Of a DNA stretch of 64,000 nucleotides, positions 1 through 64,000 are shown piece after piece. The first letter of the stretch is position 1; each line of letters starts with the position of its first letter. Source of the stretch: Planctomycetes bacterium MalM25 (GTDB lineage: Bacteria; Planctomycetota; Planctomycetia; Pirellulales; Lacipirellulaceae); NCBI GenBank assembly GCA_007745835.1, contig CP036424.1:3583968-3647967 (forward strand). The letters are read 5' to 3'. The position numbers and the translations under genes were made by a program. The notes under the pieces were generated by a model. It was not told the origin of the DNA. It searched no databases and saw only the letters and a program-made list of their open reading frames with translations.

Positions 1-349
1 TCTCATGGTTGCGCAGCATCTTCGCCCGCACGGTCTGCGACAGGTCGAGGCCGAGCGCGCCGGCCATCGCGAAGCAGTAGCCGACCACGTCGGCCAGCTC
101 CTCGCCCGCGACGGCGCGCTTCTCCGGGTCGTCGGCGACGGCGCGCGACGCCTCGGCGTCGATCCACTGGAAGTGCTCCATGAGCTCGGCCGCCTCGATG
201 GCGATCGACATCGCCAGGTTCTTCGGCGAGTGGTAGCAGGACCAGTCGCGCTCGGCGACGAACTCCTCGACCAGGCCGCGCAGCTCGGCGACGGTCGTCT
301 GATCGTCGCCGGGGCCTTGGGAGGGAGGGGCGGGTTCGGGGGTGGGCAT
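1..349 (-). CDS. MazG-superfamily nucleotide pyrophosphohydrolase (3' end beyond window)
   Basis: Partial gene, 116 codons visible, open at the left edge. The translation holds the all-alpha NTP pyrophosphatase pattern: a DWSCYHSPKNLAMSI segment, the metal-binding E-A-A-E-L-M-E-H-F helix, then G-E-E-L-A-D-V-V-G-Y. This spacing is typical of the short dCTPase/YpjD-like branch of the MazG superfamily, which hydrolyses non-canonical or excess (d)NTPs to the monophosphate and pyrophosphate in the cytosol. The ATG shares one base with the stop of the upstream gene (TGATG at 351-347), so translation is probably coupled. Substrate cannot be told from sequence. Family assignment is firm; the missing C-terminus is expected to be short. 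Confidence 0.88.
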   Translation of the reverse strand, partial: MPTPEPAPPSQGPGDDQTTVAELRGLVEEFVAERDWSCYHSPKNLAMSIAIEAAELMEHFQWIDAEASRAVADDPEKRAVAGEELADVVGYCFAMAGALGLDLSQTVRAKMLRNHE

Positions 350-1239
350 CAAGCGGCTCGGGCGGGGGGCGGATCGGCGACGGCGTCGGCCATCGTGGGG
401 ACCGCCTCAACATACTGCCGCCGGTAAGCCTCGGCCAAGTGAACGATCGCTTCGAGCAGCAGCCGATCGGCGTTCGCGCGGACGACCCGCACCGCCTTCG
501 GCCCGAGCCCCTCCAGGGCGGAGCTCACTTCGGACAGGTGCAACTCGAAGAGCCGCGGCCCGGTCGTCCCCTCCGCCGCGAGGCGGTCGGCGACCTGCGC
601 GACCGCGGCGGTCGTGGCGCCCGATTCGGTGAGCCCCTTGCGCAGCAAGCCAATGTACTCCACCTCTGCGGGTCGCGCCGCGGTGAGGGGGATCGATTGA
701 GACGCTGTGTTGGCCGGTTGTTCGGTCTCTTGCAGTGCGGTGAGCAGCCGGCGTTGCTCGCTCAGCAGACGCTGGGCCTCGGCGTGCTCGCTCGCGAGAC
801 GCTGCTGGTCAGCGACCAGCACGCGGCGGGCTTCGCGCAACCGCTGCCGGGCGTCGATCGCGCGACGGAGCCGACCGGCGAGCTGTTCGGCGGTGATGTC
901 CGACAGGCAGGCGTACTCGTCGGCGCCAGCGTCCCAGGCGGCCGACTCGGCGTCGATCGCCCGCGCCGTGCCGAGCACGGCAACCGGGGTCTCGTCACCC
1001 GCGCCGCGCAAGGCGCGCGACAGCACCAACGCGTCGAGGTCGGAGGGGTCGTGCAGAGCGATCAGCGCGTCAAACGACTCGCTGCGCAGGAGCGTCAACG
1101 CGTCGGCGATCGAACCGACTAAGCGCGGCGACTCAGCGCCCAGCTCGGCGGCGATCGAGCGCGCGAGGGGCGCGGCCCGATCGGGATCGGCGGCGACCGC
1201 GACGAGGCGGAGTGGCGGTTGGTCGGCGAGCGTCGGCAT
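349..1239 (-). CDS. Pseudo-receiver / coiled-coil protein
   Basis: 296 aa. Residues about 10-130 have the alternating pattern of a CheY-like receiver domain, but the phospho-acceptor position (in ...DALIALHDPSD..., residues 57-66) is not Asp and the conserved Lys near residue 111 is lost (GADEYACLSD). It should therefore not be phosphorylated in the normal way. A charged coiled coil follows at about 130-172, then a helical C-terminal region (about 190-285) that I do not recognise. The stop overlaps the start of the MazG-type gene by one base, so the two form a coupled unit. A role as a protein-protein adaptor is inference only. An alternative is a divergent response regulator with an unknown output domain. 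Confidence 0.65.
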   Translation of the reverse strand: MPTLADQPPLRLVAVAADPDRAAPLARSIAAELGAESPRLVGSIADALTLLRSESFDALIALHDPSDLDALVLSRALRGAGDETPVAVLGTARAIDAESAAWDAGADEYACLSDITAEQLAGRLRRAIDARQRLREARRVLVADQQRLASEHAEAQRLLSEQRRLLTALQETEQPANTASQSIPLTAARPAEVEYIGLLRKGLTESGATTAAVAQVADRLAAEGTTGPRLFELHLSEVSSALEGLGPKAVRVVRANADRLLLEAIVHLAEAYRRQYVEAVPTMADAVADPPPARAA

Positions 1240-1366
1240 ACTGGCGGGGGGTAACGGATCGGGCGCCGCGCGGACGGTACGTCATCCGCGGGACCGCCGT
1301 CAATCCGAAGCACGCCGAAGTGCTGTCGCCGCAGGCGCCGCCCCGGGGCTCACTGCCAAGGCTGCC

Positions 1367-2842
1367 TTACTTCCAAGGTTGTACCGCGCTGCCCCAGGTG
1401 ACGCCCTGCGTGCGGTGGTAGCGGACCGGCCGGGCGCGGGCCTTGGCGACGACTCGCGGATCGGCGATCACCGGTCGCGCCGTGCCGCCCGACGCCTCGG
1501 CGATCGACTTGAGGATCTGGCCGTGCTGCAGCGTCCGCGCGCCCATGCCGAGCGTGTGGATCGGGAAGCCCCACGCGTCGGGCGCCGTCATCCGCTCGAT
1601 CGTCCGCGGGCTGCGGATGTCGCCGTCGGTCAGCAGGAAGACGACGTCCGGCTCCATCGCGGCGGCGTATTCCATCGCGTCGAGCAGCCGTCCGCCGAGG
1701 CACATCTCGACCGTGCGGAGCCACTTCGACAGCGCCCGCTTATTCTCCTGAGTCGCCTGCAAGGGCTGATCGACCGACTCCGGGAAGAACATCGGGTACG
1801 CTTGATCGCTGAAGAAGACGACGTAGAACTCTTGGCTCGTCGAGAGCCGGCGGACCGCGGCGCCCAGCTCGAGCAGCGTCGTCTGCAGGCGCCCGTGCTG
1901 CATGCTGCCCGAGTTGTCGACGACGAACACCACCCGGTTGGCGTGCGACTTGGCGCCGAAGAAACTGACCACCCCCGGCTTGCCCGCGGGCTTGCTGGCG
2001 GCGGGCTCGGTCGACTCCCCCTCCCCCTCGCTCTTCGTCCCGCCCGCGGGCACGGCGGCCATCAGGGCCTCGGCCGGCAGCGCTAGGGTGGCGCCCAGTT
2101 CAGCCATCGGCTCGAGGTCAACCGGCTCGACCAACGACGCCAGTTCGACCGCGGTCGATAGATCGAGCGGAGAATCGATCGGCTCTTCCGCATCGAGCGG
2201 GAACTCGGCGAGGGTCACCTCGGCGGAGAGCTCCTCGAACGAATCCTCCTCGGCCATCGCCGCGTTCAGCAAGAACGCCGGTTCGCCCATCGTGCCGAAG
2301 CTGAGCAGCCCGAAAAGCAGAATGAGCGCCGAGTGCACCGCCAAGCTGGTCGCCCAAGGGGGCCGATCCTGAAACCACTCGTTCCACGTCTTCGATCGCC
2401 GGCGTTTAATACGCCGCTTCAGGGGACGCGGCTGCGGCTTCTTGTTCGCTGCCGACTTTCGCTCGGTAGCGATCGGCTTGGCCGAGGGGGCGACCTGACC
2501 CTGAGCGATTTTTTTACTGCGTGGCGTGCTCGGCGAAACGGCCTTCCTCAGAACCGGGGTGGCTGCCTTCGATTCATGCGGCGCCGGCTTCGCCGGGATC
2601 ACATCGGCCGGCGCCGTCACGACCTTGGCGGTTTCTTGCACCTCAGCAGCCGGCTCGCTCGGCAGCTCGCTCGCTTCTACCCCCGCTTGCGCGAGCAGCG
2701 AGACGGCGGCACGGTCCTCCGTAGCGGCGACGGCGCGAGCCAACTCCGCCCGCCGGCGGCGCCAGGCGGCTTGCGAGACACGCTCACGTCGGCGGGCCGC
2801 GGTGAGCTTTGGGTTGGGGGCTTCCGCAGGTCGATCGGCCAT
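1367..2842 (-). CDS. Membrane-anchored VWA-domain protein
   Basis: 491 aa from the ATG at 2842; the frame is open 25 codons further, but the MADRPAEAPN start is more protein-like. A long basic, Pro/Ala-rich cytoplasmic N-terminus (1-160, with an R/K cluster at 141-150) leads to one transmembrane helix at about 163-183, then a low-complexity linker and a von Willebrand factor A domain from about 303. The MIDAS motif is D309-N-S-G-S. VWA domains bind protein ligands through a metal ion; the topology puts this one in the periplasm. Later motifs include LLTDGDIRSP. The partner is unknown. It lies between gltX and the pseudo-receiver gene, all on one strand, with 127 bases to the next gene. Confidence 0.75.
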   Translation of the reverse strand: MADRPAEAPNPKLTAARRRERVSQAAWRRRRAELARAVAATEDRAAVSLLAQAGVEASELPSEPAAEVQETAKVVTAPADVIPAKPAPHESKAATPVLRKAVSPSTPRSKKIAQGQVAPSAKPIATERKSAANKKPQPRPLKRRIKRRRSKTWNEWFQDRPPWATSLAVHSALILLFGLLSFGTMGEPAFLLNAAMAEEDSFEELSAEVTLAEFPLDAEEPIDSPLDLSTAVELASLVEPVDLEPMAELGATLALPAEALMAAVPAGGTKSEGEGESTEPAASKPAGKPGVVSFFGAKSHANRVVFVVDNSGSMQHGRLQTTLLELGAAVRRLSTSQEFYVVFFSDQAYPMFFPESVDQPLQATQENKRALSKWLRTVEMCLGGRLLDAMEYAAAMEPDVVFLLTDGDIRSPRTIERMTAPDAWGFPIHTLGMGARTLQHGQILKSIAEASGGTARPVIADPRVVAKARARPVRYHRTQGVTWGSAVQPWK

Positions 2843-2933
2843 CGTCGGCGTCCACGGGTTAATCGAGAGAGACAGACTCTCTCTCCGTTCCGCGGCACAC
2901 CGTAATCGGGCGTTCAAGACGCCTCTAGAAAAC

Positions 2934-2978
2934 GCCCCGGAGCCGGGGACGCCGGGGGTGACAAAGGTTTGTCACCCC
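2934..2978 (-). terminator. Tandem hairpins at the gltX 3' end
   Basis: Two adjacent inverted repeats overlap the gltX stop codon. One is a perfect palindromic stem GGGGTGACAAA/TTTGTCACCCC at 2955-2978; the other is a CCCCGG/CCGGGG stem at about 2936-2950. No T-tract follows, so Rho-independent termination is only a possibility. The element resembles the GTGACAAG/CTTGTCAC hairpin beyond the purB stop (28908-28925). Confidence 0.4.
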
Positions 2979-4564
2979 GCCTCAGCCAGCCGGGCGAGCG
3001 TCTGATCGATTCGCGCCAGACGCCGCTCGTGGCCCAGCAGTTCGAGGGTCTCGAACATGCCGAAACCGACCGCTTTGCCGGTCACCGCGACCCGCAGGGC
3101 GTGGATGATCTGGCCGATCTTGATCGCCTCACGCTCGCAGAACGCCTTGAGGGCGGCTTCCAGTTGCTCGGCGCTGGCCTCGGGGTGGGCGGCCAGCTCC
3201 TCGCGGAACTTGGCCAGCAGGCCGGCGGCGTCCTCCGGTTTCACCAGCCGCTTCTGCCACGCCTTCTCATCGTAGGTGAGCCCGTCGTCGGCGACGAAGA
3301 AGTCGTCGTAGTCGAGCACGTCGCCGTAGACCTTGAGCCGATCGCCAGCGCCCTCGACGATCGCCCCGACCGTCTCCGCCGCGTCGCACGGCGGCGGGTC
3401 GCTGAGCAGGCCGGCCTGCTTGAGCACCTCGACACTGCGGGCGACCTTCTGCTTGGCGGGGACCTGCTGCATCGCGCGGTCCTGGAACGCGAGCAGCTTC
3501 GCCGGGTCGAAGCTCGCCGGCGCCTTGTTCACGCGGTCGAGCGAGAAGTGCTCGATCATCTCCGCGACGGTGAACTCCTCGCGCGAGTCGTCGAGCGACC
3601 AGCCCAGCAGCAACAAGTAGTTCAGCACCGCTTCGGGTAGAAAGCCGACCTGCTCGTAGAAGTCGATGATCACCGGGTTGAACGTCTCAGCGGAAGTCTC
3701 CAACCCGAGACGGGCGGCGATCTGCTGGCCCTTGTCGTTCAGCTGGGCGAAGTCGCGGTTCTTCAGGTACTTATCGAGCTTGCGCTTGCTCAGTTTGTTC
3801 TTGCTGCCCGGCTCGGCGACGAACGGCAGGTGCGCGAACTCCGGCGCCTCGTAGCCGAGCGATTGCGCAATGAAGACCTGGCGGGGCGTGTTCGAGAGGT
3901 GCTCCTCGGCGCGGATCACGTGGCTGATCTTCATCAGCTCGTCGTCCACGACGGTCGCCAGGTGATAGATCGGCGAGCCGTCGGCGCGCTGGATCACGTG
4001 GTCCTGCTCGCGCGCCCAATCGAAGCGGACCTCGCCCCGCACCAGATCGTTGATGACGAGCGTCCCCTCGCGCGGCATCAGCAAACGGACGACCGCTTGG
4101 CGGCCCTCGGCCTCGAAGCGGGCGGCGTCCTCGTCGGTCTCGGCTCGCCACGAGCGGCTGTAGACAAACGGCTCGCCCGTTTTCTCCGCCGCCTCACGCT
4201 CGGCCTGCACCTCTTCGGGACGGGCGTAGTCGCGGTACGCGGCGCCCGACTCCAGGAGCTTCGTCACCGCATCGGCGTAGTGCTCGCCGCGTTGCGACTG
4301 GAAGTAGGGGCCGTAATCGCCCTTCGAAGCCTTCTCTTCGCCTGGGACCGGTCCCTCATCCCAATCGAGGCCGAGCCACTCGAAGCCGTGCAGGATTGGC
4401 GCGAGCGCCGCTTCGACGTTGCGTTGCTGGTCGGTGTCGTCCACCCGCAGGATGAACTGCCCGCCGTGCTTCCGGGCGAAGAGCCAATTGAACAGCGCGG
4501 TGCGGACCCCGCCGATGTGCAGGAATCCGGTCGGGCTGGGGGCGAAGCGGGTGCGGACGGACAT
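2972..4564 (-). CDS. gltX: Glutamyl-tRNA synthetase
   Basis: 530 aa, somewhat longer than the usual 470-500. Class I aminoacyl-tRNA synthetase that charges tRNA(Glu) with glutamate in the cytosol. The HIGH-like signature is FLHIGG at residues 14-19, right after the FAPSPTG start, and the KMSKS-like loop is KLSKR near residue 256. The Rossmann catalytic core contains the family's VVDDELM and [17 protein letters not shown] stretches, and an alpha-helical anticodon-binding domain follows. The ATG at 4564 gives the canonical N-terminus. Whether the enzyme is discriminating or also charges tRNA(Gln) cannot be told here because no gatCAB or glnS lies in the window. Confidence 0.97.
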
Positions 4565-4694
4565 CGGGTGCGATTGAACGAGGCGTAGGTCAGTTGAGGC
4601 CGTAAGCTTATCGGCTCACCGTGGTCGTGACCTAGCCACCCACGGGGCTCACACCGTGGGCTCGTCGTCGGGCCTATCTATCCTACGCCGGCAG

Positions 4695-5864
4695 CTAGGC
4701 CGCTCGGCGGGCCTTCTCGCGGCGCAATCGCTTCCGCTCCGCCTTGCTCAGCTTGCGGGTGCTGGGACCGTCGTCGTAGCCGTCGTCGTTGTAGCCCTCG
4801 GCCCCGCTGACCCAGCGGTCCGGCTCCTCGGACGCCTGCAGGGCCGCGTTGCGTTTGGCCCGCTTCGCCGCACGGGTCGGCACGATGTCGGGCTCCGCGA
4901 ACTCGGCCTCAGGCTCCGGCGTGGCGGCGACCGTTTGCCTCTTGGGCTTGGTCGGCTTGGGGGCCGGCTCGGGCTCCGCCGACAACTTGAGCTCCTGGGC
5001 GTCGGCGTTCCGTTCAACGGCTTTCGGCGTCGCGACGGGGGCTTCGACCTCGCCGGCGGCCTCCCGGACGATCCGACGGGAGTACAGCAGCAGCGTGACG
5101 CTCGCCAGCGACACCGCCGCCAAGGCCGCCGCCGGCGCGAACAGGGGCGACGCGAGCGTGGGCACAAGGCCGGGCATCAGTCCCGCGGCGGCGAGCCACC
5201 CGACCGACCCGATCACGAAGCCCGTCACACCAATCGCCGCGGCGACCGGGCTCTCTTTGATCTCAAGCAACGACCGAATCGCGATCCCGCCGAGGATCAG
5301 TCCTCCGGGGACGAGCCACCAGAAGGCGTCGCCCGCCAGCGGCGAGAAACCGGTCACGGCGGCCAGCTGCACGGCCACGGCCGCGTGGGCGTGGGTCGCC
5401 GAATTGAGGCTCATCCCGAGCGCCGCGAGTGCGACAACAATCCACCAGCGGTAGGCGCCGCGGGTGTCGTCGGTCCGCTGCCGGCGTACGCCGAACAGCA
5501 GCAGCGCCTGGACGGAGACCGCCAGCCAGAGGGCGGCTTCCCACCAAGCGGCGAGCGAGCCGGGCTGAGCAAAAGAAAGCAACCGCGCGACGCCGGCGTT
5601 CGCCGTGGCGATCCCGGCGCTGAAGCGATCCGCCCAAACCAGGGCGGCCGTCACGGCCACCAGTCCGATCACCACCCCCGCCAGAGCCAGCGGCGAACGG
5701 GGCAGCACACCCGAGGCGACCGCGAAGCTGGCGCTGCCATCGCGGGGGGTGTATCGCACCCGCGAAGAAGGCGTCGTGGGTTCGGGGTTCGAGGCGACGC
5801 TCCCGGTGGCGCCGGCGCCCTCGTGCAGCATGCGGCGCCGGCGTCCGGCTCGGGCGGTACTCAT
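4695..5864 (-). CDS. Six-helix membrane protein with charged C-terminal tail
   Basis: 389 aa. After a basic N-terminus there are about six hydrophobic helices (roughly residues 55-75, 103-122, 137-160, 175-195, 203-225 and 235-260). A long cytoplasmic tail follows, rich in Pro/Glu/Lys, ending in a strongly basic KLSKAERKRLRREKARRAA stretch. No catalytic motif or known family is recognised. The tail could bind nucleic acid or the membrane surface, but that is a guess. It is co-directional with gltX, 130 bases upstream of it. The ATG at 5864 is the only good start. Function unknown. Confidence 0.6.
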   Translation of the reverse strand: MSTARAGRRRRMLHEGAGATGSVASNPEPTTPSSRVRYTPRDGSASFAVASGVLPRSPLALAGVVIGLVAVTAALVWADRFSAGIATANAGVARLLSFAQPGSLAAWWEAALWLAVSVQALLLFGVRRQRTDDTRGAYRWWIVVALAALGMSLNSATHAHAAVAVQLAAVTGFSPLAGDAFWWLVPGGLILGGIAIRSLLEIKESPVAAAIGVTGFVIGSVGWLAAAGLMPGLVPTLASPLFAPAAALAAVSLASVTLLLYSRRIVREAAGEVEAPVATPKAVERNADAQELKLSAEPEPAPKPTKPKRQTVAATPEPEAEFAEPDIVPTRAAKRAKRNAALQASEEPDRWVSGAEGYNDDGYDDGPSTRKLSKAERKRLRREKARRAA

Positions 5865-6155
5865 AGGGCGATCCCTCGCGCTGATCTGCTAGCAGAAGAT
5901 GCCGGACACGGTTCCGGCTAGGCGCGGGCTCCCAGCCCGGCCTGAAATTACTTCGGCTGCTGAGTGGCCTCGCATGCAGTCATCCGTGCCGAGCCGAGGT
6001 CCACACGCTGGGCCATGCCTTCCGATTGTGCGGGTTAGGCGGGCGCGTGGCGGCCGCACCCAGCCCGAGTCGGCTCAAGCCCCCCTGCCGAGCCGTGCCC
6101 TCCGGAGGCGTGACCTACGTTTTGATGACCAGTCACTTGCGCCACCTCTGTGTCC
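5865..6155. other. Divergent intergenic region, no gene seen
   Basis: 291 bases between a minus-strand membrane protein and the plus-strand HD/PAS/GGDEF gene. It should carry promoters for both. I see no convincing sigma-70 pair, no tRNA and no recognisable c-di-GMP riboswitch core. The stretch has several GC-rich inverted segments (for example around 5925-5940). Confidence 0.4.
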
Positions 6156-8405
6156 ATGCCGACCCCCTCCCCCACCACCACGCCCGCCGATCCGCCGGCG
6201 GAGAGCGCTCCCACCGTCGAGGCCAGCGGTCCCGAACGGATCTCGGAGCTGCTGCGCGCCGTCGATGAAGCGGCGGCCACCACCGGACAGGGCAGCCCCG
6301 CCCAACTCGCCGAGGCGGGCGCGGCCCAGCAGAAGCTGGTCGGCTGGCGGCTGGGGATCGTGTCGTCGCTGTTCGTGGCGCTGCGTTGCAAGCACCCGGC
6401 CACCGCCGACCACAGCCTCCGCGTCGCGATCGGGTGCAGCGCCTGGGCCGGCGCGCTGAAGATGCCTGAGAAGCTCCGCACGCAGCTCGAGGTCGCCGCG
6501 CTGCTGCACGACATCGGCAAGATCGGCGTCCCGGACGCGATCCTGCTCAAACCGGGGCGGCTCACCGATCAAGAGCTTCAGCTGATCGACAGTAGCCGCG
6601 AGGCGTCGCGTCACATCCTGCGTTCGGCCGGCATGCCTGCCGAGGTGATCGACGGCGTCGCCGCCGCTTCGGCCTGGTTCAACGGGACACACCGGTCGGT
6701 CACGCTCACCGGCGACCAGACGCCGTTCTTGTCGCGGATGATCGCCATCGTCGATGCGTTCGACTCGATGACCACCGACCAAGTGTATCGCCCCGCCCGC
6801 TCGCGCGAGCGAGCGATCGCGACGCTCTTCGAGCAAGGCGGGACCCAGTTCGATCCCGAGCTGGTAGCCAGCTACCACGAGAGCTTCGCGCAAGATCAGC
6901 GGAAGCTCGACGAGGAGATCGCCCAAAGATGGCTCTCGACGCTCGGCGCCGACGAGCCCCCACTCCCCTGGACGCCCCCCGCGCCCGCCACGCCCCAAGC
7001 CGGCCCGGCCGAGACGACGGGGTCGCCGTTCTCCGCGCGGCTCATCGAGAACATGCACGACGCGGTCATCTTCGTCGATGCCCGGAACGTGGTGACGGAC
7101 TGGAACACGGGCGCGGAGCGGATGACCGGCGTCGGGGCATCGGCCGCCATCGGTAAGAAGCTCACGCCCGAGTTGCTGGACATGGCCAAGCCGGAGGGCG
7201 ACTTGTTGGAGGAATCGGACTGCCTCATCACGCGCTCCATCTCCGAAGGCCAACAAGCCATCGAGCGGCTGAGCATCCTCGGTCGCAACGGCCAGCGGGT
7301 GTCGGTCGAAACGCACATCATCCCAGTGGGAGCCCCTGAAAGCCCCAGCCAGATCATCGGCGCCTCGGTGCTGATGCGTGACGTGTCGGATCAAACGACA
7401 CTCGAGGAACGGTGCCAAGCCCTGAGGGCGGAGATGACCAAAGACCCGATGACCCAGGTCGCCAACCGGCGCGAGTTCGACCGCATGCTCGCCGCGTTTG
7501 TCGAGGCCCACCTCGACACCGACCTGCGGTGCAGCCTGATCATGGCCGACATCGACCACTTCAAGCACATCAACGACAACTTCGGTCACCAGGCGGGCGA
7601 CGAGGCCATCATGACCTTCGCCAGCCTCATGAAATCGCTCTGCCGGTCCGGCGACCTGGTCGCTCGGTACGGCGGCGAGGAGTTCGCCATCCTCTGCGCC
7701 GATTGCAACAACGCGACCGCGGCGCAACGCGCCGAGATCATCCGCAAGAAGCTCTCCGAGACGCCCCACTCGTACCTGGGCGGCAAGCACATCACGGCGA
7801 GCTTCGGCGTCACGGAACTGCAGCCGGGCGACACGCCCGAAACGCTTCTCCGCCGCTCCGACCGGGCCCTGCTGCGGGCCAAGGACCAGGGGCGCAACCA
7901 AGTCGTTCAGTTGGGTGACGGCATGCAAGAACCAGAAACGACCAAGGGCGGCTGGTGGGACTCCCTCAAGCGCCTCGTCTCGCCGATCACGAGGGGCGGC
8001 TCCCTGATCGAAGCCCGCCTGGTCACGAACGTGCCGATCGAGCTGGCGGTCGACAAGCTCCGTGGCTTCATCGCCGACCGCGACGCCCAGATCCTCAAGA
8101 CGTCGGAGAACTACCTGCGTCTGATGACCGAGGTCCGCGGAGCCGGGGGCAACCGTCGAGCCTCGGATCAGCCGGTCGATTTCATCGTCGATCTGGAGCT
8201 GGCCCAGGAGCACATCGAGCGGAGCAACTCGTCGGGCCTCGCCTCGGGCAAGTACGTGCAGACCAACATCGACATCAAGATCCAGCCGCGTCGCGACCGC
8301 GACCGCCGGCAATCGCGGATCATCGACCGCGCCCGCCAGCTGCAGAGCAGCCTGCAGTCCTACCTGATGGCGAAAGAGATCGACGCCGAGCCCGCGCTCG
8401 CCTGA
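6156..8405 (+). CDS. HD-domain / PAS / GGDEF diguanylate cyclase
   Basis: 749 aa from the ATG at 6156 (a GTG two codons upstream is possible). An HD-GYP-like domain (about 60-250) keeps H86, HD at 118-119 (LLHDIGKIG) and D200, but the HHExxxGxGYP segment is replaced by SAWFNGTHRS at 172-181, so c-di-GMP hydrolysis is doubtful. A PAS domain spans about 295-400. A GGDEF domain (about 430-590) has an intact GGEEF at 506-510 and a DIDHFKHINDNFGHQAGD motif, so diguanylate cyclase activity is expected. A further about 150-residue C-terminal module (about 600-745) is not recognised. Likely a cytosolic sensor that makes c-di-GMP; the signal is unknown. Confidence 0.88.
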   Translation: MPTPSPTTTPADPPAESAPTVEASGPERISELLRAVDEAAATTGQGSPAQLAEAGAAQQKLVGWRLGIVSSLFVALRCKHPATADHSLRVAIGCSAWAGALKMPEKLRTQLEVAALLHDIGKIGVPDAILLKPGRLTDQELQLIDSSREASRHILRSAGMPAEVIDGVAAASAWFNGTHRSVTLTGDQTPFLSRMIAIVDAFDSMTTDQVYRPARSRERAIATLFEQGGTQFDPELVASYHESFAQDQRKLDEEIAQRWLSTLGADEPPLPWTPPAPATPQAGPAETTGSPFSARLIENMHDAVIFVDARNVVTDWNTGAERMTGVGASAAIGKKLTPELLDMAKPEGDLLEESDCLITRSISEGQQAIERLSILGRNGQRVSVETHIIPVGAPESPSQIIGASVLMRDVSDQTTLEERCQALRAEMTKDPMTQVANRREFDRMLAAFVEAHLDTDLRCSLIMADIDHFKHINDNFGHQAGDEAIMTFASLMKSLCRSGDLVARYGGEEFAILCADCNNATAAQRAEIIRKKLSETPHSYLGGKHITASFGVTELQPGDTPETLLRRSDRALLRAKDQGRNQVVQLGDGMQEPETTKGGWWDSLKRLVSPITRGGSLIEARLVTNVPIELAVDKLRGFIADRDAQILKTSENYLRLMTEVRGAGGNRRASDQPVDFIVDLELAQEHIERSNSSGLASGKYVQTNIDIKIQPRRDRDRRQSRIIDRARQLQSSLQSYLMAKEIDAEPALA

Positions 8406-8442
8406 CCGCCCCCATCAGAAAGAGAGAGTGAGAGACCCCGCC

Positions 8443-8676
8443 ATGCCGACCGAGCCGAAAGAAATCCGCCTGGCGCGCCCCGCGGCGGGCCGCTCCGTGG
8501 CTCCGACCGTGGTCCGTGACGAAGCCTTCGCCGCCGTGACCGATCACGAATTGGCGCCCGTGGCCCCATCGACCGAGGAGGCCGCGCCGCTGTCGGCCGC
8601 CCTGCGTCGGCAACTCGCCACGCTCCGGAGTCAGCAGGAGGAACTCGCCGACCTGCTGGCCAAACTCGGCGGCTGA
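8443..8676 (+). CDS. Small conserved-looking protein with C-terminal amphipathic helix
   Basis: 77 aa from the ATG at 8443; an in-frame GTG lies at 8428, but the AGAGAGAG run upstream suits the ATG poorly too, so the start is uncertain. The first half is low complexity, while the C-terminus ([22 protein letters not shown]) forms a coiled-coil-like amphipathic helix. It begins 37 bases after the HD/PAS/GGDEF gene on the same strand and may be co-transcribed. No family recognised; codon use matches the neighbours, which favours a real gene. Confidence 0.5.
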
Positions 8677-8791
8677 CCGCCTGCGGAGCGGGCGAAATCT
8701 TGGGGCGGCTGGGTTGAAAAAGGCCCCGTCTTGCGGGAACTTCAGGAGCGTGGCGTGGTCCACGCACCTCTCTAACCCCCCAAGACGCAAG

Positions 8792-9403
8792 ATGGCCTAT
8801 ACCCTCCCCGAACTGCCGTACGCCTCCGACGCGCTCGAGCCGCACATCGACTCGAAGACGATGGAGATCCACCACGGCAAGCACCACAACGCCTACGTCA
8901 CCAAGCTCAACGGCGCACTCGACGGCGCCGGCGTCGCCGAGCAATCGATCGAGGACCTCTGCCGCAACCTCGACAGCGTCCCCGAGAACGTCCGCGGAGC
9001 CGTCCGCAACAACGGCGGCGGGCACGCCAACCACTCGCTCTTCTGGACCACGATGAGCGGCTCGGGCGGGGGCGCCCCGTCGGGCGACCTGGCCGCCGCC
9101 ATCGACGGCGAGCTGGGCGGCTTCGACAAGTTCAAGGAGGCCTTCTCCAACGCCGCCGCGACGCGCTTCGGCAGCGGCTGGGCTTGGCTGAGCGTCTGCA
9201 AAGAAGGCAAGCTGCACGTCAGCAGCACGCCGAACCAAGACAACCCGTACATGGAAGGGATGACGCCGATCCTGGGCCTCGACGTCTGGGAGCACGCGTA
9301 CTACCTCAACTACCAGAACCGCCGCCCCGACTACATCGCCGCGTTTTTCAACGTGGTCGATTGGGCCAAGGTCGATGAGCTGTACAAGGCGGCGAAGGGC
9401 TGA
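8792..9403 (+). CDS. sodA: Superoxide dismutase, Mn type
   Basis: 203 aa, normal length for the Fe/Mn family, which dismutates superoxide to O2 and H2O2 in the cytosol. Metal ligands are H27, H81, D164 and H168 ([13 protein letters not shown]). Two positions that separate the metal types point to Mn: Gly77 in the [13 protein letters not shown] stretch and the active-site Gln149 in STPNQD. There is no signal peptide. The ATG at 8792 was chosen because [10 protein letters not shown] is the canonical start; the frame is open 26 codons upstream. A strong terminator follows at 9433. A GGAAC...GTC arrangement at 8736-8760 could be an ECF-type promoter, but this is weak. Confidence 0.95.
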
Positions 9404-9432
9404 GCCCTCACCCCACAGCACGAATCCAACCG

Positions 9433-9467
9433 AGCGGGCGCCAGCATGCTGGCGCCCGCTTCTTTTA
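9433..9467 (+). terminator. Rho-independent terminator of sodA
   Basis: A perfect self-complementary stem AGCGGGCGCCAGCA/TGCTGGCGCCCGCT at 9433-9460 is followed at once by TTCTTTT. It starts 30 bases after the sodA stop. Confidence 0.85.
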
Positions 9468-9661
9468 TGGCCACGCCGGGCGGGCATCGGCGTTGACGCG
9501 CCGGCGGGGCGATCCCTAAGGTCCGCCGCGCTCACCGGTCCGCTGCGGCTTGTCATGCGTTTTCGCTCAACCGCCGCCACCCGGTTCGCCGAGATTGCCC
9601 AAATGGACGCGCCACGTGCGCGACCCTTACGACCCCGCTAAGCCGACGCGATCCGTTAGCC

Positions 9662-10825
9662 ATGACTCAATCGACTCCCAGGTGGCTCTCCGCCACGAGC
9701 GTGTTGACCCTCGCCGCCCTGGCGGCCAGCACCGGCTGCTCTTCCTCGGGCGGTGGATCGCGCTGGGCCTGGAACCCGTTCTCGCGGTCCGGCGGGGACG
9801 AGGAGCTGGTCGCCGAGTCCGCTCCGAAGCTGCCCAGCGACGGCGTAACGCCCGAGATCGAGGGCCTGCCGGAGGCCGCGAAGAGCGTGCCGCCCCAAGC
9901 CGCGACGCTCGCCCAGGGCGAGACGCCGCCGGCCGTCAGCGGCATCGCCCCGACCATCGAAGCGGTCGCCAGTGCGGTGCCGACGATCGACAAGCCGACC
10001 CCGACACCAAAGACGAACCCCTCGAGCTGGAGCCCCTACCCGAGCACTCCCGCCGCGAACCCACAAATGGCTGCCGCGCCGCCTGCGACCCCGGCGCCGA
10101 CCGCTGTCGCGTCCAACGCGGGCGGACCCTACGACCCCAACGGCTACAAGCCGCAGCCCCCGGCCGCCGCGAGCTCGCCCGCGGGTGACCGCTACGGATT
10201 GGGCAGCCGCTACGCGAACAGCACGCCCGCTGCGCCTGAATCGGCGGCCCCGTTCGGCGAGCTGCCGAGCACGCCGGCCGCGCCCGCGGCGTTGGGCAAT
10301 CGCTACGCGAGCACGGCGCCCGCACCGACGACGCCCCCCACCACGATGACGCCATCGACGCCGGCTACGCCTCCCGCGGGCCGCTATGGTCAGCCGGTGA
10401 GCACGCCGATCGCTTCGACTCCGGTAACGCCCCCGGCAGCTCCCGCCGCGACTGAGGCGATCACGCCTCCGCCCGCCACATCGAGTCCGTACCCGAGCAC
10501 CGGGATCGCTGGGACGACGCCGGTCGCTCCGACGACCCCCGTTAACTCAGTAGCTAGCGTCCCGCCCGCCGCTCCGGCCTATCCGGTCGCCGGCGCGACG
10601 CCGACGAGCCCCGCTTCGGTCGGCACGCTGCCGCCGGAGACTTCGGTCTACGCCTCGACGCCGATCACGCCGATCGAACCGGCCACCGCGACCGAACCGG
10701 CCGATGGCGCGCAGGGCGGGTCGGTGGTGCGGCTGACCACGCTGCCGGGCGAGTACCGTCCCGGCGGGACCAGCACGTACCCGACGACCGGCTCCGCGGC
10801 CCCGGCGCCGACCTCGCGGTATTGA
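9662..10825 (+). CDS. Pro/Thr/Ala-rich exported (lipo)protein
   Basis: 387 aa. The N-terminus has a hydrophobic segment (about 8-24) ending in AASTGC, so C26 may be lipidated, although the -3 residue is Ser rather than Leu; signal peptidase I cleavage is the alternative. The rest is almost entirely low complexity: repeated Pro, Thr, Ala and Ser with recurring NRYAS, GRYGQ and YPSTG fragments, typical of an extended envelope linker. No enzymatic domain is visible. The C-terminus ends TSRY. It converges with the next gene, whose stop is about 20 bases away. Possible role: cell-surface or periplasm-spanning structural protein (inference). Confidence 0.65.
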   Translation: MTQSTPRWLSATSVLTLAALAASTGCSSSGGGSRWAWNPFSRSGGDEELVAESAPKLPSDGVTPEIEGLPEAAKSVPPQAATLAQGETPPAVSGIAPTIEAVASAVPTIDKPTPTPKTNPSSWSPYPSTPAANPQMAAAPPATPAPTAVASNAGGPYDPNGYKPQPPAAASSPAGDRYGLGSRYANSTPAAPESAAPFGELPSTPAAPAALGNRYASTAPAPTTPPTTMTPSTPATPPAGRYGQPVSTPIASTPVTPPAAPAATEAITPPPATSSPYPSTGIAGTTPVAPTTPVNSVASVPPAAPAYPVAGATPTSPASVGTLPPETSVYASTPITPIEPATATEPADGAQGGSVVRLTTLPGEYRPGGTSTYPTTGSAAPAPTSRY

Positions 10826-10846
10826 TTCACAGCGCTCAGTCCTGGC

Positions 10847-11173
10847 TTACCAGCCCATGACCATGTTCGACTCGATCGCCTTGCGGGCCTGGTCGAGATC
10901 GACGCCCTTCTCGTTCATGTAGAGCCGGATGGCGTGCAGCTTGTCGCCCTCGGCTCGGGCGAGGCAATCACGGGCGGTCGTGCAAGGGTCGCTCGCCGCG
11001 GCGGTGATCCCGAGGGCCGCTTTGGAGATGACCCAGCTGTCGCGGGGTCGCTTGGTGAGCCGGAGGATTTCCTCGCTGGGATAGCTCTCGGCGACCACCG
11101 AGCGAGCGGCGTCGGTGTCGTCGGCCCACAGGATCATGATGTGGCCCTTGGTCTCGACTTCGTACAGTGGCAT
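10847..11173 (-). CDS. Small hypothetical protein
   Basis: 108 aa from the ATG at 11173 (MPLYEVETKGHIMILWADD); a start six codons upstream is open. It is soluble, with mixed alpha/beta predicted character: an N-terminal YEVETKGHIMILWADDTDAARSVV strand-helix unit that resembles small sensor folds, then a Cys-containing central helix (DPCTTARDCLARAEG). No family recognised. It converges with the Pro/Thr-rich gene and diverges from rpmF. Codon use is typical of the window. Confidence 0.6.
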   Translation of the reverse strand: MPLYEVETKGHIMILWADDTDAARSVVAESYPSEEILRLTKRPRDSWVISKAALGITAAASDPCTTARDCLARAEGDKLHAIRLYMNEKGVDLDQARKAIESNMVMGW

Positions 11174-11282
11174 CGCGTCTAGCTCTCCCAACCTCCGTGG
11201 CGGACCGGCCCCGGAGCGGGGCGGCCATCGAGAAAAGATCCTAGGAAACGTGCCAAGGCGTCGTCAACGCGCCGGGGAGTCG

Positions 11283-11312
11283 TTGACACCCAGGCCCCAC
11301 AGGCCGTATTTT
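11283..11312 (+). promoter_or_regulatory. Candidate sigma-70 promoter for rpmF
   Basis: TTGACA at 11283-11288 and TATTTT at 11307-11312, with an 18-base spacer. Transcription would start near 11320, giving an rpmF leader of about 135 bases. The same arrangement, TTGACC-18-TATTTT, lies upstream of acpP. Confidence 0.55.
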
Positions 11313-11454
11313 ATGGGGCTCGCGGTTGCGGCCGGCCCCTCGCTGTTGAAAGTGAGCGGTCTGACGACGCGGACCGCCTAACCGACCACCCCCTATTAGG
11401 GGGCCCGCGCAGCACCCCTGCCGCCGGGCTTCCGCCGTCCCGCTGGGCAATCCG

Positions 11455-11631
11455 ATGGCCGTCCCCAAGCGTAAGCACTCCAACTCCCGCACCGGCAAGC
11501 GTCGCTCGCACGACGGCATGAAGGCCCGTCAGCTGCAGGCCTGCCCCCGCTGCGGCACCATGAAGCCGTCGCACGTGGTGTGCGGCAACTGCGGCTTCTA
11601 CATGGGCCGGACCGTCGTCGAGACCGAGTAG
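11455..11631 (+). CDS. rpmF: 50S ribosomal protein L32
   Basis: 58 aa. The protein starts MAVPKRKHSNSRTGKRRSHDG, the standard L32 N-terminus, and carries a zinc ribbon: C30-P-R-C33 and C43-G-N-C46. L32 binds 23S rRNA near the peptidyl-transferase region. Keeping all four Cys marks it as the C+ zinc-binding form. The gene sits directly ahead of the fatty-acid synthesis genes, as in many bacteria. Stop is TAG at 11629-11631. Confidence 0.96.
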   Translation: MAVPKRKHSNSRTGKRRSHDGMKARQLQACPRCGTMKPSHVVCGNCGFYMGRTVVETE

Positions 11632-11684
11632 AGCTGGCTAACCGCGTAGAGCTGGCTAACCGCGTAGAGCCGGCCAAGCGGGTC
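11631..11684. repeat. 18-bp tandem repeat after rpmF
   Basis: Two identical copies of GAGCTGGCTAACCGCGTA (11631-11648 and 11649-11666) are followed by a diverged third (11667-11684, GAGCCGGCCAAGCGG...). It lies between the rpmF stop and fabD. The period is a multiple of three, but no gene is supported across it. Confidence 0.7.
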
Positions 11685-11783
11685 GAGTCAGCCCGCCGGG
11701 CAGACCCCCCGCCCCCGCGCCGACACTTTTTCTGGCCGTCCGGCGCCCCCGCATCCCGGCGCGCGTCCCCACCAAGGCGTCCC

Positions 11784-12692
11784 ATGGCCCAGCCCGCATT
11801 CCTGTTCCCCGGCCAAGGCGCGCAGACCGTCGGCATGGCGGCCGAGCTGGTCGCCGAAGTCCCTGCGGCCAAGGAGCTGTTCGATCGCGCGACCGAGCAA
11901 CTCGGCTTCGACCTGCTGAAGCTCTGCGCCGAGGGCCCCGCCGAGCAGCTCGACGCGACCGTCAACAGCCAGCCAGCCCTCTACGTGGCGAGCCTCGCCG
12001 CGTTGGAGCGGCTCAAGCAGGACGACCCCGCGGTCGTTGATTCGTGCATCGCCGCCGCCGGCCTCAGCCTGGGGGAGTACACGGCGCTCTGTTTCGCGGG
12101 CGCCCTGAGCTTCGAGGACGGCCTACGGGTCGTCGCCGAGCGGGGCGCCGCCATGCAGGACGCCGCCGAAGCCTCTCCCAGCGGCATGGTCAGCGTGCTC
12201 GGCCTTGAGGTCCCGCAAGTCGAGGAGCTGTGCGAACAAGCCCGAGGCGAGGAGACGCTGCAAGTCGCCAACCTGCTCTGCCCCGGCAACACGGTGGTCT
12301 CCGGCTCGAACGCGGCGTGCGAGCGGATCGCCGAGGCGGCCGAGGCGGCGGGCGCCATGAAGGTCGTCCCGCTGGCGGTGGCCGGAGCGTTCCACACGCC
12401 GCTGATGCAGCCGGCGGTCGAGCGGTTGTCGGCCGTGCTCGGCGAGGTCGAGCTGAAATCACCCCGCGTGCCGGTCGTGTCGAACGTCGACGCCAAGGCG
12501 CACAGCGACCCGGCCGAGATCCGCGATCTGCTCGTTCAGCAGGTCGTGAGCCCCGTCCAATGGGAGGCGAGCGTCCGCCAGCTCATGCAGGGGGGCGTCG
12601 ATCAGTTCTACGAGATCGGCCCCGGCCGCGTGCTGCGAGGCCTCCTGAAGCGGATCGAACGCAAGTTCCCGGCGGCCGGAGTTTCGGCCTAG
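11784..12692 (+). CDS. fabD: Malonyl-CoA:ACP transacylase
   Basis: 302 aa, usual length. Moves malonyl from CoA to the acyl carrier protein for type II fatty-acid synthesis. Diagnostic features are FLFPGQGAQ near the N-terminus, the nucleophile Ser in GLSLGEYTAL (about residue 95), Arg in the following helix (VVAERGAAMQ), and the catalytic His in GAFHTPLM (about 205), ending with EIGPGRVLRGLLKRI. The ATG at 11784 has an AAGG 6 bases upstream. The frame is open upstream through the tandem repeat, but homology starts here. fabG follows after 59 bases. Confidence 0.96.
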   Translation: MAQPAFLFPGQGAQTVGMAAELVAEVPAAKELFDRATEQLGFDLLKLCAEGPAEQLDATVNSQPALYVASLAALERLKQDDPAVVDSCIAAAGLSLGEYTALCFAGALSFEDGLRVVAERGAAMQDAAEASPSGMVSVLGLEVPQVEELCEQARGEETLQVANLLCPGNTVVSGSNAACERIAEAAEAAGAMKVVPLAVAGAFHTPLMQPAVERLSAVLGEVELKSPRVPVVSNVDAKAHSDPAEIRDLLVQQVVSPVQWEASVRQLMQGGVDQFYEIGPGRVLRGLLKRIERKFPAAGVSA

Positions 12693-12751
12693 CCCACGGA
12701 ATGGCGAGCGAGCCTTCCCCCTCCCCCACCCAACTCGAACTCCCCCGAAGC

Positions 12752-13528
12752 ATGTCCCGCATCACGGCTGATCTCTCAGGCAAGACGGCGATCGTCACCG
12801 GCGCTTCGCGCGGCATCGGCAAGGCGATCGCGTTGAAGCTGGCCGCCTCGGGCGTGAAGGTCGCCTGCGTGGCCCGCAGCGCCGACAAGCTGGCCGAGAC
12901 CGTCGGTGAGATCGAAGCCGCGGGCGGCGCCGCCGAGGCGATCCCGTGCGACGTGGCCGACGCCGACGCGGCGACGAAGCTCGTCGAAGACGTCGCCGAG
13001 CGCTGGGGAGCGGTCGACATCCTCGTGAACAACGCCGGCATCACCCGCGACACGCTGTTGCCCCGCATGTCGGACGACGACTGGGACTCGGTCATCGCCA
13101 CGAACCTGCGGAGCGTCTTCCTGTTCAGCCGGGCCGCGGCGGGCGTGATGATGCGGTCCAAGAAGGGGCGGATCATCAACATCAGCAGCACCTCGGGCCT
13201 CCGCGGCAACGCGGCCCAGTGCAACTACTCCGCGTCGAAGGCGGGCGTTATCGGCTTCACCCAGACGATCGCCCGTGAGCTGGCCAGCAAGCGGCGCCAG
13301 ATCACCGTGAACGCGATCTGCCCCGGCTTCATCGCCACGGACATGACGGCCGCCCTCAAGGAGGCCGCCGGCGAGGACGCCGTCATGGAGCGGATCAAGG
13401 CAGCCGTCCCTCTCCAGCGGCAGGGTGAAGCGGACGAGGTCGCCGACGCCGTCCTGTTCCTGGCCAGCGACTCGGCCGCCTATATCACGGGGCAAACCCT
13501 CACCGTCGACGGGGGAATGACCTGCTAG
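12752..13528 (+). CDS. fabG: 3-oxoacyl-ACP reductase
   Basis: 258 aa short-chain dehydrogenase/reductase that uses NADPH to reduce 3-oxoacyl-ACP. Visible motifs: the TGASRGIG cofactor loop, NNAG, and the Ser-Tyr-Lys triad in ISSTSG and YSASKAG, then PGFIATDMT and the C-terminal GQTLTVDGGM typical of FabG. An upstream in-frame ATG at 12701 would add 17 Pro/Ser-rich residues and is less likely. Position between fabD and acpP supports the fatty-acid role over a catabolic dehydrogenase. Confidence 0.96.
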   Translation: MSRITADLSGKTAIVTGASRGIGKAIALKLAASGVKVACVARSADKLAETVGEIEAAGGAAEAIPCDVADADAATKLVEDVAERWGAVDILVNNAGITRDTLLPRMSDDDWDSVIATNLRSVFLFSRAAAGVMMRSKKGRIINISSTSGLRGNAAQCNYSASKAGVIGFTQTIARELASKRRQITVNAICPGFIATDMTAALKEAAGEDAVMERIKAAVPLQRQGEADEVADAVLFLASDSAAYITGQTLTVDGGMTC

Positions 13529-13643
13529 GCCCGCGTCCGGCGGCCAGATGTTAGGTGGCAGATGGCGGATGATAGGAATTGCTGCGAGGCTCCCCCTCCT
13601 GCTATCGATCCCCTGCCAACAGCCCCCTCCCACCGCAGACACC

Positions 13644-13673
13644 TTGACCCGCTTTGCGGAGACCTTCTATTTT
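13644..13673 (+). promoter_or_regulatory. Candidate sigma-70 promoter for acpP
   Basis: TTGACC at 13644-13649, 18-base spacer, TATTTT at 13668-13673. It would give acpP its own transcript with a leader of about 205 bases, which fits the usual high demand for ACP. Confidence 0.5.
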
Positions 13674-13871
13674 GTGACGCTTCGCAAGCGTGAAGACAGC
13701 TCTGGCAGCGTCCGGGGCTGAGGAACGCCTGCCGAACCCGCCGCAAGGCGGACCCCAAAAGACTACCGACCCCCCGCGAGGCGCCCTAACGAAGGGGTAA
13801 GCCCCACGCCGCCGGACCGCGTTGCGACGCCCCGTCGGCCCCTCGTGGCGATTTCAAAACAACAGGCGTTT

Positions 13872-13878
13872 AAGGAGG
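13872..13878 (+). promoter_or_regulatory. Shine-Dalgarno site that decides the acpP start
   Basis: AAGGAGG at 13872-13878 abuts an ATG at 13879 but lies 6 bases before a GTG at 13885. The GTG therefore has the correct spacing. The resulting N-terminus (MASVLERV) also matches the typical ACP start. Confidence 0.8.
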
Positions 13879-13884
13879 ATGACC

Positions 13885-14127
13885 GTGGCCAGCGTGCTGG
13901 AACGTGTTACCGAGATTGTTTCCGAACAGCTCGGCGTGGATAAAGAGAAAATCACCCCGGAGACGTCGTTCGTCACGGACTTGGGCGCCGACTCGCTCGA
14001 CACGGTCGAGCTGGTGATGGAGCTCGAGGAAGAGTTCGACATCAACATCCCGGACGACGCCGCCGAGAAGATCCAGACCGTCGGTCAAGCGGTTGAGTTC
14101 ATCGAGAAGGGCGACGGCAGCGAGTGA
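13885..14127 (+). CDS. acpP: Acyl carrier protein
   Basis: 80 aa, acidic, GTG start chosen from the Shine-Dalgarno spacing. The phosphopantetheine attachment site is the Ser in [18 protein letters not shown] (about residue 37), in the usual place at the start of helix II. ACP carries the growing acyl chain between FabD, FabF and FabG products in the cytosol; holo-ACP needs a phosphopantetheinyl transferase not seen here. It has a separate candidate promoter and lies 169 bases ahead of fabF. Confidence 0.97.
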
Positions 14128-14205
14128 CCTCGCCACGCCGCTTCGGTTCGTTGAAACCGGCTCTCCTTCACCGGGGCGCCGCCAGCGACCATCATCAACC
14201 GACGC

Positions 14206-14240
14206 CGCCCGCGCGCTAGCCGCCCGCGGGCGGTTTCGTT
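14206..14240 (+). terminator. Possible terminator between acpP and fabF
   Basis: The palindrome CCGCCCGCGGGCGG at 14220-14233 is followed by TTTCGTT. The T-tract is short, so it may only attenuate. It would help set ACP above FabF. Confidence 0.4.
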
Positions 14241-14296
14241 AAACGGACCCGCCGCCGACCCGCGTCGCGGCGATCCCGGAGGAGCACAGCAGAAAG

Positions 14297-15535
14297 ATGA
14301 GTCGTCGAGTCGTTGTCACCGGACTAGGGGCCGTTACGTCGCTGGCGAGCAAGGTCGATGCGCTTTGGAGCGGCGTGCTCGAGGGCCAGAGCGGCATCCA
14401 CGAATTCCAGAACATCCGCATCGATGACATGAAAGTCCGCTTCGGCGGCGAGGTCACCGACTGGAGCACCGACGGCTACATCCCGCCGAAGGAAGCGAAG
14501 CGGGTCGAGCTGTTCACGCAGTTCGCGATGGTCGCGGCGATCGATGCGGTGAAGGACTCGGGCCTCGACTTCGAGAAGGAAGACGCCTTCCGCTGTGGCA
14601 CGGTCATCGGCTCGGGCGTCGGCGGCATCAACGAGATCGAGCTGCAGACCTCGCGTCTGGTGCTGAAGGGGCCGGACAAGGTCTCACCTTTCACGATCCC
14701 CAAGCTGATGCTCAACGCGGCCAGCGGCCACGTTTCGATCCACTACGGCCTCCGCGGTCCGAACTTCGCCACCGCCACCGCCTGCGCCAGCGCCACCAAC
14801 GCGATGGGCAGCGCCTTCAAGCTCATCCAACGCAACGCGGCCGACCTGGTCATCACCGGCGGCAGCGAGGCGGCCTGTTCGCGGATGGCGGTCGCCGGCT
14901 TCGCCAATATGAAGGCCCTCTCCGATCGGCACGACGACCCGACCGGCGCGAGCCGGCCGTTCGACGCCGACCGCGACGGCTTCGTCCTGGCCGAGGGCGC
15001 CGGCATCCTCGTCTTCGAGGAGTACGAGCACGCCAAGGCACGCGGCGCGCAGATCTACGGCGAGGTGCTCGGCTACGGAGCCAGCGGCGACGGCGGGCAC
15101 ATCACCCAGCCGAACCCCGAGGGGATCGGCGCCGGCCGCGCCATGAGCGAAGCCCTCGCCGACGCGAGCCTCGACGGCGACAAGATCGACTACATCAACG
15201 CCCACGGCACCAGCACCCCGCTGGGCGACAAGGCGGAGACCGGCGCCATCAAGCGCGTCTTCGGCGACCACGCCTACCAGCTCAGCGTCTCGAGCACCAA
15301 GAGCCAACTCGGCCACATGCTCGGCGCGAGCGGCGGCGTCGAGGCGATCCTCTCACTCAAGGCGCTGTCGACCGGCGTGATCCCGCCGACCATCAACCTC
15401 GAGACGCCCGACCCCGAGTGCGACCTCGACTACACCCCCAACACGCCGAAAGAGCGCGACGTGAATTACGCGCTGAGCAACAGCTTCGGCTTCGGCGGCC
15501 ACAACGCGTCGCTGGTGATGGGACGCGTGGAGTAA
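14297..15535 (+). CDS. fabF: 3-oxoacyl-ACP synthase II (KAS II)
   Basis: 412 aa, full length. Condenses malonyl-ACP with acyl-ACP. The catalytic triad falls at the same numbers as in the E. coli enzyme: C163 (TACASATNAMG), H303 (NAHGTSTPLGD) and H340 (KSQLGHMLGASGG). The C-terminus has the usual NSFGFGGHNASL loop. GGAGGAG lies 14 or more bases before the ATG. It closes the fabD-fabG-acpP-fabF block. It serves as the active reference for the inactive paralogue at 26812. Confidence 0.97.
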   Translation: MSRRVVVTGLGAVTSLASKVDALWSGVLEGQSGIHEFQNIRIDDMKVRFGGEVTDWSTDGYIPPKEAKRVELFTQFAMVAAIDAVKDSGLDFEKEDAFRCGTVIGSGVGGINEIELQTSRLVLKGPDKVSPFTIPKLMLNAASGHVSIHYGLRGPNFATATACASATNAMGSAFKLIQRNAADLVITGGSEAACSRMAVAGFANMKALSDRHDDPTGASRPFDADRDGFVLAEGAGILVFEEYEHAKARGAQIYGEVLGYGASGDGGHITQPNPEGIGAGRAMSEALADASLDGDKIDYINAHGTSTPLGDKAETGAIKRVFGDHAYQLSVSSTKSQLGHMLGASGGVEAILSLKALSTGVIPPTINLETPDPECDLDYTPNTPKERDVNYALSNSFGFGGHNASLVMGRVE

Positions 15536-15786
15536 GCGCCCGCTCAGCGTTTCACACGGATTAACCTCCGCGCTGCGCCAGCGTCATTTCCAACGCCCTA
15601 CGGCAGCAAACGCTTGAAAGAGTCTCCCCTGAGGACTCGGCGAGAGGCACGCCTCCCACGTGGCGGCTGCTTGATCACCGCCAGCAACCGCTGGATTGGG
15701 TGAAAACTACTGGGTAGAGTCGGCCGTGCTCTTGATTAAAGTGCATTAGCCCCGTCACCCCACTCTACCCATTCCCACTCGCCAGC

Positions 15787-17628
15787 ATGGGTCGTTACTC
15801 CAGCCGCATCGTTCTGCTCCTTGTGGCGGCCTCGGCGACCGTTCGAGGCCAAGCGTCGCAGCACACGTGGATTTCGCCGACGACGGGACCGTGGACCGAG
15901 CCGACCAACTGGTCTCCCGCCGAGGCGCCCGACACGATGGGCGAGACGGCCCTCTTCGATCAATTCGGCTCGTACAGCATCAATCTGCCCGACACGCCGA
16001 TCACGGTGGGCGGGCTGACGGTCGTGAACGGCGATCTGAAATTCCGCACGATCGGCACGACGCCCGCCGTCGTGCAGATCGCGGGAGACGCCAGCCTGTC
16101 GGGCCAAGTTGAACTGCAGTTCGTGTCCGTGGGCACGACGTTTAACATCGCGGGCCACCTGGACATCGCCTCGGCGGCCGAACTGGCCGTCGATGCGGGT
16201 GGACTGAACGCGGGCACCTCGGTCATTGCCGGTGGTTCGGCGATGGGTCCGACACTCGTCGTGCTCGACGACGGCGCCAGCTCCGACCTGGGCGATCTCT
16301 CCGTCGCGCCGACCAACGGCGCAACCAACCGCGGCGGCCTCGCGGCGTTCGACGGCTCGTCCTTGGCCGTCCGGAATCTGAACATCGCCACCGGCGACCA
16401 CGACTCGATCGGCACGATCGACCTCAGCAACTCGACGCTCACCCAGACCGCCGGCGGGGTGGTCACCGTCGGCCAAGCCGCGACTCCCGGCGCGACGGGG
16501 CGCGGATCGTTGGTGGTCTCCGAAGGGGGCGTGCTCGATCTGCGGCGGATCACGATCAACGGGACCGGCAAGCTCATCAACGCCGCCAGCGAGGTCCGAA
16601 TCGCCGAGCGTCTGACGGTCGATGGCGGACTCTTCGACGAACGCGACGCGGCGACGCGCGTCCTCGGCGGGGGCGCCACGATCGAGGCGATCCACAGCGG
16701 CCAACTCGTCTTCTCGGGCCAGCCCCTGACGCTCGCGACCGGGCAGACCCTCCGCCTCGCCGACGGAGGCCAATCGACGGGCGCCCTGATCGACCTGACC
16801 GGGGGCCGTCTCGAGTTCACCGCGGGCGATTCTCGGGTCGATAACCGGGTCGCCCTCACGGATGGCGAGGTCGCTGTGGCGGCGGGCGCGGTCGCTCGGT
16901 TCGGCGAGGACTTCACCCACTCGGATGGCGACCTGCTCATCCCCGCGGGCGCCACCGTCCACTTCGAGGGGGACTACCAAGGCGAAGGCGCGACCGGCGG
17001 GGGCGATGTCTTCTTCCAAGGTACGCTCAACCCGGGCAGGAGCCCCGGCGTGGCGACGTTCGGCGGCGACATCGCTTGGGACGCCGGCGCCACGCTCGTC
17101 GCACAACTCGCCGGTCGAGGCGTCGGCGACTACGACCGGGTCACGGCCGCGGGCGAGGCGACGCTCGGCGGCGAGCTAGTGATCGATCTTATGAGCGGCC
17201 TCGAGTTCACCCTCGAGACGGGGGATCGCTTCACGCTGATCGAGGCGGACTCCCTCCGAGGCGGCTTCACCACGGTGGACCCCCCCGCCCTGCCGGGGGG
17301 ACTCGCTTGGCGTCTGCTGCAGACAGCCGCAACGCTCGAACTGCTTGTGGTCTCCCCGAGCGGTCTCGGCGGCGACTTCAACCACGACGGCCGGGTCGAT
17401 GCCGCCGACTACACCGTGTGGCGTGACACAGCCGGAGCCTCTGGTCCCTTGCACACGGCCGACGGAAACGGCGACCAAACGGTCGATGCCGCCGATCTCG
17501 ACCTCTGGCGGGCCGCCTACGGAACGAGCCTGCCCCCTTCCCTGGCGGTCCCCGAGCCCTCCGCCTGGCTGCTAGCGTTGGTAGCCGCCGGCGTCGCGAA
17601 GCTTGCCCGGGCGGGTCGGCTGCCGTAG
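15787..17628 (+). CDS. Exported beta-rich protein with dockerin-like repeat and PEP-CTERM tail
   Basis: 613 aa. Signal peptide at about 1-22. The body (25-520) is Gly/Ala/Thr-rich with a regular succession of short strands (GGLTVVNGDLKF, LSGQVELQF and similar), like autotransporter or pectin-lyase-type beta solenoids. Residues about 531-590 form a dockerin type I-like Ca-binding pair: GDFNHDGRVDAADYTVWRD, then GNGDQTVDAADLDLWRAAYG. The end is VPEPSAW, a hydrophobic segment and basic residues, the PEP-CTERM sorting signal. Expected to be exported and processed by an exosortase, none of which lies in this window. First of a group of exported-protein genes on the plus strand. Substrate or partner unknown. 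Confidence 0.8.
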   Translation: MGRYSSRIVLLLVAASATVRGQASQHTWISPTTGPWTEPTNWSPAEAPDTMGETALFDQFGSYSINLPDTPITVGGLTVVNGDLKFRTIGTTPAVVQIAGDASLSGQVELQFVSVGTTFNIAGHLDIASAAELAVDAGGLNAGTSVIAGGSAMGPTLVVLDDGASSDLGDLSVAPTNGATNRGGLAAFDGSSLAVRNLNIATGDHDSIGTIDLSNSTLTQTAGGVVTVGQAATPGATGRGSLVVSEGGVLDLRRITINGTGKLINAASEVRIAERLTVDGGLFDERDAATRVLGGGATIEAIHSGQLVFSGQPLTLATGQTLRLADGGQSTGALIDLTGGRLEFTAGDSRVDNRVALTDGEVAVAAGAVARFGEDFTHSDGDLLIPAGATVHFEGDYQGEGATGGGDVFFQGTLNPGRSPGVATFGGDIAWDAGATLVAQLAGRGVGDYDRVTAAGEATLGGELVIDLMSGLEFTLETGDRFTLIEADSLRGGFTTVDPPALPGGLAWRLLQTAATLELLVVSPSGLGGDFNHDGRVDAADYTVWRDTAGASGPLHTADGNGDQTVDAADLDLWRAAYGTSLPPSLAVPEPSAWLLALVAAGVAKLARAGRLP

Positions 17629-17701
17629 CCTGAAGGTCCAACGGGCGAGGATTCTCGGGCGGTCACGCCCCCTCGCCACGGACCCGACCAGGAACAGCAG
17701 C

Positions 17702-18835
17702 ATGCTTCGCGCGACAGCGATCCTCCTCGCGGCCCTCACCGCGGCGGCCCCGGCGGCGGCGGTGAACGTGGTGATCGACTACACGTACGCCCCCTCGTTC
17801 TTCAGCGAATCGACGACCAACGGGCAGCAAGCCCGCGCCGCGGTCGAGGCGGCCGCCGACTACTTCACGGAGATCCTGGACGACGACTTCGTCTCCATGC
17901 AGAAGCCGGACGACTACATCAGCTCGGCGAACGGCGGAGCCGACGTCTCGTACTCCTGGAATTGGGAATCGTTCTTCACGAACCCGACGACCGGTCTCGA
18001 GACGTCTTTCAACAACCCGACCTACGCCGAGGACGAGTACCGGATCTACGTCGGCGCCCGTAGCCTTTCTGGTTCAACGCTCGGCCGCGGTGGCCCGGGT
18101 GGGTACCGCTCCTCAGGAGGAGGCTCCTACTATTTCCAGTGGCAACTCGACGAGATCAACCAGATCGGTGAAGAGTTCGAGATGCTGCTCGACAACCGCA
18201 GCCAAGGCGCGGGCGACTTCGGCCGTTGGGGAGGAGCCCTGACGTTCAATACGGGAACGAACTGGCACTACGATCACAACACGCTTCCCCCCTCCTCCAG
18301 CTACAACGACTTGTTCTCGGTCGCGCTGCATGAACTGGGCCACGCGATCGGTCTCGGGGCTTCGGATGAATGGAGCGCCCTGGTCTCCGGCTCGACCTTC
18401 CTCGGTTCCGCCTCGTACGCGGCGAACGGCAACGTATACCCGTCGGTGATCCCCGGGCACTGGGCTGGCAACACCATGAGCACGGTCTTTGGCGGCACAG
18501 CGTCCCAAGAGGCCGCCATGGACCCGAACATCACCACCGGCACACGCAAGCTCTGGACGACGCTCGACGCCGCCGGGCTAACCGACATCGGCTGGGAGGT
18601 CGTCGAGCCGGTTCTCGCGCTCGCGGGCGACTACAACCTGGACGGCGTCGTTGATGCGGCCGATTACACGGTGTGGCGAGACAACTTCGGCACGCCCCAG
18701 GCAATTGGGTCCTACGCCGAGTGGTCGTCCAACTACGGCGCCACTTCCGCGGCGACCGGCGTTTCGGTCCCCGAGCCGTCTGCGGTGGCGTTGCTAGCAC
18801 TGGCGTGCCTTGCCGGCGCCACCCGCCGAAACTGA
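17702..18835 (+). CDS. Exported zinc metalloprotease-like protein with dockerin and PEP-CTERM
   Basis: 377 aa. Signal peptide at about 1-20. The zinc motif is HELGHAIGLG (H210, H214, E211). The third ligand of the usual HExxHxxGxxH is absent; the best replacement is H253 in PGHWAG, 38 residues after H214, an insertion layout like that of leishmanolysins. A Met-turn-like AAMDPN (M273) follows. Residues about 309-350 carry a dockerin-type unit (GDYNLDGVVDAADYTVWRDNFG) and the end is VPEPSAVALLALACLAGATRRN, a PEP-CTERM tail. Probably a secreted or surface endopeptidase; substrate unknown. The gene at 18905 is a tandem paralogue without the dockerin. Confidence 0.82.
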   Translation: MLRATAILLAALTAAAPAAAVNVVIDYTYAPSFFSESTTNGQQARAAVEAAADYFTEILDDDFVSMQKPDDYISSANGGADVSYSWNWESFFTNPTTGLETSFNNPTYAEDEYRIYVGARSLSGSTLGRGGPGGYRSSGGGSYYFQWQLDEINQIGEEFEMLLDNRSQGAGDFGRWGGALTFNTGTNWHYDHNTLPPSSSYNDLFSVALHELGHAIGLGASDEWSALVSGSTFLGSASYAANGNVYPSVIPGHWAGNTMSTVFGGTASQEAAMDPNITTGTRKLWTTLDAAGLTDIGWEVVEPVLALAGDYNLDGVVDAADYTVWRDNFGTPQAIGSYAEWSSNYGATSAATGVSVPEPSAVALLALACLAGATRRN

Positions 18836-18904
18836 AATCGACCTCAGGACGAGGTCCCAGCTAGGCTCCCCGAACGAGCCGCTCTCCACCAACGGACTGA
18901 CAGC

Positions 18905-19870
18905 ATGCTGAAGCGATCCCTCCTGGCCGCGCTGACGCTGATGGCGCCCGCCGCCGCGTCCGCGACGCAGATCGTCATCGACTACACGTACGCGTCCGAC
19001 TTCTTCAGCCAAGCCACCGACAACGGCCGCGCGGCGCGGGCAACGGTCGAGGCAGTAGCCGATCGGTACTCGGACCTGCTCGGAGACACGCTCTCGCCCA
19101 TCCGCACGCCCGAGCCCTTCGTCGGCGAGCGGGCGTCGGTCACGTGGGCGTGGCACGCGGACTTCATCAACCCGTCGGGACCGGGTGAGATCCGCCTCGA
19201 CGACCTGACGATCGCGGCCGACGAGTACCGCCTGTACGTCGGCGCCCAACCGCTGCCGGGCGACAGCGCGGGGCGGGGTGGATCCGGCGGCTGGGGCGCG
19301 ACGACCACGCCCTCCAGCTTGCTCTTCAGCCTGGAAGAGTTTGAAGCCTTCGAGATGATCGACCTCGCCTTCTTCGACGCGGTCACGACCCGCGGCCAAG
19401 CGGTCGGTGAGTACTCGGGCTGGGGCGGCTCGCTGAGCTTCGATTCGGACAGGGCCTGGAGCCTCGACCACACGGCGCCCCCGCTCGCCGGCACGGCGGA
19501 TCTCTACTCGGTCGCCCTGCACGAGATCGGCCACACGCTGGGATTCGGCAGCTCGGCCGTCTGGCAGACCTTCGTCAGTCCCGCTTACTTCCTCGGCGAG
19601 GCGTCCAAGGCCGCCAACGGGGGCGAGGCGCCCCCTCTCGACGCGATCGGCTTGCACTGGGCCGAGGGGACGACCAGCCGCGTTTGGGGCGGCTCGGCGT
19701 CGCAGGAGGCGGCCTACGCCCCGTCGCTCGACCTGGGCGAGCGCAAGCAGCTGACCGAGCTGGACGTCGCGGGACTGGAAGACCTCGGCTGGGCGATCGT
19801 CCCCGAGCCGGCGGGGCTCGGCGTGGTGCTTACGGCCGCCAGCGTCCTGTTCGCTCGCCGGCGCCGCTAG
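18905..19870 (+). CDS. Exported zinc metalloprotease-like protein, tandem paralogue, PEP-CTERM
   Basis: 321 aa, signal peptide at about 1-20. It shares with the preceding gene the N-terminal VIDYTYASDFF block, the DEYRLYVGA segment, HEIGHTLGFG (H206/H210), FLGEASKAANG, and the displaced HW (H251, 40 residues after H210). Differences: no dockerin unit, and the Met-turn position is Tyr (AAYAP, Y271). The end is VPEPAGLGVVLTAASVLFARRRR, a PEP-CTERM tail. Clearly a local duplication 69 bases downstream. The missing Met may lower or alter activity. Confidence is high for the fold family, moderate for activity. Confidence 0.82.
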   Translation: MLKRSLLAALTLMAPAAASATQIVIDYTYASDFFSQATDNGRAARATVEAVADRYSDLLGDTLSPIRTPEPFVGERASVTWAWHADFINPSGPGEIRLDDLTIAADEYRLYVGAQPLPGDSAGRGGSGGWGATTTPSSLLFSLEEFEAFEMIDLAFFDAVTTRGQAVGEYSGWGGSLSFDSDRAWSLDHTAPPLAGTADLYSVALHEIGHTLGFGSSAVWQTFVSPAYFLGEASKAANGGEAPPLDAIGLHWAEGTTSRVWGGSASQEAAYAPSLDLGERKQLTELDVAGLEDLGWAIVPEPAGLGVVLTAASVLFARRRR

Positions 19871-19994
19871 CACGCGGCGCGCGTCGGTCTTGCCCCCGCC
19901 CCGGGGCGCTCCCTACGATCCGCGGCCTCAAGCGCGGGCGCTGCGCACAGCCGGCAGGAAGCCGCCGCCGCCCCGCCGTGCAGGAGATACGCGG

Positions 19995-21374
19995 ATGGTT
20001 CGCAGGATCGGATTCGGACTCGCGCTGTTGGCTTCGACCGCCACGGCGACGCTCGCCCAGGTCGCGCCACCCCAGCCTTCGGGAGGGGCGGCGCCCGCGC
20101 AGTGGGCGGCCGAGGCAGCCCCCGGCCAGGTGACCCCCGTCCGCTACGGCGAGCCGTCGCCGCTGCCCGGTTCGAATGCCTCGCGAGCCAGCCGCTACGA
20201 GTCGTCCGGCCAAGCGCTCAGCAACGCCGCGCCGCCGCCCGCAACGCCGACCCGCAGCGCGCCGGTCGCATCGACCACCCCGAACCCGAACACCAGCCGC
20301 GAGCCGACGCCGGTCGGCGCGCCGCGCGTCAGCAAAGCCAAAGTCACGAAGGGCTCCGGCAGCCTGCCGAACGGCGCCGGCCAGGTCTGGCGCGAATACG
20401 ACATCCGACCTTACACGCTGCGGGTCAGCACCGAACCGAAACCGCAACAACGCATCGTTGATTGGATCCTCCGCGAGACCGGCTACGAGGCGTGGCACGG
20501 CGAGACGGTCGGCATGCTCAACGCGACGAAGGACAAGCTGATCGTCTACCACACGCCCGCCATGCAGGCGATCGTGTCGGGCATCTGCGACCGCTTCGTC
20601 AACGGCCGCGGCTCGGACCGCGCGTTCTCGATGCGGATCCTCACGGTCCGCAACCCGGACTGGCGGGTCCGCGCCCTGCGGCTGATGACCCCCATCCGCG
20701 TGCAGGCCGACGGCCTCCAGGGCTGGATCATGCCGAAGGAGAACTTCGCGCTGCTGCAAGCCGAGCTCGGCCGCCGCAGCGACGTCCGCGATTACAACGC
20801 CGCCAACCAGCTGGTCCCCAACGGCCAGGCGATCGTCTTCAGCACGATGCGTCCGCGCGGCTACGTGAAGGGGATCATCCCCACAGGGCAGGCGTGGCCG
20901 GGCTACCAGCCCGAGCCGGGGCAGCTCGAAGAGGGCGCCTCGCTCGAGTTCAACCCGCTCTTGTCGATGGATCTCGAGACGGCCGAGGCGGTCGTCAAGC
21001 TCCGCATGACCCAGGTCGAGAAGATGCGCCGCGTCTCGCTCGACCTCCCCGCGCCGGCCGTGCCGGGCGGGTCGTCCAACGGGCAGCGCCTGCAAGTCGA
21101 GGTGCCGCAGGTCACGATGGCGAACCTGCACGAACGGTTCCGCTGGCCCGCCGACCAGGTGCTCGTGCTGTCGATGGGCATGGTCGCCACCCCGGCGCCC
21201 GAACAGGGCAACTCGTTCGAGCAGATGCTCCCTGACATGATGAAGAGCCCGCCGCGCGCCGACGCGTTGCTCTTCGTCGAAGCCCGCGACGCCCGCACCC
21301 CGATGACCGCCGGCGCCCCGGGAGGCGTCTCGACCGCCTCGCGCCCGGCAACGACCTTCAGCGGGCGGTATTGA
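19995..21374 (+). CDS. Exported protein, possibly secretin-related
   Basis: 459 aa. The ATG at 19995 is preceded by AGGAG 8 bases upstream. Signal peptide at about 1-21 (ALLASTATATLAQ), then a Pro/Ala/Ser-rich linker to about residue 120. The remainder is globular, starting VWREYDIRPYTLRVS and containing IVDWILRETGYEAWHGETVGML, which resembles the small repeated N-domains of secretins. Later, DQVLVLSMGMVATP and ALLFVEARDA recall secretin barrel strands. No clear gate motif. The similarity is suggestive only; an alternative is a planctomycete-specific envelope protein. It converges with the sulfatase gene 6 bases away. Confidence 0.6.
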   Translation: MVRRIGFGLALLASTATATLAQVAPPQPSGGAAPAQWAAEAAPGQVTPVRYGEPSPLPGSNASRASRYESSGQALSNAAPPPATPTRSAPVASTTPNPNTSREPTPVGAPRVSKAKVTKGSGSLPNGAGQVWREYDIRPYTLRVSTEPKPQQRIVDWILRETGYEAWHGETVGMLNATKDKLIVYHTPAMQAIVSGICDRFVNGRGSDRAFSMRILTVRNPDWRVRALRLMTPIRVQADGLQGWIMPKENFALLQAELGRRSDVRDYNAANQLVPNGQAIVFSTMRPRGYVKGIIPTGQAWPGYQPEPGQLEEGASLEFNPLLSMDLETAEAVVKLRMTQVEKMRRVSLDLPAPAVPGGSSNGQRLQVEVPQVTMANLHERFRWPADQVLVLSMGMVATPAPEQGNSFEQMLPDMMKSPPRADALLFVEARDARTPMTAGAPGGVSTASRPATTFSGRY

Positions 21375-21380
21375 GAGCCG

Positions 21381-23219
21381 CTACGCGCCAAAGCGCTGAA
21401 TCAGGTGCTCGCGCATCCGCTTCGGGTACTCGTACTGCTTGCGGTAGGTCTCCACCAGCTCCAGCTCATGTACCGCGGGCATCAGGGCGCGGGCCGGTTC
21501 GCCGATCCAGTCGATGACGTTGAGCGCCATCAGCAGGGCGTACGACCTCTGCTCGACCAGCTCACGCAAGCAGGCGAGGCCGCGTTCCTGCTCGCCCGTG
21601 CGGATGAGGAGCCAGGCCGCCATCGCGCGGACCTCGTGCGACGGGTCATCGATCGCCTTGAGCCCCGCCTCGCCGTGGTCGAGCAGGAAGCAGCCGACGA
21701 GGCCCCAGTAACGCTGCCCAAGCTGGGGGCTTTCGAGCATCCGCTGTAGCTCGGGCAGGTTCTCCGGGTTGGCCTCCAGCGCAAGATCAGCGGCGTCGAG
21801 CAACTCGGCCACGTCGTAGAGCTCCGGGTTGCGAACCGCTTCGTAGATAGTCACGCCGTTCGCTTTGGCGAGCCGGGCCATCTCGGTCTCGGGCAGGAGG
21901 CCGGCGTCGTGGATCTCGATCTGCCGTTGGCCGAGCTGCCGGCGCAGATCGGCGGCGATCCCTTGATGCTCCGGCCGGTCGATCAGGTTGTTCACACAGT
22001 CCGGATCGGCCTTTGTGTCGTACAGCTCCTCGGTCCATCCCTTTGGTTTGAAGAAACGCGAGTGGACCTCGTCGGTGCGGCCCGCGGCGAACTCACCTTC
22101 CCAAGCCCGCGTCGCCTTCATCCGCCACAGGTACTCCAGGCGTTGGAGCCAGGGGGTGTAGGGCATGTAGTTGCGAAGGTAAAGGAACCGCTTGTCGCAG
22201 ACGGCGCGGGCGTTGTCGATCCGCTCGTCGGTCCGCCCGCGATACGCCAGGTGCACGGGGGGCTCCGGTTCGGTCTCCGGGCCCAAGAACGTGGCCCCCT
22301 GCAGGTACTCGGGCGTGTCGCAGCCGGCGAGGCTCAGCCACGTCTTCGGCATATCGACGAAGCGGACGAGCCGGTCGATTGTCGCGCCTCGCTCCTCCGC
22401 CGGCCACAGAGATCGGTAGCGTTCGGGGATGCGGACGATGAGCGGACAGTGGAGGCCGTTGTGGAACAGGAACCGTTTGCTGCGCGGCATCACGCCGCCG
22501 TGGTCGGAGCAATAGACGACGATCGTGTTCTCGGCCAGCCCCGCTTCTTCGAGCCGCTTCAGGGCGTCGCCGATCTGGCCGTCCATCTTGCGGATGGCGT
22601 CGTGGTAGTGGGCGTAGTTGTTCCGCAGGTCGGGGACGTCCGGGTGGTACGCCGCCAGGTTCACCTCCTGCGGGTCGTGATCCGTCTGATCGACCTCGCC
22701 GAACGCGCTGCTCTCGTGCGAGCTGCCGTAGTTGAGGATCTGAAAGAAGGGCTGCTGGGTCTTAAGCTTCTGCCAGTTGGGCCACTCCATGTCGTCCCAA
22801 CAGTCGGCGTCGGGCCGGCCACCGAGGTTGAAGTCGGTCTTATTGTGATTGCCCGCGTGGTAGCCGGCGACCCGGAGGTAGTCGGGGTAGTACTTGATCT
22901 GGTCGTGGGGGATTGCATAGCGGCTCCGCATCGGGTGCGTGCCCATCGATAACGACAGCACGCCGGTGATCCAGGTGCTGCGCATCGGCGCGCAGACCGG
23001 GGCGTTGGCGTAGCAGTGCGTGTACCGGAAGCCCTCGCTCGCCAGACGGTCGAGGTTCGGAGTCTGCGCGTGCTCGTTGCCGTAGCACCCCAGCCAGTGC
23101 GCGCTGTTGTCCTCGGAAGTCAGCCACAGGATGTTCGGGCGCTCGTCCGCCCGGGCGTTTCCGAGGAGCGTGGCGAACGAAACCACCGCCAAGGCGACGG
23201 CGCAGGCGCGTGCGAACAT
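21381..23219 (-). CDS. Exported sulfatase
   Basis: 612 aa from the ATG at 23219, giving a signal peptide (about 1-24, ending NARA). Alkaline-phosphatase-superfamily type I sulfatase: after maturation of C76 to formylglycine (C-A-P-M-R) it would hydrolyse sulfate esters. Metal-site residues E36/D37 sit in LTSEDN, and YCSDHGGVMPRSKR supplies the later metal ligands. The last 130 residues contain short helical repeats (DDPSHEVRAMAAWLLIRTGEQERG) of HEAT type, which could bind the substrate polymer or a partner. It is the last gene of a three-gene minus-strand set with an oxidoreductase and a second sulfatase; sulfated polysaccharide degradation is the likely context. Confidence 0.9.
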   Translation of the reverse strand: MFARACAVALAVVSFATLLGNARADERPNILWLTSEDNSAHWLGCYGNEHAQTPNLDRLASEGFRYTHCYANAPVCAPMRSTWITGVLSLSMGTHPMRSRYAIPHDQIKYYPDYLRVAGYHAGNHNKTDFNLGGRPDADCWDDMEWPNWQKLKTQQPFFQILNYGSSHESSAFGEVDQTDHDPQEVNLAAYHPDVPDLRNNYAHYHDAIRKMDGQIGDALKRLEEAGLAENTIVVYCSDHGGVMPRSKRFLFHNGLHCPLIVRIPERYRSLWPAEERGATIDRLVRFVDMPKTWLSLAGCDTPEYLQGATFLGPETEPEPPVHLAYRGRTDERIDNARAVCDKRFLYLRNYMPYTPWLQRLEYLWRMKATRAWEGEFAAGRTDEVHSRFFKPKGWTEELYDTKADPDCVNNLIDRPEHQGIAADLRRQLGQRQIEIHDAGLLPETEMARLAKANGVTIYEAVRNPELYDVAELLDAADLALEANPENLPELQRMLESPQLGQRYWGLVGCFLLDHGEAGLKAIDDPSHEVRAMAAWLLIRTGEQERGLACLRELVEQRSYALLMALNVIDWIGEPARALMPAVHELELVETYRKQYEYPKRMREHLIQRFGA

Positions 23220-23266
23220 GAGAGACCGTTCTCTGAAGGAAGGGAGGAGGCGAGCGGCCGGAGCGT

Positions 23267-24622
23267 CTACAGCTTGTAGTACGGCTCCCAACCATCGCGG
23301 GGCGTGTCGCTCAGCAGCTTGTTCGCCCGGTCGTTGTTTGTAAATCGCTTGGCGTCGCGGTCGAAATCGAGATCGCCGCCCAGCCGCTGGGCGATGCAGC
23401 CCAAGGTGAGCATCTGCGAGAGCGGTCCCGATACGGAGAAGGGCGAACGCGTCTGCTCGTCGCCGCGGCAGGCGAGCAAGAAGTTCGCGTAGTGGTCGGA
23501 GTGCTTGCCAAACTGGATTTGCAGGCCGGCGGCCTCCAGCTCGGCGTGTTTCTCCTCGGAGAGGATCCGCAGCGGCGAATGGTGGCTGTCGCCCTGGAAC
23601 ACCACGTCGCCGGCGTAGAGGAACTTGCCCGGCTTGTTCGGGTCGTACTCGCGATCACCAAACGCCTCGGGCAGTGGCGGGAGGTTATCGACCCCGTCGT
23701 ACCAGTCGATGTCCATCGCCGGCATGCCGTTCCGCTCGGGGAATTGGAAATTGATGGTCGAGGCGAGCGGGTAGATCAGGTCGTTCGGCTGCACCAGCTT
23801 CTTCGCGGAGACCCTCTCGGGCAGGCCGAGTTCCAAGAAGCGATGGATCGTGTCGAGCACGTGCGCGCCCCAATCGCCGAAGCAGCCCGTCCCGTGCTGG
23901 TGCCAGCCGCGCCAGTTGCCCGGGTGGAATTTCTTGCTGAACGCGTGCCGGGGCGTGGCGCTGTGCCACAGGTCCCAATCGAGCGAAGCGGGCGCGGTCT
24001 CGCCGGTGGGCATCGCCTGGACGTCGCCCCAGGGGTGCCAGCGGCGCCACTTGTTCATGTAAGCATCGACGTGCGTCACGTCGCGGATGACGCCCGCCTC
24101 TTTCCACGCCTTGAACTGGAAGTGGTTCTCGCCCGAATGGCCCTGGTTGCCCATCTGGGTGGCGACGCCGTACTTCTGTTCAGCCGCCATCAGCAGCTCG
24201 ATCTCTTGGAAGGTCCGTGCGAGCGGCTTCTCGGTGTAGACGTGCTTGCCCGCCGCCATCGCGGCCATCGTGATGGGGAAGTGCGAGTGGTCGGGGACCA
24301 ACACGACGACCGCGTCGATGTCGCGGTCCATCTCGTCGAGCATCACGCGCCAGTCCTGGAAGACCCGCGCGTCGGGGAACTTCTCCCGGGTCGCCAGCAG
24401 GTGCTGGTTCTCGGGATCGACGTCGCAGAACGCGACGAAGTTGGCGATCCCGGCCCGTTCGAAGTTCTCGATGATCCGGGGCCCACGCCCGCCCACGCCG
24501 CACCAGGCGACGTTCACGCGATCGTTCGCGCCCGAAACGTTGGCGTACAGCGACCGAGGCAAGAAGCTGGCGGAGGCGGCGGCACCGCCGGCGAGCAGCG
24601 CAGCACGACGTGTCATCATCAT
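23267..24622 (-). CDS. Tat-exported Gfo/Idh/MocA-family oxidoreductase
   Basis: 451 aa from the first of three consecutive ATGs (24622, 24619, 24616). The N-terminus MTRRAALLAGG followed by an Ala-rich core is a Tat signal, so it is folded with cofactor in the cytosol and exported. The Rossmann motif is GVGGRGPRI, and TEKPLA (EKP at 131-133) is the family's catalytic-Lys signature. The middle holds a Trp/His-rich stretch (NKWRRWHPWGD) common in the planctomycete branch. Family members act on sugars and glycosides with NAD(P). It lies between two sulfatases, so a step in processing a sulfated glycan is a fair inference; the substrate is unknown. Confidence 0.88.
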   Translation of the reverse strand: MMMTRRAALLAGGAAASASFLPRSLYANVSGANDRVNVAWCGVGGRGPRIIENFERAGIANFVAFCDVDPENQHLLATREKFPDARVFQDWRVMLDEMDRDIDAVVVLVPDHSHFPITMAAMAAGKHVYTEKPLARTFQEIELLMAAEQKYGVATQMGNQGHSGENHFQFKAWKEAGVIRDVTHVDAYMNKWRRWHPWGDVQAMPTGETAPASLDWDLWHSATPRHAFSKKFHPGNWRGWHQHGTGCFGDWGAHVLDTIHRFLELGLPERVSAKKLVQPNDLIYPLASTINFQFPERNGMPAMDIDWYDGVDNLPPLPEAFGDREYDPNKPGKFLYAGDVVFQGDSHHSPLRILSEEKHAELEAAGLQIQFGKHSDHYANFLLACRGDEQTRSPFSVSGPLSQMLTLGCIAQRLGGDLDFDRDAKRFTNNDRANKLLSDTPRDGWEPYYKL

Positions 24623-24702
24623 CGACAGTGACTCCACTTTGAGGTTGAGAGGGGGGGACGGCGCCGTAGCGGGCCCCGGTGTGCAGGGCGTCACTCGGTC
24701 GC

Positions 24703-26544
24703 TCAGTTCGTCTCGACCTGCGGGACCATCAGCCGCTTGTCGTCGGCGCCCAGGGCGAACCGGCTCCGCTCGGCTTTGCCCATGAACCCGGCGGACCAGT
24801 CGATCTCGATCCGGTCGTCCCCCAGCACCACGTCTTGCAACTTCGACCTCAGGGTCCAGGCGACTGACTTGTAACGCTTGTCGAAAGCGACGTTGTTGGT
24901 CTCACCCGGATCGACGCGGAGGTCGTACAGCAGGGGCTCAACCTGCTTCATCGTCGCGTCGAGCGCCCACTTCATGTCCTTGATCGGAACCCGCTTGGGC
25001 TTCACCTTCATCGAGAAGAGGTAATCCTTCGTGCGGATGCAGGCGCGGGGGCCGGAGACCCACCACCCCTCGCTCAGCACGTAGTCACGCGGCCGCTTCT
25101 CGCCGGCGGCGACCTGGGCCAGGTCGTAACCGTCGAGCCGCTCAAGCTCCTCGCTCTCCACATCGAGGCCCGCCGCCGCGTAGAAGGTGGGCGCCATGTC
25201 GACGAACTCGGCGAAGTCGGTCACCACCTTGCCGGCGGGGAACTTCTCCTTGTCGGACGAGACCACGATGATCGGGTCGTGCGTGTCGATCCCCCAGGGG
25301 CCGAACTTCGAGATCATGCCGTGCTCGTTGAGACGCCAGCCGTGGTCGCCGCAGACATAGACGATCATCCAGGGGCGGCCCTGCTTCTCGCTGTACTGCT
25401 TGAACGCCTCCGCCGCGCCGCCGACCAGTTCGTCGCCGTACGCGCAGAAGGCGTAGTAGTCCTGCACCATCTGCTGGAGCTCTTCCGAGGAGTAATGGTC
25501 CGACTGTTTCTGCTTGTACATCCCCTGGATCTGGGGCGGGAACGCGGCGATCTCGCCCTCGGCGGGCTGGGGGATCTTGTAGGTGTACTGCTGGAACTCC
25601 TCGCGGTACGAGGCGGGCGGCAGCACGGGCGTGTGCGGGAAGTCGAAACCGAGGTTGATGAATTGCGGCTTCGAGGTGTCGGGTCCATTGAGTCTCTTGC
25701 CCCAGGGCGCCAGGTACTCCTGGTCCGGGTTGGCGAGGAACTGCTCGAGCGCCTTGAGGTAGTAGCCGTCGCGTGTTTCGCCCGCTTTGCGACCGCTCAC
25801 GCCGCCGAGGATGATCCGGTGGTCGACGCCGTCGCCCGTGCGGTGCCGCAGCAGGTCGAGTCGCTCGGTCGCCTCGGCGGCGAGCCGACGGAACTCCTCG
25901 CCGGGCTCCTCGCCGGCCGGGACGTGCAAGTCGAGGCTCTCCTCTTCGCTAAACCAGAACGACTCGGTCCTCCCGCCGTACTTGCCGCCGGCCCAGATCT
26001 CTTCCTTGAGCCAGTCGGTGAGACCCGCACGGCGCATCACCTTGAAGGGGGCGATCTCCTGGTCGTACTGCAGCTGGCCCCAGCGGAACCGCTTGCCGTC
26101 CCAGGAGATCGTCCGCTCGCCCAGCTTGCCGGCGATCGACGTCTGGTAGCCGGCGGCGGCGAGCACCTTGGGGACCGTGGGCGGGGCGAACTCGGGGTTG
26201 TTCGCGTGGTGCTGCTCGAAGCCGTACACGCCGCTGTGGTGCGGGTAACGTCCCGAGTGCATGGCGGCGCGGCTCGGTGCGCACGCGGGACTCTGGCAGT
26301 AGGCGTTGATAAAGGTCGTCCCCTCGGCGGCGAGGCGGTCGACGTTCGGCGAGGAGACCGGGCCCAGGGCGCTGTCCGCCTGGCCGGTCATGATCTTATT
26401 GAAGGCGACGATCGAGTCGGCCCGCTGATCGTCCGTGATGATCCACAGCAGGTTCGGTTTCTCGGCGGCGCCGGCCCACACCCCGCACCCGGCCCAGACC
26501 AGCATCGCCAACATCGAACAGAATCGCATCGTTCCCACCCCCAT
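24703..26544 (-). CDS. Exported sulfatase
   Basis: 613 aa. The ATG at 26544 is preceded by TTTGGAG with a 7-base spacing, which decides the start over the ATG 15 bases further in. Signal peptide at about 1-26. The formylglycine site is C88 in C-A-P-S-R, with metal ligands D38/D39 in ITDDQ and CGDHGW further on. It is only distantly like the sulfatase at 21381 and lacks its HEAT-like tail, so the two probably cut different linkages. The conserved DLRVDPGETNN near the C-terminus is typical of the family. First gene of the minus-strand trio; 80 bases separate it from the oxidoreductase. Confidence 0.9.
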   Translation of the reverse strand: MGVGTMRFCSMLAMLVWAGCGVWAGAAEKPNLLWIITDDQRADSIVAFNKIMTGQADSALGPVSSPNVDRLAAEGTTFINAYCQSPACAPSRAAMHSGRYPHHSGVYGFEQHHANNPEFAPPTVPKVLAAAGYQTSIAGKLGERTISWDGKRFRWGQLQYDQEIAPFKVMRRAGLTDWLKEEIWAGGKYGGRTESFWFSEEESLDLHVPAGEEPGEEFRRLAAEATERLDLLRHRTGDGVDHRIILGGVSGRKAGETRDGYYLKALEQFLANPDQEYLAPWGKRLNGPDTSKPQFINLGFDFPHTPVLPPASYREEFQQYTYKIPQPAEGEIAAFPPQIQGMYKQKQSDHYSSEELQQMVQDYYAFCAYGDELVGGAAEAFKQYSEKQGRPWMIVYVCGDHGWRLNEHGMISKFGPWGIDTHDPIIVVSSDKEKFPAGKVVTDFAEFVDMAPTFYAAAGLDVESEELERLDGYDLAQVAAGEKRPRDYVLSEGWWVSGPRACIRTKDYLFSMKVKPKRVPIKDMKWALDATMKQVEPLLYDLRVDPGETNNVAFDKRYKSVAWTLRSKLQDVVLGDDRIEIDWSAGFMGKAERSRFALGADDKRLMVPQVETN

Positions 26545-26811
26545 CGCGAATCTCCAAAGAGTCTTGCCGCCGTCACGAGTTCCACAGCAGACCATCGTAA
26601 GCTGCGGGCGGGGCTAATTGTCTAATGTCGTCAATCGCGGGCTTTGGCCCGCTATTTGTGCTATTCCGCGGGGGTTTCGCTGTCGCCTCCGACGCCCCGG
26701 AACCCAGAAATCACGCTAGACAACGTCGTGACGAGGGGATCTCTGACAACAATTCTGCCCTCGCTGGCGGCCTCCCCAGGGGCGGGGCGGCTCGGCTAAA
26801 CTGGCCGGACT
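26545..26811. other. Divergent intergenic region
   Basis: 267 bases between the divergent sulfatase and ketosynthase-like genes. It contains the hairpin GCGGGCtttgGCCCGC (about 26637-26652). No promoter pair stands out. The short plus-strand frame across it (from 26625) is not protein-like. Confidence 0.35.
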
Positions 26812-28185
26812 ATGAGCAGCCAATCGAAGCCGGCCGAGCGCCGCGTTGTCATCACCGGGGTCGGGCTCGTCTCGCCCCTCGGATCCAGCCCCGCCACGTA
26901 CTCCGCCGCCCTCGCTGAGGGCCGCAGCGGCGTGACCGCCCGTGAGGGATCAACGGCCCGCCCCGCCGTGGGGGGCTTCGCGACCGAGTTCAGCGGGAAG
27001 ATCGGCGATTTCGGCGAGCTGGAAGGCCCCCAGAAGAAGGCGATCCGCAAGGGGCTCAAGGTCATGTGCCGCGAGACCCAAATGGCGGTCGCCGCCGCCC
27101 AACACGCGCTGGCCGACGCCGGCGCCGCCGAGGCGTTCGACCCGGAGCGGGTCGGGGTGGTGCTGGGGAGCGACTACATGCTCACCCTGCCCGAGGACTA
27201 CGTCGATGCGATCAAAAAGTGCCAAGCCGACGCCGACTTCGACTACGACCAGTGGGGCGGCGACGGGCTGGGCGAGATGCAGCCCCTCTGGATGCTGAAG
27301 TACCTGCCCAACATGCCGGCGAGCCACATCGCGATCTTCAACGACCTGCGGGGCCCGAACAACTCACTCACGATGCGCGAGGCGGGCGGGCTGATGGCCG
27401 TCGGCGAGGCGTTCCGCATCCTCGCCCGCGGCGACGCCGACCGGATGGTCGCCGGCGCCACGGGGACGCGGGTCCTGCCGATGCAGGCGATCCACGCGCT
27501 GCAGGAGACCGACCTGCCGGTCGCGGGTGCAGGGTTCTCCCATGAAGGGCCGACCGACGCCGACCCGGCCACGCTCAGCCGACCCTTCGACGCGGCCCGC
27601 ACCGGCATGGTGTGCGGCGAGGGCGCGGGCATGGTCGTGCTGGAGGCGCTCGACGCCGCCCAAGCGCGGGGCGCGAAGATCTACGGCGAAGTCGTCGGCT
27701 TCGGATCGAGCGTCGTCGCGAAGCCGGGCCCGGACGGCGCGTCCCTCGTCGGCGACAACCGGACCGCCATCGCGAATGCGACGAAGGTTGCCCTCCGTGA
27801 CGCAGGGATGCAACCAGCCGAGCTGGGCCACGTGAACGCCAACGGCGTCGGCGCCCCGGCGGCCGACCGCGACGAGGCGGCCGCCCTCCGCGACGCCCTC
27901 CGCGACGCGGCCGACGACACGCCCGTGGTCGCCCTGAAGAGCTACTTCGGCGAGCTCGGCGCGGGCGGCGGCGTGATCGAGCTGGCCGGCAGCCTGCTCG
28001 CCTTCGACCAAGAAGGCCCCCTCGCCGGCGCCCTGCCCCGCACGCTCAACCACGAGCAGACCGACCCCGAGTGCCCGATCCAAGTCGCCGCCCAAGCGGG
28101 CGTCCCCACGGGCGACGCGTTCCTCGCACTCAACACGACTCCGCAAGGGCAAGCCGCGGCGGTGTGCGTGAAGCGGTTCGGCTGA
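26812..28185 (+). CDS. Ketosynthase-fold protein lacking all three catalytic residues
   Basis: 457 aa. Clear beta-ketoacyl synthase fold: VVITGVGLVSPLGSS start, GVVLGSDYM, GPNNSLTMREAGGL, SRPFDAARTGMVCGEGAGMVVLE. Aligned by motif with FabF at 14297, Cys163 is E190, His303 is N344 (NANGVGA) and His340 is E381 (KSYFGELGAGGG). It therefore cannot condense acyl chains as a normal KAS. The REAGGLMA segment resembles chain-length factors (KS-beta), where Gln replaces Cys ahead of AGGLDA. A partner role with an active ketosynthase, or acyl binding, is inference. No partner ketosynthase, ACP or acyltransferase lies next to it. Confidence 0.85.
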   Translation: MSSQSKPAERRVVITGVGLVSPLGSSPATYSAALAEGRSGVTAREGSTARPAVGGFATEFSGKIGDFGELEGPQKKAIRKGLKVMCRETQMAVAAAQHALADAGAAEAFDPERVGVVLGSDYMLTLPEDYVDAIKKCQADADFDYDQWGGDGLGEMQPLWMLKYLPNMPASHIAIFNDLRGPNNSLTMREAGGLMAVGEAFRILARGDADRMVAGATGTRVLPMQAIHALQETDLPVAGAGFSHEGPTDADPATLSRPFDAARTGMVCGEGAGMVVLEALDAAQARGAKIYGEVVGFGSSVVAKPGPDGASLVGDNRTAIANATKVALRDAGMQPAELGHVNANGVGAPAADRDEAAALRDALRDAADDTPVVALKSYFGELGAGGGVIELAGSLLAFDQEGPLAGALPRTLNHEQTDPECPIQVAAQAGVPTGDAFLALNTTPQGQAAAVCVKRFG

Positions 28186-28208
28186 GCAAACGCGTCAGCC
28201 GTCCGCCC

Positions 28209-28271
28209 TACGCCGAAGGCGTTGCGCCTCACAGCCCAGGGTTGCACGGCGCAGCCGGGCTACCCTGGGAA
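28209..28271. repeat. REP-like arm, left of the Y1 transposase
   Basis: About 60 bases matching 28834-28899 in inverted orientation with few mismatches. Shared blocks are CGCCGAAGGCGT, CACAGCCCAGGGTTG and CTACCCTGGGAA. It contains a small GCC/GGC hairpin. A second, shorter unit with the same pattern (CTACCCCGCAGGGGTTGCGTCC) follows at about 28290-28311. Confidence 0.85.
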
Positions 28272-28311
28272 CACGACATCGCCCGTGCCCTACCCCGCAG
28301 GGGTTGCGTCC

Positions 28312-28767
28312 TCAGTCCCAAACATACCGCTCATCGAACTCAATCCGATGACGTTCGAGCAGCAGGCGGAACTCTTCCTTGAAGTCGCGCTCCCGATGAT
28401 GCTCCGCTTGATTAGCGATGTAGGCCTTAACGCGCGTGATCTCTGATTGGCTCACGGAGAAGGCGCCATAGCCGGCCTGCCATTGAAACTCGCCCAACTT
28501 GGGATCGCGTGCCTTGATCCAGATTGAGGTCACCCGTTTCAGTTCCTTGACCCAATCCGAAACCGTGATGGTGCGACTCATCCGCACCAACACATGCACG
28601 TGGTCTTCAACTCCGCCGGCGATCAGCGGGGCGCAGTCGAGTGTCTTGGACGCGCCGCCCAGTTGGTTATGGACTTCGGCACGCAGGCCATCGTTTGCCA
28701 AGAACGGCTGGCGGTCCTTCGTGGAGAAGACCAGATGCACCGCGATGTTGGCGAGCGATTGGGGCAA
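28312..28767 (-). CDS. REP-associated Y1 (IS200-type) transposase-like protein
   Basis: 151 aa. Has the features of the IS200/REP-associated tyrosine transposase fold: LVFSTKDRQPFL near the N-terminus, the HUH motif as DHVHVLV, and a catalytic Tyr candidate in KAYIANQAEHH. Such enzymes cleave and rejoin single-stranded DNA at hairpins. There is no tnpB partner, and the gene is bracketed by inverted REP-like arms, the usual arrangement of a RAYT and its BIME. Probably a single-copy housekeeping-like transposase that recognises the flanking REP units; activity is not proven. Confidence 0.88.
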   Translation of the reverse strand: MPQSLANIAVHLVFSTKDRQPFLANDGLRAEVHNQLGGASKTLDCAPLIAGGVEDHVHVLVRMSRTITVSDWVKELKRVTSIWIKARDPKLGEFQWQAGYGAFSVSQSEITRVKAYIANQAEHHRERDFKEEFRLLLERHRIEFDERYVWD

Positions 28768-28789
28768 CGGCGGTACCCATAGCTATGAG

Positions 28790-28899
28790 AGGGACGCAAC
28801 ACCTTTGGTGTAGGCCATCCCTGGGTCCACCGATTCCCAGGGTAGTTCCGGCTATCGCCGTCACAACCCTGGGCTGTGGGACGCGACGCCTTCGGCGTA
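28790..28899. repeat. REP-like arm, right of the Y1 transposase
   Basis: Inverted counterpart of the left arm. The inner unit (about 28790-28822) has GGGACGCAACACC and GGTGTAGGCC; the outer unit (28834-28899) has TTCCCAGGGTAG, CAACCCTGGGCTGTG and ACGCCTTCGGCG. Two units per side give a four-unit, mirror-symmetric array. Confidence 0.85.
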
Positions 28900-28907
28900 G
28901 ATCTTGC

Positions 28908-28970
28908 GTGACAAGCCCTTGTCACACCCGGCTAGGCCCCCACTTGTCACACCCGCAATTCTTCCGCCGC
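28908..28970 (-). repeat. GTGACAAG hairpin and direct repeat at the purB 3' end
   Basis: The inverted repeat GTGACAAG/CTTGTCAC (28908-28925) and a second CTTGTCACACCCG about 30 bases on (near 28943) overlap the purB stop at 28947. Similar to the GTGACAAA/TTTGTCAC hairpin at the gltX 3' end. It may work as a terminator or be a dispersed element. Confidence 0.5.
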
Positions 28971-30374
28971 GGCCCGCTTGTCAGCATAGCGCTCCCGGAT
29001 CGGCTCAACGACCTCTGCCAGGAACTCGTCGACTTGCTGCGGGGCACGGCCGACGAGCTGGCTCGGGTTGGCCAGCTCGTTCAGGTCAACGCCGGCGAAG
29101 GCTTCGTCGGCTCTTAGGCGCTCCAGCAGGTCGTTGTCTCCGCCCTGCTGCTTCACGACGGCGCCGGCGGCTTGGCTGTGTTGGCGGATCTTCTCGTGCA
29201 GGTCCTGGCGGTCGCCCCCCTGTTTGACCGCCTCCATCAGGACGTTCTCGGTGATCATGAACGGCAGCTCGGCGGCGAGGTTCTTCGCGACGACCTCGGG
29301 GTACACGACTAGGCCGCGGGCGACGTTCTCGTAGATCACCAGGATCGCATCCACGCCCAGGAAGGCCTGCGGCAGCGACAGCCGGCGGTTCGCCGAATCG
29401 TCGAGCGTGCGCTCCATCCACTGCGTCGCGTGCGTGTCGGCGCCGTTGCTGGCGAGGCTCATCACGAACCGGGCGATGCCGCCGATCCGCTCGCTCCGCA
29501 TCGGGTTCCGCTTGTACGGCATCGCCGACGAGCCGATCTGCTTCTGCTCGAACGGCTCCTCGATCTCCTTGCGCATCGCGAGGATCCGCAGGTCGGTCGT
29601 CGCCTTATGGGCGCTGGCCGCCACGCCCGACAGGCAGTCGAGCACCTGGGCATCGACCTTGCGCGGGTAGGTCTGGCCGGTGACGGCGTACGACGCGTCG
29701 AAGCCCATCTTCTCGGCGACGCGCTGCTCGAGTTGGCGGACCTGGTCATGGTCCCCCTCGAACAGCTCGAGGAAGCTCGCCTGCGTGCCGGTGGTGCCCT
29801 TCGTGCTGCGGGCCCGCAGCTGCTTGAGGCGGTGCTCGATCTCCACCAGGTCGAGCGTCAAGTCGTAGCACCAGAGCGTCGCCCGCTTGCCAACGGTCGT
29901 CGGCTGGGCCGGCTGCAAGTGGGTGAAGCCGAGGGCGGGCAGGTCGCGGTAGGTGTGGGCGAACTCGCCGAGCGCGTCGATCACCGCCGCGAGCCGGCTG
30001 GCGACCATCTCGAGCGACTCGCGGATGAGGATCGCGTCGGCGTTGTCGACGACGAAGTTGCTCGTGGCGCCGAGGTGGATGATCGGCTTGGCGTTGGGGC
30101 AAGCGTCGCCATAGGTGTGGACGTGGGCCATCACGTCGTGGCGGAGCTGCTTCTCGTAGCCGGCGGCCGCGTCGAAGTCGATGTCGTCGACTTTCGCGCG
30201 CAGCTCATCGAGCTGCCTCTCGGTGATCGATAGGCCGAGCTCGGCTTCGGCCTCGGCGAGCGCGACCCACAACCGCCGCCAGGTGGAGAACTTCTTCTGC
30301 GCCCCCCACAGCTCGGCCATCGCCCGGGATGCGTAGCGGGAAATGAGAGGGTTATCGTACGAGAGATTCGACAT
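28947..30374 (-). CDS. purB: Adenylosuccinate lyase
   Basis: 475 aa, normal for the long form. It cleaves succinylaminoimidazole carboxamide ribotide and adenylosuccinate, releasing fumarate, in purine synthesis. Fumarase/aspartase-superfamily signature: [11 protein letters not shown] in the flexible catalytic loop, with [10 protein letters not shown] and [14 protein letters not shown] as the other active-site blocks. The ATG at 30374 gives the canonical [10 protein letters not shown] start. The closest relatives by eye are the eukaryotic-like ADSL branch. It stands alone, with an HD phosphohydrolase gene upstream. Confidence 0.96.
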
Positions 30375-30387
30375 GCTGGGAGACGTT

Positions 30388-30648
30388 TAGAAGGGGGATG
30401 TGGGGATGAAGGGGGATAAGGGGATGGCGAGTTGGTGAGGCGCGATTCAAACGGCTGAATAGAAGAACAGAATGTAAGGATGGAAGTATGGAACCCGTTT
30501 ACACGCTTCGCTCCCAAATAGCCCCGCTCAACCGAACGGTGTTCAGGATGTGTTGCCATCCCCCCATCTCCTCGGAGAGCGGTTGGTCAGCCCCCCAAGG
30601 CTTGAAGCCCTCCGGGCGCTAACGCTTGCTGCTCGCCATCCCCTCATC
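30388..30648. repeat. G-rich / C-rich inverted repeats upstream of purB
   Basis: A run of GGGGGATG-type units at about 30391-30428 is mirrored by ATCCCC units at 30556-30572 and 30636-30650. The best pair is ATAAGGGGATGGCGAG (30416-30431) with CTCGCCATCCCCTCAT (30632-30647), one mismatch. The four G-runs could form a quadruplex. Confidence 0.55.
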
Positions 30649-30650
30649 TC

Positions 30651-32075
30651 CTACATGTTGGTTAGGTCGTCTTCGGATCGGCTCCCCACCAGCGCGTCGA
30701 GCGCCTCGCCGACCGCCGCCGCGTGCTCGGGCGGGTGGTTCTTTTGCAGGTAGATGCGGCAGGCGCGGTGGGCGATCGGGAGTTGGGCGAAGAGCTTATC
30801 GTCGGTCAGCGGGTAGACCTTGCCGGTCGATGGCTTGTACTGGAAGTTCTGCCCGGCAGTGGCGGCCAGGGCGTCGGGGCGATAAATATGCCTCGGCAGG
30901 TCGATCTGCATCGGCACCGTCTTCGCCGACTCGGGCAGCCGGGCGCGGATCGCTTGTTCCAGGAGCGTCGCGTCGGAGAAGACGCTCGAGTCCTCCGACT
31001 CACCCGGCTTGTAGGTGACGCTGCGGTCCTCCACGGCGATCCAATCGACCTCGCGGCCGAGGATGCGTTCCCACCGCGGCGCGAGGGCCCGCTTCGCCGG
31101 GTCGCTCGAGTTCCGCCAGCGGCTGACATCGATCAGCAGCGACCACTCGGTGAAGCCGCAGTACTCGTCGAGCCGTTCGCGGGGGTCGTGCGGGAAGAGG
31201 AGCTCGCGGCTATCGACAAACACGTCCTTGAGCGTCTTGTCGATCGCCCGCACGGTCCGGTGGAAGTAGACCGCGCGGAACAGCTCGCTCTTGGTCTGCA
31301 CGAACTTGACCAGCGCGGCGGTCCCCTTCTGGTGGATGGTGAGGCCCTTCTCGCTGAAGAAGCTGTAACGGAGCAGGCGTTCCAGGTCGTAGGCCCGCTC
31401 GCTGTAGCCGGTCATGTAGGCGTCGCGGAGGACGAAGTCCATGCTGTCGACCGTATAGAGGCCGCAGAAGAGGCTCCGCAGCAGCACCAGCCAGCGGGGC
31501 CACTCACTGGCGTCGTCACGCCCCTCTTCTTTGAATCGTGGCCGTTGGATCAGCATCGCGACGTGCGCCGGGTCGATCGCCTCGTCGTCGTTCATCCGGC
31601 CGGCGGGGCACTCGCGCACCAGCTTGAGCAGCTCGCCCAGCTCGTTCTCGATGATGTGGGCGCCGAGGATCTCGTGGGTGATCCCGTAGTGCGGCTTCAG
31701 AAAATGCTCGTCGAAGAAGTGGCCGAACGGGCCGTGGCCGACGTCGTGCAGCAGTGCGGCGGTGCGGCAGAGGCAATCGACCGCGTTCCGGCTGGGCAGT
31801 TCACCCCCGCAGACCGCGTGCAGGCTCTCGTAGAGCCCCTCCACGGCGCGGCTCGCCATGTGCATGGCGCCGACGACGTGCTGAAAACGTGTGTGCTCGG
31901 CCGACGGGTAGACCCACCAGGCGGTCTGGAGCTGGTGGATCTGCCGCAGCCGCTGCAGCCACGGGTTGTCCAGCAGCCGGCGTTCGCTGATCTCGCCCTC
32001 GGGCACAACCGAGACGAACGGCACGTAGCCGTGCACCGGGTCGTGGACGAGGCTCTCGCGGGTGAAGTCCTTCAT
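30651..32075 (-). CDS. HD-domain phosphohydrolase (SAMHD1/dGTPase-like)
   Basis: 474 aa. The metal-binding HD set is in order: H61 region (EHTRFQHVVGAMHMA), LLHDVGHGPFGHFFDEHF, and a distant Asp in GLYTVDSMDFVLRDAYMTG. This is the pattern of the SAMHD1/YwfO group, which hydrolyse dNTPs to nucleoside and triphosphate. An N-terminal VHDPVHGYVPF motif is also typical. The C-terminal 150 residues are less conserved and may mediate oligomerisation. Likely cytosolic, with a role in nucleotide pool control; nearby purB is a loose metabolic fit. Substrate specificity cannot be read. Confidence 0.85.
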   Translation of the reverse strand: MKDFTRESLVHDPVHGYVPFVSVVPEGEISERRLLDNPWLQRLRQIHQLQTAWWVYPSAEHTRFQHVVGAMHMASRAVEGLYESLHAVCGGELPSRNAVDCLCRTAALLHDVGHGPFGHFFDEHFLKPHYGITHEILGAHIIENELGELLKLVRECPAGRMNDDEAIDPAHVAMLIQRPRFKEEGRDDASEWPRWLVLLRSLFCGLYTVDSMDFVLRDAYMTGYSERAYDLERLLRYSFFSEKGLTIHQKGTAALVKFVQTKSELFRAVYFHRTVRAIDKTLKDVFVDSRELLFPHDPRERLDEYCGFTEWSLLIDVSRWRNSSDPAKRALAPRWERILGREVDWIAVEDRSVTYKPGESEDSSVFSDATLLEQAIRARLPESAKTVPMQIDLPRHIYRPDALAATAGQNFQYKPSTGKVYPLTDDKLFAQLPIAHRACRIYLQKNHPPEHAAAVGEALDALVGSRSEDDLTNM

Positions 32076-32118
32076 CCCGGTGATTGTCGCGCCTCACGCC
32101 CGCCGCGGCAACGGGCGG

Positions 32119-32589
32119 TCAGCCGGGCTTGGCGGCGAACCACTCGCTAACAGAACGACGAGACAAGGAGACGGCGACCGCCCCGGGGGCCAGGACGAAA
32201 AGGAACGACCAGACCGCCAGAAAAGCCGACTTGGCAGCCGGGGTCTCTAAGAAGAGATCGCGATTGCCGGCGAAGTTCGCGGCGACCGCAGTGACGACCA
32301 ACACCAGCAGGACGCTGAAGATGGCCGCACAGCTGTAGCCGATCCACCGGCACGCCTCCAACGCCCACGCTTCGCGGCGAGCGAGGTTGTGCGCCACGCC
32401 CGCCGCCAGGAAGCCGAACCCGCAGCAAGCGAGCCGTTCGTCCAAGTCACCGGGACGCAAAGCCGCAACCAGGAAGAACCCTAAGGCGGCCAGCCACGCG
32501 ATCCCCACCGCCACGAAGACGGCGGCAGGGGGAGAAGGCGACTTCGGCTCGGATGCCGGGTCGTACGTCGGCGCCGCTCCCCTCTTCAT
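32119..32589 (-). CDS. Four-helix membrane protein, coupled to upstream gene
   Basis: 156 aa from the ATG at 32589, chosen because it overlaps the stop of the upstream gene as ATGA (32589-32586). About four transmembrane helices: AVFVAVGIAWLAALGFFLVAAL, a second around the CCGFGFLAAGVAH stretch, IFSVLLVLVVTAVAANF, and LAVWSFLFVLAPGAVAVSL. Two adjacent Cys in the second helix. No family recognised. It shares length and helix number with the gene upstream; the pair may form a heteromeric membrane complex (inference). Confidence 0.6.
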   Translation of the reverse strand: MKRGAAPTYDPASEPKSPSPPAAVFVAVGIAWLAALGFFLVAALRPGDLDERLACCGFGFLAAGVAHNLARREAWALEACRWIGYSCAAIFSVLLVLVVTAVAANFAGNRDLFLETPAAKSAFLAVWSFLFVLAPGAVAVSLSRRSVSEWFAAKPG

Positions 32590-33071
32590 GGCGTGATCTC
32601 GCAATCAGCCAAGCAGAACCAGCTCCGCACGCGAGGGTCATCCAACGCGAAGTAAAAGGCCCACGGCAACGCGGTCGCCGCGGCGGCGGAGGCGAGGATG
32701 CGGACCCACTCGCCGTGCGCGACCTGGACCCCGAACGAGTACCCCAGGGCGAGGCCGAAGGCCCACAGCATCAGCATGGCGGGCAGCACGACCAGGTTCA
32801 CCGTGCCGGAGACCGCGGCGACGCTGCGGCACGCCCTCCAAGCGGACGTGACCCGCCTCGGGATCATCAGGGCGAGGTACGCCGAGCCGCCGGCCAAGCC
32901 GATGAGGAAGCCGGCGTCGATCGCGTGTTCGTTCGGCGCCAGGAAAGCCGCTCCGGCGCACATCAGGCTGTAGGCGAAGACGAGCCAAGCGATGCCGGCG
33001 ATCGCTTTAAGCACGGGCGGCGTGTTGTGGTCGAGCGTGCCGGTGAGGATCAACGGAGGCGAAGTGGGCAT
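32586..33071 (-). CDS. Four-helix membrane protein
   Basis: 161 aa. Predicted helices at about 22-47, 50-70, 83-112 and 121-142, with a short cytoplasmic N-terminus (MPTSPPLILTGTLDH). Near the C-terminus is DDPRVRSWFCLADCEITP with two Cys that could pair or bind metal. No motif points to transport or catalysis. Its stop overlaps the start of the next gene by four bases. The gene upstream on the other strand starts 177 bases away. Function unknown. Confidence 0.6.
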   Translation of the reverse strand: MPTSPPLILTGTLDHNTPPVLKAIAGIAWLVFAYSLMCAGAAFLAPNEHAIDAGFLIGLAGGSAYLALMIPRRVTSAWRACRSVAAVSGTVNLVVLPAMLMLWAFGLALGYSFGVQVAHGEWVRILASAAAATALPWAFYFALDDPRVRSWFCLADCEITP

Positions 33072-33247
33072 GAGCGGCGGTCTCGCGGACAGAAAAGAAA
33101 GTCAGTCGTAACGATTGCGGCGATCGCAGCGCCCGCCGCCCCCGGCTTCTGGGAGCAATCGCGGATGACGCCGCGTCTTCGTTTGACCCGAGTCGGCGGC
33201 GGCCGAGAATTGCGTGAGCCGCTCCCGCCCACGCCCGCCGTACGCCG

Positions 33248-35662
33248 ATGGCCTATCTGAAACGTAACTCGCGATCCGGCCCCGCGCCGGGGCTTTTTCT
33301 GGCGATTCTCGCGATCGGTTCCGCGTGCCACGCCGCCACGCTCCAGCTGAACGACGGCCGTATCATCTCGGGCAAGCTGGGCGAGACCGCGGGCGTGGCC
33401 GAGGACCCGATCGCACCGGGCCCCTCCGCGGGCGCCATCCGCACGACGCCGATCCTGGTGATCGAAGACGGACTCCGCCGCGCCTACGTCCACAAGACCG
33501 CCGTCCGCGAGGTGCTCGACGAGCGGGACGAGCCACGCATCCGCATCCCCGTGTGGCAGAACCCGGCGAAGCGGGGGGCGTCGCTCGGTTCGATCGGCGC
33601 GCCGTCTTCGATGACACCGTTCGACGAGTACGGCCGCCGGATCATCGAGCTGCCAAGCGACAAAGGGCCGATCGCCGTCATCCAAGGGGTCACCGAGGTG
33701 ACCCCCGTGTACACGCGCGTTCAAGGCCTCAAGGCGGAGCCGCGGAGCTATCTGTGGGACATGCGGCTGGCGACCAGCAGCCTGCCGCGGCAAACGCTCA
33801 CGAACATCCTCCACGGCGCCATCCCCCGGAACGACTTCGACGCGCGCATGCAGGTCGTCCGGCTCTACCTGCAGAGCGAACGCTACCGCGACGCGTCCGA
33901 AGAACTCAAAACCATCCAGGCCGATTTCGCCGGGTCGCCCGAGGCGTCGCTGCCCGACTTGGAAGACAACCTCCGCCGGCTGCGTGGTCTGGCGGCGCGA
34001 TCGCTGCTAGACGAAATCGAACTCCGGCGCGACGCGGGCCAGCACGCGCTCGCCAGGACGTTCTTGGAGCGGTTCCCCGACGAGGGCGTCACGGGCGACA
34101 CGCTGCAACGCGTCCGCGAGCTGCTCGACGAAGACGACGCCCAGCGTGCCCGGCACGAAACCCTGCTCGCCCGGCTCGACGGGGTGACCACGCAGCTCGG
34201 TGAGCCCGCGGCGAAGCGGGTCGCCGAGCGGATCGTCGCTGAGATCCGCGCGAGGCTTACCCCGGCGACCGCCGATCGGCTGACCGCTTTCACCCAGCTG
34301 GCGAGCGGCGACGCCCTCTCCTCGAATGAGCTGGCCGCCGTGGCGATCAGCGGGTGGCTGCTCGGTTCGAACAACGCCGACGAATCACTGCCCGCCGCCC
34401 TCTCGCTCGTCCGCACCCGCGACGCGATCCGCCGGTACCTCGCGACGGGCAACCCGCAAGAGCGTGCGGCCGCCTTGAACACGCTCCGCGACGCCGAGGG
34501 CGCCGAGGTGTCGCGCGTCGCGGAGCTGCTGGCCCGAATGGAGCCGCCGCTCCCCCTGGTCGATCCGCCCGACGCGTCGATGACCGACGGCGAAATCGAG
34601 GCCTCCCCCCCCCTGCCGGTCGGCTGCTACGAACTCACCACGGAAGTCGGCGAGCGGACGATCCGGTCGCTCGTCCAACTTCCCCCCGAGTACGACCCGC
34701 TGCGCAGCTACCCGACGATCCTCACGCTCGGCGACCTGGGCGTCTCGCCCGACCGGCAGCTCGATTACTGGGCCGGTTCGCCTCGCGCGGAGGTCGGTCG
34801 CCTCGGCCAGGCCCGCCGGCGGGGGTACGTGGTGATCGCCATCGATTGGGCGACGCCCGACCAGCTCCGTTACGGCTACCGGGCCGAAGAGCACGCGGCG
34901 GTGCTGAGCAGCCTCCGCAACGCGATGCGCCGCGTCGCCATCGACTCGGACCGCGTCTTCCTCACCGGCCACGGCGCCGGCGGCGACCTCGCCTGGGACC
35001 TCGCGCTGGCGCACCCCGAACACTGGGCCGGTTGTCTCCCCTTCCTCGCGGTCGCCGATCGCTATTGCGACCGCTACTGGCGCAACGCCGAGTTTGTGCC
35101 GTGGCGCGTCGTGCTGGGCGAGCTCGACGCGGGCAAGCTCGATCGCAACGCCCGCGAACTCGACCGCTACCTCCGGCCCCGCTACGACGCGACCGTTGTC
35201 GAGTACCGGGGCCGCGGCTACGACCCGCTGTCGGACGACATCCAGCGGACGTTCGACTGGATGGGCCGCAAACGCCGCGGCGCCCCGCCCGAAGAGTTCG
35301 AATGCAACACGATGCGGCCGTGGGACAACTACTTCTGGTGGATCGAGGCGGAAGGCCTACCCCAGAAGTCGATCACCCTGCCCGCCCAGTGGCCCCCCCG
35401 AAGGGGCTCGCGCCCCGCGAGCATCCGGGGACGCAAGTACACGGGCAACAAGCTGGCCATCTTTTGCGGCGCCGAGAAGGTGACCGTCTGGCTGTCGCCC
35501 GAGTTAGTCGACTTCGACCAGCCAATCGAGATCGAGCACAACGGCCGACGGCTCGTCCCCCGCGGCGAGCGTGTCACGCCCGACCTCGGGGTCCTGCTCG
35601 AAGACGCCCGCACCCGCGCCGATCGGAAGCGGCCCTACTGGGCGAAAGTCGAGTCGCGTTAG
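33248..35662 (+). CDS. Exported alpha/beta-hydrolase-fold protein without nucleophile
   Basis: 804 aa. Signal peptide at about 1-30. A small beta domain (TLQLNDGRIISGKLGE) is followed by a helical, TPR-like region (about 185-460) and an alpha/beta-hydrolase-like domain (about 470-680) of the esterase-D/PHB-depolymerase type (YVVIAIDWATPDQLRYGY, DSDRVFLTGHGAGGDLAWDLALAHPEHWAG). In the nucleophile elbow GHGAG, Gly stands where the catalytic Ser should be, so ordinary ester hydrolysis is unlikely. The C-terminal segment (EFECNTMRPWDNYFWWIEAEG...) is conserved-looking. Possible role: surface or periplasmic binding scaffold (inference). Confidence 0.75.
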   Translation: MAYLKRNSRSGPAPGLFLAILAIGSACHAATLQLNDGRIISGKLGETAGVAEDPIAPGPSAGAIRTTPILVIEDGLRRAYVHKTAVREVLDERDEPRIRIPVWQNPAKRGASLGSIGAPSSMTPFDEYGRRIIELPSDKGPIAVIQGVTEVTPVYTRVQGLKAEPRSYLWDMRLATSSLPRQTLTNILHGAIPRNDFDARMQVVRLYLQSERYRDASEELKTIQADFAGSPEASLPDLEDNLRRLRGLAARSLLDEIELRRDAGQHALARTFLERFPDEGVTGDTLQRVRELLDEDDAQRARHETLLARLDGVTTQLGEPAAKRVAERIVAEIRARLTPATADRLTAFTQLASGDALSSNELAAVAISGWLLGSNNADESLPAALSLVRTRDAIRRYLATGNPQERAAALNTLRDAEGAEVSRVAELLARMEPPLPLVDPPDASMTDGEIEASPPLPVGCYELTTEVGERTIRSLVQLPPEYDPLRSYPTILTLGDLGVSPDRQLDYWAGSPRAEVGRLGQARRRGYVVIAIDWATPDQLRYGYRAEEHAAVLSSLRNAMRRVAIDSDRVFLTGHGAGGDLAWDLALAHPEHWAGCLPFLAVADRYCDRYWRNAEFVPWRVVLGELDAGKLDRNARELDRYLRPRYDATVVEYRGRGYDPLSDDIQRTFDWMGRKRRGAPPEEFECNTMRPWDNYFWWIEAEGLPQKSITLPAQWPPRRGSRPASIRGRKYTGNKLAIFCGAEKVTVWLSPELVDFDQPIEIEHNGRRLVPRGERVTPDLGVLLEDARTRADRKRPYWAKVESR

Positions 35663-35717
35663 GCGGTAGGAACCTACATCGAACCGCATCCGGTTCGAAA
35701 ACCGGGCGAAGGCGGGA

Positions 35718-35791
35718 TCGGGAGGGCGACGCTCCTGCGGAGCCAACCCCAGGTACCCGCTTCCGGCTCGGCGGGAACCTCGCCCTCCCGA
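35718..35791. repeat. Inverted GGGAGGGCGA repeat
   Basis: TCGGGAGGGCGACGCTCC plus TGCGGAGCC (35718-35744) mirrors GGCTCGGCGGGAACC plus TCGCCCTCCCGA (35765-35791) with few mismatches. A 74-base intergenic palindromic element with a 20-base loop, of the kind dispersed in planctomycete genomes. Confidence 0.7.
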
Positions 35792-35909
35792 TGAATCGAT
35801 ATCCTGGGGCTGGATCACGGTCCGTATTCACTGAAGCCATTGACCTCGCGGAAGCCTAGTGTCCGGCGTGCTGGCAGGCCGGGTGCGTGATTCGACGCAG
35901 CCCGCTCGG

Positions 35910-35921
35910 ATTGTATACAAT
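35910..35921 (+). promoter_or_regulatory. Palindromic operator overlapping a -10 box
   Basis: ATTGTATACAAT, a perfect 12-base palindrome, contains good -10 hexamers (TATACA, TACAAT). It lies 39 bases before the GTG start of the FAD oxidoreductase. Core GTATAC symmetry is typical of GntR-family operators (inference). No strong -35 is seen. Confidence 0.45.
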
Positions 35922-35959
35922 GCTAGCCGGAACCCCTTCTCCCAATCCCAAGCGTCATC

Positions 35960-37858
35960 GTGCTCACTCGACTCGGTTTTCTTGCAGCTCTGTTGCTCTG
36001 CGTCTCGGCGCGCGGTTCCGACCTCGTCCTTGTCGAGACCGAAGCGTTCGACGACCTGGGCGGTTGGGTCGTCGATCAGCAGTTCATGGATCAGATGGGC
36101 TCGCCCTACCTGCTGGCCCACGGCCTGGGCGTCCCGGTGCTCGATGGCGAGACGACCGTCACGATCCCCGCGGCGGGCGAGTACCGCGTGTGGGTCCGCA
36201 CGCGCGACTGGGTCGCGCCTTGGAACGCGCCGGGCGCCCCGGGCAAGTTCCAGATCGCCATCGACGGCAAGACACTCAGCACGACGTTCGGGACCGAGGG
36301 CGCCGAGTGGCATTGGCAGGATGGCGAAGTCATCACGCTGGGCGAGTCCGCCCACGTCCGCCTGCACGACCTCACCGGCTTCGAAGGGCGCTGCGACGCG
36401 ATCCTGCTGGCGAAGGACCCCGAGTTCACCCCGCCCGACGGCGGCGAGGAGCTCGCCACGCTCCGCGGCAAGCTCCTCGGCTGGGACCGCGCGCCGGAGG
36501 ACGCCGGCGAGTACGACTTGGTCGTCGTCGGCGGCGGCATCGCCGGCAGCTGTGCGGCGGTCAGCGCGGCGCGACTCGGGCTCTCGGTGGCGCTCGTTCA
36601 AGACCGCCCCGTGCTGGGCGGCAACGGCAGCAGCGAGGTGCGGGTCTGGCCGCACGGCCACTCGGATTACGAGCCCTACCCGCACGTCGGCGATGTGGTC
36701 GATGAGATGTGGCCCGACCGACCGATCCGCGAGCATCCCAACCCGCAAGGCCCGGAGGCGTTCGACGACCGCCCGCCGCTCGAGATCGCCAAGGCGGAGC
36801 CGAACCTCACGCTGTTCCTCGAACACCGCGGCAACGCCGCGCAGGCGAACGATAACCACGTCGAGCACGTCATCGCGCAGCACACCCGATCGGGCCGCCG
36901 CGTGAGGATCCGCGGGCGTTGGTTCCTCGATTCGACGGGCGACGGCGTGGTCGGCGCGCTGGTCGGCGCCGACTACGAATACGCCCCCACCGGTCACATG
37001 GGCACCACCAACCTGTGGAGCGTCGGCGAGGTGGAGGAGAACGAGCACAAGCTCAAGTGCCTCTGCGAGGACGACGACCCCCTCTCGCTGAACTTCGCCA
37101 CCGCCGCGACGCCGCAGCCCTTCCCGCGGTGCCCCTGGGCGGCCGACATGTCCGACGTGCAGTTCCCGGGGCGGCCGGGCACGAAGACCTTCAACGCGAC
37201 GGGCCTCGACCAGCTGGGCAACTGGTTCTGGGAATCGGGCTTCGACCGCGACACGGTCGCCGAGGCGGAGCTGATCCGCGACCTCAATTTCCGCTCGATG
37301 TACGGCGCGTGGGACGTGCTGAAGAACGTCGACAAGCTGCACACGAACCACCGCCTCAAGTGGGCCGCCTACATCGCCGGCAAGCGCGAGTCACGCCGGT
37401 TGATGGGCGACGTCGTCCTCACGGCGGACGACTTCCGCGACATGACCGAGTTCGAGGACGCCGCCTACCCGTGCACGTGGCACATCGACATCCACTCGCC
37501 GCACCCCGAGTACTTCGCGAAGGACGACAAGAACGCCTTCTTCTCGACCTTCACGCGTGGCAAGGAGTACCAGTACGCCGGCCCCTACTGGGCGCCCTAC
37601 CGGACGCTCTACAGCCGCAACCTCGACAACCTCTTCATGGCGGGGCGCGACATCAGCGTGTCGCAAGACGGCCTCGGCGCGGTGCGTGTGATGCGGACCT
37701 GCGGCATGATGGGTGAGATCGTGGCGATGGCCGCCTCGATCTGCAAGGAGCACGACTGCACCCCACGCGACGTTTACGCCGAGCACCTCGACGAGCTCAA
37801 AGGGTTGATGCTACGTGGGGCGGGCAAGGAGATAACGGACGAGGCCGCCGCGCCCTGA
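35960..37858 (+). CDS. Exported FAD-dependent oxidoreductase
   Basis: 632 aa, GTG start; a signal peptide covers about 1-20. Residues about 25-155 form a beta-rich, carbohydrate-binding-like domain (GEYRVWVRTRDWVAPWNAPG). From about 180 a FAD-binding Rossmann unit begins: DLVVVGGGIAGSCAAVSAARLGLSVALVQ, then GGNGSSEVRVWPHG, FLDSTGDGVVGALVGADYEY and, near the C-terminus, NLFMAGRDISVSQDGLGAVRVMRTCGMMGE, all typical of the FAD-dependent family PF12831. Probably a periplasmic oxidoreductase, with the sugar-binding module suggesting a carbohydrate-linked substrate. Its stop meets that of the OxyR-type gene, one base apart. Confidence 0.85.
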   Translation: MLTRLGFLAALLLCVSARGSDLVLVETEAFDDLGGWVVDQQFMDQMGSPYLLAHGLGVPVLDGETTVTIPAAGEYRVWVRTRDWVAPWNAPGAPGKFQIAIDGKTLSTTFGTEGAEWHWQDGEVITLGESAHVRLHDLTGFEGRCDAILLAKDPEFTPPDGGEELATLRGKLLGWDRAPEDAGEYDLVVVGGGIAGSCAAVSAARLGLSVALVQDRPVLGGNGSSEVRVWPHGHSDYEPYPHVGDVVDEMWPDRPIREHPNPQGPEAFDDRPPLEIAKAEPNLTLFLEHRGNAAQANDNHVEHVIAQHTRSGRRVRIRGRWFLDSTGDGVVGALVGADYEYAPTGHMGTTNLWSVGEVEENEHKLKCLCEDDDPLSLNFATAATPQPFPRCPWAADMSDVQFPGRPGTKTFNATGLDQLGNWFWESGFDRDTVAEAELIRDLNFRSMYGAWDVLKNVDKLHTNHRLKWAAYIAGKRESRRLMGDVVLTADDFRDMTEFEDAAYPCTWHIDIHSPHPEYFAKDDKNAFFSTFTRGKEYQYAGPYWAPYRTLYSRNLDNLFMAGRDISVSQDGLGAVRVMRTCGMMGEIVAMAASICKEHDCTPRDVYAEHLDELKGLMLRGAGKEITDEAAAP

Positions 37859-37859
37859 C

Positions 37860-41189
<3,330 letters not shown>

Positions 41190-41224
41190 GCCGCTGAGAG
41201 GCGGACTCAAACCCTTACTCCCTT

Positions 41225-41268
41225 GCCGCCTTCGCGTTCGACTCTTCGATCGCGGGGGCGGTTTTTTC
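41225..41268 (+). terminator. Rho-independent terminator of katG
   Basis: CCGCC plus TTCGCG pairs with CGCGGGGGCGG across a 14-base loop, and TTTTTT follows at 41262-41267. It starts 37 bases after the katG stop. Confidence 0.75.
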
Positions 41269-41275
41269 TTGCCCG

Positions 41276-43261
41276 CTAGTTCCTGGCGACCGGCCCGCCC
41301 ACGCCACGGGTCGGCTCCTTGCTCAGCACGACGCCGCTGATGAGCCAGCCGTCCTGTTCGCTGCGGACGCTGCGTGCCGAGGGTCCGAAGTAGCGACGCG
41401 CCAGCTCGAACGAGGGGAGGCGGCTGCCGTCGATCTTCTGCTCGCGGAGGGCGTCAACCTCACGCTCCTCATCGCTCGTGAGCATCCGGTTAAGCAGCCG
41501 GCCGAAGAAGGTCTGCGCCTCGGGCATGCGGCCCTCGCGGATCAGCTCGTAGGTCGGGCGGAACGCCTCGTCGTTGCGTGAGAAGGTCCAAGCACATCGC
41601 TTACCCGGGGCGATCTCCGACAGCGCGGCGATCGCCGCCCGCAGGTCGTGGCTGGACGAGAGCGATTCGCCCGGCGAGACGCCGAAGAGGGCCTGGCGGA
41701 GGAAATCGGCGTCGGAGCCGATGACCAACCGCCCCTGGTGCAGGCAGACGGCCGCCTTGCGGAGGACGCGTTCTTCGCGGTCGGGTCGGGCGGCGGGCTC
41801 CTCGTCGAGCGGGGCCAGTGGGTCGATCTCGTCGAGCGTGAGGGCCTCGTCCTCGGGCCCGATCTCCCAGTATTCGACGCCCTGCAGGCTCTTCTTCTCG
41901 GCGCCCGGCTCGTTCTTGAGCCAGCGGTTGACCGGGTCGCGGAGCTTATCCTCGTCGGTCACGTCGATCGCGATCAGGTAGCGCTCGCACTCGGGATCGA
42001 TCGGCAGCGTGTAATCGGTCATCACAACGACCCGCTTGCCCAGGAACGGGACCACCTCGTCCTGCACGCGGACCTTCGGGCCGTAGTAATCGCGTTCCCA
42101 GCTCTCCAGCGTGTTCGCGAAGGCGCCCTCGTAAGCGTAGAGCGCGTCGAACAGCGACCCCATGTGCGCGAAGACGTTCTGCAGGTCGAGGTGCCACGTC
42201 TTGTAGGTCGCCACCTGGCGGGGCGCCCACAGCTCGACGGGGGGCTGGTCAACCGACAGCGGCGCGTTGTTGTTCGGCAGCTCGAGCATCCGCATCGCGA
42301 GGCGGTACTTCTCCTCGGCCGGCTTGCCCTCGGTCCCCGGCTTCGGCGGGGCGTAGATGTAGGTGTGGTGGATAAAATCACGGTCGCCACGCGGCGCGAC
42401 CGAGACCAACCCGCCGATGCCGGTGATCGCATCGAAGCCCTGCTCGGCCAGGATGGCGAGCGTGTCTTTCTTATCTGGCAGCTCCCCCTCGGCGAGCGGC
42501 TCGCGCGTGGCGGCCTCGTACTCAAAAGGCGAAAGGAACCAACCGAGGCTTGTCGTCTCACCACGCGCCGCTTTGCGGGCGCGGTCCTGGGTGTTCTGGA
42601 AGGCGTCCTTGTCGGCCAACGACGCCCCGTCCGCGCCCCCTTCGACCCGAGCCAGCATCCGCGTGGCGAGCTGCTCCCCCTCGATCGCGGCGAGGCGTCC
42701 CGCCACGTGGAAGACGGCCGCCGTGCGAGCGGGCAGCTTGTTCTTGGGATCGGCGGGCAAGTCGTACAGCGTGATCGCGCCCGCTTGCCGCTTTTCAGCG
42801 CCTCGCTCAAGCAGCCGGGCGTCGATCTTGGCGAGCAACGCACCGGCCTCGACTTCACGTCCCTCGGAATCAATCAGCGCAACCACGCGGCCGGGCTGGT
42901 TCGGGTTGCCGGTCTTCACCACGGCCAGGGCCGCTTCGCCCGAGGCGGCGGCGCGGAAATCCTCGACCGTCACCCCGAGCCGCTCCTCGATCCCGCCGAA
43001 CCGGCGGTTGAACCGCTCCTCGATCTGCTCGACGAAGGGGCGCATCGTCGGGTCCTCGGTGAGGCGTCCGATCTGGGTAGCGCTCCACCGCTTGAGGAAG
43101 TCGGGCGTGTCGTCGACCGCGATGTAGCCGACCGTCTCGGCGGGCAGCAGCGACGCCATCCGCTGGGTGGCGGGGGTGGCGGCCGTGAGCGCGAAGACGA
43201 AAGTGGGCGCGAGGAGCCAAGCGGCTTGGCTCCTCAGAGCGCTTTTGAGAGCGAACAGCAT
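41276..43261 (-). CDS. Exported protein, DUF3352-like
   Basis: 661 aa from the ATG at 43261, chosen because an Ala-rich signal peptide follows (ALKSALRSQAAWLLAPTFVFALTAATPATQ); the open frame upstream is not protein-like. The start of the mature part, LLPAETVGYIAVDDTPDFLKRWSATQIGRL, resembles planctomycete exported proteins that begin LLPADTVAYV. The body contains several predicted alpha/beta repeats and a short acidic insert (EDEALTLDEIDPLAPLDEEP). No catalytic motif seen. It lies downstream of the VWA gene on the same strand, 229 bases away. Function unknown. Confidence 0.65.
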   Translation of the reverse strand: MLFALKSALRSQAAWLLAPTFVFALTAATPATQRMASLLPAETVGYIAVDDTPDFLKRWSATQIGRLTEDPTMRPFVEQIEERFNRRFGGIEERLGVTVEDFRAAASGEAALAVVKTGNPNQPGRVVALIDSEGREVEAGALLAKIDARLLERGAEKRQAGAITLYDLPADPKNKLPARTAAVFHVAGRLAAIEGEQLATRMLARVEGGADGASLADKDAFQNTQDRARKAARGETTSLGWFLSPFEYEAATREPLAEGELPDKKDTLAILAEQGFDAITGIGGLVSVAPRGDRDFIHHTYIYAPPKPGTEGKPAEEKYRLAMRMLELPNNNAPLSVDQPPVELWAPRQVATYKTWHLDLQNVFAHMGSLFDALYAYEGAFANTLESWERDYYGPKVRVQDEVVPFLGKRVVVMTDYTLPIDPECERYLIAIDVTDEDKLRDPVNRWLKNEPGAEKKSLQGVEYWEIGPEDEALTLDEIDPLAPLDEEPAARPDREERVLRKAAVCLHQGRLVIGSDADFLRQALFGVSPGESLSSSHDLRAAIAALSEIAPGKRCAWTFSRNDEAFRPTYELIREGRMPEAQTFFGRLLNRMLTSDEEREVDALREQKIDGSRLPSFELARRYFGPSARSVRSEQDGWLISGVVLSKEPTRGVGGPVARN

Positions 43262-43490
43262 CAGTGCGGCGACTCCAGGGACTTGGGAGGGGAGCGGAGC
43301 GTCTCCTCCGGTATCGGTCGCCCCAGCTAGCAACGTGCGTCGCGAACCGCCTCGGGACGGAACCCGACACCGATCGAGGCCGGCTTCCACCGGCCGTAGC
43401 ACTCGGCCGGGCGACAGAAGCCTGCGGGGCTGGGCAAAGTTTACCGGCCCGACGCCCCGCGGGCGACAGGCCTCGGGGCCCCCAAGAGAG

Positions 43491-45299
43491 CTATCCCAAC
43501 ACGTGACGACGCCGGGAGACGTAATCCCACACGACGTAGCGGTCCAAATCGCGACCCGCGGTGAAAAAGACACGGCCCTTGGTCGATTCGGCCAAGCGGT
43601 ACGCGAAACGCACGTCCTCTTCGCTTTGCGACCAGCTCGGCAGCAGGAACAGGTTGATCGTGATCCCCTCCCGGGCGCACAGCATCCCCTCGCGGAGCGT
43701 GGCGGACTCGGTCCGCGGGTCGGGCGGATAGAGCAGGTAGAGGGTCTCCCCCTCGAAGTGGGCGGTCGGCAGGCCGTCGGTGATCAGCACGATCTGCCGG
43801 TTCGGCGTGTCCTGGGCGCGCAGCTGCCGGCGGGCGATCGAGAGACCGTGCTGCAGGTTCGTGAAGTGAGGCGGCACCATCGATTCGGTGATGTCGTCGC
43901 GGCTCATGTCGGCCCGCAACTGCACCACCGGGTCGTTGATCGTGACCGGCTTGGGCATCAGGTTGATCACCTTGCCCGGCTCGACCGGCTTGCCGAACGA
44001 ATAACACTCGACGAACGACAGGAAGTCCCCCGGGTACTCGCTCCGCAGCAAGCCCTGCAACGCAAGCGCCATCCGCTTCACGTTGATGTATTGCCCGTCG
44101 TAGCGCATCGAACCCGACATGTCCATGACGACCGACGTGGCCGCCTTCGGCGTGTTGCGGGTCTTGTGGACGACGATGTCGTCCGAGCGCAGGCGGAAAC
44201 CGCGACTCTCCCTCCCCCTTCGGGGGAGGGCCGGGGTGGGGGGAACCCGAGTCCCCACTTCACCCCCACCCTGCCCCTCCCCCGAAGGGGGAGGGGAATC
44301 TTGGCTCGCTTCTCGCAGCAGCGCGTTCGTGAACGTTGATACGACATCCATGTTCGCGACCGAGTCGCCGAACTCGTAGGGGCGAGTGCGTTGCGTCTCG
44401 ACCGCCCCTTCGCCGGTGAGGCCGTCGTCGTGGCGGCCGCTGCGGCCCGCTTCGAGGTCGGCGAACAGGCGCTCCAGCAGCTTGCTCTGGAAGACGCGGT
44501 ACGCCTTGGGCGTGAGTTGGAAGGCTCCCCCCTCCTTCCCCTGCTCCAGGCCCTGACGCTCGGCCATCTCGCGCAGGTAGTCCTGCACCTGCTGCTGAAG
44601 CGAGGAGAGCTGATCGACATCGCCCGGCTCGGCGAACTCGCTGAGCATGTCCAGGTCGATCACGCCGATCTGGGCTGTTTCGGCGGCCTCCTCGAGCTGC
44701 TTGAGCAGCTCGTCGATCTTCTCCAGCTCCTCCTTCACCTCCAGCGCCTGCGGCACGGTCATCGACTCGCGACCGGTAAACGTGTACTTCGCGATCAGCT
44801 CCTCGACTTGGTACTTCTCGCCCATCCGTTCGAGCAGGCGGATCAGGTCGATCGCGAACGGCGACGTGTCGTCTCCCACCGCGTACCAAAGCCGCTCCAG
44901 GTCGCGAAGCTGTTCCGTGCGGACCGCCTCGCGGTACCGGTCGGCGTGCTCCTTGGGCGGCTTCACCTCGGCAGCGGCGCGATGAAAGGCCTTGTGCGCT
45001 CGCTTGCGGGCTTTGCGGGTTTCGAACCGCACGAGGATCTTCCGCTTGCGTTCCTCGAGCATCGCTCGCAGCGCGTCGATCGAAGGCCCCAGGCCGGCGA
45101 TCTGGGACGGATCGAGCCGGATCGCGCGGGCCAGTTCCTCCTCGGTCAGCTCGCGCCGCTCGCCGAACCTCAGCGCGTGTTCGAACGCGGCGGAGACCAG
45201 ATCGGCCCCCTCGCTCGGATCGCGTGGCGAGGGGAATTTGGCCGGGTCGTACTTCTGGTACGTGTGGATGACGCCGCCCAGCGTCGATCGATTGGCCAT
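43491..45299 (-). CDS. VWA-domain protein with in-frame palindromic repeat insert
   Basis: 602 aa from the ATG at 45299. The N-terminal half is helical and charged (heptad-like ELEKIDELLKQLEEAAE). A C-terminal VWA domain begins near 385, with MIDAS DMSGSM at about 392-397 and LITDGLPTAH later. No signal peptide or membrane helix, so cytosolic. Residues about 334-364 (rich in P, G and R: PPPSGEGQGGGE, PPTPALPRRGRE) are encoded by a palindromic repeat, described separately. Partners of such proteins are often AAA+ ATPases, none adjacent here. It follows a small exported-protein gene by 25 bases. Confidence 0.75.
   Translation of the reverse strand: MANRSTLGGVIHTYQKYDPAKFPSPRDPSEGADLVSAAFEHALRFGERRELTEEELARAIRLDPSQIAGLGPSIDALRAMLEERKRKILVRFETRKARKRAHKAFHRAAAEVKPPKEHADRYREAVRTEQLRDLERLWYAVGDDTSPFAIDLIRLLERMGEKYQVEELIAKYTFTGRESMTVPQALEVKEELEKIDELLKQLEEAAETAQIGVIDLDMLSEFAEPGDVDQLSSLQQQVQDYLREMAERQGLEQGKEGGAFQLTPKAYRVFQSKLLERLFADLEAGRSGRHDDGLTGEGAVETQRTRPYEFGDSVANMDVVSTFTNALLREASQDSPPPSGEGQGGGEVGTRVPPTPALPRRGRESRGFRLRSDDIVVHKTRNTPKAATSVVMDMSGSMRYDGQYINVKRMALALQGLLRSEYPGDFLSFVECYSFGKPVEPGKVINLMPKPVTINDPVVQLRADMSRDDITESMVPPHFTNLQHGLSIARRQLRAQDTPNRQIVLITDGLPTAHFEGETLYLLYPPDPRTESATLREGMLCAREGITINLFLLPSWSQSEEDVRFAYRLAESTKGRVFFTAGRDLDRYVVWDYVSRRRHVLG
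44207..44297. repeat. Palindromic repeat element within a coding region
   Basis: Arm 1 (44207-44240, CTCCCTCCCCCTTCGGGG then GAGGGCCGGGGTGGGG) is the inverse of arm 2 (44261-44297, CACCCCCACCCTGCCCC then TCCCCCGAAGGGGGAGGGG), with a 20-base centre. Each arm also has an internal CCCCCTTCGGGGG hairpin. It keeps the reading frame of the VWA gene. Confidence 0.8.
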
Positions 45300-45324
45300 A
45301 TTCGCACAGAGGGGGAGAGTGGGA

Positions 45325-45738
45325 TCACTCTCCAACCGTAGACGTGATCGCCAGCCCCGACCAGTCGGCGAGACCCACGCCCCGGGCGGCGCGCCGGCTC
45401 GCATTGACCGCGGGCAGCCGCCAGGCGAGGTCGCCTCGGAAGAGCACCTCGTCGATCAAGCCGGTCGGCCGGTCGAGCGTCCCGAGCCAAACCATCGAAG
45501 CCGCTTCGTCGCTGCGTCCGCGGAGCAGCGTCGGCCCCTCGCTCGGCGTCAGCGAGACCCAGGCGGCGTGGGCGGGGCTCAGCAGGTAGCGTTCATCCTC
45601 GAAACGGCCGCGGGGCGGCTCGGCAGCGGCGAGTCGCAGATCGGCTTCGGCCGTCTTCTTCGGGGAATCCGCGAACGAAGCAGAAACAGCGGTAGCGCAG
45701 ACCGCCATCGCGGTGGCGCCAATCAAGCGGGCCTTCAT
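45325..45738 (-). CDS. Small exported protein
   Basis: 137 aa. Signal peptide at about 1-23 (MKARLIGATAMAVCATAVSASFA). The mature part is hydrophilic, with the fragments RYLLSPAHAAWVSLTPSEGPTLL and GLIDEVLFRGDLAWRLPAVNAS; no known domain. It ends 25 bases before the VWA gene on the same strand, so the two may be co-transcribed and functionally linked. Codon use is typical of the window. Function unknown. Confidence 0.6.
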   Translation of the reverse strand: MKARLIGATAMAVCATAVSASFADSPKKTAEADLRLAAAEPPRGRFEDERYLLSPAHAAWVSLTPSEGPTLLRGRSDEAASMVWLGTLDRPTGLIDEVLFRGDLAWRLPAVNASRRAARGVGLADWSGLAITSTVGE

Positions 45739-45917
45739 CGTGTGGTGCTACGTCGCCAAGGTGGGGGCGGGGCGACGCCTGTCTTCGGGGGGAGCCTGTG
45801 GGGTGGGACGCCGCGCCGCGGCGATAGGGTCTTTTTACCCAAGTGCGTCCCGTAAGCAATCGGAAAACCCCAGAATGCGGCGTGCCGCTTGGAAGGACTG
45901 CATACCGTATTCGGCTC

Positions 45918-46670
45918 CTACTCGTTCAGCTCTGCCAAGGTCGCTTCGTCGATCTCGAAGTTGGCGGCCGCTTGCTGGACGTCGTCGTGGTCGTCGAGCA
46001 TCTCCATCATCTTGATCGCCTTCTTGGCGTCGTCGCCCGAGAGGACGATCGCGTCGTTCGGCACGTACTGGATCGACTGGCTGGCGGGGGTGATCCCCTC
46101 GGCCGCTTCGAGCGCGGCGCACAGGTCGTTGAAGGCCTCCATCGGGCAAGTCACCTGGAACGCATCGGCGACCTGGCGGACGTCGTCGGCGCCCGCTTCG
46201 AGCGTGAGGTCCATCAGGGCCTCCTCGTCGGTCTGATCGGCCGGGATGACCGCGACCCCCTTGCGGGTGAAGTTCCACGCCGCGCAGCCAGTGGTGCCGA
46301 GCGAGCCGCCCCCCTTCTCGAAGACCTTGCGGATCTCGGGGGCGGTCCGGTTGCGGTTGTCGGTGAGGATCTCGACCATCACCATCACGCCCCCCGGGCC
46401 GGAGCCCTCGTAGACGATCTCCTCGTAGTTGTCGCCGCCCAACTCGCCCGAGCCCTTCTTGATGGCCCGCTCGATGTTGTCCTTGGGCATCGAGATCGCT
46501 TTCGCGTCGTTGATCGCGTAGCGGAGTTTCAGGTTCGTGTCGGGGTCCGGCCCCCCCGACTTGGCCGCGACGATGATCGCCCGGCTCAGCTTGCTCCACA
46601 CCTTGCCCCGCTTGGCGTCGATCGCCGCCTTCTTGTGAGCAATGTTAGCCCAGTGGGAGTGTCCGGCCAT
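45918..46670 (-). CDS. YebC/PmpR-family protein
   Basis: 250 aa, usual length. The start MAGHSHWANIAHKKAAIDAKRGK is the family signature, followed by the NIERAIKKGSG, YEGYGPGG-like (YEGSGPGGVMVMVEI) and NRNRTAPEIRKVFEKGGGSLG blocks, and a C-terminal NDAIVLSGDDAKKAIKMMEMLDDHDDVQ. Members act as DNA-binding regulators or, like the mitochondrial relative TACO1, help ribosomes through difficult stretches. The DNA target is not known. Often near ruvC; no ruv genes here. Confidence 0.94.
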   Translation of the reverse strand: MAGHSHWANIAHKKAAIDAKRGKVWSKLSRAIIVAAKSGGPDPDTNLKLRYAINDAKAISMPKDNIERAIKKGSGELGGDNYEEIVYEGSGPGGVMVMVEILTDNRNRTAPEIRKVFEKGGGSLGTTGCAAWNFTRKGVAVIPADQTDEEALMDLTLEAGADDVRQVADAFQVTCPMEAFNDLCAALEAAEGITPASQSIQYVPNDAIVLSGDDAKKAIKMMEMLDDHDDVQQAAANFEIDEATLAELNE

Positions 46671-46774
46671 GCGAAGAGCTGAGGGGTAAGGTGTCAGGGA
46701 AGGAAGATGAAACCGCCAGCGAAACCGACGATTTTCGCCCGCGAGCGGGTCGCTCGCAAGGCGTGTCGAACCGG

Positions 46775-49003
46775 TTATCGTGGCTCCGCCTCGGCCTCAG
46801 CCTCCTCGGCCAGGCCGAGCGCCCGATCGACCGCGGCGAGGTGCTCGTGCAATGCGTCGAGGACTTCTTGAGGGGTCAACGCGTCGACCAACCCGAGGCC
46901 CTCGGCCAAGACGGCGCGGGCCTCCGCGTGGCGTTCGAGTTTGAAGAGGGCCCAGCCGCGGGTGTCGTAGTAGTTCGGCTCATCCGGATCGAGTCCAATC
47001 GCACGGCGGGCCATCCGCTCCGCCCGGGCGAGGCCGTCGCCTCGGATCGCGAACTCGTACGCGAGGTTGTTCAGGGCGCGGGCGTCACTCGGATCCTGAT
47101 CGAGCAAGAGCTCATCCAGTTCGATCGCCCGGTCGAGATCGCCGGCGTCGTTGCGGGTCTGTCGGGCCCTGGCAATCGAATTCACGAGGTCGCGGTGCCA
47201 CGCCGGTGAGACTTCGCCCCCCGCATAGGGCGTCGGCCAGCGTTCGAGGACCCGTTCGCCCGCGTCGATCGCGTGATCGACCTCGACGGCCCGCAGCGCG
47301 TAGTAGGCGTCGAGCGCCGGCTCGAACGCGTCCGGCGACTCTCGGGTGACGTGCTCAGCGAGTCGGTCGATCTCGGCGATCTCGGCCGCCCTGGCTTCGG
47401 GGTCTTCGGAGAGCGAACGCGAGATCGCGTAGGCCAGCTCGGACGAACGCCTCGCGGCGCGCAACCGCTGCTCGCTCGAAAGCTCGCCGCCGGCCTCGGC
47501 GTGGTTCTTCCGCAGCCAACGCATCAGACGCTGGGCCGTGGCGGCTTCACCCCCATCGAGCAGGGCGTAGTGGGTATCGAAGTACTCGACCTCGATCACA
47601 CCGGCTTTGACTCCCTCTGCCCGCAGGTGGTCGAGGCGTTGCTTGAGGAAGCGTTCCACGGCCACGTGGTCCCCCGCCGCGAACGCCAACGCCAAGCCGG
47701 CAAGGCGGCGTCCGGGGGGGCTCGGTCTGTCGATCGGCTCGGCGAGCCAAGCCTCGACGGCCGCTTCCGCCCCGTCCGACGCCACGAACTGCTCAAGCGA
47801 CGGGGCCAAGTCGATCGTCCCGTCGAGCCGCTCAATCACCAACGGCATCCGATCGAGCACGGCCTCCGCGGCCTCCTTCGAATCGCTAAGCGGCGCCCAG
47901 GCGGTGAACGCCTCGCCCAGCCGGCGGCTCTGATCGCGGCGCCGCCGCGAGACCTCGACCGACTCTTCTTCAGCGTGATCGGAACCGGTCGCCGCGAGCA
48001 AGCGTTCGACTTCGGTTCGCAACAGTTCCCAGGCCGGCCCACGTTGATCCGACAAAGCGAGTTGCTCGGCCAAGGCGATGGCGAGCGACGTGTCTCTCGG
48101 CCGCGCCGAGCGGATCTCCTCCAAGGCCTCAACAGCTCGCTCTGCCTGATTGATCTCGCGGTAAGCCTCCACCAGCACGGGATAGGGCGAGCGTTCGGGG
48201 AGCGTTCGGGGGATCTGCGGGCCCGCCATCTCCGCCGCACGTTCGGCGTGGTCGATGGCGGCCAGGGGCTCGCCCAGGGCCAACGCCGCCCGGGCTTGGA
48301 GAGCGTGGGAATCGTAGGATTCGCCCTCGTTATCGATCAGCAGTCCGATGGAGACCAACGCCCGATCGACCCGGCCCGCCTTGAGGTGGACGCCCGCCAT
48401 CACCCCCCACGACACGCCCACGCGGTCGATCTCCTGCGGATGCGCCAACGCCAAACGCTGAACCCGGTCGAACGCCTCGGAAGCCGCCTTGAGATCGAGC
48501 GTCCGATACGCTTCACGCCCCGCGCCGTTCCACTCTTCCGCAAGCTGATGCGGTTTAAGCCGGCTGTCGCGTTCGCCCCAAGCAACGAGGCGGCGGGACA
48601 GGCGGACCGCGATCGGCCCGGTCTCGATGTCGCCGATCTGATTCGCCAAGGTCCGCAGCCGAATCAGCTGCGTCGGGTTGTCGAGGCCGTAACGGTCGTC
48701 GTCGGCGAGCAACTCGGCGGCGTGGCGGAGGGCGGCGCGGGGTTCGATCGGCTCGAGCCACGGGACCAAGCGGCGTCGGTCCTCGATCCGACCCGGGTCC
48801 CAACGCACGGCGCGTTGTAGCAATCGCGTCGCTTCGCGGTGACGGCCGTCCTCCTCGGCCGCCTGAGCCTGGGCGGCGAGGCGTTCGGCGCGTTGGCGGT
48901 CTTCGCCAGGAACCGGGGGCGCCGCCGATTGGGCGAGCGTCGCCGAGACCAGCAGCCACGCGCCGAGACCGACGCCGACCGTTCTGCCCGTGCGGGCGAT
49001 CAC
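46775..49003 (-). CDS. TPR-repeat exported protein
   Basis: 742 aa, GTG start at 49003 that overlaps the upstream stop as GTGA (49003-49000), so translation is probably coupled. Signal peptide at about 1-24 (GVGLGAWLLVSATLAQ). The rest is helical with tetratricopeptide repeats; the clearest are near the N-terminus (AEEDGRHREATRLLQRAVRWDP) and the C-terminus (NNLAYEFAIRGDGLARAERMARRAIGLDP, ARAVLAEGLGLVDAL). Likely a periplasmic protein-interaction scaffold. A link with the upstream H1-tailed protein is suggested only by coupling; export of one and not the other argues against a direct complex. Confidence 0.75.
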   Translation of the reverse strand: MIARTGRTVGVGLGAWLLVSATLAQSAAPPVPGEDRQRAERLAAQAQAAEEDGRHREATRLLQRAVRWDPGRIEDRRRLVPWLEPIEPRAALRHAAELLADDDRYGLDNPTQLIRLRTLANQIGDIETGPIAVRLSRRLVAWGERDSRLKPHQLAEEWNGAGREAYRTLDLKAASEAFDRVQRLALAHPQEIDRVGVSWGVMAGVHLKAGRVDRALVSIGLLIDNEGESYDSHALQARAALALGEPLAAIDHAERAAEMAGPQIPRTLPERSPYPVLVEAYREINQAERAVEALEEIRSARPRDTSLAIALAEQLALSDQRGPAWELLRTEVERLLAATGSDHAEEESVEVSRRRRDQSRRLGEAFTAWAPLSDSKEAAEAVLDRMPLVIERLDGTIDLAPSLEQFVASDGAEAAVEAWLAEPIDRPSPPGRRLAGLALAFAAGDHVAVERFLKQRLDHLRAEGVKAGVIEVEYFDTHYALLDGGEAATAQRLMRWLRKNHAEAGGELSSEQRLRAARRSSELAYAISRSLSEDPEARAAEIAEIDRLAEHVTRESPDAFEPALDAYYALRAVEVDHAIDAGERVLERWPTPYAGGEVSPAWHRDLVNSIARARQTRNDAGDLDRAIELDELLLDQDPSDARALNNLAYEFAIRGDGLARAERMARRAIGLDPDEPNYYDTRGWALFKLERHAEARAVLAEGLGLVDALTPQEVLDALHEHLAAVDRALGLAEEAEAEAEPR

Positions 49004-50091
49004 TTCGGCTTCCGCTTGGCCGCCTTCTTGGCGGGCTTCTTCTTAGCGGGGGTCTTCTTCGCCGGCGCCTTCTTGGCCTTCGCCTTCTTGGCGGGCGTTG
49101 CTTTCTTGGTGGCCGCCTTCTTTGGGGTGGCCTTCTTCGCGGGGGCCGCTTTCTTCTTGGTCGCGGACTTCTTCGGGGCCGCCTTCTTCGCCGCGGCCGG
49201 CTTGGACGCGGCCTTCTTCGGGGCGGGCGCCTTCTTCTTCGCGGCGGCCGGCTTCTTCGCTTCCGCCGCCTTCTTGGTCGGCGCCGGCTTGGTTGCCTCG
49301 GTCTTCTTGGCTGCCTTCTTCTCCGGGGCTTTCTTCGGAGCCTTCTCTTGCGCCGCTTCCTTCACCGGCTTGGTGGCGGGCTTCTTCTCCTTCTTCGGCT
49401 CTTCCTTCTTCGCGGGACGCTTCGGCAGGCGGTCCTTGCAGGTCGGGTCGAGTTCGGTCAACAGCTTGCGGACCGCCGGCGAGTACGGGCTGCGGCTCAC
49501 CTCGACACCCAACTCGTGCAGCAGGGCCTGGGCCTCCACGCCTTTGTTCTTCGGGATCGCTCGTTCGAGCCCGGGCACAACCTGCTTCTTGGCTTCCGCT
49601 TCGGTGATGATCTCCATCACTTGCAGCGCGAGCAGGACGCCCGAGTTGACCGCGATCGCGTGCCCGGACAACCCGCGCTGGGTGACGTACGCGACGACAA
49701 ACGGGGTGGCGCCATCGAAGGCGGCGATCTGCTTGACCGCCTGCCCCAGGTTCTGCTTCTTGTAGGACTCCATGTCGAACCCGAAGATCGTCTCGAACGC
49801 GCTCTGCAGGGTCCTCTTCAGCCGGTCGGCCGACTCGGCCGGATCGTTGAGCGGCTTCAGGCGTTCGGCCAACTCGGCACGCGAGCTGACCCGGACCTCG
49901 TTCCAATCAAAGTAGTCCTTCTCGAGCTCCGCCAACGCCTTGGCCGCCGCCTCGTGCGTCGAGTTCTCAACCAACGAGGCGTACAGCAACGTCTCGAAGA
50001 GGGGCCGGTCCTCGGGCAGGCTCGGCTTGAAACGTTTTTTGAGGTCCGCGACGAGCTTCGTCAGACGGGAGGCGCGGTTCGAGGCGGCCAT
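49000..50091 (-). CDS. Endonuclease-III-like protein with histone-H1-like tail
   Basis: 363 aa. Residues about 15-220 resemble the helical HhH-GPD (endonuclease III) layout: FETLLYASLVENSTHEAAAKALAELEKDYFDW corresponds to the first helices, and the end (TELDPTCKDRL) recalls the Cys-containing end. The HhH-K-D catalytic block is not intact (GLSGHAIAVNSGV), so glycosylase activity is doubtful. Residues about 222-363 are a Lys/Ala/Pro repeat tail (KKAPAKKTPAKKKPAKKAAKRK) like histone H1 or bacterial HU-tail proteins. Likely a DNA-binding, perhaps nucleoid-organising, protein. It lies after rbfA and is coupled to the TPR gene. Confidence 0.7.
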   Translation of the reverse strand: MAASNRASRLTKLVADLKKRFKPSLPEDRPLFETLLYASLVENSTHEAAAKALAELEKDYFDWNEVRVSSRAELAERLKPLNDPAESADRLKRTLQSAFETIFGFDMESYKKQNLGQAVKQIAAFDGATPFVVAYVTQRGLSGHAIAVNSGVLLALQVMEIITEAEAKKQVVPGLERAIPKNKGVEAQALLHELGVEVSRSPYSPAVRKLLTELDPTCKDRLPKRPAKKEEPKKEKKPATKPVKEAAQEKAPKKAPEKKAAKKTEATKPAPTKKAAEAKKPAAAKKKAPAPKKAASKPAAAKKAAPKKSATKKKAAPAKKATPKKAATKKATPAKKAKAKKAPAKKTPAKKKPAKKAAKRKPK

Positions 50092-50169
50092 AGCGGCTTG
50101 CTTGTCTTGTATTCTGGGTCGGTCGTCGTTGGGTCGAGCGTGGCGGGAGGTCCGCCGCGCGGTCCCAGA

Positions 50170-50577
50170 TTAATCCGTAGACTCTTCGGGGGAAGGCGCG
50201 GCGGCGTCCGCCTCGGCTTCGGCGTCGGGCGCCGTGTCGGGGAGCACGTCGGCGAGCATCTTGGCGATGGCGATCGACTTCTTCACGCCGTCGTCGAGCT
50301 TGAAAGTCAGGCGGGGCGTGTAGCGGGTGTCGATCCGGCCCGCGACCTTGCTCTGCAGGAAACCGGCGGAGCTCTCCAGCCCCTTGAGCGCCAGGTGCTG
50401 CTTCGCCTCGCTACCCATCACCGACACGTACACCTTCGCGTTGCGCAAATCGGCCGAGACCTCGACGCGCGTCACGGTCACGTGCTCGATCCGCGGGTCG
50501 CGCAGGTCGGCGAGGATCGCCATCCCGACGACTTCGCGGATCGCTTCGGCGGCTTTGAGGACTCGGCGGGAGGACAT
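50170..50577 (-). CDS. rbfA: Ribosome-binding factor A
   Basis: 135 aa from the ATG at 50577 (MSSRRVLKAAEAIREVV); an upstream ATG is open but gives a non-conserved N-terminus. Single KH-type domain: LRDPRIEHVTVTRVEVSADLRNAKVYVSVMG, then RYTPRLTFKLDDGVKKS, the core of RbfA, which binds the 30S subunit and helps 16S rRNA maturation. An acidic C-terminal tail (about 108-135) is an addition common in high-GC species. It follows infB by 105 bases, the standard nusA-infB-rbfA order. Confidence 0.94.
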   Translation of the reverse strand: MSSRRVLKAAEAIREVVGMAILADLRDPRIEHVTVTRVEVSADLRNAKVYVSVMGSEAKQHLALKGLESSAGFLQSKVAGRIDTRYTPRLTFKLDDGVKKSIAIAKMLADVLPDTAPDAEAEADAAAPSPEESTD

Positions 50578-50682
50578 GTGGGGAGGGCTGAGGCTGGAGC
50601 GATGAGGCGTGAAGGTTGGCGGCAAGAGAGGCTAGAGGCGATCGCTTTCGCGGCTCGCGACTCACCGCCTCCCCCCGGTGCC

Positions 50683-53535
50683 TTAATCGTCGAAGCTCCG
50701 GGTGATCTCCTCGACCTTGTAGACCTCCAGCAGGTCGGCTTCCTTGATGTCGTTGAAGCCGGCCAGCTTGATGCCGCACTCGTAGCCCTCGCGGACCTCC
50801 TTCACGTCGTCCTTCTCGCGGCGGAGGGTGTCGATCGCGTAGTCGCCCACCACCGTGTTGTCGCGGATCACCCGGGCGCGGGCGTTGCGTTCGACGGTGC
50901 CTTGCAGCACGCGGCAACCGGCGATCACGCCGACGCGGCTGATCTTGAAGGTCATCTGCACGAGCACGCGGCCGAGTTCGACGTCGCGTTTCTCGGGGCG
51001 GAGCATGCCCTCCATCGCCAGCTTCAGCTCGTCGGCCACCTTGTAGATGATGCCGTACCGGCGGATCTCGACGCCCAGCTGGTCCGCCTTGGCGCGGGCC
51101 TTGTCGTCGGGCACCACGTTGAAGGCGATGATCACCGCGTCGGACGCGTCGGCCAGGACGACGTCGCCCTCGGTCACGCCGCCGACGCTCTTCTGCAAGA
51201 TCCGCAGCCGGACCTCGGGGTGCTCGAGCTTCGAGAGTTCCTTCTCGAGGGCCTCGATCGAGCCGCGGACGTCCGCCCGCAGGATGAGGTTGAGGGTCTG
51301 CACCTCGCCGACGCCGTCGAGGCGGTCGAACAGGTTCTCGAGGGTCGCGGCCTGGAAGCCGGTCGAGCCGAGAAACTCGGCCCGCTCCTCGTGGGCGCGG
51401 GTGTCGGCGATCTCGCGGGCCGCGGCGATGTCGTCGATCACGTAGAGCCCCTCGCCCGCGGAGGGGGCGCGGTTGAGGCCGGTCAGGTTGACCGGCACGC
51501 TGGGGCCGGCCTCATTCAGGCGGCGGCTCGGCCTAAGCGGGTCGAACATCGCCTTGACTTTGCCGTAGGCGTCGCCGCAGACGACGGTGTCGCCGACCCG
51601 CAGGGTGCCCTTCTGGACGAGCACCTTGGTCATGACGCCCCGGTCCGCGTCCTGCTGGCTCTCCAGGCAGGAACCGATCGCCGCGCGATCCGGGTTGGCG
51701 GAGTACTCGTTGAGCTCGGCGACCGTGAGGATCGTCTCGAGCAGGTCGTCCATGCCGTCGCCGGTCGTGGCGCTGGTCTTCACGACCTCGACGTCGCCGC
51801 CCCACTCGCTGGGGAGCAGTTCGTTGGCCGCCAGGTCCTGGAAGGCCTTGTTCTCGTCGGCGCCGGGCAGGTCCATCTTGTTAAGCGCGACGATGATCGG
51901 CACGCCGGCCGCCTTCGCGTGGCTGATCGCCTCTTCGGTCTGCGGCATGACGCCGTCGTCCGCCGCGACGACCAACACCACGATGTCGGTCACCTCGGCG
52001 CCGCGGGCACGCATCTCGGTGAACGCCTCGTGGCCGGGCGTGTCGACGAACGAGACCGGCCGGCCATCGTTCTCGAGCTGGTAGGCGCGGATGTGCTGCG
52101 TGATGCCGCCGTCTTCGCGGCTGGCGACGTCGATCCCGATCAGACGATCGAGGAGCGACGTCTTACCGTGGTCGACGTGGCCTAGGAACGTCACCACCGG
52201 CGCCCGTGGCTTGAGCGAATCCTCGGGATCTTCGAGCTCGTCCAGCGCGGTGAGCAGCTTGTCTTCGAGCGATTCGGGCTGCAGGAACTCGATCTCGGTG
52301 CCCAGGTCCGCGGCGACCAGCTCGGTGAGCTCCGGGTCCATTTGGGCGTTGATGTTGGCCATCACGCCCTCCTCCATCAGGATGCGGAGGATCTGCACCG
52401 CGGGCACGCCCGCCGCTTCGGAGAGCTCTTTCACCGTGCAGGGCAGCTGGACCTGGATGGCGTCCTTACGCGGCGCGGCCGTGTTGATGCCGGACTTCTT
52501 GCGGCGGCCCATCATCCGGCGGGGCCGGAAACCGGCCCGACCGCCGGAGCGATTGCGGTTGATCTGGCGGTGCTCGCGGCCACCGAGCATCGGCACGCCC
52601 GATTTGCCGCGTCCCGTCTTGGCAGCGGCGTCCTCTTTCTCCTTGAGCTTGGCCGCTTCGAGCGATCGCTCGGCCCGGCGGAGCTGGTCGCCGAGCGGGC
52701 GGGCGCCCGCCTTGCCGCCGCCGAGAACGTCGGCGGGCAGCTTCATGTCGGGCTTCTGCGCCTTGGCTTCGGCCTTGGCCTTCGGCTTGGGGGCTTCTTT
52801 CTTGGGCTGATTCTGAGCCGGGATGGCGGCCAGCTTGACCACGGGACGAGGCTTGGCGCCGTCGCCGGGCTTTTTCTTGCCACCCTGACCGGCGCCCTGA
52901 CCGCCGCCGATCACGGGCATCTTGCTGCCACGACCACGGCCCATCATCTGGGAAAGCGGCCCGGGCCGCGCCAGCTCTTCCTTGCGAGTCTCTTCCGGCT
53001 CGGCGGGCGCCGCCTCCTCAGCCGGAGCGGCCTCGGCAGCCGAAGCCGCCTCGTCAGTCGAAGCGGCCTCGTCAGTCGAAGCGGGAGCCTCGGCCTCCGC
53101 GAGGGTGGCCGCCTCGGCGGGAGCCTCGGGTGGGGCCGCCGGCTGCTCTTCGGATGCGGGGGCTTCGGTCGGGGCGTCGGCGCTGGCGGGGGCGTCGTCG
53201 TCGGTGATGACCTCGGGCGGGCTCACCAGTTCCGACTCGCGCCGCGTGGCGGAGCGGCCCGCCTTGGGGGCCTGGATGGTGCGCATCTTGCCACCCCGAT
53301 TATCGCCGGAGGGGCGTTGCATCGGGGGGGGCGAGGGCTTGGACGGGGCGGCCGTCGCGGTGGCCGTCCCCCCGCTGCCTCCGCTCAGATACTCCTTAAC
53401 CTTCGCGACTTCGTCGTCGTTAAGGCTGGCCAAAGCCGATCCCTTGTCGGGGACCCCGGCGCGTGTGCAGACATCGACCAGCTCCTTGCTGTCGACGTCA
53501 AGTTCCTTCGCCAGAGCGTAGATGCGGACCGCCAA
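50683..53535 (-). CDS. infB: Translation initiation factor IF-2
   Basis: 950 aa. GTPase that positions initiator tRNA on the 30S subunit and promotes subunit joining. The start is TTG (53535-53533), supported because [21 protein letters not shown] is the canonical IF-2 N-terminal domain. The next 350 residues are Ala/Glu/Pro-rich linker with basic patches. The G domain has GHVDHGKT near residue 450, DTPGHE and NKMD. Domains II-IV follow and end in the IF-2 C-terminal domain. No in-frame ATG or GTG precedes the TTG. Confidence 0.97.
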
Positions 53536-53941
53536 AGTCTCGTTTACCTCGTTAAACCGTCGTTGCGCCGCTCGCGTCGCGCCCTGGCGTCGGCATTCCT
53601 GTCGCCAAGGCGGGCCCGACTGCGGCGGGATTCGAGCCAGCTTGAGCCTTCGACAAGGCGGAAACTAGCGGACGGTACGCGACGCCCCGCCGGCAAACTG
53701 ATCGTCAGTTCAACGGCTCGGACGCTTCCGATTGAGGATCACGAGACCATTCCGCACGCCTCCGGTCGAAGGTTTGGTTCTGCCGGGCGCACCCGTCAGA
53801 ACCGGTAAGTCGTTCGTAGACCCAATAGTATGCCATCCTGCTCCGCCGCATGGCGAGGGGGGGAGGGCAGAAAACCGGCAAAACCGGGCCGTCGGACGCG
53901 TCGTTCGCGTCCCACATAACCCCGGCGGGACCGGAGGGGCC
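53536..53941 (-). other. Long nusA-infB spacer
   Basis: 406 bases between nusA and infB, where ylxR or an L7Ae-like gene often sits. Neither is seen. The 70-codon minus-strand frame at 53705-53917 starts with no supporting motif and is not called. GC-rich; no promoter pair identified. Confidence 0.5.
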
Positions 53942-55357
53942 TCAGGCGGGCGGGTTCGCCCCCTCCTCTTCTTCAGCAGGAGCGGCCGGTCCCTCGGGGT
54001 CGGCCGGGGCCTCCTCCTGGGCAGGGGTCGCTTCGCCTGCCGGAGCCTCCTCGCCGGCGGCCTCCTCGCCAGGGGTTTCGGCCCCCTCGGCGGGGGCCTC
54101 CTCAGGCGAAGCCTCAGCGGCGGGAGCGGCGGCCGCCTCGGCGGCGGCTTGCAGCTCGGCCAGCTTGTCCTGTTCGCGTTTCGCTCGGCGGGCGGCGGCG
54201 GCGGCGGCCTCGGCCTCTTCGGCGCGGTTCTCCGCCTGCTCGACGATGTGGTCGGCCTGCTCCTGGGTCAGCTCGCCCATGGTCATCAGGTCGTCCGGCT
54301 CGATGATCGAGAGGTCGTCGTAGCTCAGGAAGCCCTCCTCGACCAGCTTCTCGGCGACCGACATCTCGAGGCCGTCGATCGTGCTGAAGCCCTCGATCGC
54401 CCGGTCGATGTTCTCGGCCAGCTCCTCCTGGGTCATGATCTCGATGTCCCAGCCGGAGAGCTTGCTCGCCAACCGGACGTTCTGACCCCGCCGGCCGATG
54501 GCGAGGCTGAGGTTGTCCTCCTGCACCAGCGCGATCGCGCGGCCCAGCATCTTGCAGAGGATGACCTGATCGACTTCGGCGGGCTGCAGGGCGTTGGGGA
54601 TCAGGATCTCGAGGTCGTCGTCCCAGCGGACGATGTCGATCCGCTCGCCGGAGAGCTCATCGACGATGTTCTTGATCCGGTTGCCCCGGACACCGACGCA
54701 CGCGCCGACGCAGTCGACACGCGAGTCGCTGCTGATGACGGCCACCTTCGAGCGGTAGCCCGGCTCGCGCGACATGGCGCGGATCTCGATCACGCCGTCG
54801 GCGATCTCCGGGATCTCCTGCTCGAAGAGCCGCTGCACGAGGGCGGGCATCTTGCGGCTGAGGATCACCTTCACCCGGCTGCCCGCCTTGCGGGCCTCGT
54901 AGACGGTGCATCGCACACGCTCGTTGACGTGGTGCGACTCGCCCGGGATCTGCTCGCTGCGGGGCAGCAGGGCCTCGACGTTCGACAGGGCGACGGTCGC
55001 CGCGGCGCCCTCGTTGCGGTGGATCACGCCGGAGACCATCTGGCCGACCAGCTCGTTGTACTCGTCGTACAGCGCGTCCCGCTCCGCCTCGCGGATCTTC
55101 TGGATCATCACCTGCTTGGCGGTCTGGGCGCCGATGCGGCCGACGACCTCCTCGGAGTCGAGCTTCTCGCCGTCGCAGGTGGCGTCGACCTCGCCCGTCT
55201 GGCGGTCGATCTGACAGGTGATCTCGGCCTCTTCGCCGTAGTACTTCGCCAGGGCCGAAATGAGGGCCGCCTCGATCCCCTCGAAAACGATCTCTTGATC
55301 GATGTTCTTGTCGCGGTGGATCGCGTCCACGATCCGGAGGATTTCAGCGGCGTTCAT
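53942..55357 (-). CDS. nusA: Transcription termination/antitermination factor NusA
   Basis: 471 aa. Binds RNA polymerase and nascent RNA. The N-terminal domain ([32 protein letters not shown]), an S1 domain (about 135-200), and KH domains with [22 protein letters not shown] and [20 protein letters not shown] are all present. A helix-hairpin-type segment (about 330-385) replaces the full acidic repeats, and the last 80 residues are an Ala/Glu/Pro-rich tail. GGGGAG lies 9 bases upstream of the ATG. rimP, usually upstream, is absent here. Confidence 0.96.
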
Positions 55358-55436
55358 GGCGATACTCTCCCCGGCTGGGCGCCGGGCGGCCTTCGGGTTG
55401 TCGGATTGTCCAGATTGTGATCGGCGGGCCGGGCGC

Positions 55437-55469
55437 CCCGTCTGCTGACAAGTAGCCCGTCTGCCGACA
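55437..55469 (-). promoter_or_regulatory. Direct repeat upstream of nusA
   Basis: CCCGTCTGCTGACA (55437-55450) and CCCGTCTGCCGACA (55456-55469) repeat with a 19-base period, one mismatch, 80-112 bases before the nusA start and beside the terminator at 55466. Two sites on nearly the same DNA face could bind a regulator; no protein is implied. Confidence 0.35.
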
Positions 55470-55496
55470 GAAAAAGCCGGCCCAGGGGCCGGCTTC
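55466..55496 (-). terminator. Terminator of the AIM24-family gene
   Basis: On the minus strand AAGCCGGCCC/GGGCCGGCTT with a 3-base loop (55474-55495) is followed by TTTTTCTGT. It lies about 80 bases after the stop and separates this gene from nusA. Confidence 0.8.
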
Positions 55497-55572
55497 TCCT
55501 ACGCGCGGCGGGCGGACCCGCCAATCTCAGAAGAGTAGGACCCGCTGTCGCGAGTGTCAACCTGATCCAGCC

Positions 55573-56280
55573 TCACACGCCCGCCTGGAAATAGACCTCC
55601 TCCATCGGCTGGATCACGACGAAGCCGTCCCCCTCGAACCGCATCTGGAACGAGTCGCCACTGCCCCGGCCCAGGAAGGTCTTGAAGGAGACATCCGTCT
55701 TCAGAGACGGTTCCAGGTTGGCCGACCAAGCGACCGTGGCGTTCGGGTCCGTGAAGACCGGGTAGCCGGGGGCGACCCGCAGGGTCACCGGGTCGTAGTG
55801 CGTCGTGATCGCCAGCAGGCCGCTCCCCTGCAGGCGGACGTTGAACAGCCCGCCGGCGAGCATGCCGGTGACCTTCTTCATCATCTTGATCTGGTTGTCG
55901 ATCTGGGTCTCGAAGGCGAGCACGTCGTTTCCGTTGACGCAGATCGCCTCGCCCTGGAGCTGCAAGACCGTGACCTTCTTCGCCGAATCCGCGACGTAGA
56001 CCCGACCGACGCCCTCCGCCTTGGTGAGCCGGGCGCCCTCGCCGCTGACCGCCTTCTTGAGCAGGTTGCCCAGCCCCTGCTGGAGGATGCCCTCGCGGGT
56101 GAACTTCACGCTGCCCGTGTAGCCGACCATGGCGCCCATCTTGATCCACGCCTCGGTCGGCAGGCCCTCGCCCCCCAGGTTCAGCTCCAGCATGCGGGGC
56201 GTTTCGAGTTCGAAGAACCCCTCGCCCCGATCGGTCTGGCGGGTGGTCTGGAGGAACTCGTCGAGCGTGTAGCGTGACAT
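55573..56280 (-). CDS. AIM24-family (TIGR00266/DUF124) protein
   Basis: 235 aa from the ATG at 56280 (MSRYTLDEFLQTTRQ); the upstream open frame runs across a terminator hairpin and is discounted. The protein has the beta-rich repeat pattern of the family: ELNLGGEGLPTEAWIKMGAMVGYTGSVKF, GEGARLTKAEGVGRVYVADSAKKVTVLQLQGEAICVNGNDVLAFE, then GLLAITTHYDPVTLRVAPGYPVFTDPNATVAWS. Family members are widespread but of unknown biochemical role; the yeast relative affects mitochondrial inner-membrane organisation. It has its own terminator and appears to be a single-gene unit. Confidence 0.85.
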   Translation of the reverse strand: MSRYTLDEFLQTTRQTDRGEGFFELETPRMLELNLGGEGLPTEAWIKMGAMVGYTGSVKFTREGILQQGLGNLLKKAVSGEGARLTKAEGVGRVYVADSAKKVTVLQLQGEAICVNGNDVLAFETQIDNQIKMMKKVTGMLAGGLFNVRLQGSGLLAITTHYDPVTLRVAPGYPVFTDPNATVAWSANLEPSLKTDVSFKTFLGRGSGDSFQMRFEGDGFVVIQPMEEVYFQAGV

Positions 56281-56324
56281 GGCGAGGGGTTGGCTGACGA
56301 AGGAAGAGGGATTCACCGCGCCCC

Positions 56325-56368
56325 CAGAATAACAAAGCCCCGCTCGCCGCGAAGGGCGAACGGGGCTT
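56325..56368 (-). terminator. Terminator of the PEP-CTERM gene
   Basis: AAGCCCCG plus TCGCC pairs with GGCGA plus CGGGGCTT (56335-56368), one internal mismatch, 6-base loop. On the minus strand TTTGTTATT follows. It starts 28 bases after the stop at 56397. Confidence 0.8.
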
Positions 56369-56396
56369 CGATTTAATCTGGCTACTAGCTCGCGAC

Positions 56397-56939
56397 TCAA
56401 ACGAAACGGCGACGACCAGCGATTCCGACGAGGCCGATTAGGGCGAGCACGGCGGTTGTTGGCTCGGGAATAACAAGATCGATGCTCGCACTAAGGCCAT
56501 CATTGAGTTGCCCCTGCTGAGCAACAAGGCCAAAGGCTTCAAGCGTGCCTGTGCCCTGGTATTGAAGCGTCAGGAAGTCAAACGCTCCAATCCCCAGGTT
56601 GCCGGATCCGTACGCAGCGAAGACAGCGCCATTCGGCAAATCGGTCCACAGGCCGTTCGTGTCGCCCCCCACCGGACTGCCAGGGATGAAGGGGTTATCG
56701 CCAGGGTTCGCGGTGTCGAAGTTGCCCGTATCGACGGTCACCCCCGTGAGTTGCAGACCCGGGCTGCTAGAAACCACGACCGCCAATTCCGCCCCCAGCG
56801 AGCCGTTCGCATCGGTGACGACTTGCAGCGTCACGCTGCTGTCCAGATTGTCCACAAACTGGATCATCGGCGCCGCGCACACCGGCACGGCGGAGAGGAC
56901 CGCCAGCATGGCGGTGGAGAGCAGGTGGTGAATCTTCAT
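56397..56939 (-). CDS. Small exported PEP-CTERM protein
   Basis: 180 aa. The ATG at 56939 is preceded by GAGGAG 8 bases upstream. Signal peptide at about 1-23 (MKIHHLLSTAMLAVLSAVPVCA). The mature region is beta-rich with Asn/Gly/Asp turns (FVDNLDSSVTLQVVTDANGS, FDTANPGDNPFIPGSPVGG), like cohesin-type or Ig-like folds. The C-terminus is IPEPTTAVLALIGLVGIAGRRRFV, a typical PEP-CTERM signal. It has its own promoter and terminator, a compact single-gene unit. The cohesin-like reading is of interest because dockerin-like units occur in two exported proteins at 15787-18835; binding is untested. Confidence 0.82.
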   Translation of the reverse strand: MKIHHLLSTAMLAVLSAVPVCAAPMIQFVDNLDSSVTLQVVTDANGSLGAELAVVVSSSPGLQLTGVTVDTGNFDTANPGDNPFIPGSPVGGDTNGLWTDLPNGAVFAAYGSGNLGIGAFDFLTLQYQGTGTLEAFGLVAQQGQLNDGLSASIDLVIPEPTTAVLALIGLVGIAGRRRFV

Positions 56940-56997
56940 GAGATCGACTCCTCGTTGATTGCCCCGGTTGGATTGGCCGTTACACAACGGCGGCCCG

Positions 56998-57026
56998 TTT
57001 ATCACCCGGGTTGCGCAACCCGTCAA
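56998..57026 (-). promoter_or_regulatory. Sigma-70 promoter with palindrome in the spacer
   Basis: On the minus strand: -35 TTGACG (57026-57021), 17-base spacer, -10 GATAAA (57003-56998). The spacer holds a perfect 12-base palindrome GGTTGCGCAACC (57009-57020), which may be an operator. Start of transcription near 56991, about 50 bases before the PEP-CTERM gene. Confidence 0.65.
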
Positions 57027-57086
57027 TGAAAAACGACCAAAGAGTTGGGCCGATTCACACGCCCAGCGCCACGAAGCCATAGAGGT

Positions 57087-57108
57087 TTCGTTCTAGAAAT
57101 TGAACGAA
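57087..57108. promoter_or_regulatory. Inverted repeat TTCGTTC/GAACGAA
   Basis: 7-base perfect arms at 57087-57093 and 57102-57108, 8-base spacer. It lies 13 bases after the cytochrome stop and about 60 bases upstream of the PEP-CTERM promoter. Not T-rich, so an operator or weak terminator. Confidence 0.35.
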
Positions 57109-57120
57109 TAGCACGCCGAC

Positions 57121-58887
57121 TCAATCCACGCCTTCGTGGGCGACCTTCGGCCAGTACTTCTGAAAGTCGAAGTCGGGCGAGTTGTCCAGGTCGTGGCACT
57201 CCAGGCAGTTGTTCACGACCCGCGTCGAGTCGTTCATCAGCTGCCCCGCCATGTTGCCTTCGTTGTCCTGGATCTCCATATGCAGCGCCTTGCGCAAGGC
57301 GTTCTGCTCGGCCTCATCGACCTCGAGGTCGCCGTACTCCACCGCCGCGTGCCGCGCCGCCGGGCCGTGGCAGTTCTCACAGCCCTGGCCGAACATCTCG
57401 GGCGTCTCGCGGTACGACTTCCACCCGCTGGCGAAGGGGAAGTACTTCTGCGGCTCCCAGCCGACCGCGTGGCAGGCGATGCACTCCGGGTCGAAGTGGC
57501 GGGCCGGGCTGAGGGCGACGAGCGTCTCGCTCGTGTGGAAGTGGGGCGTCTGCTCGAAGACCTCCCACGCCGACGTATGGCACTCGCCACAGACGGCCGA
57601 GCCGGCGAAATCGCGCTGGGTGGGGTGCGGCGTCGGGGTGAGGGCGAGCCCCTCCCAGCCGAGTTGCTCCAGCTCCGATTGGTAGTCGGCCATGCGGGAT
57701 TGCATCGAGGGCGAGTCGGCCCAGCGGTGGTCGAGCGGGACTTTCTGGTAACGAGCCTCCCACCCCTCGCCCGGCTCAGCGGCGACGCCCGCCTTGCGGT
57801 AGAGCCCCACCACGATGGCGTACATCCCCTTGTGGCCGACCTCGACCAGCATCGCCCCGCCGCCGCGCGTGGTGTCCTCGATCTTGCGGGGCTGTTGCGG
57901 TGGCTCATCGGCGCCCCGGGTGGCGATCACCCAGTCGAACACGTCGAAACGCCGGGCGAGCGCCTCCGCCTCCGCCTTGCTGCCGTAGACCATCAGCACG
58001 TTCTGATCGCATCGATCGGCGACGATCTGGGGCGTCAGCTCGGCGAGCGCCTCGGCGGCGGGCAGGCTGACGAGGTCGTCGTTGGGCGACATCTCGGCGA
58101 GGGCCGCGTCGCCCAGCACCTGGGTCACGCCGACGCGGACCGGGTTCGGCGAGGTCTCGCTCGCCAACTCAACAACCCGCCAGCGTTTGGTGAAGCCGCT
58201 GTCGAAGTCGAGCACGCCGACGTTGGCGGAGGTTAAGGGGTTGGTCGCCTCGTCGAGGTTGATCGCGAGGCCGAGCAGATCACTGCGCAAGTCCTTCACG
58301 CCCAGGCCGACGGCCTGGTAGCCGATCTCGATCAAAGCTTCGATCGTGTGTCGGTGCTTGATGTTGGCTTGGGGGCCGAAGTAACGGACTTGCTCGCCCG
58401 CGTCGAACAGCGCGAGGGGCCAGCCCCAGCTCTCCCGGAGCACGCGCACCAAGGAGTGACGCCGTTTGAGCCCCCCCTTCTGGTTCTCGAGGCCAGCGCA
58501 GCCGCACGGTTCGAGATAGCCGATCTGTTCGCCTGTGAACAAGAGGGCCGCGTCCGGCCGGGGCCAGTTCTCGAAAACGGGTCCGTTGGCGACCACCGGA
58601 TCGGGCTTCTCGTGCGACTGGTGCTCGACCAGCCGCCGGTGCGCGAGCCGGAGGCGATCGAGGGCTTCCTCGTCGAGACCGTAACGCTCGGCGACGGCGG
58701 GCAACGCGGCCTCGTCCACCAGGTAGGAGAGCTGGGCGTCTCCCCCCGGCTGCTCAGCCGGGGGCGGGGCGCCGTTGACGACTCCCGAGGGGGCCTTCGC
58801 TGGCTCGTCGGCCCGGGTAGAAAGCCAGCACGTCCCGAGCAACAGCGTCAGGCCGAGGGTCACAACGACAATAGGGCGACGTGGCAC
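57121..58887 (-). CDS. UshA-like / tetrahaem cytochrome c fusion
   Basis: 588 aa, GTG start, signal peptide at about 1-26. The region from about 110 to 330 resembles the metallophosphatase part of UshA-like proteins (LLFTGEQIGYLEPCGCAGLENQKGGLKRR, LFDAGEQVRYFGP, IEIGYQAVGLGVKDL), though the metal-binding Asp/His set is degenerate. Four CxxCH haem sites follow at about 432 (CGECH), 467 (CIACH), 502 (CENCH) and 559 (CLECH). Expected in the periplasm, with haems attached by the cytochrome c maturation system. A redox partner is not identifiable. It lies downstream of the DUF1573 gene by 61 bases. Confidence 0.85.
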   Translation of the reverse strand: MPRRPIVVVTLGLTLLLGTCWLSTRADEPAKAPSGVVNGAPPPAEQPGGDAQLSYLVDEAALPAVAERYGLDEEALDRLRLAHRRLVEHQSHEKPDPVVANGPVFENWPRPDAALLFTGEQIGYLEPCGCAGLENQKGGLKRRHSLVRVLRESWGWPLALFDAGEQVRYFGPQANIKHRHTIEALIEIGYQAVGLGVKDLRSDLLGLAINLDEATNPLTSANVGVLDFDSGFTKRWRVVELASETSPNPVRVGVTQVLGDAALAEMSPNDDLVSLPAAEALAELTPQIVADRCDQNVLMVYGSKAEAEALARRFDVFDWVIATRGADEPPQQPRKIEDTTRGGGAMLVEVGHKGMYAIVVGLYRKAGVAAEPGEGWEARYQKVPLDHRWADSPSMQSRMADYQSELEQLGWEGLALTPTPHPTQRDFAGSAVCGECHTSAWEVFEQTPHFHTSETLVALSPARHFDPECIACHAVGWEPQKYFPFASGWKSYRETPEMFGQGCENCHGPAARHAAVEYGDLEVDEAEQNALRKALHMEIQDNEGNMAGQLMNDSTRVVNNCLECHDLDNSPDFDFQKYWPKVAHEGVD

Positions 58888-58948
58888 TGCGGGTCGGCCG
58901 TATGGAGGAGCGTTCAGGGGGGGCGAGGGGCGGATCCCGCCCCGGAAC

Positions 58949-60196
58949 TTAACCCGCTATCACAAACCGGACCTTCACGTCCAGCTCGGACGTGGTCGGG
59001 TGGTCGATCTCAAGCCGCAGGCGGGCGTCGCCATCGCCCACGCCGCCGTTCTCGGCGCCGGTCCCGCTGCGGACTTCCGGCGGTCTGCCCGGCGGGATGC
59101 GGAGGGTGAGCGGCTGGTGATAAACCCCATCGCGGACCCGTTTCGGCTCGCCCAGCTCGACCTCCAGCCATTCGGGGTCGATCGAACCGAGCTTCGCACT
59201 CGACGTGCTAGCATGCTCCCCCTTGAAGGAGATGCGGAAGTTGGCGCTCTTGCCCTCCTGCGACGCGACCTTGCCCAAGTTCAGGAGGCCACGCTCCTTC
59301 GACCAACCGGCGCCGTGGATCGAGATGTCCCCCTCCACCTGAGCGAGCAGCGGCACCTGAAGCGTCATGCCCTCCTCGGCGCCGGTGGCGCCCTCCTCGT
59401 CGAGGTTGGTCTCGACGAGGACCCACTCGGTCACGTAGCCGATCGGCAAGCCGGGGCCCGCTTCCACGGTGATCTTCACACCCGAGGTGGCCCGATCGAG
59501 CGGCACGTCCTCGCCCGCCACTTGCTCGACGGTGAACCCGTACCGATCGGCCAACGGCGTCGTGTCGGAGACGGAGACGGTCGCCTCGAGCGGCGGGGCG
59601 TCGGGCCGGGGGTCGTAGGTGGCCAGGTAGACACTCGCCGTGCCCGTTTCGTCCGCCTTCATCCTGCCGAGCAGGAACTCCTGGGGCATCAGGCCCGCCG
59701 TCTCGACAATCGCACCCTCCACCGACAGATCGATCGCCGGCTTGCGCGGGTCGTTCGTGAGCACGGTCGCCCTCTGGCGGAACTCGCCCGCCCCGCTCTT
59801 GGCGACCCACTCCAGCTTCACGGGGGTCGATTCACCTGGCCCCAAGGGGCCGGTGCTCACGTCACCGAGCGTGCACTTGCACGTGGTGCTGCCGACCTCC
59901 AACGTCAGCGGAGCCGACCCCTCGTTCGTAAATACGAACTCGTGCGACCTGGTCGAGCCTCGCTGCATCACGCCGAAGTCGTGAATCTCGTTATCGACCG
60001 CAACGGAGGGGCCAACAGGGGCGACCGACTCGCCTGCGGAACCGGCCGGGCCCGCGTCGGGCAACGCCAGGGCTTGGTCCCCGCGGGACGGGGGCAACAA
60101 GCCGGACGCGACCTCGCCACGCTCGAAGTAGGCCAAAGCGGAGCCCAGGGCGACTCCGGTGACGAGCGAAACAGCAATCAGCGGGAACAGCTTCAT
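58949..60196 (-). CDS. DUF1573-family exported protein
   Basis: 415 aa, signal anchor at about 1-23 (KLFPLIAVSLVTGVALGSALAYF). Residues about 68-165 are a DUF1573 immunoglobulin-like domain: DNEIHDFGVMQRGSTRSHEFVFTNEGSAPLTLEVGSTTCKCT, then VKLEWVAKSGAGEFRQRATVLTNDP. The second half is another beta-rich region. DUF1573 proteins are exported and common in planctomycetes and Bacteroidetes; no enzymatic role is known. It is in line with proS (44 bases upstream) and the tetrahaem cytochrome gene (61 bases downstream), so an operon is likely. Confidence 0.85.
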   Translation of the reverse strand: MKLFPLIAVSLVTGVALGSALAYFERGEVASGLLPPSRGDQALALPDAGPAGSAGESVAPVGPSVAVDNEIHDFGVMQRGSTRSHEFVFTNEGSAPLTLEVGSTTCKCTLGDVSTGPLGPGESTPVKLEWVAKSGAGEFRQRATVLTNDPRKPAIDLSVEGAIVETAGLMPQEFLLGRMKADETGTASVYLATYDPRPDAPPLEATVSVSDTTPLADRYGFTVEQVAGEDVPLDRATSGVKITVEAGPGLPIGYVTEWVLVETNLDEEGATGAEEGMTLQVPLLAQVEGDISIHGAGWSKERGLLNLGKVASQEGKSANFRISFKGEHASTSSAKLGSIDPEWLEVELGEPKRVRDGVYHQPLTLRIPPGRPPEVRSGTGAENGGVGDGDARLRLEIDHPTTSELDVKVRFVIAG

Positions 60197-60240
60197 CGAT
60201 CAGACCAGCTCTCGGGAGAGGACCAAGCGGTCCATTGTAC

Positions 60241-61746
60241 CTAGTAAGCCCGCGCGAACACGGCCCGCCGCTCGCTCTTGCCGCCGGTGAAGAGGCACTC
60301 GCCCGGCCCGTCGTCCCCCAGGAGGGGCTCCAGCGGCACGCAGCGAGGCGTCACCTTCAGCGCCTTGCACTTGGCCTCCATCTCCGGGCCGTCGGTGAAG
60401 TGGGCGTAGGCGAGGCCGCCCGGCTGGCCGTCCGCGAAGAAAGCCTCGAAATCGGCCAGCGAGTCGATCACGGTCGACGCTTCGTCGCGGGCCGTCTTCG
60501 CCCGGTCGAACAGGTTCTGCTGGATCTCGGCGAGGATCTTCGAGACCGAGCCGACCAGCTCCGCCCGCGGCGTGCCGACGCCCTTGCCGTCAGTATCTCG
60601 TCGCCCAACGAACGCTCCGCCGCCCGCCACGTCGCGCGGGCCGACCTCGATCCGCAGCGGGGCGCCCCGTTTGACCCACTGCCATTTCTTCTCACCGCCG
60701 CGGAGGTCGCGGTCGTCGATCTTCACGCGGACCGGCGCGCCCTCATATTGCTGGGCTTGCAGCTCCGCTTTGAGCGACTCGCAGTAGGCGAGCACCTCGG
60801 CGCGCTCTTCGTCCTTCTTGTAGATCGGCAGGATGACCGCGTGCTGCGGCGCCAGCCGGGGCGGGGCGATCAGGCCGTCGTCGTCGGCGTGGCTCATGAT
60901 GAGGCCGCCGATCAGCCGGGTGCTCACCCCCCAGCTCGTGGTCCAGGCGTGCTCCAGCTCGCCCGACTGGCTCTGGAACTTGATGTCCTGCGCCTTGGCG
61001 AAGTTCTGGCCGAGGAAGTGGCTCGTGCCCGCCTGCAGCGCCTTGCGGTCCTGCATCATCGCTTCGATAGAGTAGGTCGCCACGGCGCCGGGGAAGCGCT
61101 CGCCCGCCGTCTTCTCTCCCTTGATGACCGGCATCGCCATCACGTTCTCAGCGAACTCGGCGTAGACGTCGAGCATCTGGCGGGTCTCTTCCTCCGCCTC
61201 CTCGCGGGTGGCGTGGACGGTGTGGCCCTCCTGCCAGAGGAACTCGGCCGTGCGGAGGAACATCCGCGTCCGCAACTCCCAACGGACGACGTTCGCCCAT
61301 TGATTGATCAGGATCGGCAGGTCGCGGTAGCTCTGCACCCAGCGGGCGAAGGTCGCGCCGATGATCGTCTCACTCGTGGGGCGGACGATAAGGGGCTCGT
61401 CGAGCTTCGCCGTGGGCGCCGGCCGCAGGCCCCCCTCGCCGTCCGGCTCGAGCCGGTGGTGCGTGACGACCGCGCATTCCTTGGCGAAGCCCTCGACGTG
61501 CTCGGCCTCTTTCTCGAGGAAGCTCATCGGGATGAAGAGCGGGAAGTAGGCGTTCTCGTGCCCGGTCGCCTTGAAGCGGTCGTCGAGCGACCGCTGGATG
61601 TTCTCCCACAGGGCGTAGCCCCACGGCTTGATGACCATGCAGCCGCGCACGTCGGAGTTCTCGGCCAGGTCGGCCGCTTTGACCACCTGCTGGTACCACT
61701 CGGGGTAGTTCTCAGCGCGGGTGGGGGAGATGGCGGTCTTTGCCAT
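60241..61746 (-). CDS. proS: Prolyl-tRNA synthetase, archaeal/eukaryal (type 3) form
   Basis: 501 aa. Class II synthetase that charges tRNA(Pro). Motif 2 region: FLRTAEFLWQEGHTVHAT; motif 1 region: PWGYALWENIQRSLD. The AHADDDGLIAPP-like block (SHADDDGLIAPPRLAP) marks the ATP-binding loop. The short form lacking the bacterial editing insertion and ending in a C-terminal Tyr (FARAY) is the archaeal/eukaryal-type ProS. The ATG at 61746 is the only good start. It diverges from the YhaM-type gene; the intervening G-rich stretch is described separately. Confidence 0.96.
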   Translation of the reverse strand: MAKTAISPTRAENYPEWYQQVVKAADLAENSDVRGCMVIKPWGYALWENIQRSLDDRFKATGHENAYFPLFIPMSFLEKEAEHVEGFAKECAVVTHHRLEPDGEGGLRPAPTAKLDEPLIVRPTSETIIGATFARWVQSYRDLPILINQWANVVRWELRTRMFLRTAEFLWQEGHTVHATREEAEEETRQMLDVYAEFAENVMAMPVIKGEKTAGERFPGAVATYSIEAMMQDRKALQAGTSHFLGQNFAKAQDIKFQSQSGELEHAWTTSWGVSTRLIGGLIMSHADDDGLIAPPRLAPQHAVILPIYKKDEERAEVLAYCESLKAELQAQQYEGAPVRVKIDDRDLRGGEKKWQWVKRGAPLRIEVGPRDVAGGGAFVGRRDTDGKGVGTPRAELVGSVSKILAEIQQNLFDRAKTARDEASTVIDSLADFEAFFADGQPGGLAYAHFTDGPEMEAKCKALKVTPRCVPLEPLLGDDGPGECLFTGGKSERRAVFARAY

Positions 61747-61910
61747 AAATGGGGAATGGGGATTGCGGAATGGGGAATCGCTTGGAAGCGACGCATTCTA
61801 GGCCTCTCGTGCCCTTTCCTGGAATGGCGCCGCCCCCGCGTGCGGGAAGGACCTATCTGCTAGGCTCAGCCCCTGCCATTCCCATTCCCCCTTCCCCATT
61901 CCCACTTCGA
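61747..61910. repeat. Divergent spacer with G-rich / C-rich inverted runs
   Basis: 164 bases between proS and the exoribonuclease gene. GGGGAATGGGGATT plus GCGGAATGGGGAATCG (61751-61780) is mirrored by CCATTCCCATTCCCC and TTCCCCATTCCCA (61877-61904). Similar runs occur at 30388-30650. Confidence 0.55.
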
Positions 61911-62873
61911 ATGTCCCGTCGTTTCGTCTCGCAGCTGGCTCACAACGAGCAGTTCGACCAGGTCTTCCTCGCCAGCAATAAGCAGCTGCGACCCAACCGT
62001 CAGGGCAACCTGTTCCTGCAGCTCGACCTGTCCGACCGCTCGGGGTCGCTCCCCTGCCGGATGTGGAACGCGAGTGACAGCGACTACAAGGGCTTTGAGA
62101 ACGGGGACTATGTCTACATCGAGGGGAACGCCCAGCTCTTCCAGGGCGCCATGCAGCTGATCGCCCAGAAGATCACCCGCGCCGACCCGGGCGAGGTCGA
62201 CGAGGCGGACTTCATGACGCTGCAGTCGAGCGAGCTGACCGAGCTGCGGGAGAAGCTGGTCGGGCTGCTCAAGGGGGTGAAGTCGAAGCCGCTCGCGGCC
62301 CTCGTCGATGCCTACTTGTCGGACGACGTCTTCATGGACAAGTTCTGCCGCGCCCCGGCGGGGATCAAGAACCACCACGCCTACAAAGGGGGCCTGCTCG
62401 ACCACGTGGTCAGCATGATGGAGCTGGTGTCGGTCGTCGCGCCGAAGTACCCGGACGTCGATCTCGAGAAGCTGTTGGTCGGCGTCTTCCTGCACGACTC
62501 GGGCAAGATCGACGAGCTCGAGTACGAGCGCGACCTCGCCTACACCGACGAGGGCCAGATGCTCGGCCACATCGTGCAGGCGGTCTGCGTGATCGATCGC
62601 AAAGCGCGCGAGGCGGAGCAGCGCAGCCAGATCGCCTTCCCGCCGGTGCTGCTGATGGAGCTGAAGCACCTGATCATCAGCCACCACGGCCGCTACGAGT
62701 TCGGCAGCCCCAAGCTGCCGATGACGCTCGAAGCGGTCGTGCTCGCGGCGCTCGACGACATGGACGCGAAGCTCGCCAACTTCACCGGCCTGATCAAAGA
62801 GTGCCCCAACGGCGACAGCCGCTGGACGCAGTACTTTCCGAACATCGACCGGAAGCTGTGGAAGGGGGTTTGA
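61911..62873 (+). CDS. YhaM-type 3'-5' exoribonuclease
   Basis: 320 aa from the ATG at 61911. An N-terminal OB fold (NLFLQLDLSDRSGSLPCRMWNASDSDYKGFENGDYVYIEGN) is joined to an HD domain: KNHHAYKGGLLDHVVSMMEL, VFLHDSGKIDEL and ISHHGRYEFGSP. This is the YhaM/CBF1 order, an enzyme that trims RNA or DNA 3' ends with divalent metal ions. It lies about 650 bases before the RNase R-like gene, with a two-gene cassette between them. Strong family call; the biological RNA target is unknown. Confidence 0.9.
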   Translation: MSRRFVSQLAHNEQFDQVFLASNKQLRPNRQGNLFLQLDLSDRSGSLPCRMWNASDSDYKGFENGDYVYIEGNAQLFQGAMQLIAQKITRADPGEVDEADFMTLQSSELTELREKLVGLLKGVKSKPLAALVDAYLSDDVFMDKFCRAPAGIKNHHAYKGGLLDHVVSMMELVSVVAPKYPDVDLEKLLVGVFLHDSGKIDELEYERDLAYTDEGQMLGHIVQAVCVIDRKAREAEQRSQIAFPPVLLMELKHLIISHHGRYEFGSPKLPMTLEAVVLAALDDMDAKLANFTGLIKECPNGDSRWTQYFPNIDRKLWKGV

Positions 62874-62919
62874 GTGAGGGCGGAAGTGAGCGTTCGGATT
62901 TGTGGTAAACTGGAAGGCT

Positions 62920-63120
62920 ATGGAACCGAAAGTCGATCGCACAACACTCCGGGTAACCGACCTGGAAGACGAAGAACGGGGCCACGAGTACTGGTGGTCC
63001 AAGACCCCGGAGGAGCGTCTGCAGGGCCTACTTGCTCTGCGGCAGATGTTCTATGGAAAGCCTGACCCTACCCAACGACTTCAAAGAGTTCTTCGAACTG
63101 TTGAACTCGGAGAACGTTGA
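62920..63120 (+). CDS. Small partner protein of the nucleotidyltransferase (antitoxin candidate)
   Basis: 66 aa from the ATG at 62920, with GGAAGG close upstream; a GTG at 62902 is possible. Charged and helical: DLEDEERGHEYWWSKTPEERLQGLLALRQMFYGKPDPTQRLQRVLR. This WWSKTPEERL-type protein is commonly found just before a DUF6036/MNT-like nucleotidyltransferase, an arrangement seen in toxin-antitoxin-like modules. It overlaps the next gene by 68 bases. Base composition here is lower in GC than nearby. Role as antitoxin is inference. Confidence 0.7.
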   Translation: MEPKVDRTTLRVTDLEDEERGHEYWWSKTPEERLQGLLALRQMFYGKPDPTQRLQRVLRTVELGER

Positions 63121-63502
63121 GTACCTGTTGGTCGGCGGTTTCGCGGTCGCCTTGCACGGCTATGTGCGAGCAACTTCAGACATCGATGCTTGGGTGCGCG
63201 CAACTCCTGAAAACTCGGCGAGAATCGCTGCTGCGTTGAAGAAGTTTGGATTCTCCGAGAAGACCGTTGATGACTCCATGTTCGCGCAGCCACGAAAGGT
63301 ATTTCAGATCGGCGTCGAGCCGTATCGCATTGATGTGTTAACCCGTGTGTCAGGCTTAGATTTCGACAGCGCCTACGCTCGAAGGCTGCCCACCAATCTG
63401 GACGGCGTGAACGTGCCCCTCATTTCGCTTGACGACCTGAAAGCCAACAAACTCGCAAGCGGTCGGAACAAAGACCTCGCTGACCTCGATTACCTGCCTT
63501 AG
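63053..63502 (+). CDS. Nucleotidyltransferase (DUF6036/MNT-like)
   Basis: 149 aa from the ATG at 63053. The nucleotidyltransferase core is present: LLVGGFAVALHGYVRATSDIDAWV, with the GG...SDID metal-binding Asp pair, and a later PLISLDDLKANKLASGRNKDLADLDYL. Such small proteins transfer nucleotides or act as toxin parts of TA-like modules. It overlaps the upstream gene and appears to be a mobile two-gene cassette placed between two RNase genes, with more AT than its neighbours. Substrate and toxicity unknown. Confidence 0.82.
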   Translation: MESLTLPNDFKEFFELLNSENVEYLLVGGFAVALHGYVRATSDIDAWVRATPENSARIAAALKKFGFSEKTVDDSMFAQPRKVFQIGVEPYRIDVLTRVSGLDFDSAYARRLPTNLDGVNVPLISLDDLKANKLASGRNKDLADLDYLP

Positions 63503-63521
63503 CCAACGCCCGGCGAGCCCG

Positions 63522-64000
63522 ATGCAAGACGAACTCCGCGCCGCGGTCCTCACCTACACCGCCAACCCCGCCTACCGCGCGGTCAAGCCGAAGGTCATCG
63601 CCGAGCGGCTCGGGCTGGAGGGGGACACGGCGGCGCTCTGCAAGAAGGTGATCAAGAAGCTCGTCCGCGAGGAGGAGCTCGAGTTCGGGCCGAACCACCT
63701 GGTCCTGCCGATCGACCCGGACCACCCCTCGCGTGAGAACTTAGCGCCAGCCGCAGAGTCTGGCGGCGGTGGGGAGAAGGCGGAACGCAAGCGGAGCCAG
63801 GACGGCAAGCACGTCGTCGGCACGCTGCGGCGGATCAAGTCGGGCGACGCCTTTGTGCGTCCGGAAGGGACGCCCCCTTCGGCGGAGCGCGACCTTGACA
63901 TCTACGTGCCCGCCAAGCAGTCGCACGACGCGGCGAGCGGTGACGTGGTGCGCGTGGTCGTGAGCAGCCGCCCCGGCCCACGCGGCAAACCGACGGGGCG
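63522..64000 (+). CDS. rnr: Ribonuclease R-like protein (3' end beyond window)
   Basis: Partial: 159 codons to the right edge. The N-terminus has a winged-helix segment (AERLGLEGDTAALCKKVIKKLVREEELEFG), a basic acid-rich linker, then DGKHVVGTLRRIKSGDAFVRPEG and DIYVPAKQSHDAASGDVVRVVV, the cold-shock domain opening of RNase II/R enzymes. RNase R degrades structured RNA from the 3' end. The catalytic RNB domain lies outside the window, so this is a family call; RNase II is the alternative. It follows the nucleotidyltransferase gene by 19 bases. Confidence 0.8.
   Translation, partial: MQDELRAAVLTYTANPAYRAVKPKVIAERLGLEGDTAALCKKVIKKLVREEELEFGPNHLVLPIDPDHPSRENLAPAAESGGGGEKAERKRSQDGKHVVGTLRRIKSGDAFVRPEGTPPSAERDLDIYVPAKQSHDAASGDVVRVVVSSRPGPRGKPTG

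Follow-up and report, generated by a model that had tools for sequence, protein, structure and literature searches.

The window (the whole stretch of 64,000 nucleotides analysed here) was found to contain an open frame at positions 26812-28185 of the forward strand, which encodes a 457-residue ketosynthase (KS)-like protein carrying an acidic residue at the catalytic cysteine site (clade A, hereafter A). The gene order in the window was fabD-fabG-acpP-fabF, other genes, the 19890-21374 gene, a 5 kb block on the opposite strand composed of sulfatase-type genes and an oxidoreductase, the A gene and an IS200-like Y1 transposase gene (Table 1). The fabD-fabG-acpP-fabF genes were located on the same strand as A and ended 11 kb upstream of it. 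The transposase gene may mark a rearrangement, and the 19890-21374 product is a possible functional neighbour of the A gene. A promoter scan around 26812-28185 returned none, the chance expectation being 0.1.

Table 1. Features of the window and residue positions of the A protein. Equivalent FabF residues are given where aligned; counts out of 121 refer to distinct A-type proteins.
Feature	Positions	Strand	Evidence or remark
fabD, 302 aa	11784..12692	+	TIGR00128 311.7 bits, over cutoff; start chosen by hand
fabG, 258 aa	12752..13528	+	TIGR01830 307.2 bits, over cutoff; start chosen by hand
acpP, 82 aa	13879..14127	+	TIGR00517 119.8 bits, over cutoff; start chosen by hand
fabF, 412 aa, Cys-His-His	14297..15535	+	TIGR03150 602.3 bits, cutoff 493.75
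Protein without Pfam match	19890..21374	+	Homologue less than 1 kb upstream of A in 49/69 loci
A gene, 457 aa	26812..28185	+	Acid-site ketosynthase-like protein
K80 to K83 codons, at FabF Lys65 to Arg68	27049..27060	+	Basic pair in 121/121
Y122 codon, at FabF Ile108	27175..27177	+	Tyr in 103/121
E190 codon, at FabF Cys163	27379..27381	+	Alignment; Glu in 118, Asp in 3 of 121
N344 codon, at FabF His303	27841..27843	+	Alignment; His in 107/121
E381 codon, at FabF His340	27952..27954	+	Alignment; Asn in 117/121
IS200-like Y1 transposase	28312..28767	-	Directly downstream of A; outside the system
nusA	53942..55357	-	TIGR01953 over cutoff; displaced here

The infB and nusA genes (50683-55357, minus strand) were situated 22-27 kb from A on the other strand. 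Both are found close downstream in many relatives, and nusA lay within 4 kb downstream of A in 38 of the 58 loci with enough flank. Their position in the window is a rearrangement in the MalM25 genome.

The A protein matched both Pfam ketosynthase domains, and its best solved relatives were KAS II/FabF enzymes. The score against the FabF/KAS II equivalog model TIGR03150 was 220.1 bits, which is below the cutoff of 493.75. An AlphaFold2 model of mean pLDDT 91.8 and pTM 0.91, with low-confidence parts mainly at residues ~150-170 and 240-250, confirmed the KAS II fold; the highest structural match was the FabF structure 1j3n_A (Z 56.9), and the actinorhodin KS chain 1tqy_A scored Z 55.2. Comparison with three same-genus orthologues showed that third codon positions carried most changes, and dN values of 0.20-0.26 against dS values of 0.67-0.93 indicated purifying selection. 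The intact frame, the kept fold and the selection suggested by the sequence-only reading were thus all borne out. The same reading had named a cysteine in close relatives as a sign of recent decay. No cysteine was present at the site in any of 121 orthologue-type proteins and dN was well below dS, hence recent decay was rejected.

The alignment to solved KAS II enzymes and to the Cys-His-His FabF of the window agreed with the previous assignment of E190, N344 and E381 to the FabF positions Cys163, His303 and His340. The variation at these sites was assessed in 121 distinct A-type proteins, i.e. open frames of 330-700 aa, identical sequences being counted once, whose A-profile score exceeded 450 bits and was above their B-profile score. 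Alignment A3 took in 74 of the 75 candidate loci, L113 being omitted. The first histidine site was occupied by His (107), Asn (4), Arg (3), Tyr (2), Phe (2), Asp (2) and Gln (1), and the second by Asn (117), Ser (2), Ala (1) and Glu (1). The equivalent of Lys335 was a lysine in every protein. The commonest state was therefore Glu, usually His, and Asn, and the full Glu-Asn-Glu triad, which had been put forward as a signature, was encountered in 1/121 proteins only, the window's own. Four copies from the genus of the window read E-N-E, E-D-A, E-D-S and E-H-N. Because the glutamate was steady and the other two sites varied, it was concluded that selection holds the glutamate and that the triad reflects local drift of the other two positions. 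The description of A as a chain-length-factor-like paralogue that lacks the condensing cysteine and has Glu in place of the usual Gln was upheld; three members of the set have Asp there.

Equivalents of Cys163, Asp265, His340 and Phe400 were found in no clade A protein, and the Thr270 site was a gap. The equivalents of Cys163, His303, His340, Asp265, Thr270 and Phe400 were all present in 38/38 active KS-alpha proteins and in 51-54 of 54 FabF proteins, a group that takes in FabF of other classes. Since A has lost three features of FabF, namely the cysteine nucleophile, Asp265 of loop 2 and the GFG gate residues, no condensation would be expected from it. The position of Y122 corresponds to Ile108, which lines the acyl pocket of FabF; a role of this tyrosine in chain length is a guess drawn from work on FabF.

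A second acid-site paralogue (B) was recognized in the relatives. Its 24 members without cysteine, a count that excludes four Cys-bearing rows (L100-L103), L104 having scored just below the 420-bit limit, had Asp (14), Glu (9) or Ser (1) at the cysteine site; Asp265 was kept in 4/24 and the Thr270 site was a gap. The serine occurred in L072 (9648-10913), the only aligned B protein of this kind, where both histidines were kept.

Orthologues of A (E < 1e-100) were detected in 56 of 59 related genomes, and the genomes without a match (G026, G031, G033) were 58-82% complete. B was assigned by E-value band in 55/59 relatives and was not seen in G011, G024, G043 and G050. An active KS-alpha with the Cys-His-His triad (C) was found in 56/59 and not in G024, G033 and G045; it was partial in G010. 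Genome G045 (95% complete, 430 contigs) had matches to A and B and none to C; a FabF match was missing there as well, so gaps in this assembly are possible. Each of the 16 listed genomes of the same class from another family gave two matches with E < 1e-120, which fell in the A and the B range respectively. At 1e-70 a match was obtained in 190/294 genomes of the phylum, a threshold which also admits FabF. Plasmid relatives were distant: identity did not exceed 34.2% among the best 40 of 766 obtained with the window protein or the best 30 of 949 obtained with a tandem beta, and the named ones belonged to the FabF or KS family.

FabH scored over the curated cutoff in 53/59 relatives, including the genome of the window, and was not found over the cutoff in G010, G022, G026, G044, G045 and G053. 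This distribution gave no support to A as a substitute for missing FabH.

The sequence-only reading had stated that no ACP or ketosynthase is adjacent to A. That is literally true, as the nearest ones in the window are AcpP and FabF, 11 kb off. The cluster at 11784-15535 nevertheless shares the strand of A. Of the 80 named loci, 56 had at least 6 kb of upstream flank, and in 27/56 a fabF gene of the same orientation was located no more than 6.5 kb upstream of A. One locus (L151) missed this linkage test only through an over-extended start of A, and in L131 FabF was upstream on the opposite strand. The gap between fabF and A was as short as 6 bases in L184 (Rhodopirellula MAG) and 21 bases in L183, and it was 128 and 434 bases in the same-class loci L212 and L200. 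Among 20 B loci, drawn from 18 genomes, 13 had a desaturase gene next to B, examples being the fatty acid desaturases of L036 (10249-11382) and L061 (10676-12220).

In other classes, homologues of A adjoin an active KS, in several loci together with an ACP. Fourteen fetched loci (L188-L198, L205, L206, L220) contained a homologue of A next to an active Cys-His-His KS; these loci were chosen for paired matches and give no measure of how common the pair is. The cysteine site of the homologue, the tandem beta, was Glu in 11, Asp in 1, Gln in 1 and Asn in 1, and the spacing of the two genes ranged from 1 shared base (L190) to 600 bases apart, larger overlaps being an artefact of taking the first start codon in the open frames. 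A dehydratase, an ACP and a second dehydratase preceded the tandem KS genes in L188, L189, L190, L193 and L205, with FabG also in L188 and L205. In L203, close to a contig end, a homologue of A accompanied an ACP and dehydratases, and no alpha was seen beside it. Tandem betas without cysteine kept Phe400 in 6/15, Gly401 in 15/15 and Thr270 in 2/15. Both genes of the pair encoded Cys-His-His in the planctomycete family f34 (L100, L101, L103, L104), whose Cys-bearing beta is possibly the state before the loss of cysteine. The tandem genes of L188 were followed at 9084-13128 by genes for a GH3-family protein, for a methyltransferase and for an iron-sulfur protein of the DUF362 family, and a DUF362 gene also followed in L205 (7011-8135).

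Within the Planctomycetia the active KS belonged to a dehydratase-ACP-dehydratase operon, and no beta gene accompanied it there (L037; L213, with FabG in addition). The KS-alpha of the MalM25 genome, C, was located in such a dehydratase-ACP-dehydratase-KS operon (G000:C1:30786-32054), far from A.

A quick IQ-TREE analysis of 102 rows was performed, with SH-aLRT support and no bootstrap. One clade (SH-aLRT 98) united the f34 beta with the acid-site proteins; its first branch was the Cys-bearing f34 pair, and none of the remaining 60 rows (SH-aLRT 99) had a cysteine. Nearest to this clade were the alpha proteins and two Streptomyces KS (SH-aLRT 82; 91 together with the beta clade). The Cys state required one change when Streptomyces and one outlier were left out and two changes with all rows. 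Same-class second copies (L207, L209-L211) were placed beside A (SH-aLRT 86) and apart from the B proteins of Pirellulales, so that B may comprise more than one set of orthologues. The descent of A from actinobacterial chain-length factors was not supported by the tree: the two annotated Streptomyces factors, with Gln at the cysteine site, were placed elsewhere, a placement that rests on these two, the 1tqy sequences being outside the tree.

Structures of AcpP-FabF have shown that Lys65, Arg68 and Lys69 touch the ACP and, in the crosslinked complex, that the non-crosslinked KS monomer gives most of the contacts; crosslinking was reduced by K65E and K65A/K69A (the accessible part of PMC7138838). 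The docking motif was scored as [KR]xx[KR] at FabF 63-71. It was present in A (121/121), B (24/24), tandem betas (17/17, two of them still with Cys) and FabF (53/54), and in none of the active alphas, either orphan (0/22) or tandem (0/16). The beta side therefore totalled 162/162 and the sister active ketosynthases 0/38, counts that overstate the statistics because related sequences are not independent. The median net charge of segment 61-73 was +4 for A, +3 for B, +4 for tandem betas, +2 for FabF and -1 for both orphan and tandem alphas. Thus the alphas kept catalysis and had no motif, the A clade kept the motif and lost the catalytic and gating residues, and FabF kept both.

The pattern was less clear at single positions. 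The alignment near FabF 65-70 was uncertain in the alphas, and column 68 alone had K or R in 10/22 orphan alphas. FabF was basic at 65, 68, 69, 128 and 206 in 51-54/54 and at 127 in only 2/54; Lys69 was lost in A and B, and the Arg206 site was basic in 2/121 A and in no B or alpha protein. The f34 beta has both Cys and the motif and its alpha is already without the motif; the loss of docking in the alpha may therefore have come first and that of cysteine in the beta later.

Two known aromatic KS-alpha/chain-length-factor pairs of Streptomyces served as a control, and neither subunit contained the motif. Only position 65 followed the reciprocal pattern, with an arginine in the factor and either Gln or Asp in the KS-alpha, and position 68 was opposite; the motif was therefore not borne out in these pairs as a general rule for KS/factor pairs. 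In two other Streptomyces KS pairs it was present in the Ala-site subunit (2/2) and in one of the two active subunits. The Streptomyces plasmid clusters L226 (5531-8971) and L229 (2850-6272) had the order fabD-ACP-KR-DH-KS-DH-KS, and their second KS, with Ala at the cysteine site and Arg at 65 and 68, is a possible independent look-alike.

Based on these comparisons, we proposed that A is probably a subunit of the KS-beta or chain-length-factor type, for which C would be the likeliest partner. In the heterodimer envisaged for A, the alpha subunit would be an active Cys-His-His ketosynthase and would do the condensing. The basic surface of A may dock the ACP for the active site of the partner, and A may also wall the acyl tunnel from across the dimer and in this way influence the choice of chain. 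C keeps catalysis and has no docking motif, and FabF of the neighbouring fatty-acid cluster would be the second candidate. The residue pattern pointed to C and the gene order in the MalM25 genome to FabF; C was placed first. One alpha may also be shared by two betas, A and the mostly desaturase-linked B.

More tentatively, and with a clear risk of being wrong, essential lipid synthesis in the Planctomycetia as a whole might run on such a split ketosynthase. An alpha without a docking surface would then work with exchangeable betas, A in bulk fatty-acid synthesis and B in desaturation, which would decide the chain, and the Glu or Asp would have a positive role.

The same beta role with FabF of the adjacent cluster as the partner, the candidate named in the sequence-only reading, so that a FabF-A heterodimer carries out primary fatty-acid elongation, was regarded as a rather unlikely alternative. 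It draws on the upstream fabF genes in 27/56 loci and on the gaps of 6 to 434 bases described above. On the other hand, FabF keeps catalysis (53-54/54) together with the docking residues and needs no partner, the gene in tandem with the betas of other classes belongs to the alpha clade, and 29/56 loci fail the linkage test. Still less probable was the view of A as a stand-alone homodimer that binds acyl-ACP and senses or regulates lipid synthesis. Such a role had been suggested by the sequence-only reading from the missing neighbours, and the invariant docking motif of A (121/121) and its distance from KS-alpha in the MalM25 genome would suit it. The heterodimer, however, better explains both the tandem homologues next to an active KS and the absence of the motif from the alpha clade, and the stand-alone role was not upheld.

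Replacement of the active-site cysteine is also the hallmark of KSQ domains. A might in principle be a malonyl-ACP decarboxylase of this type that primes synthesis, with Glu replacing Gln, and the Lys335 equivalent in 121/121 and His303 in 107/121 proteins are consistent with that. Yet His340 was replaced in 121/121, both histidines are gone in the window protein and in two same-genus copies, and the residue at the cysteine site of the window protein is Glu and not Gln. Both histidines are indispensable for decarboxylation according to the accessible part of PMC2649909. Moreover, with FabH over the cutoff in most relatives and in the genome of the window, priming does not need A there, and we considered this role as improbable as the stand-alone one. 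A heterodimeric beta subunit thus remained the preferred reading.

The change of cysteine to an acid was already known. Two FabF paralogues of Rhodopirellula baltica with Cys163 replaced by Asp and Glu were described in 2009, with no function or partner given in the accessible part of the paper (PMC2649909). According to Table 2 of that paper, RB4527 (NP_866153) has Glu163/His298/Asn333, which is the signature of A, and RB3714 (NP_865682) has Asp163/His298/His333, an acid site like that of B; both are likened by signature only, and the third site of RB3714 is His where most B proteins have Asn. In the open-access literature searched (supplements lay outside the search), there was no report that the Glu/Asp change is near-universal in Pirellulales, none of the pairing pattern or of two betas side by side in one genome, and no description of a planctomycete fatty-acid KS-beta. 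Planctomycetes have been listed among the phyla with KS-CLF hits (PMC10132072, accessible part).

Several known systems resemble the proposed pair. In the actinorhodin-type KS/factor (1tqy) and for the Streptomyces factors L227 and L228, a subunit that has the KS fold but no Cys accompanies an active KS, as in the proposed pair; L227 and L228 differ in the Gln at the cysteine site, tandem genes in aromatic polyketide clusters, a separate place in the tree and the lack of [KR]xx[KR]. The AmcF-AmcG heterodimer of cispentacin synthesis, likened by its description in the accessible part of PMC10698177, joins an active KS with a partner without functional motifs, as proposed for A, but AmcG is described as a factor for cyclisation in a specialised pathway and not as a chain-length factor. 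Kuste3605 and Kuste3606 of Kuenenia, a canonical and a non-canonical FabF encoded with ACP and FabZ genes in the cluster kuste3603-3608, were likewise compared by description (PMC2649909 and PMC4790861, accessible parts). Kuste3606 differs from A, having Val163, Asn298 and Glu333 as printed, and a different substrate and function were suggested for the odd Kuenenia paralogues (PMC2649909). In the rhizobial cluster acpXL-fabZXL-fabF2XL-fabF1XL, genes for an ACP, a dehydratase and two KS enzymes follow one another and serve a single special acyl chain, with no claim of a beta subunit in the accessible part of PMC11901934. Essentiality is indicated only indirectly: in Planctopirus limnophila (Planctomycetales), five KS-type proteins that make up one paralogue group have been reported as all essential (PMC10632474).

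A is near-universal in a bacterial order, is under purifying selection and often lies beside the primary fatty-acid genes. To our knowledge, the chain-length factors described so far act in secondary metabolism. If the proposed role is true, a heteromeric ketosynthase, with the halves of the ACP site split between its subunits, can be required for the synthesis of membrane lipids. It would give a function to the Rhodopirellula oddity noted in 2009 and could help to explain the essential group of five ketosynthases in Planctopirus. It would also provide a residue rule for finding other pairs, namely a subunit with Cys and without KxxK together with one with KxxK and without Cys.
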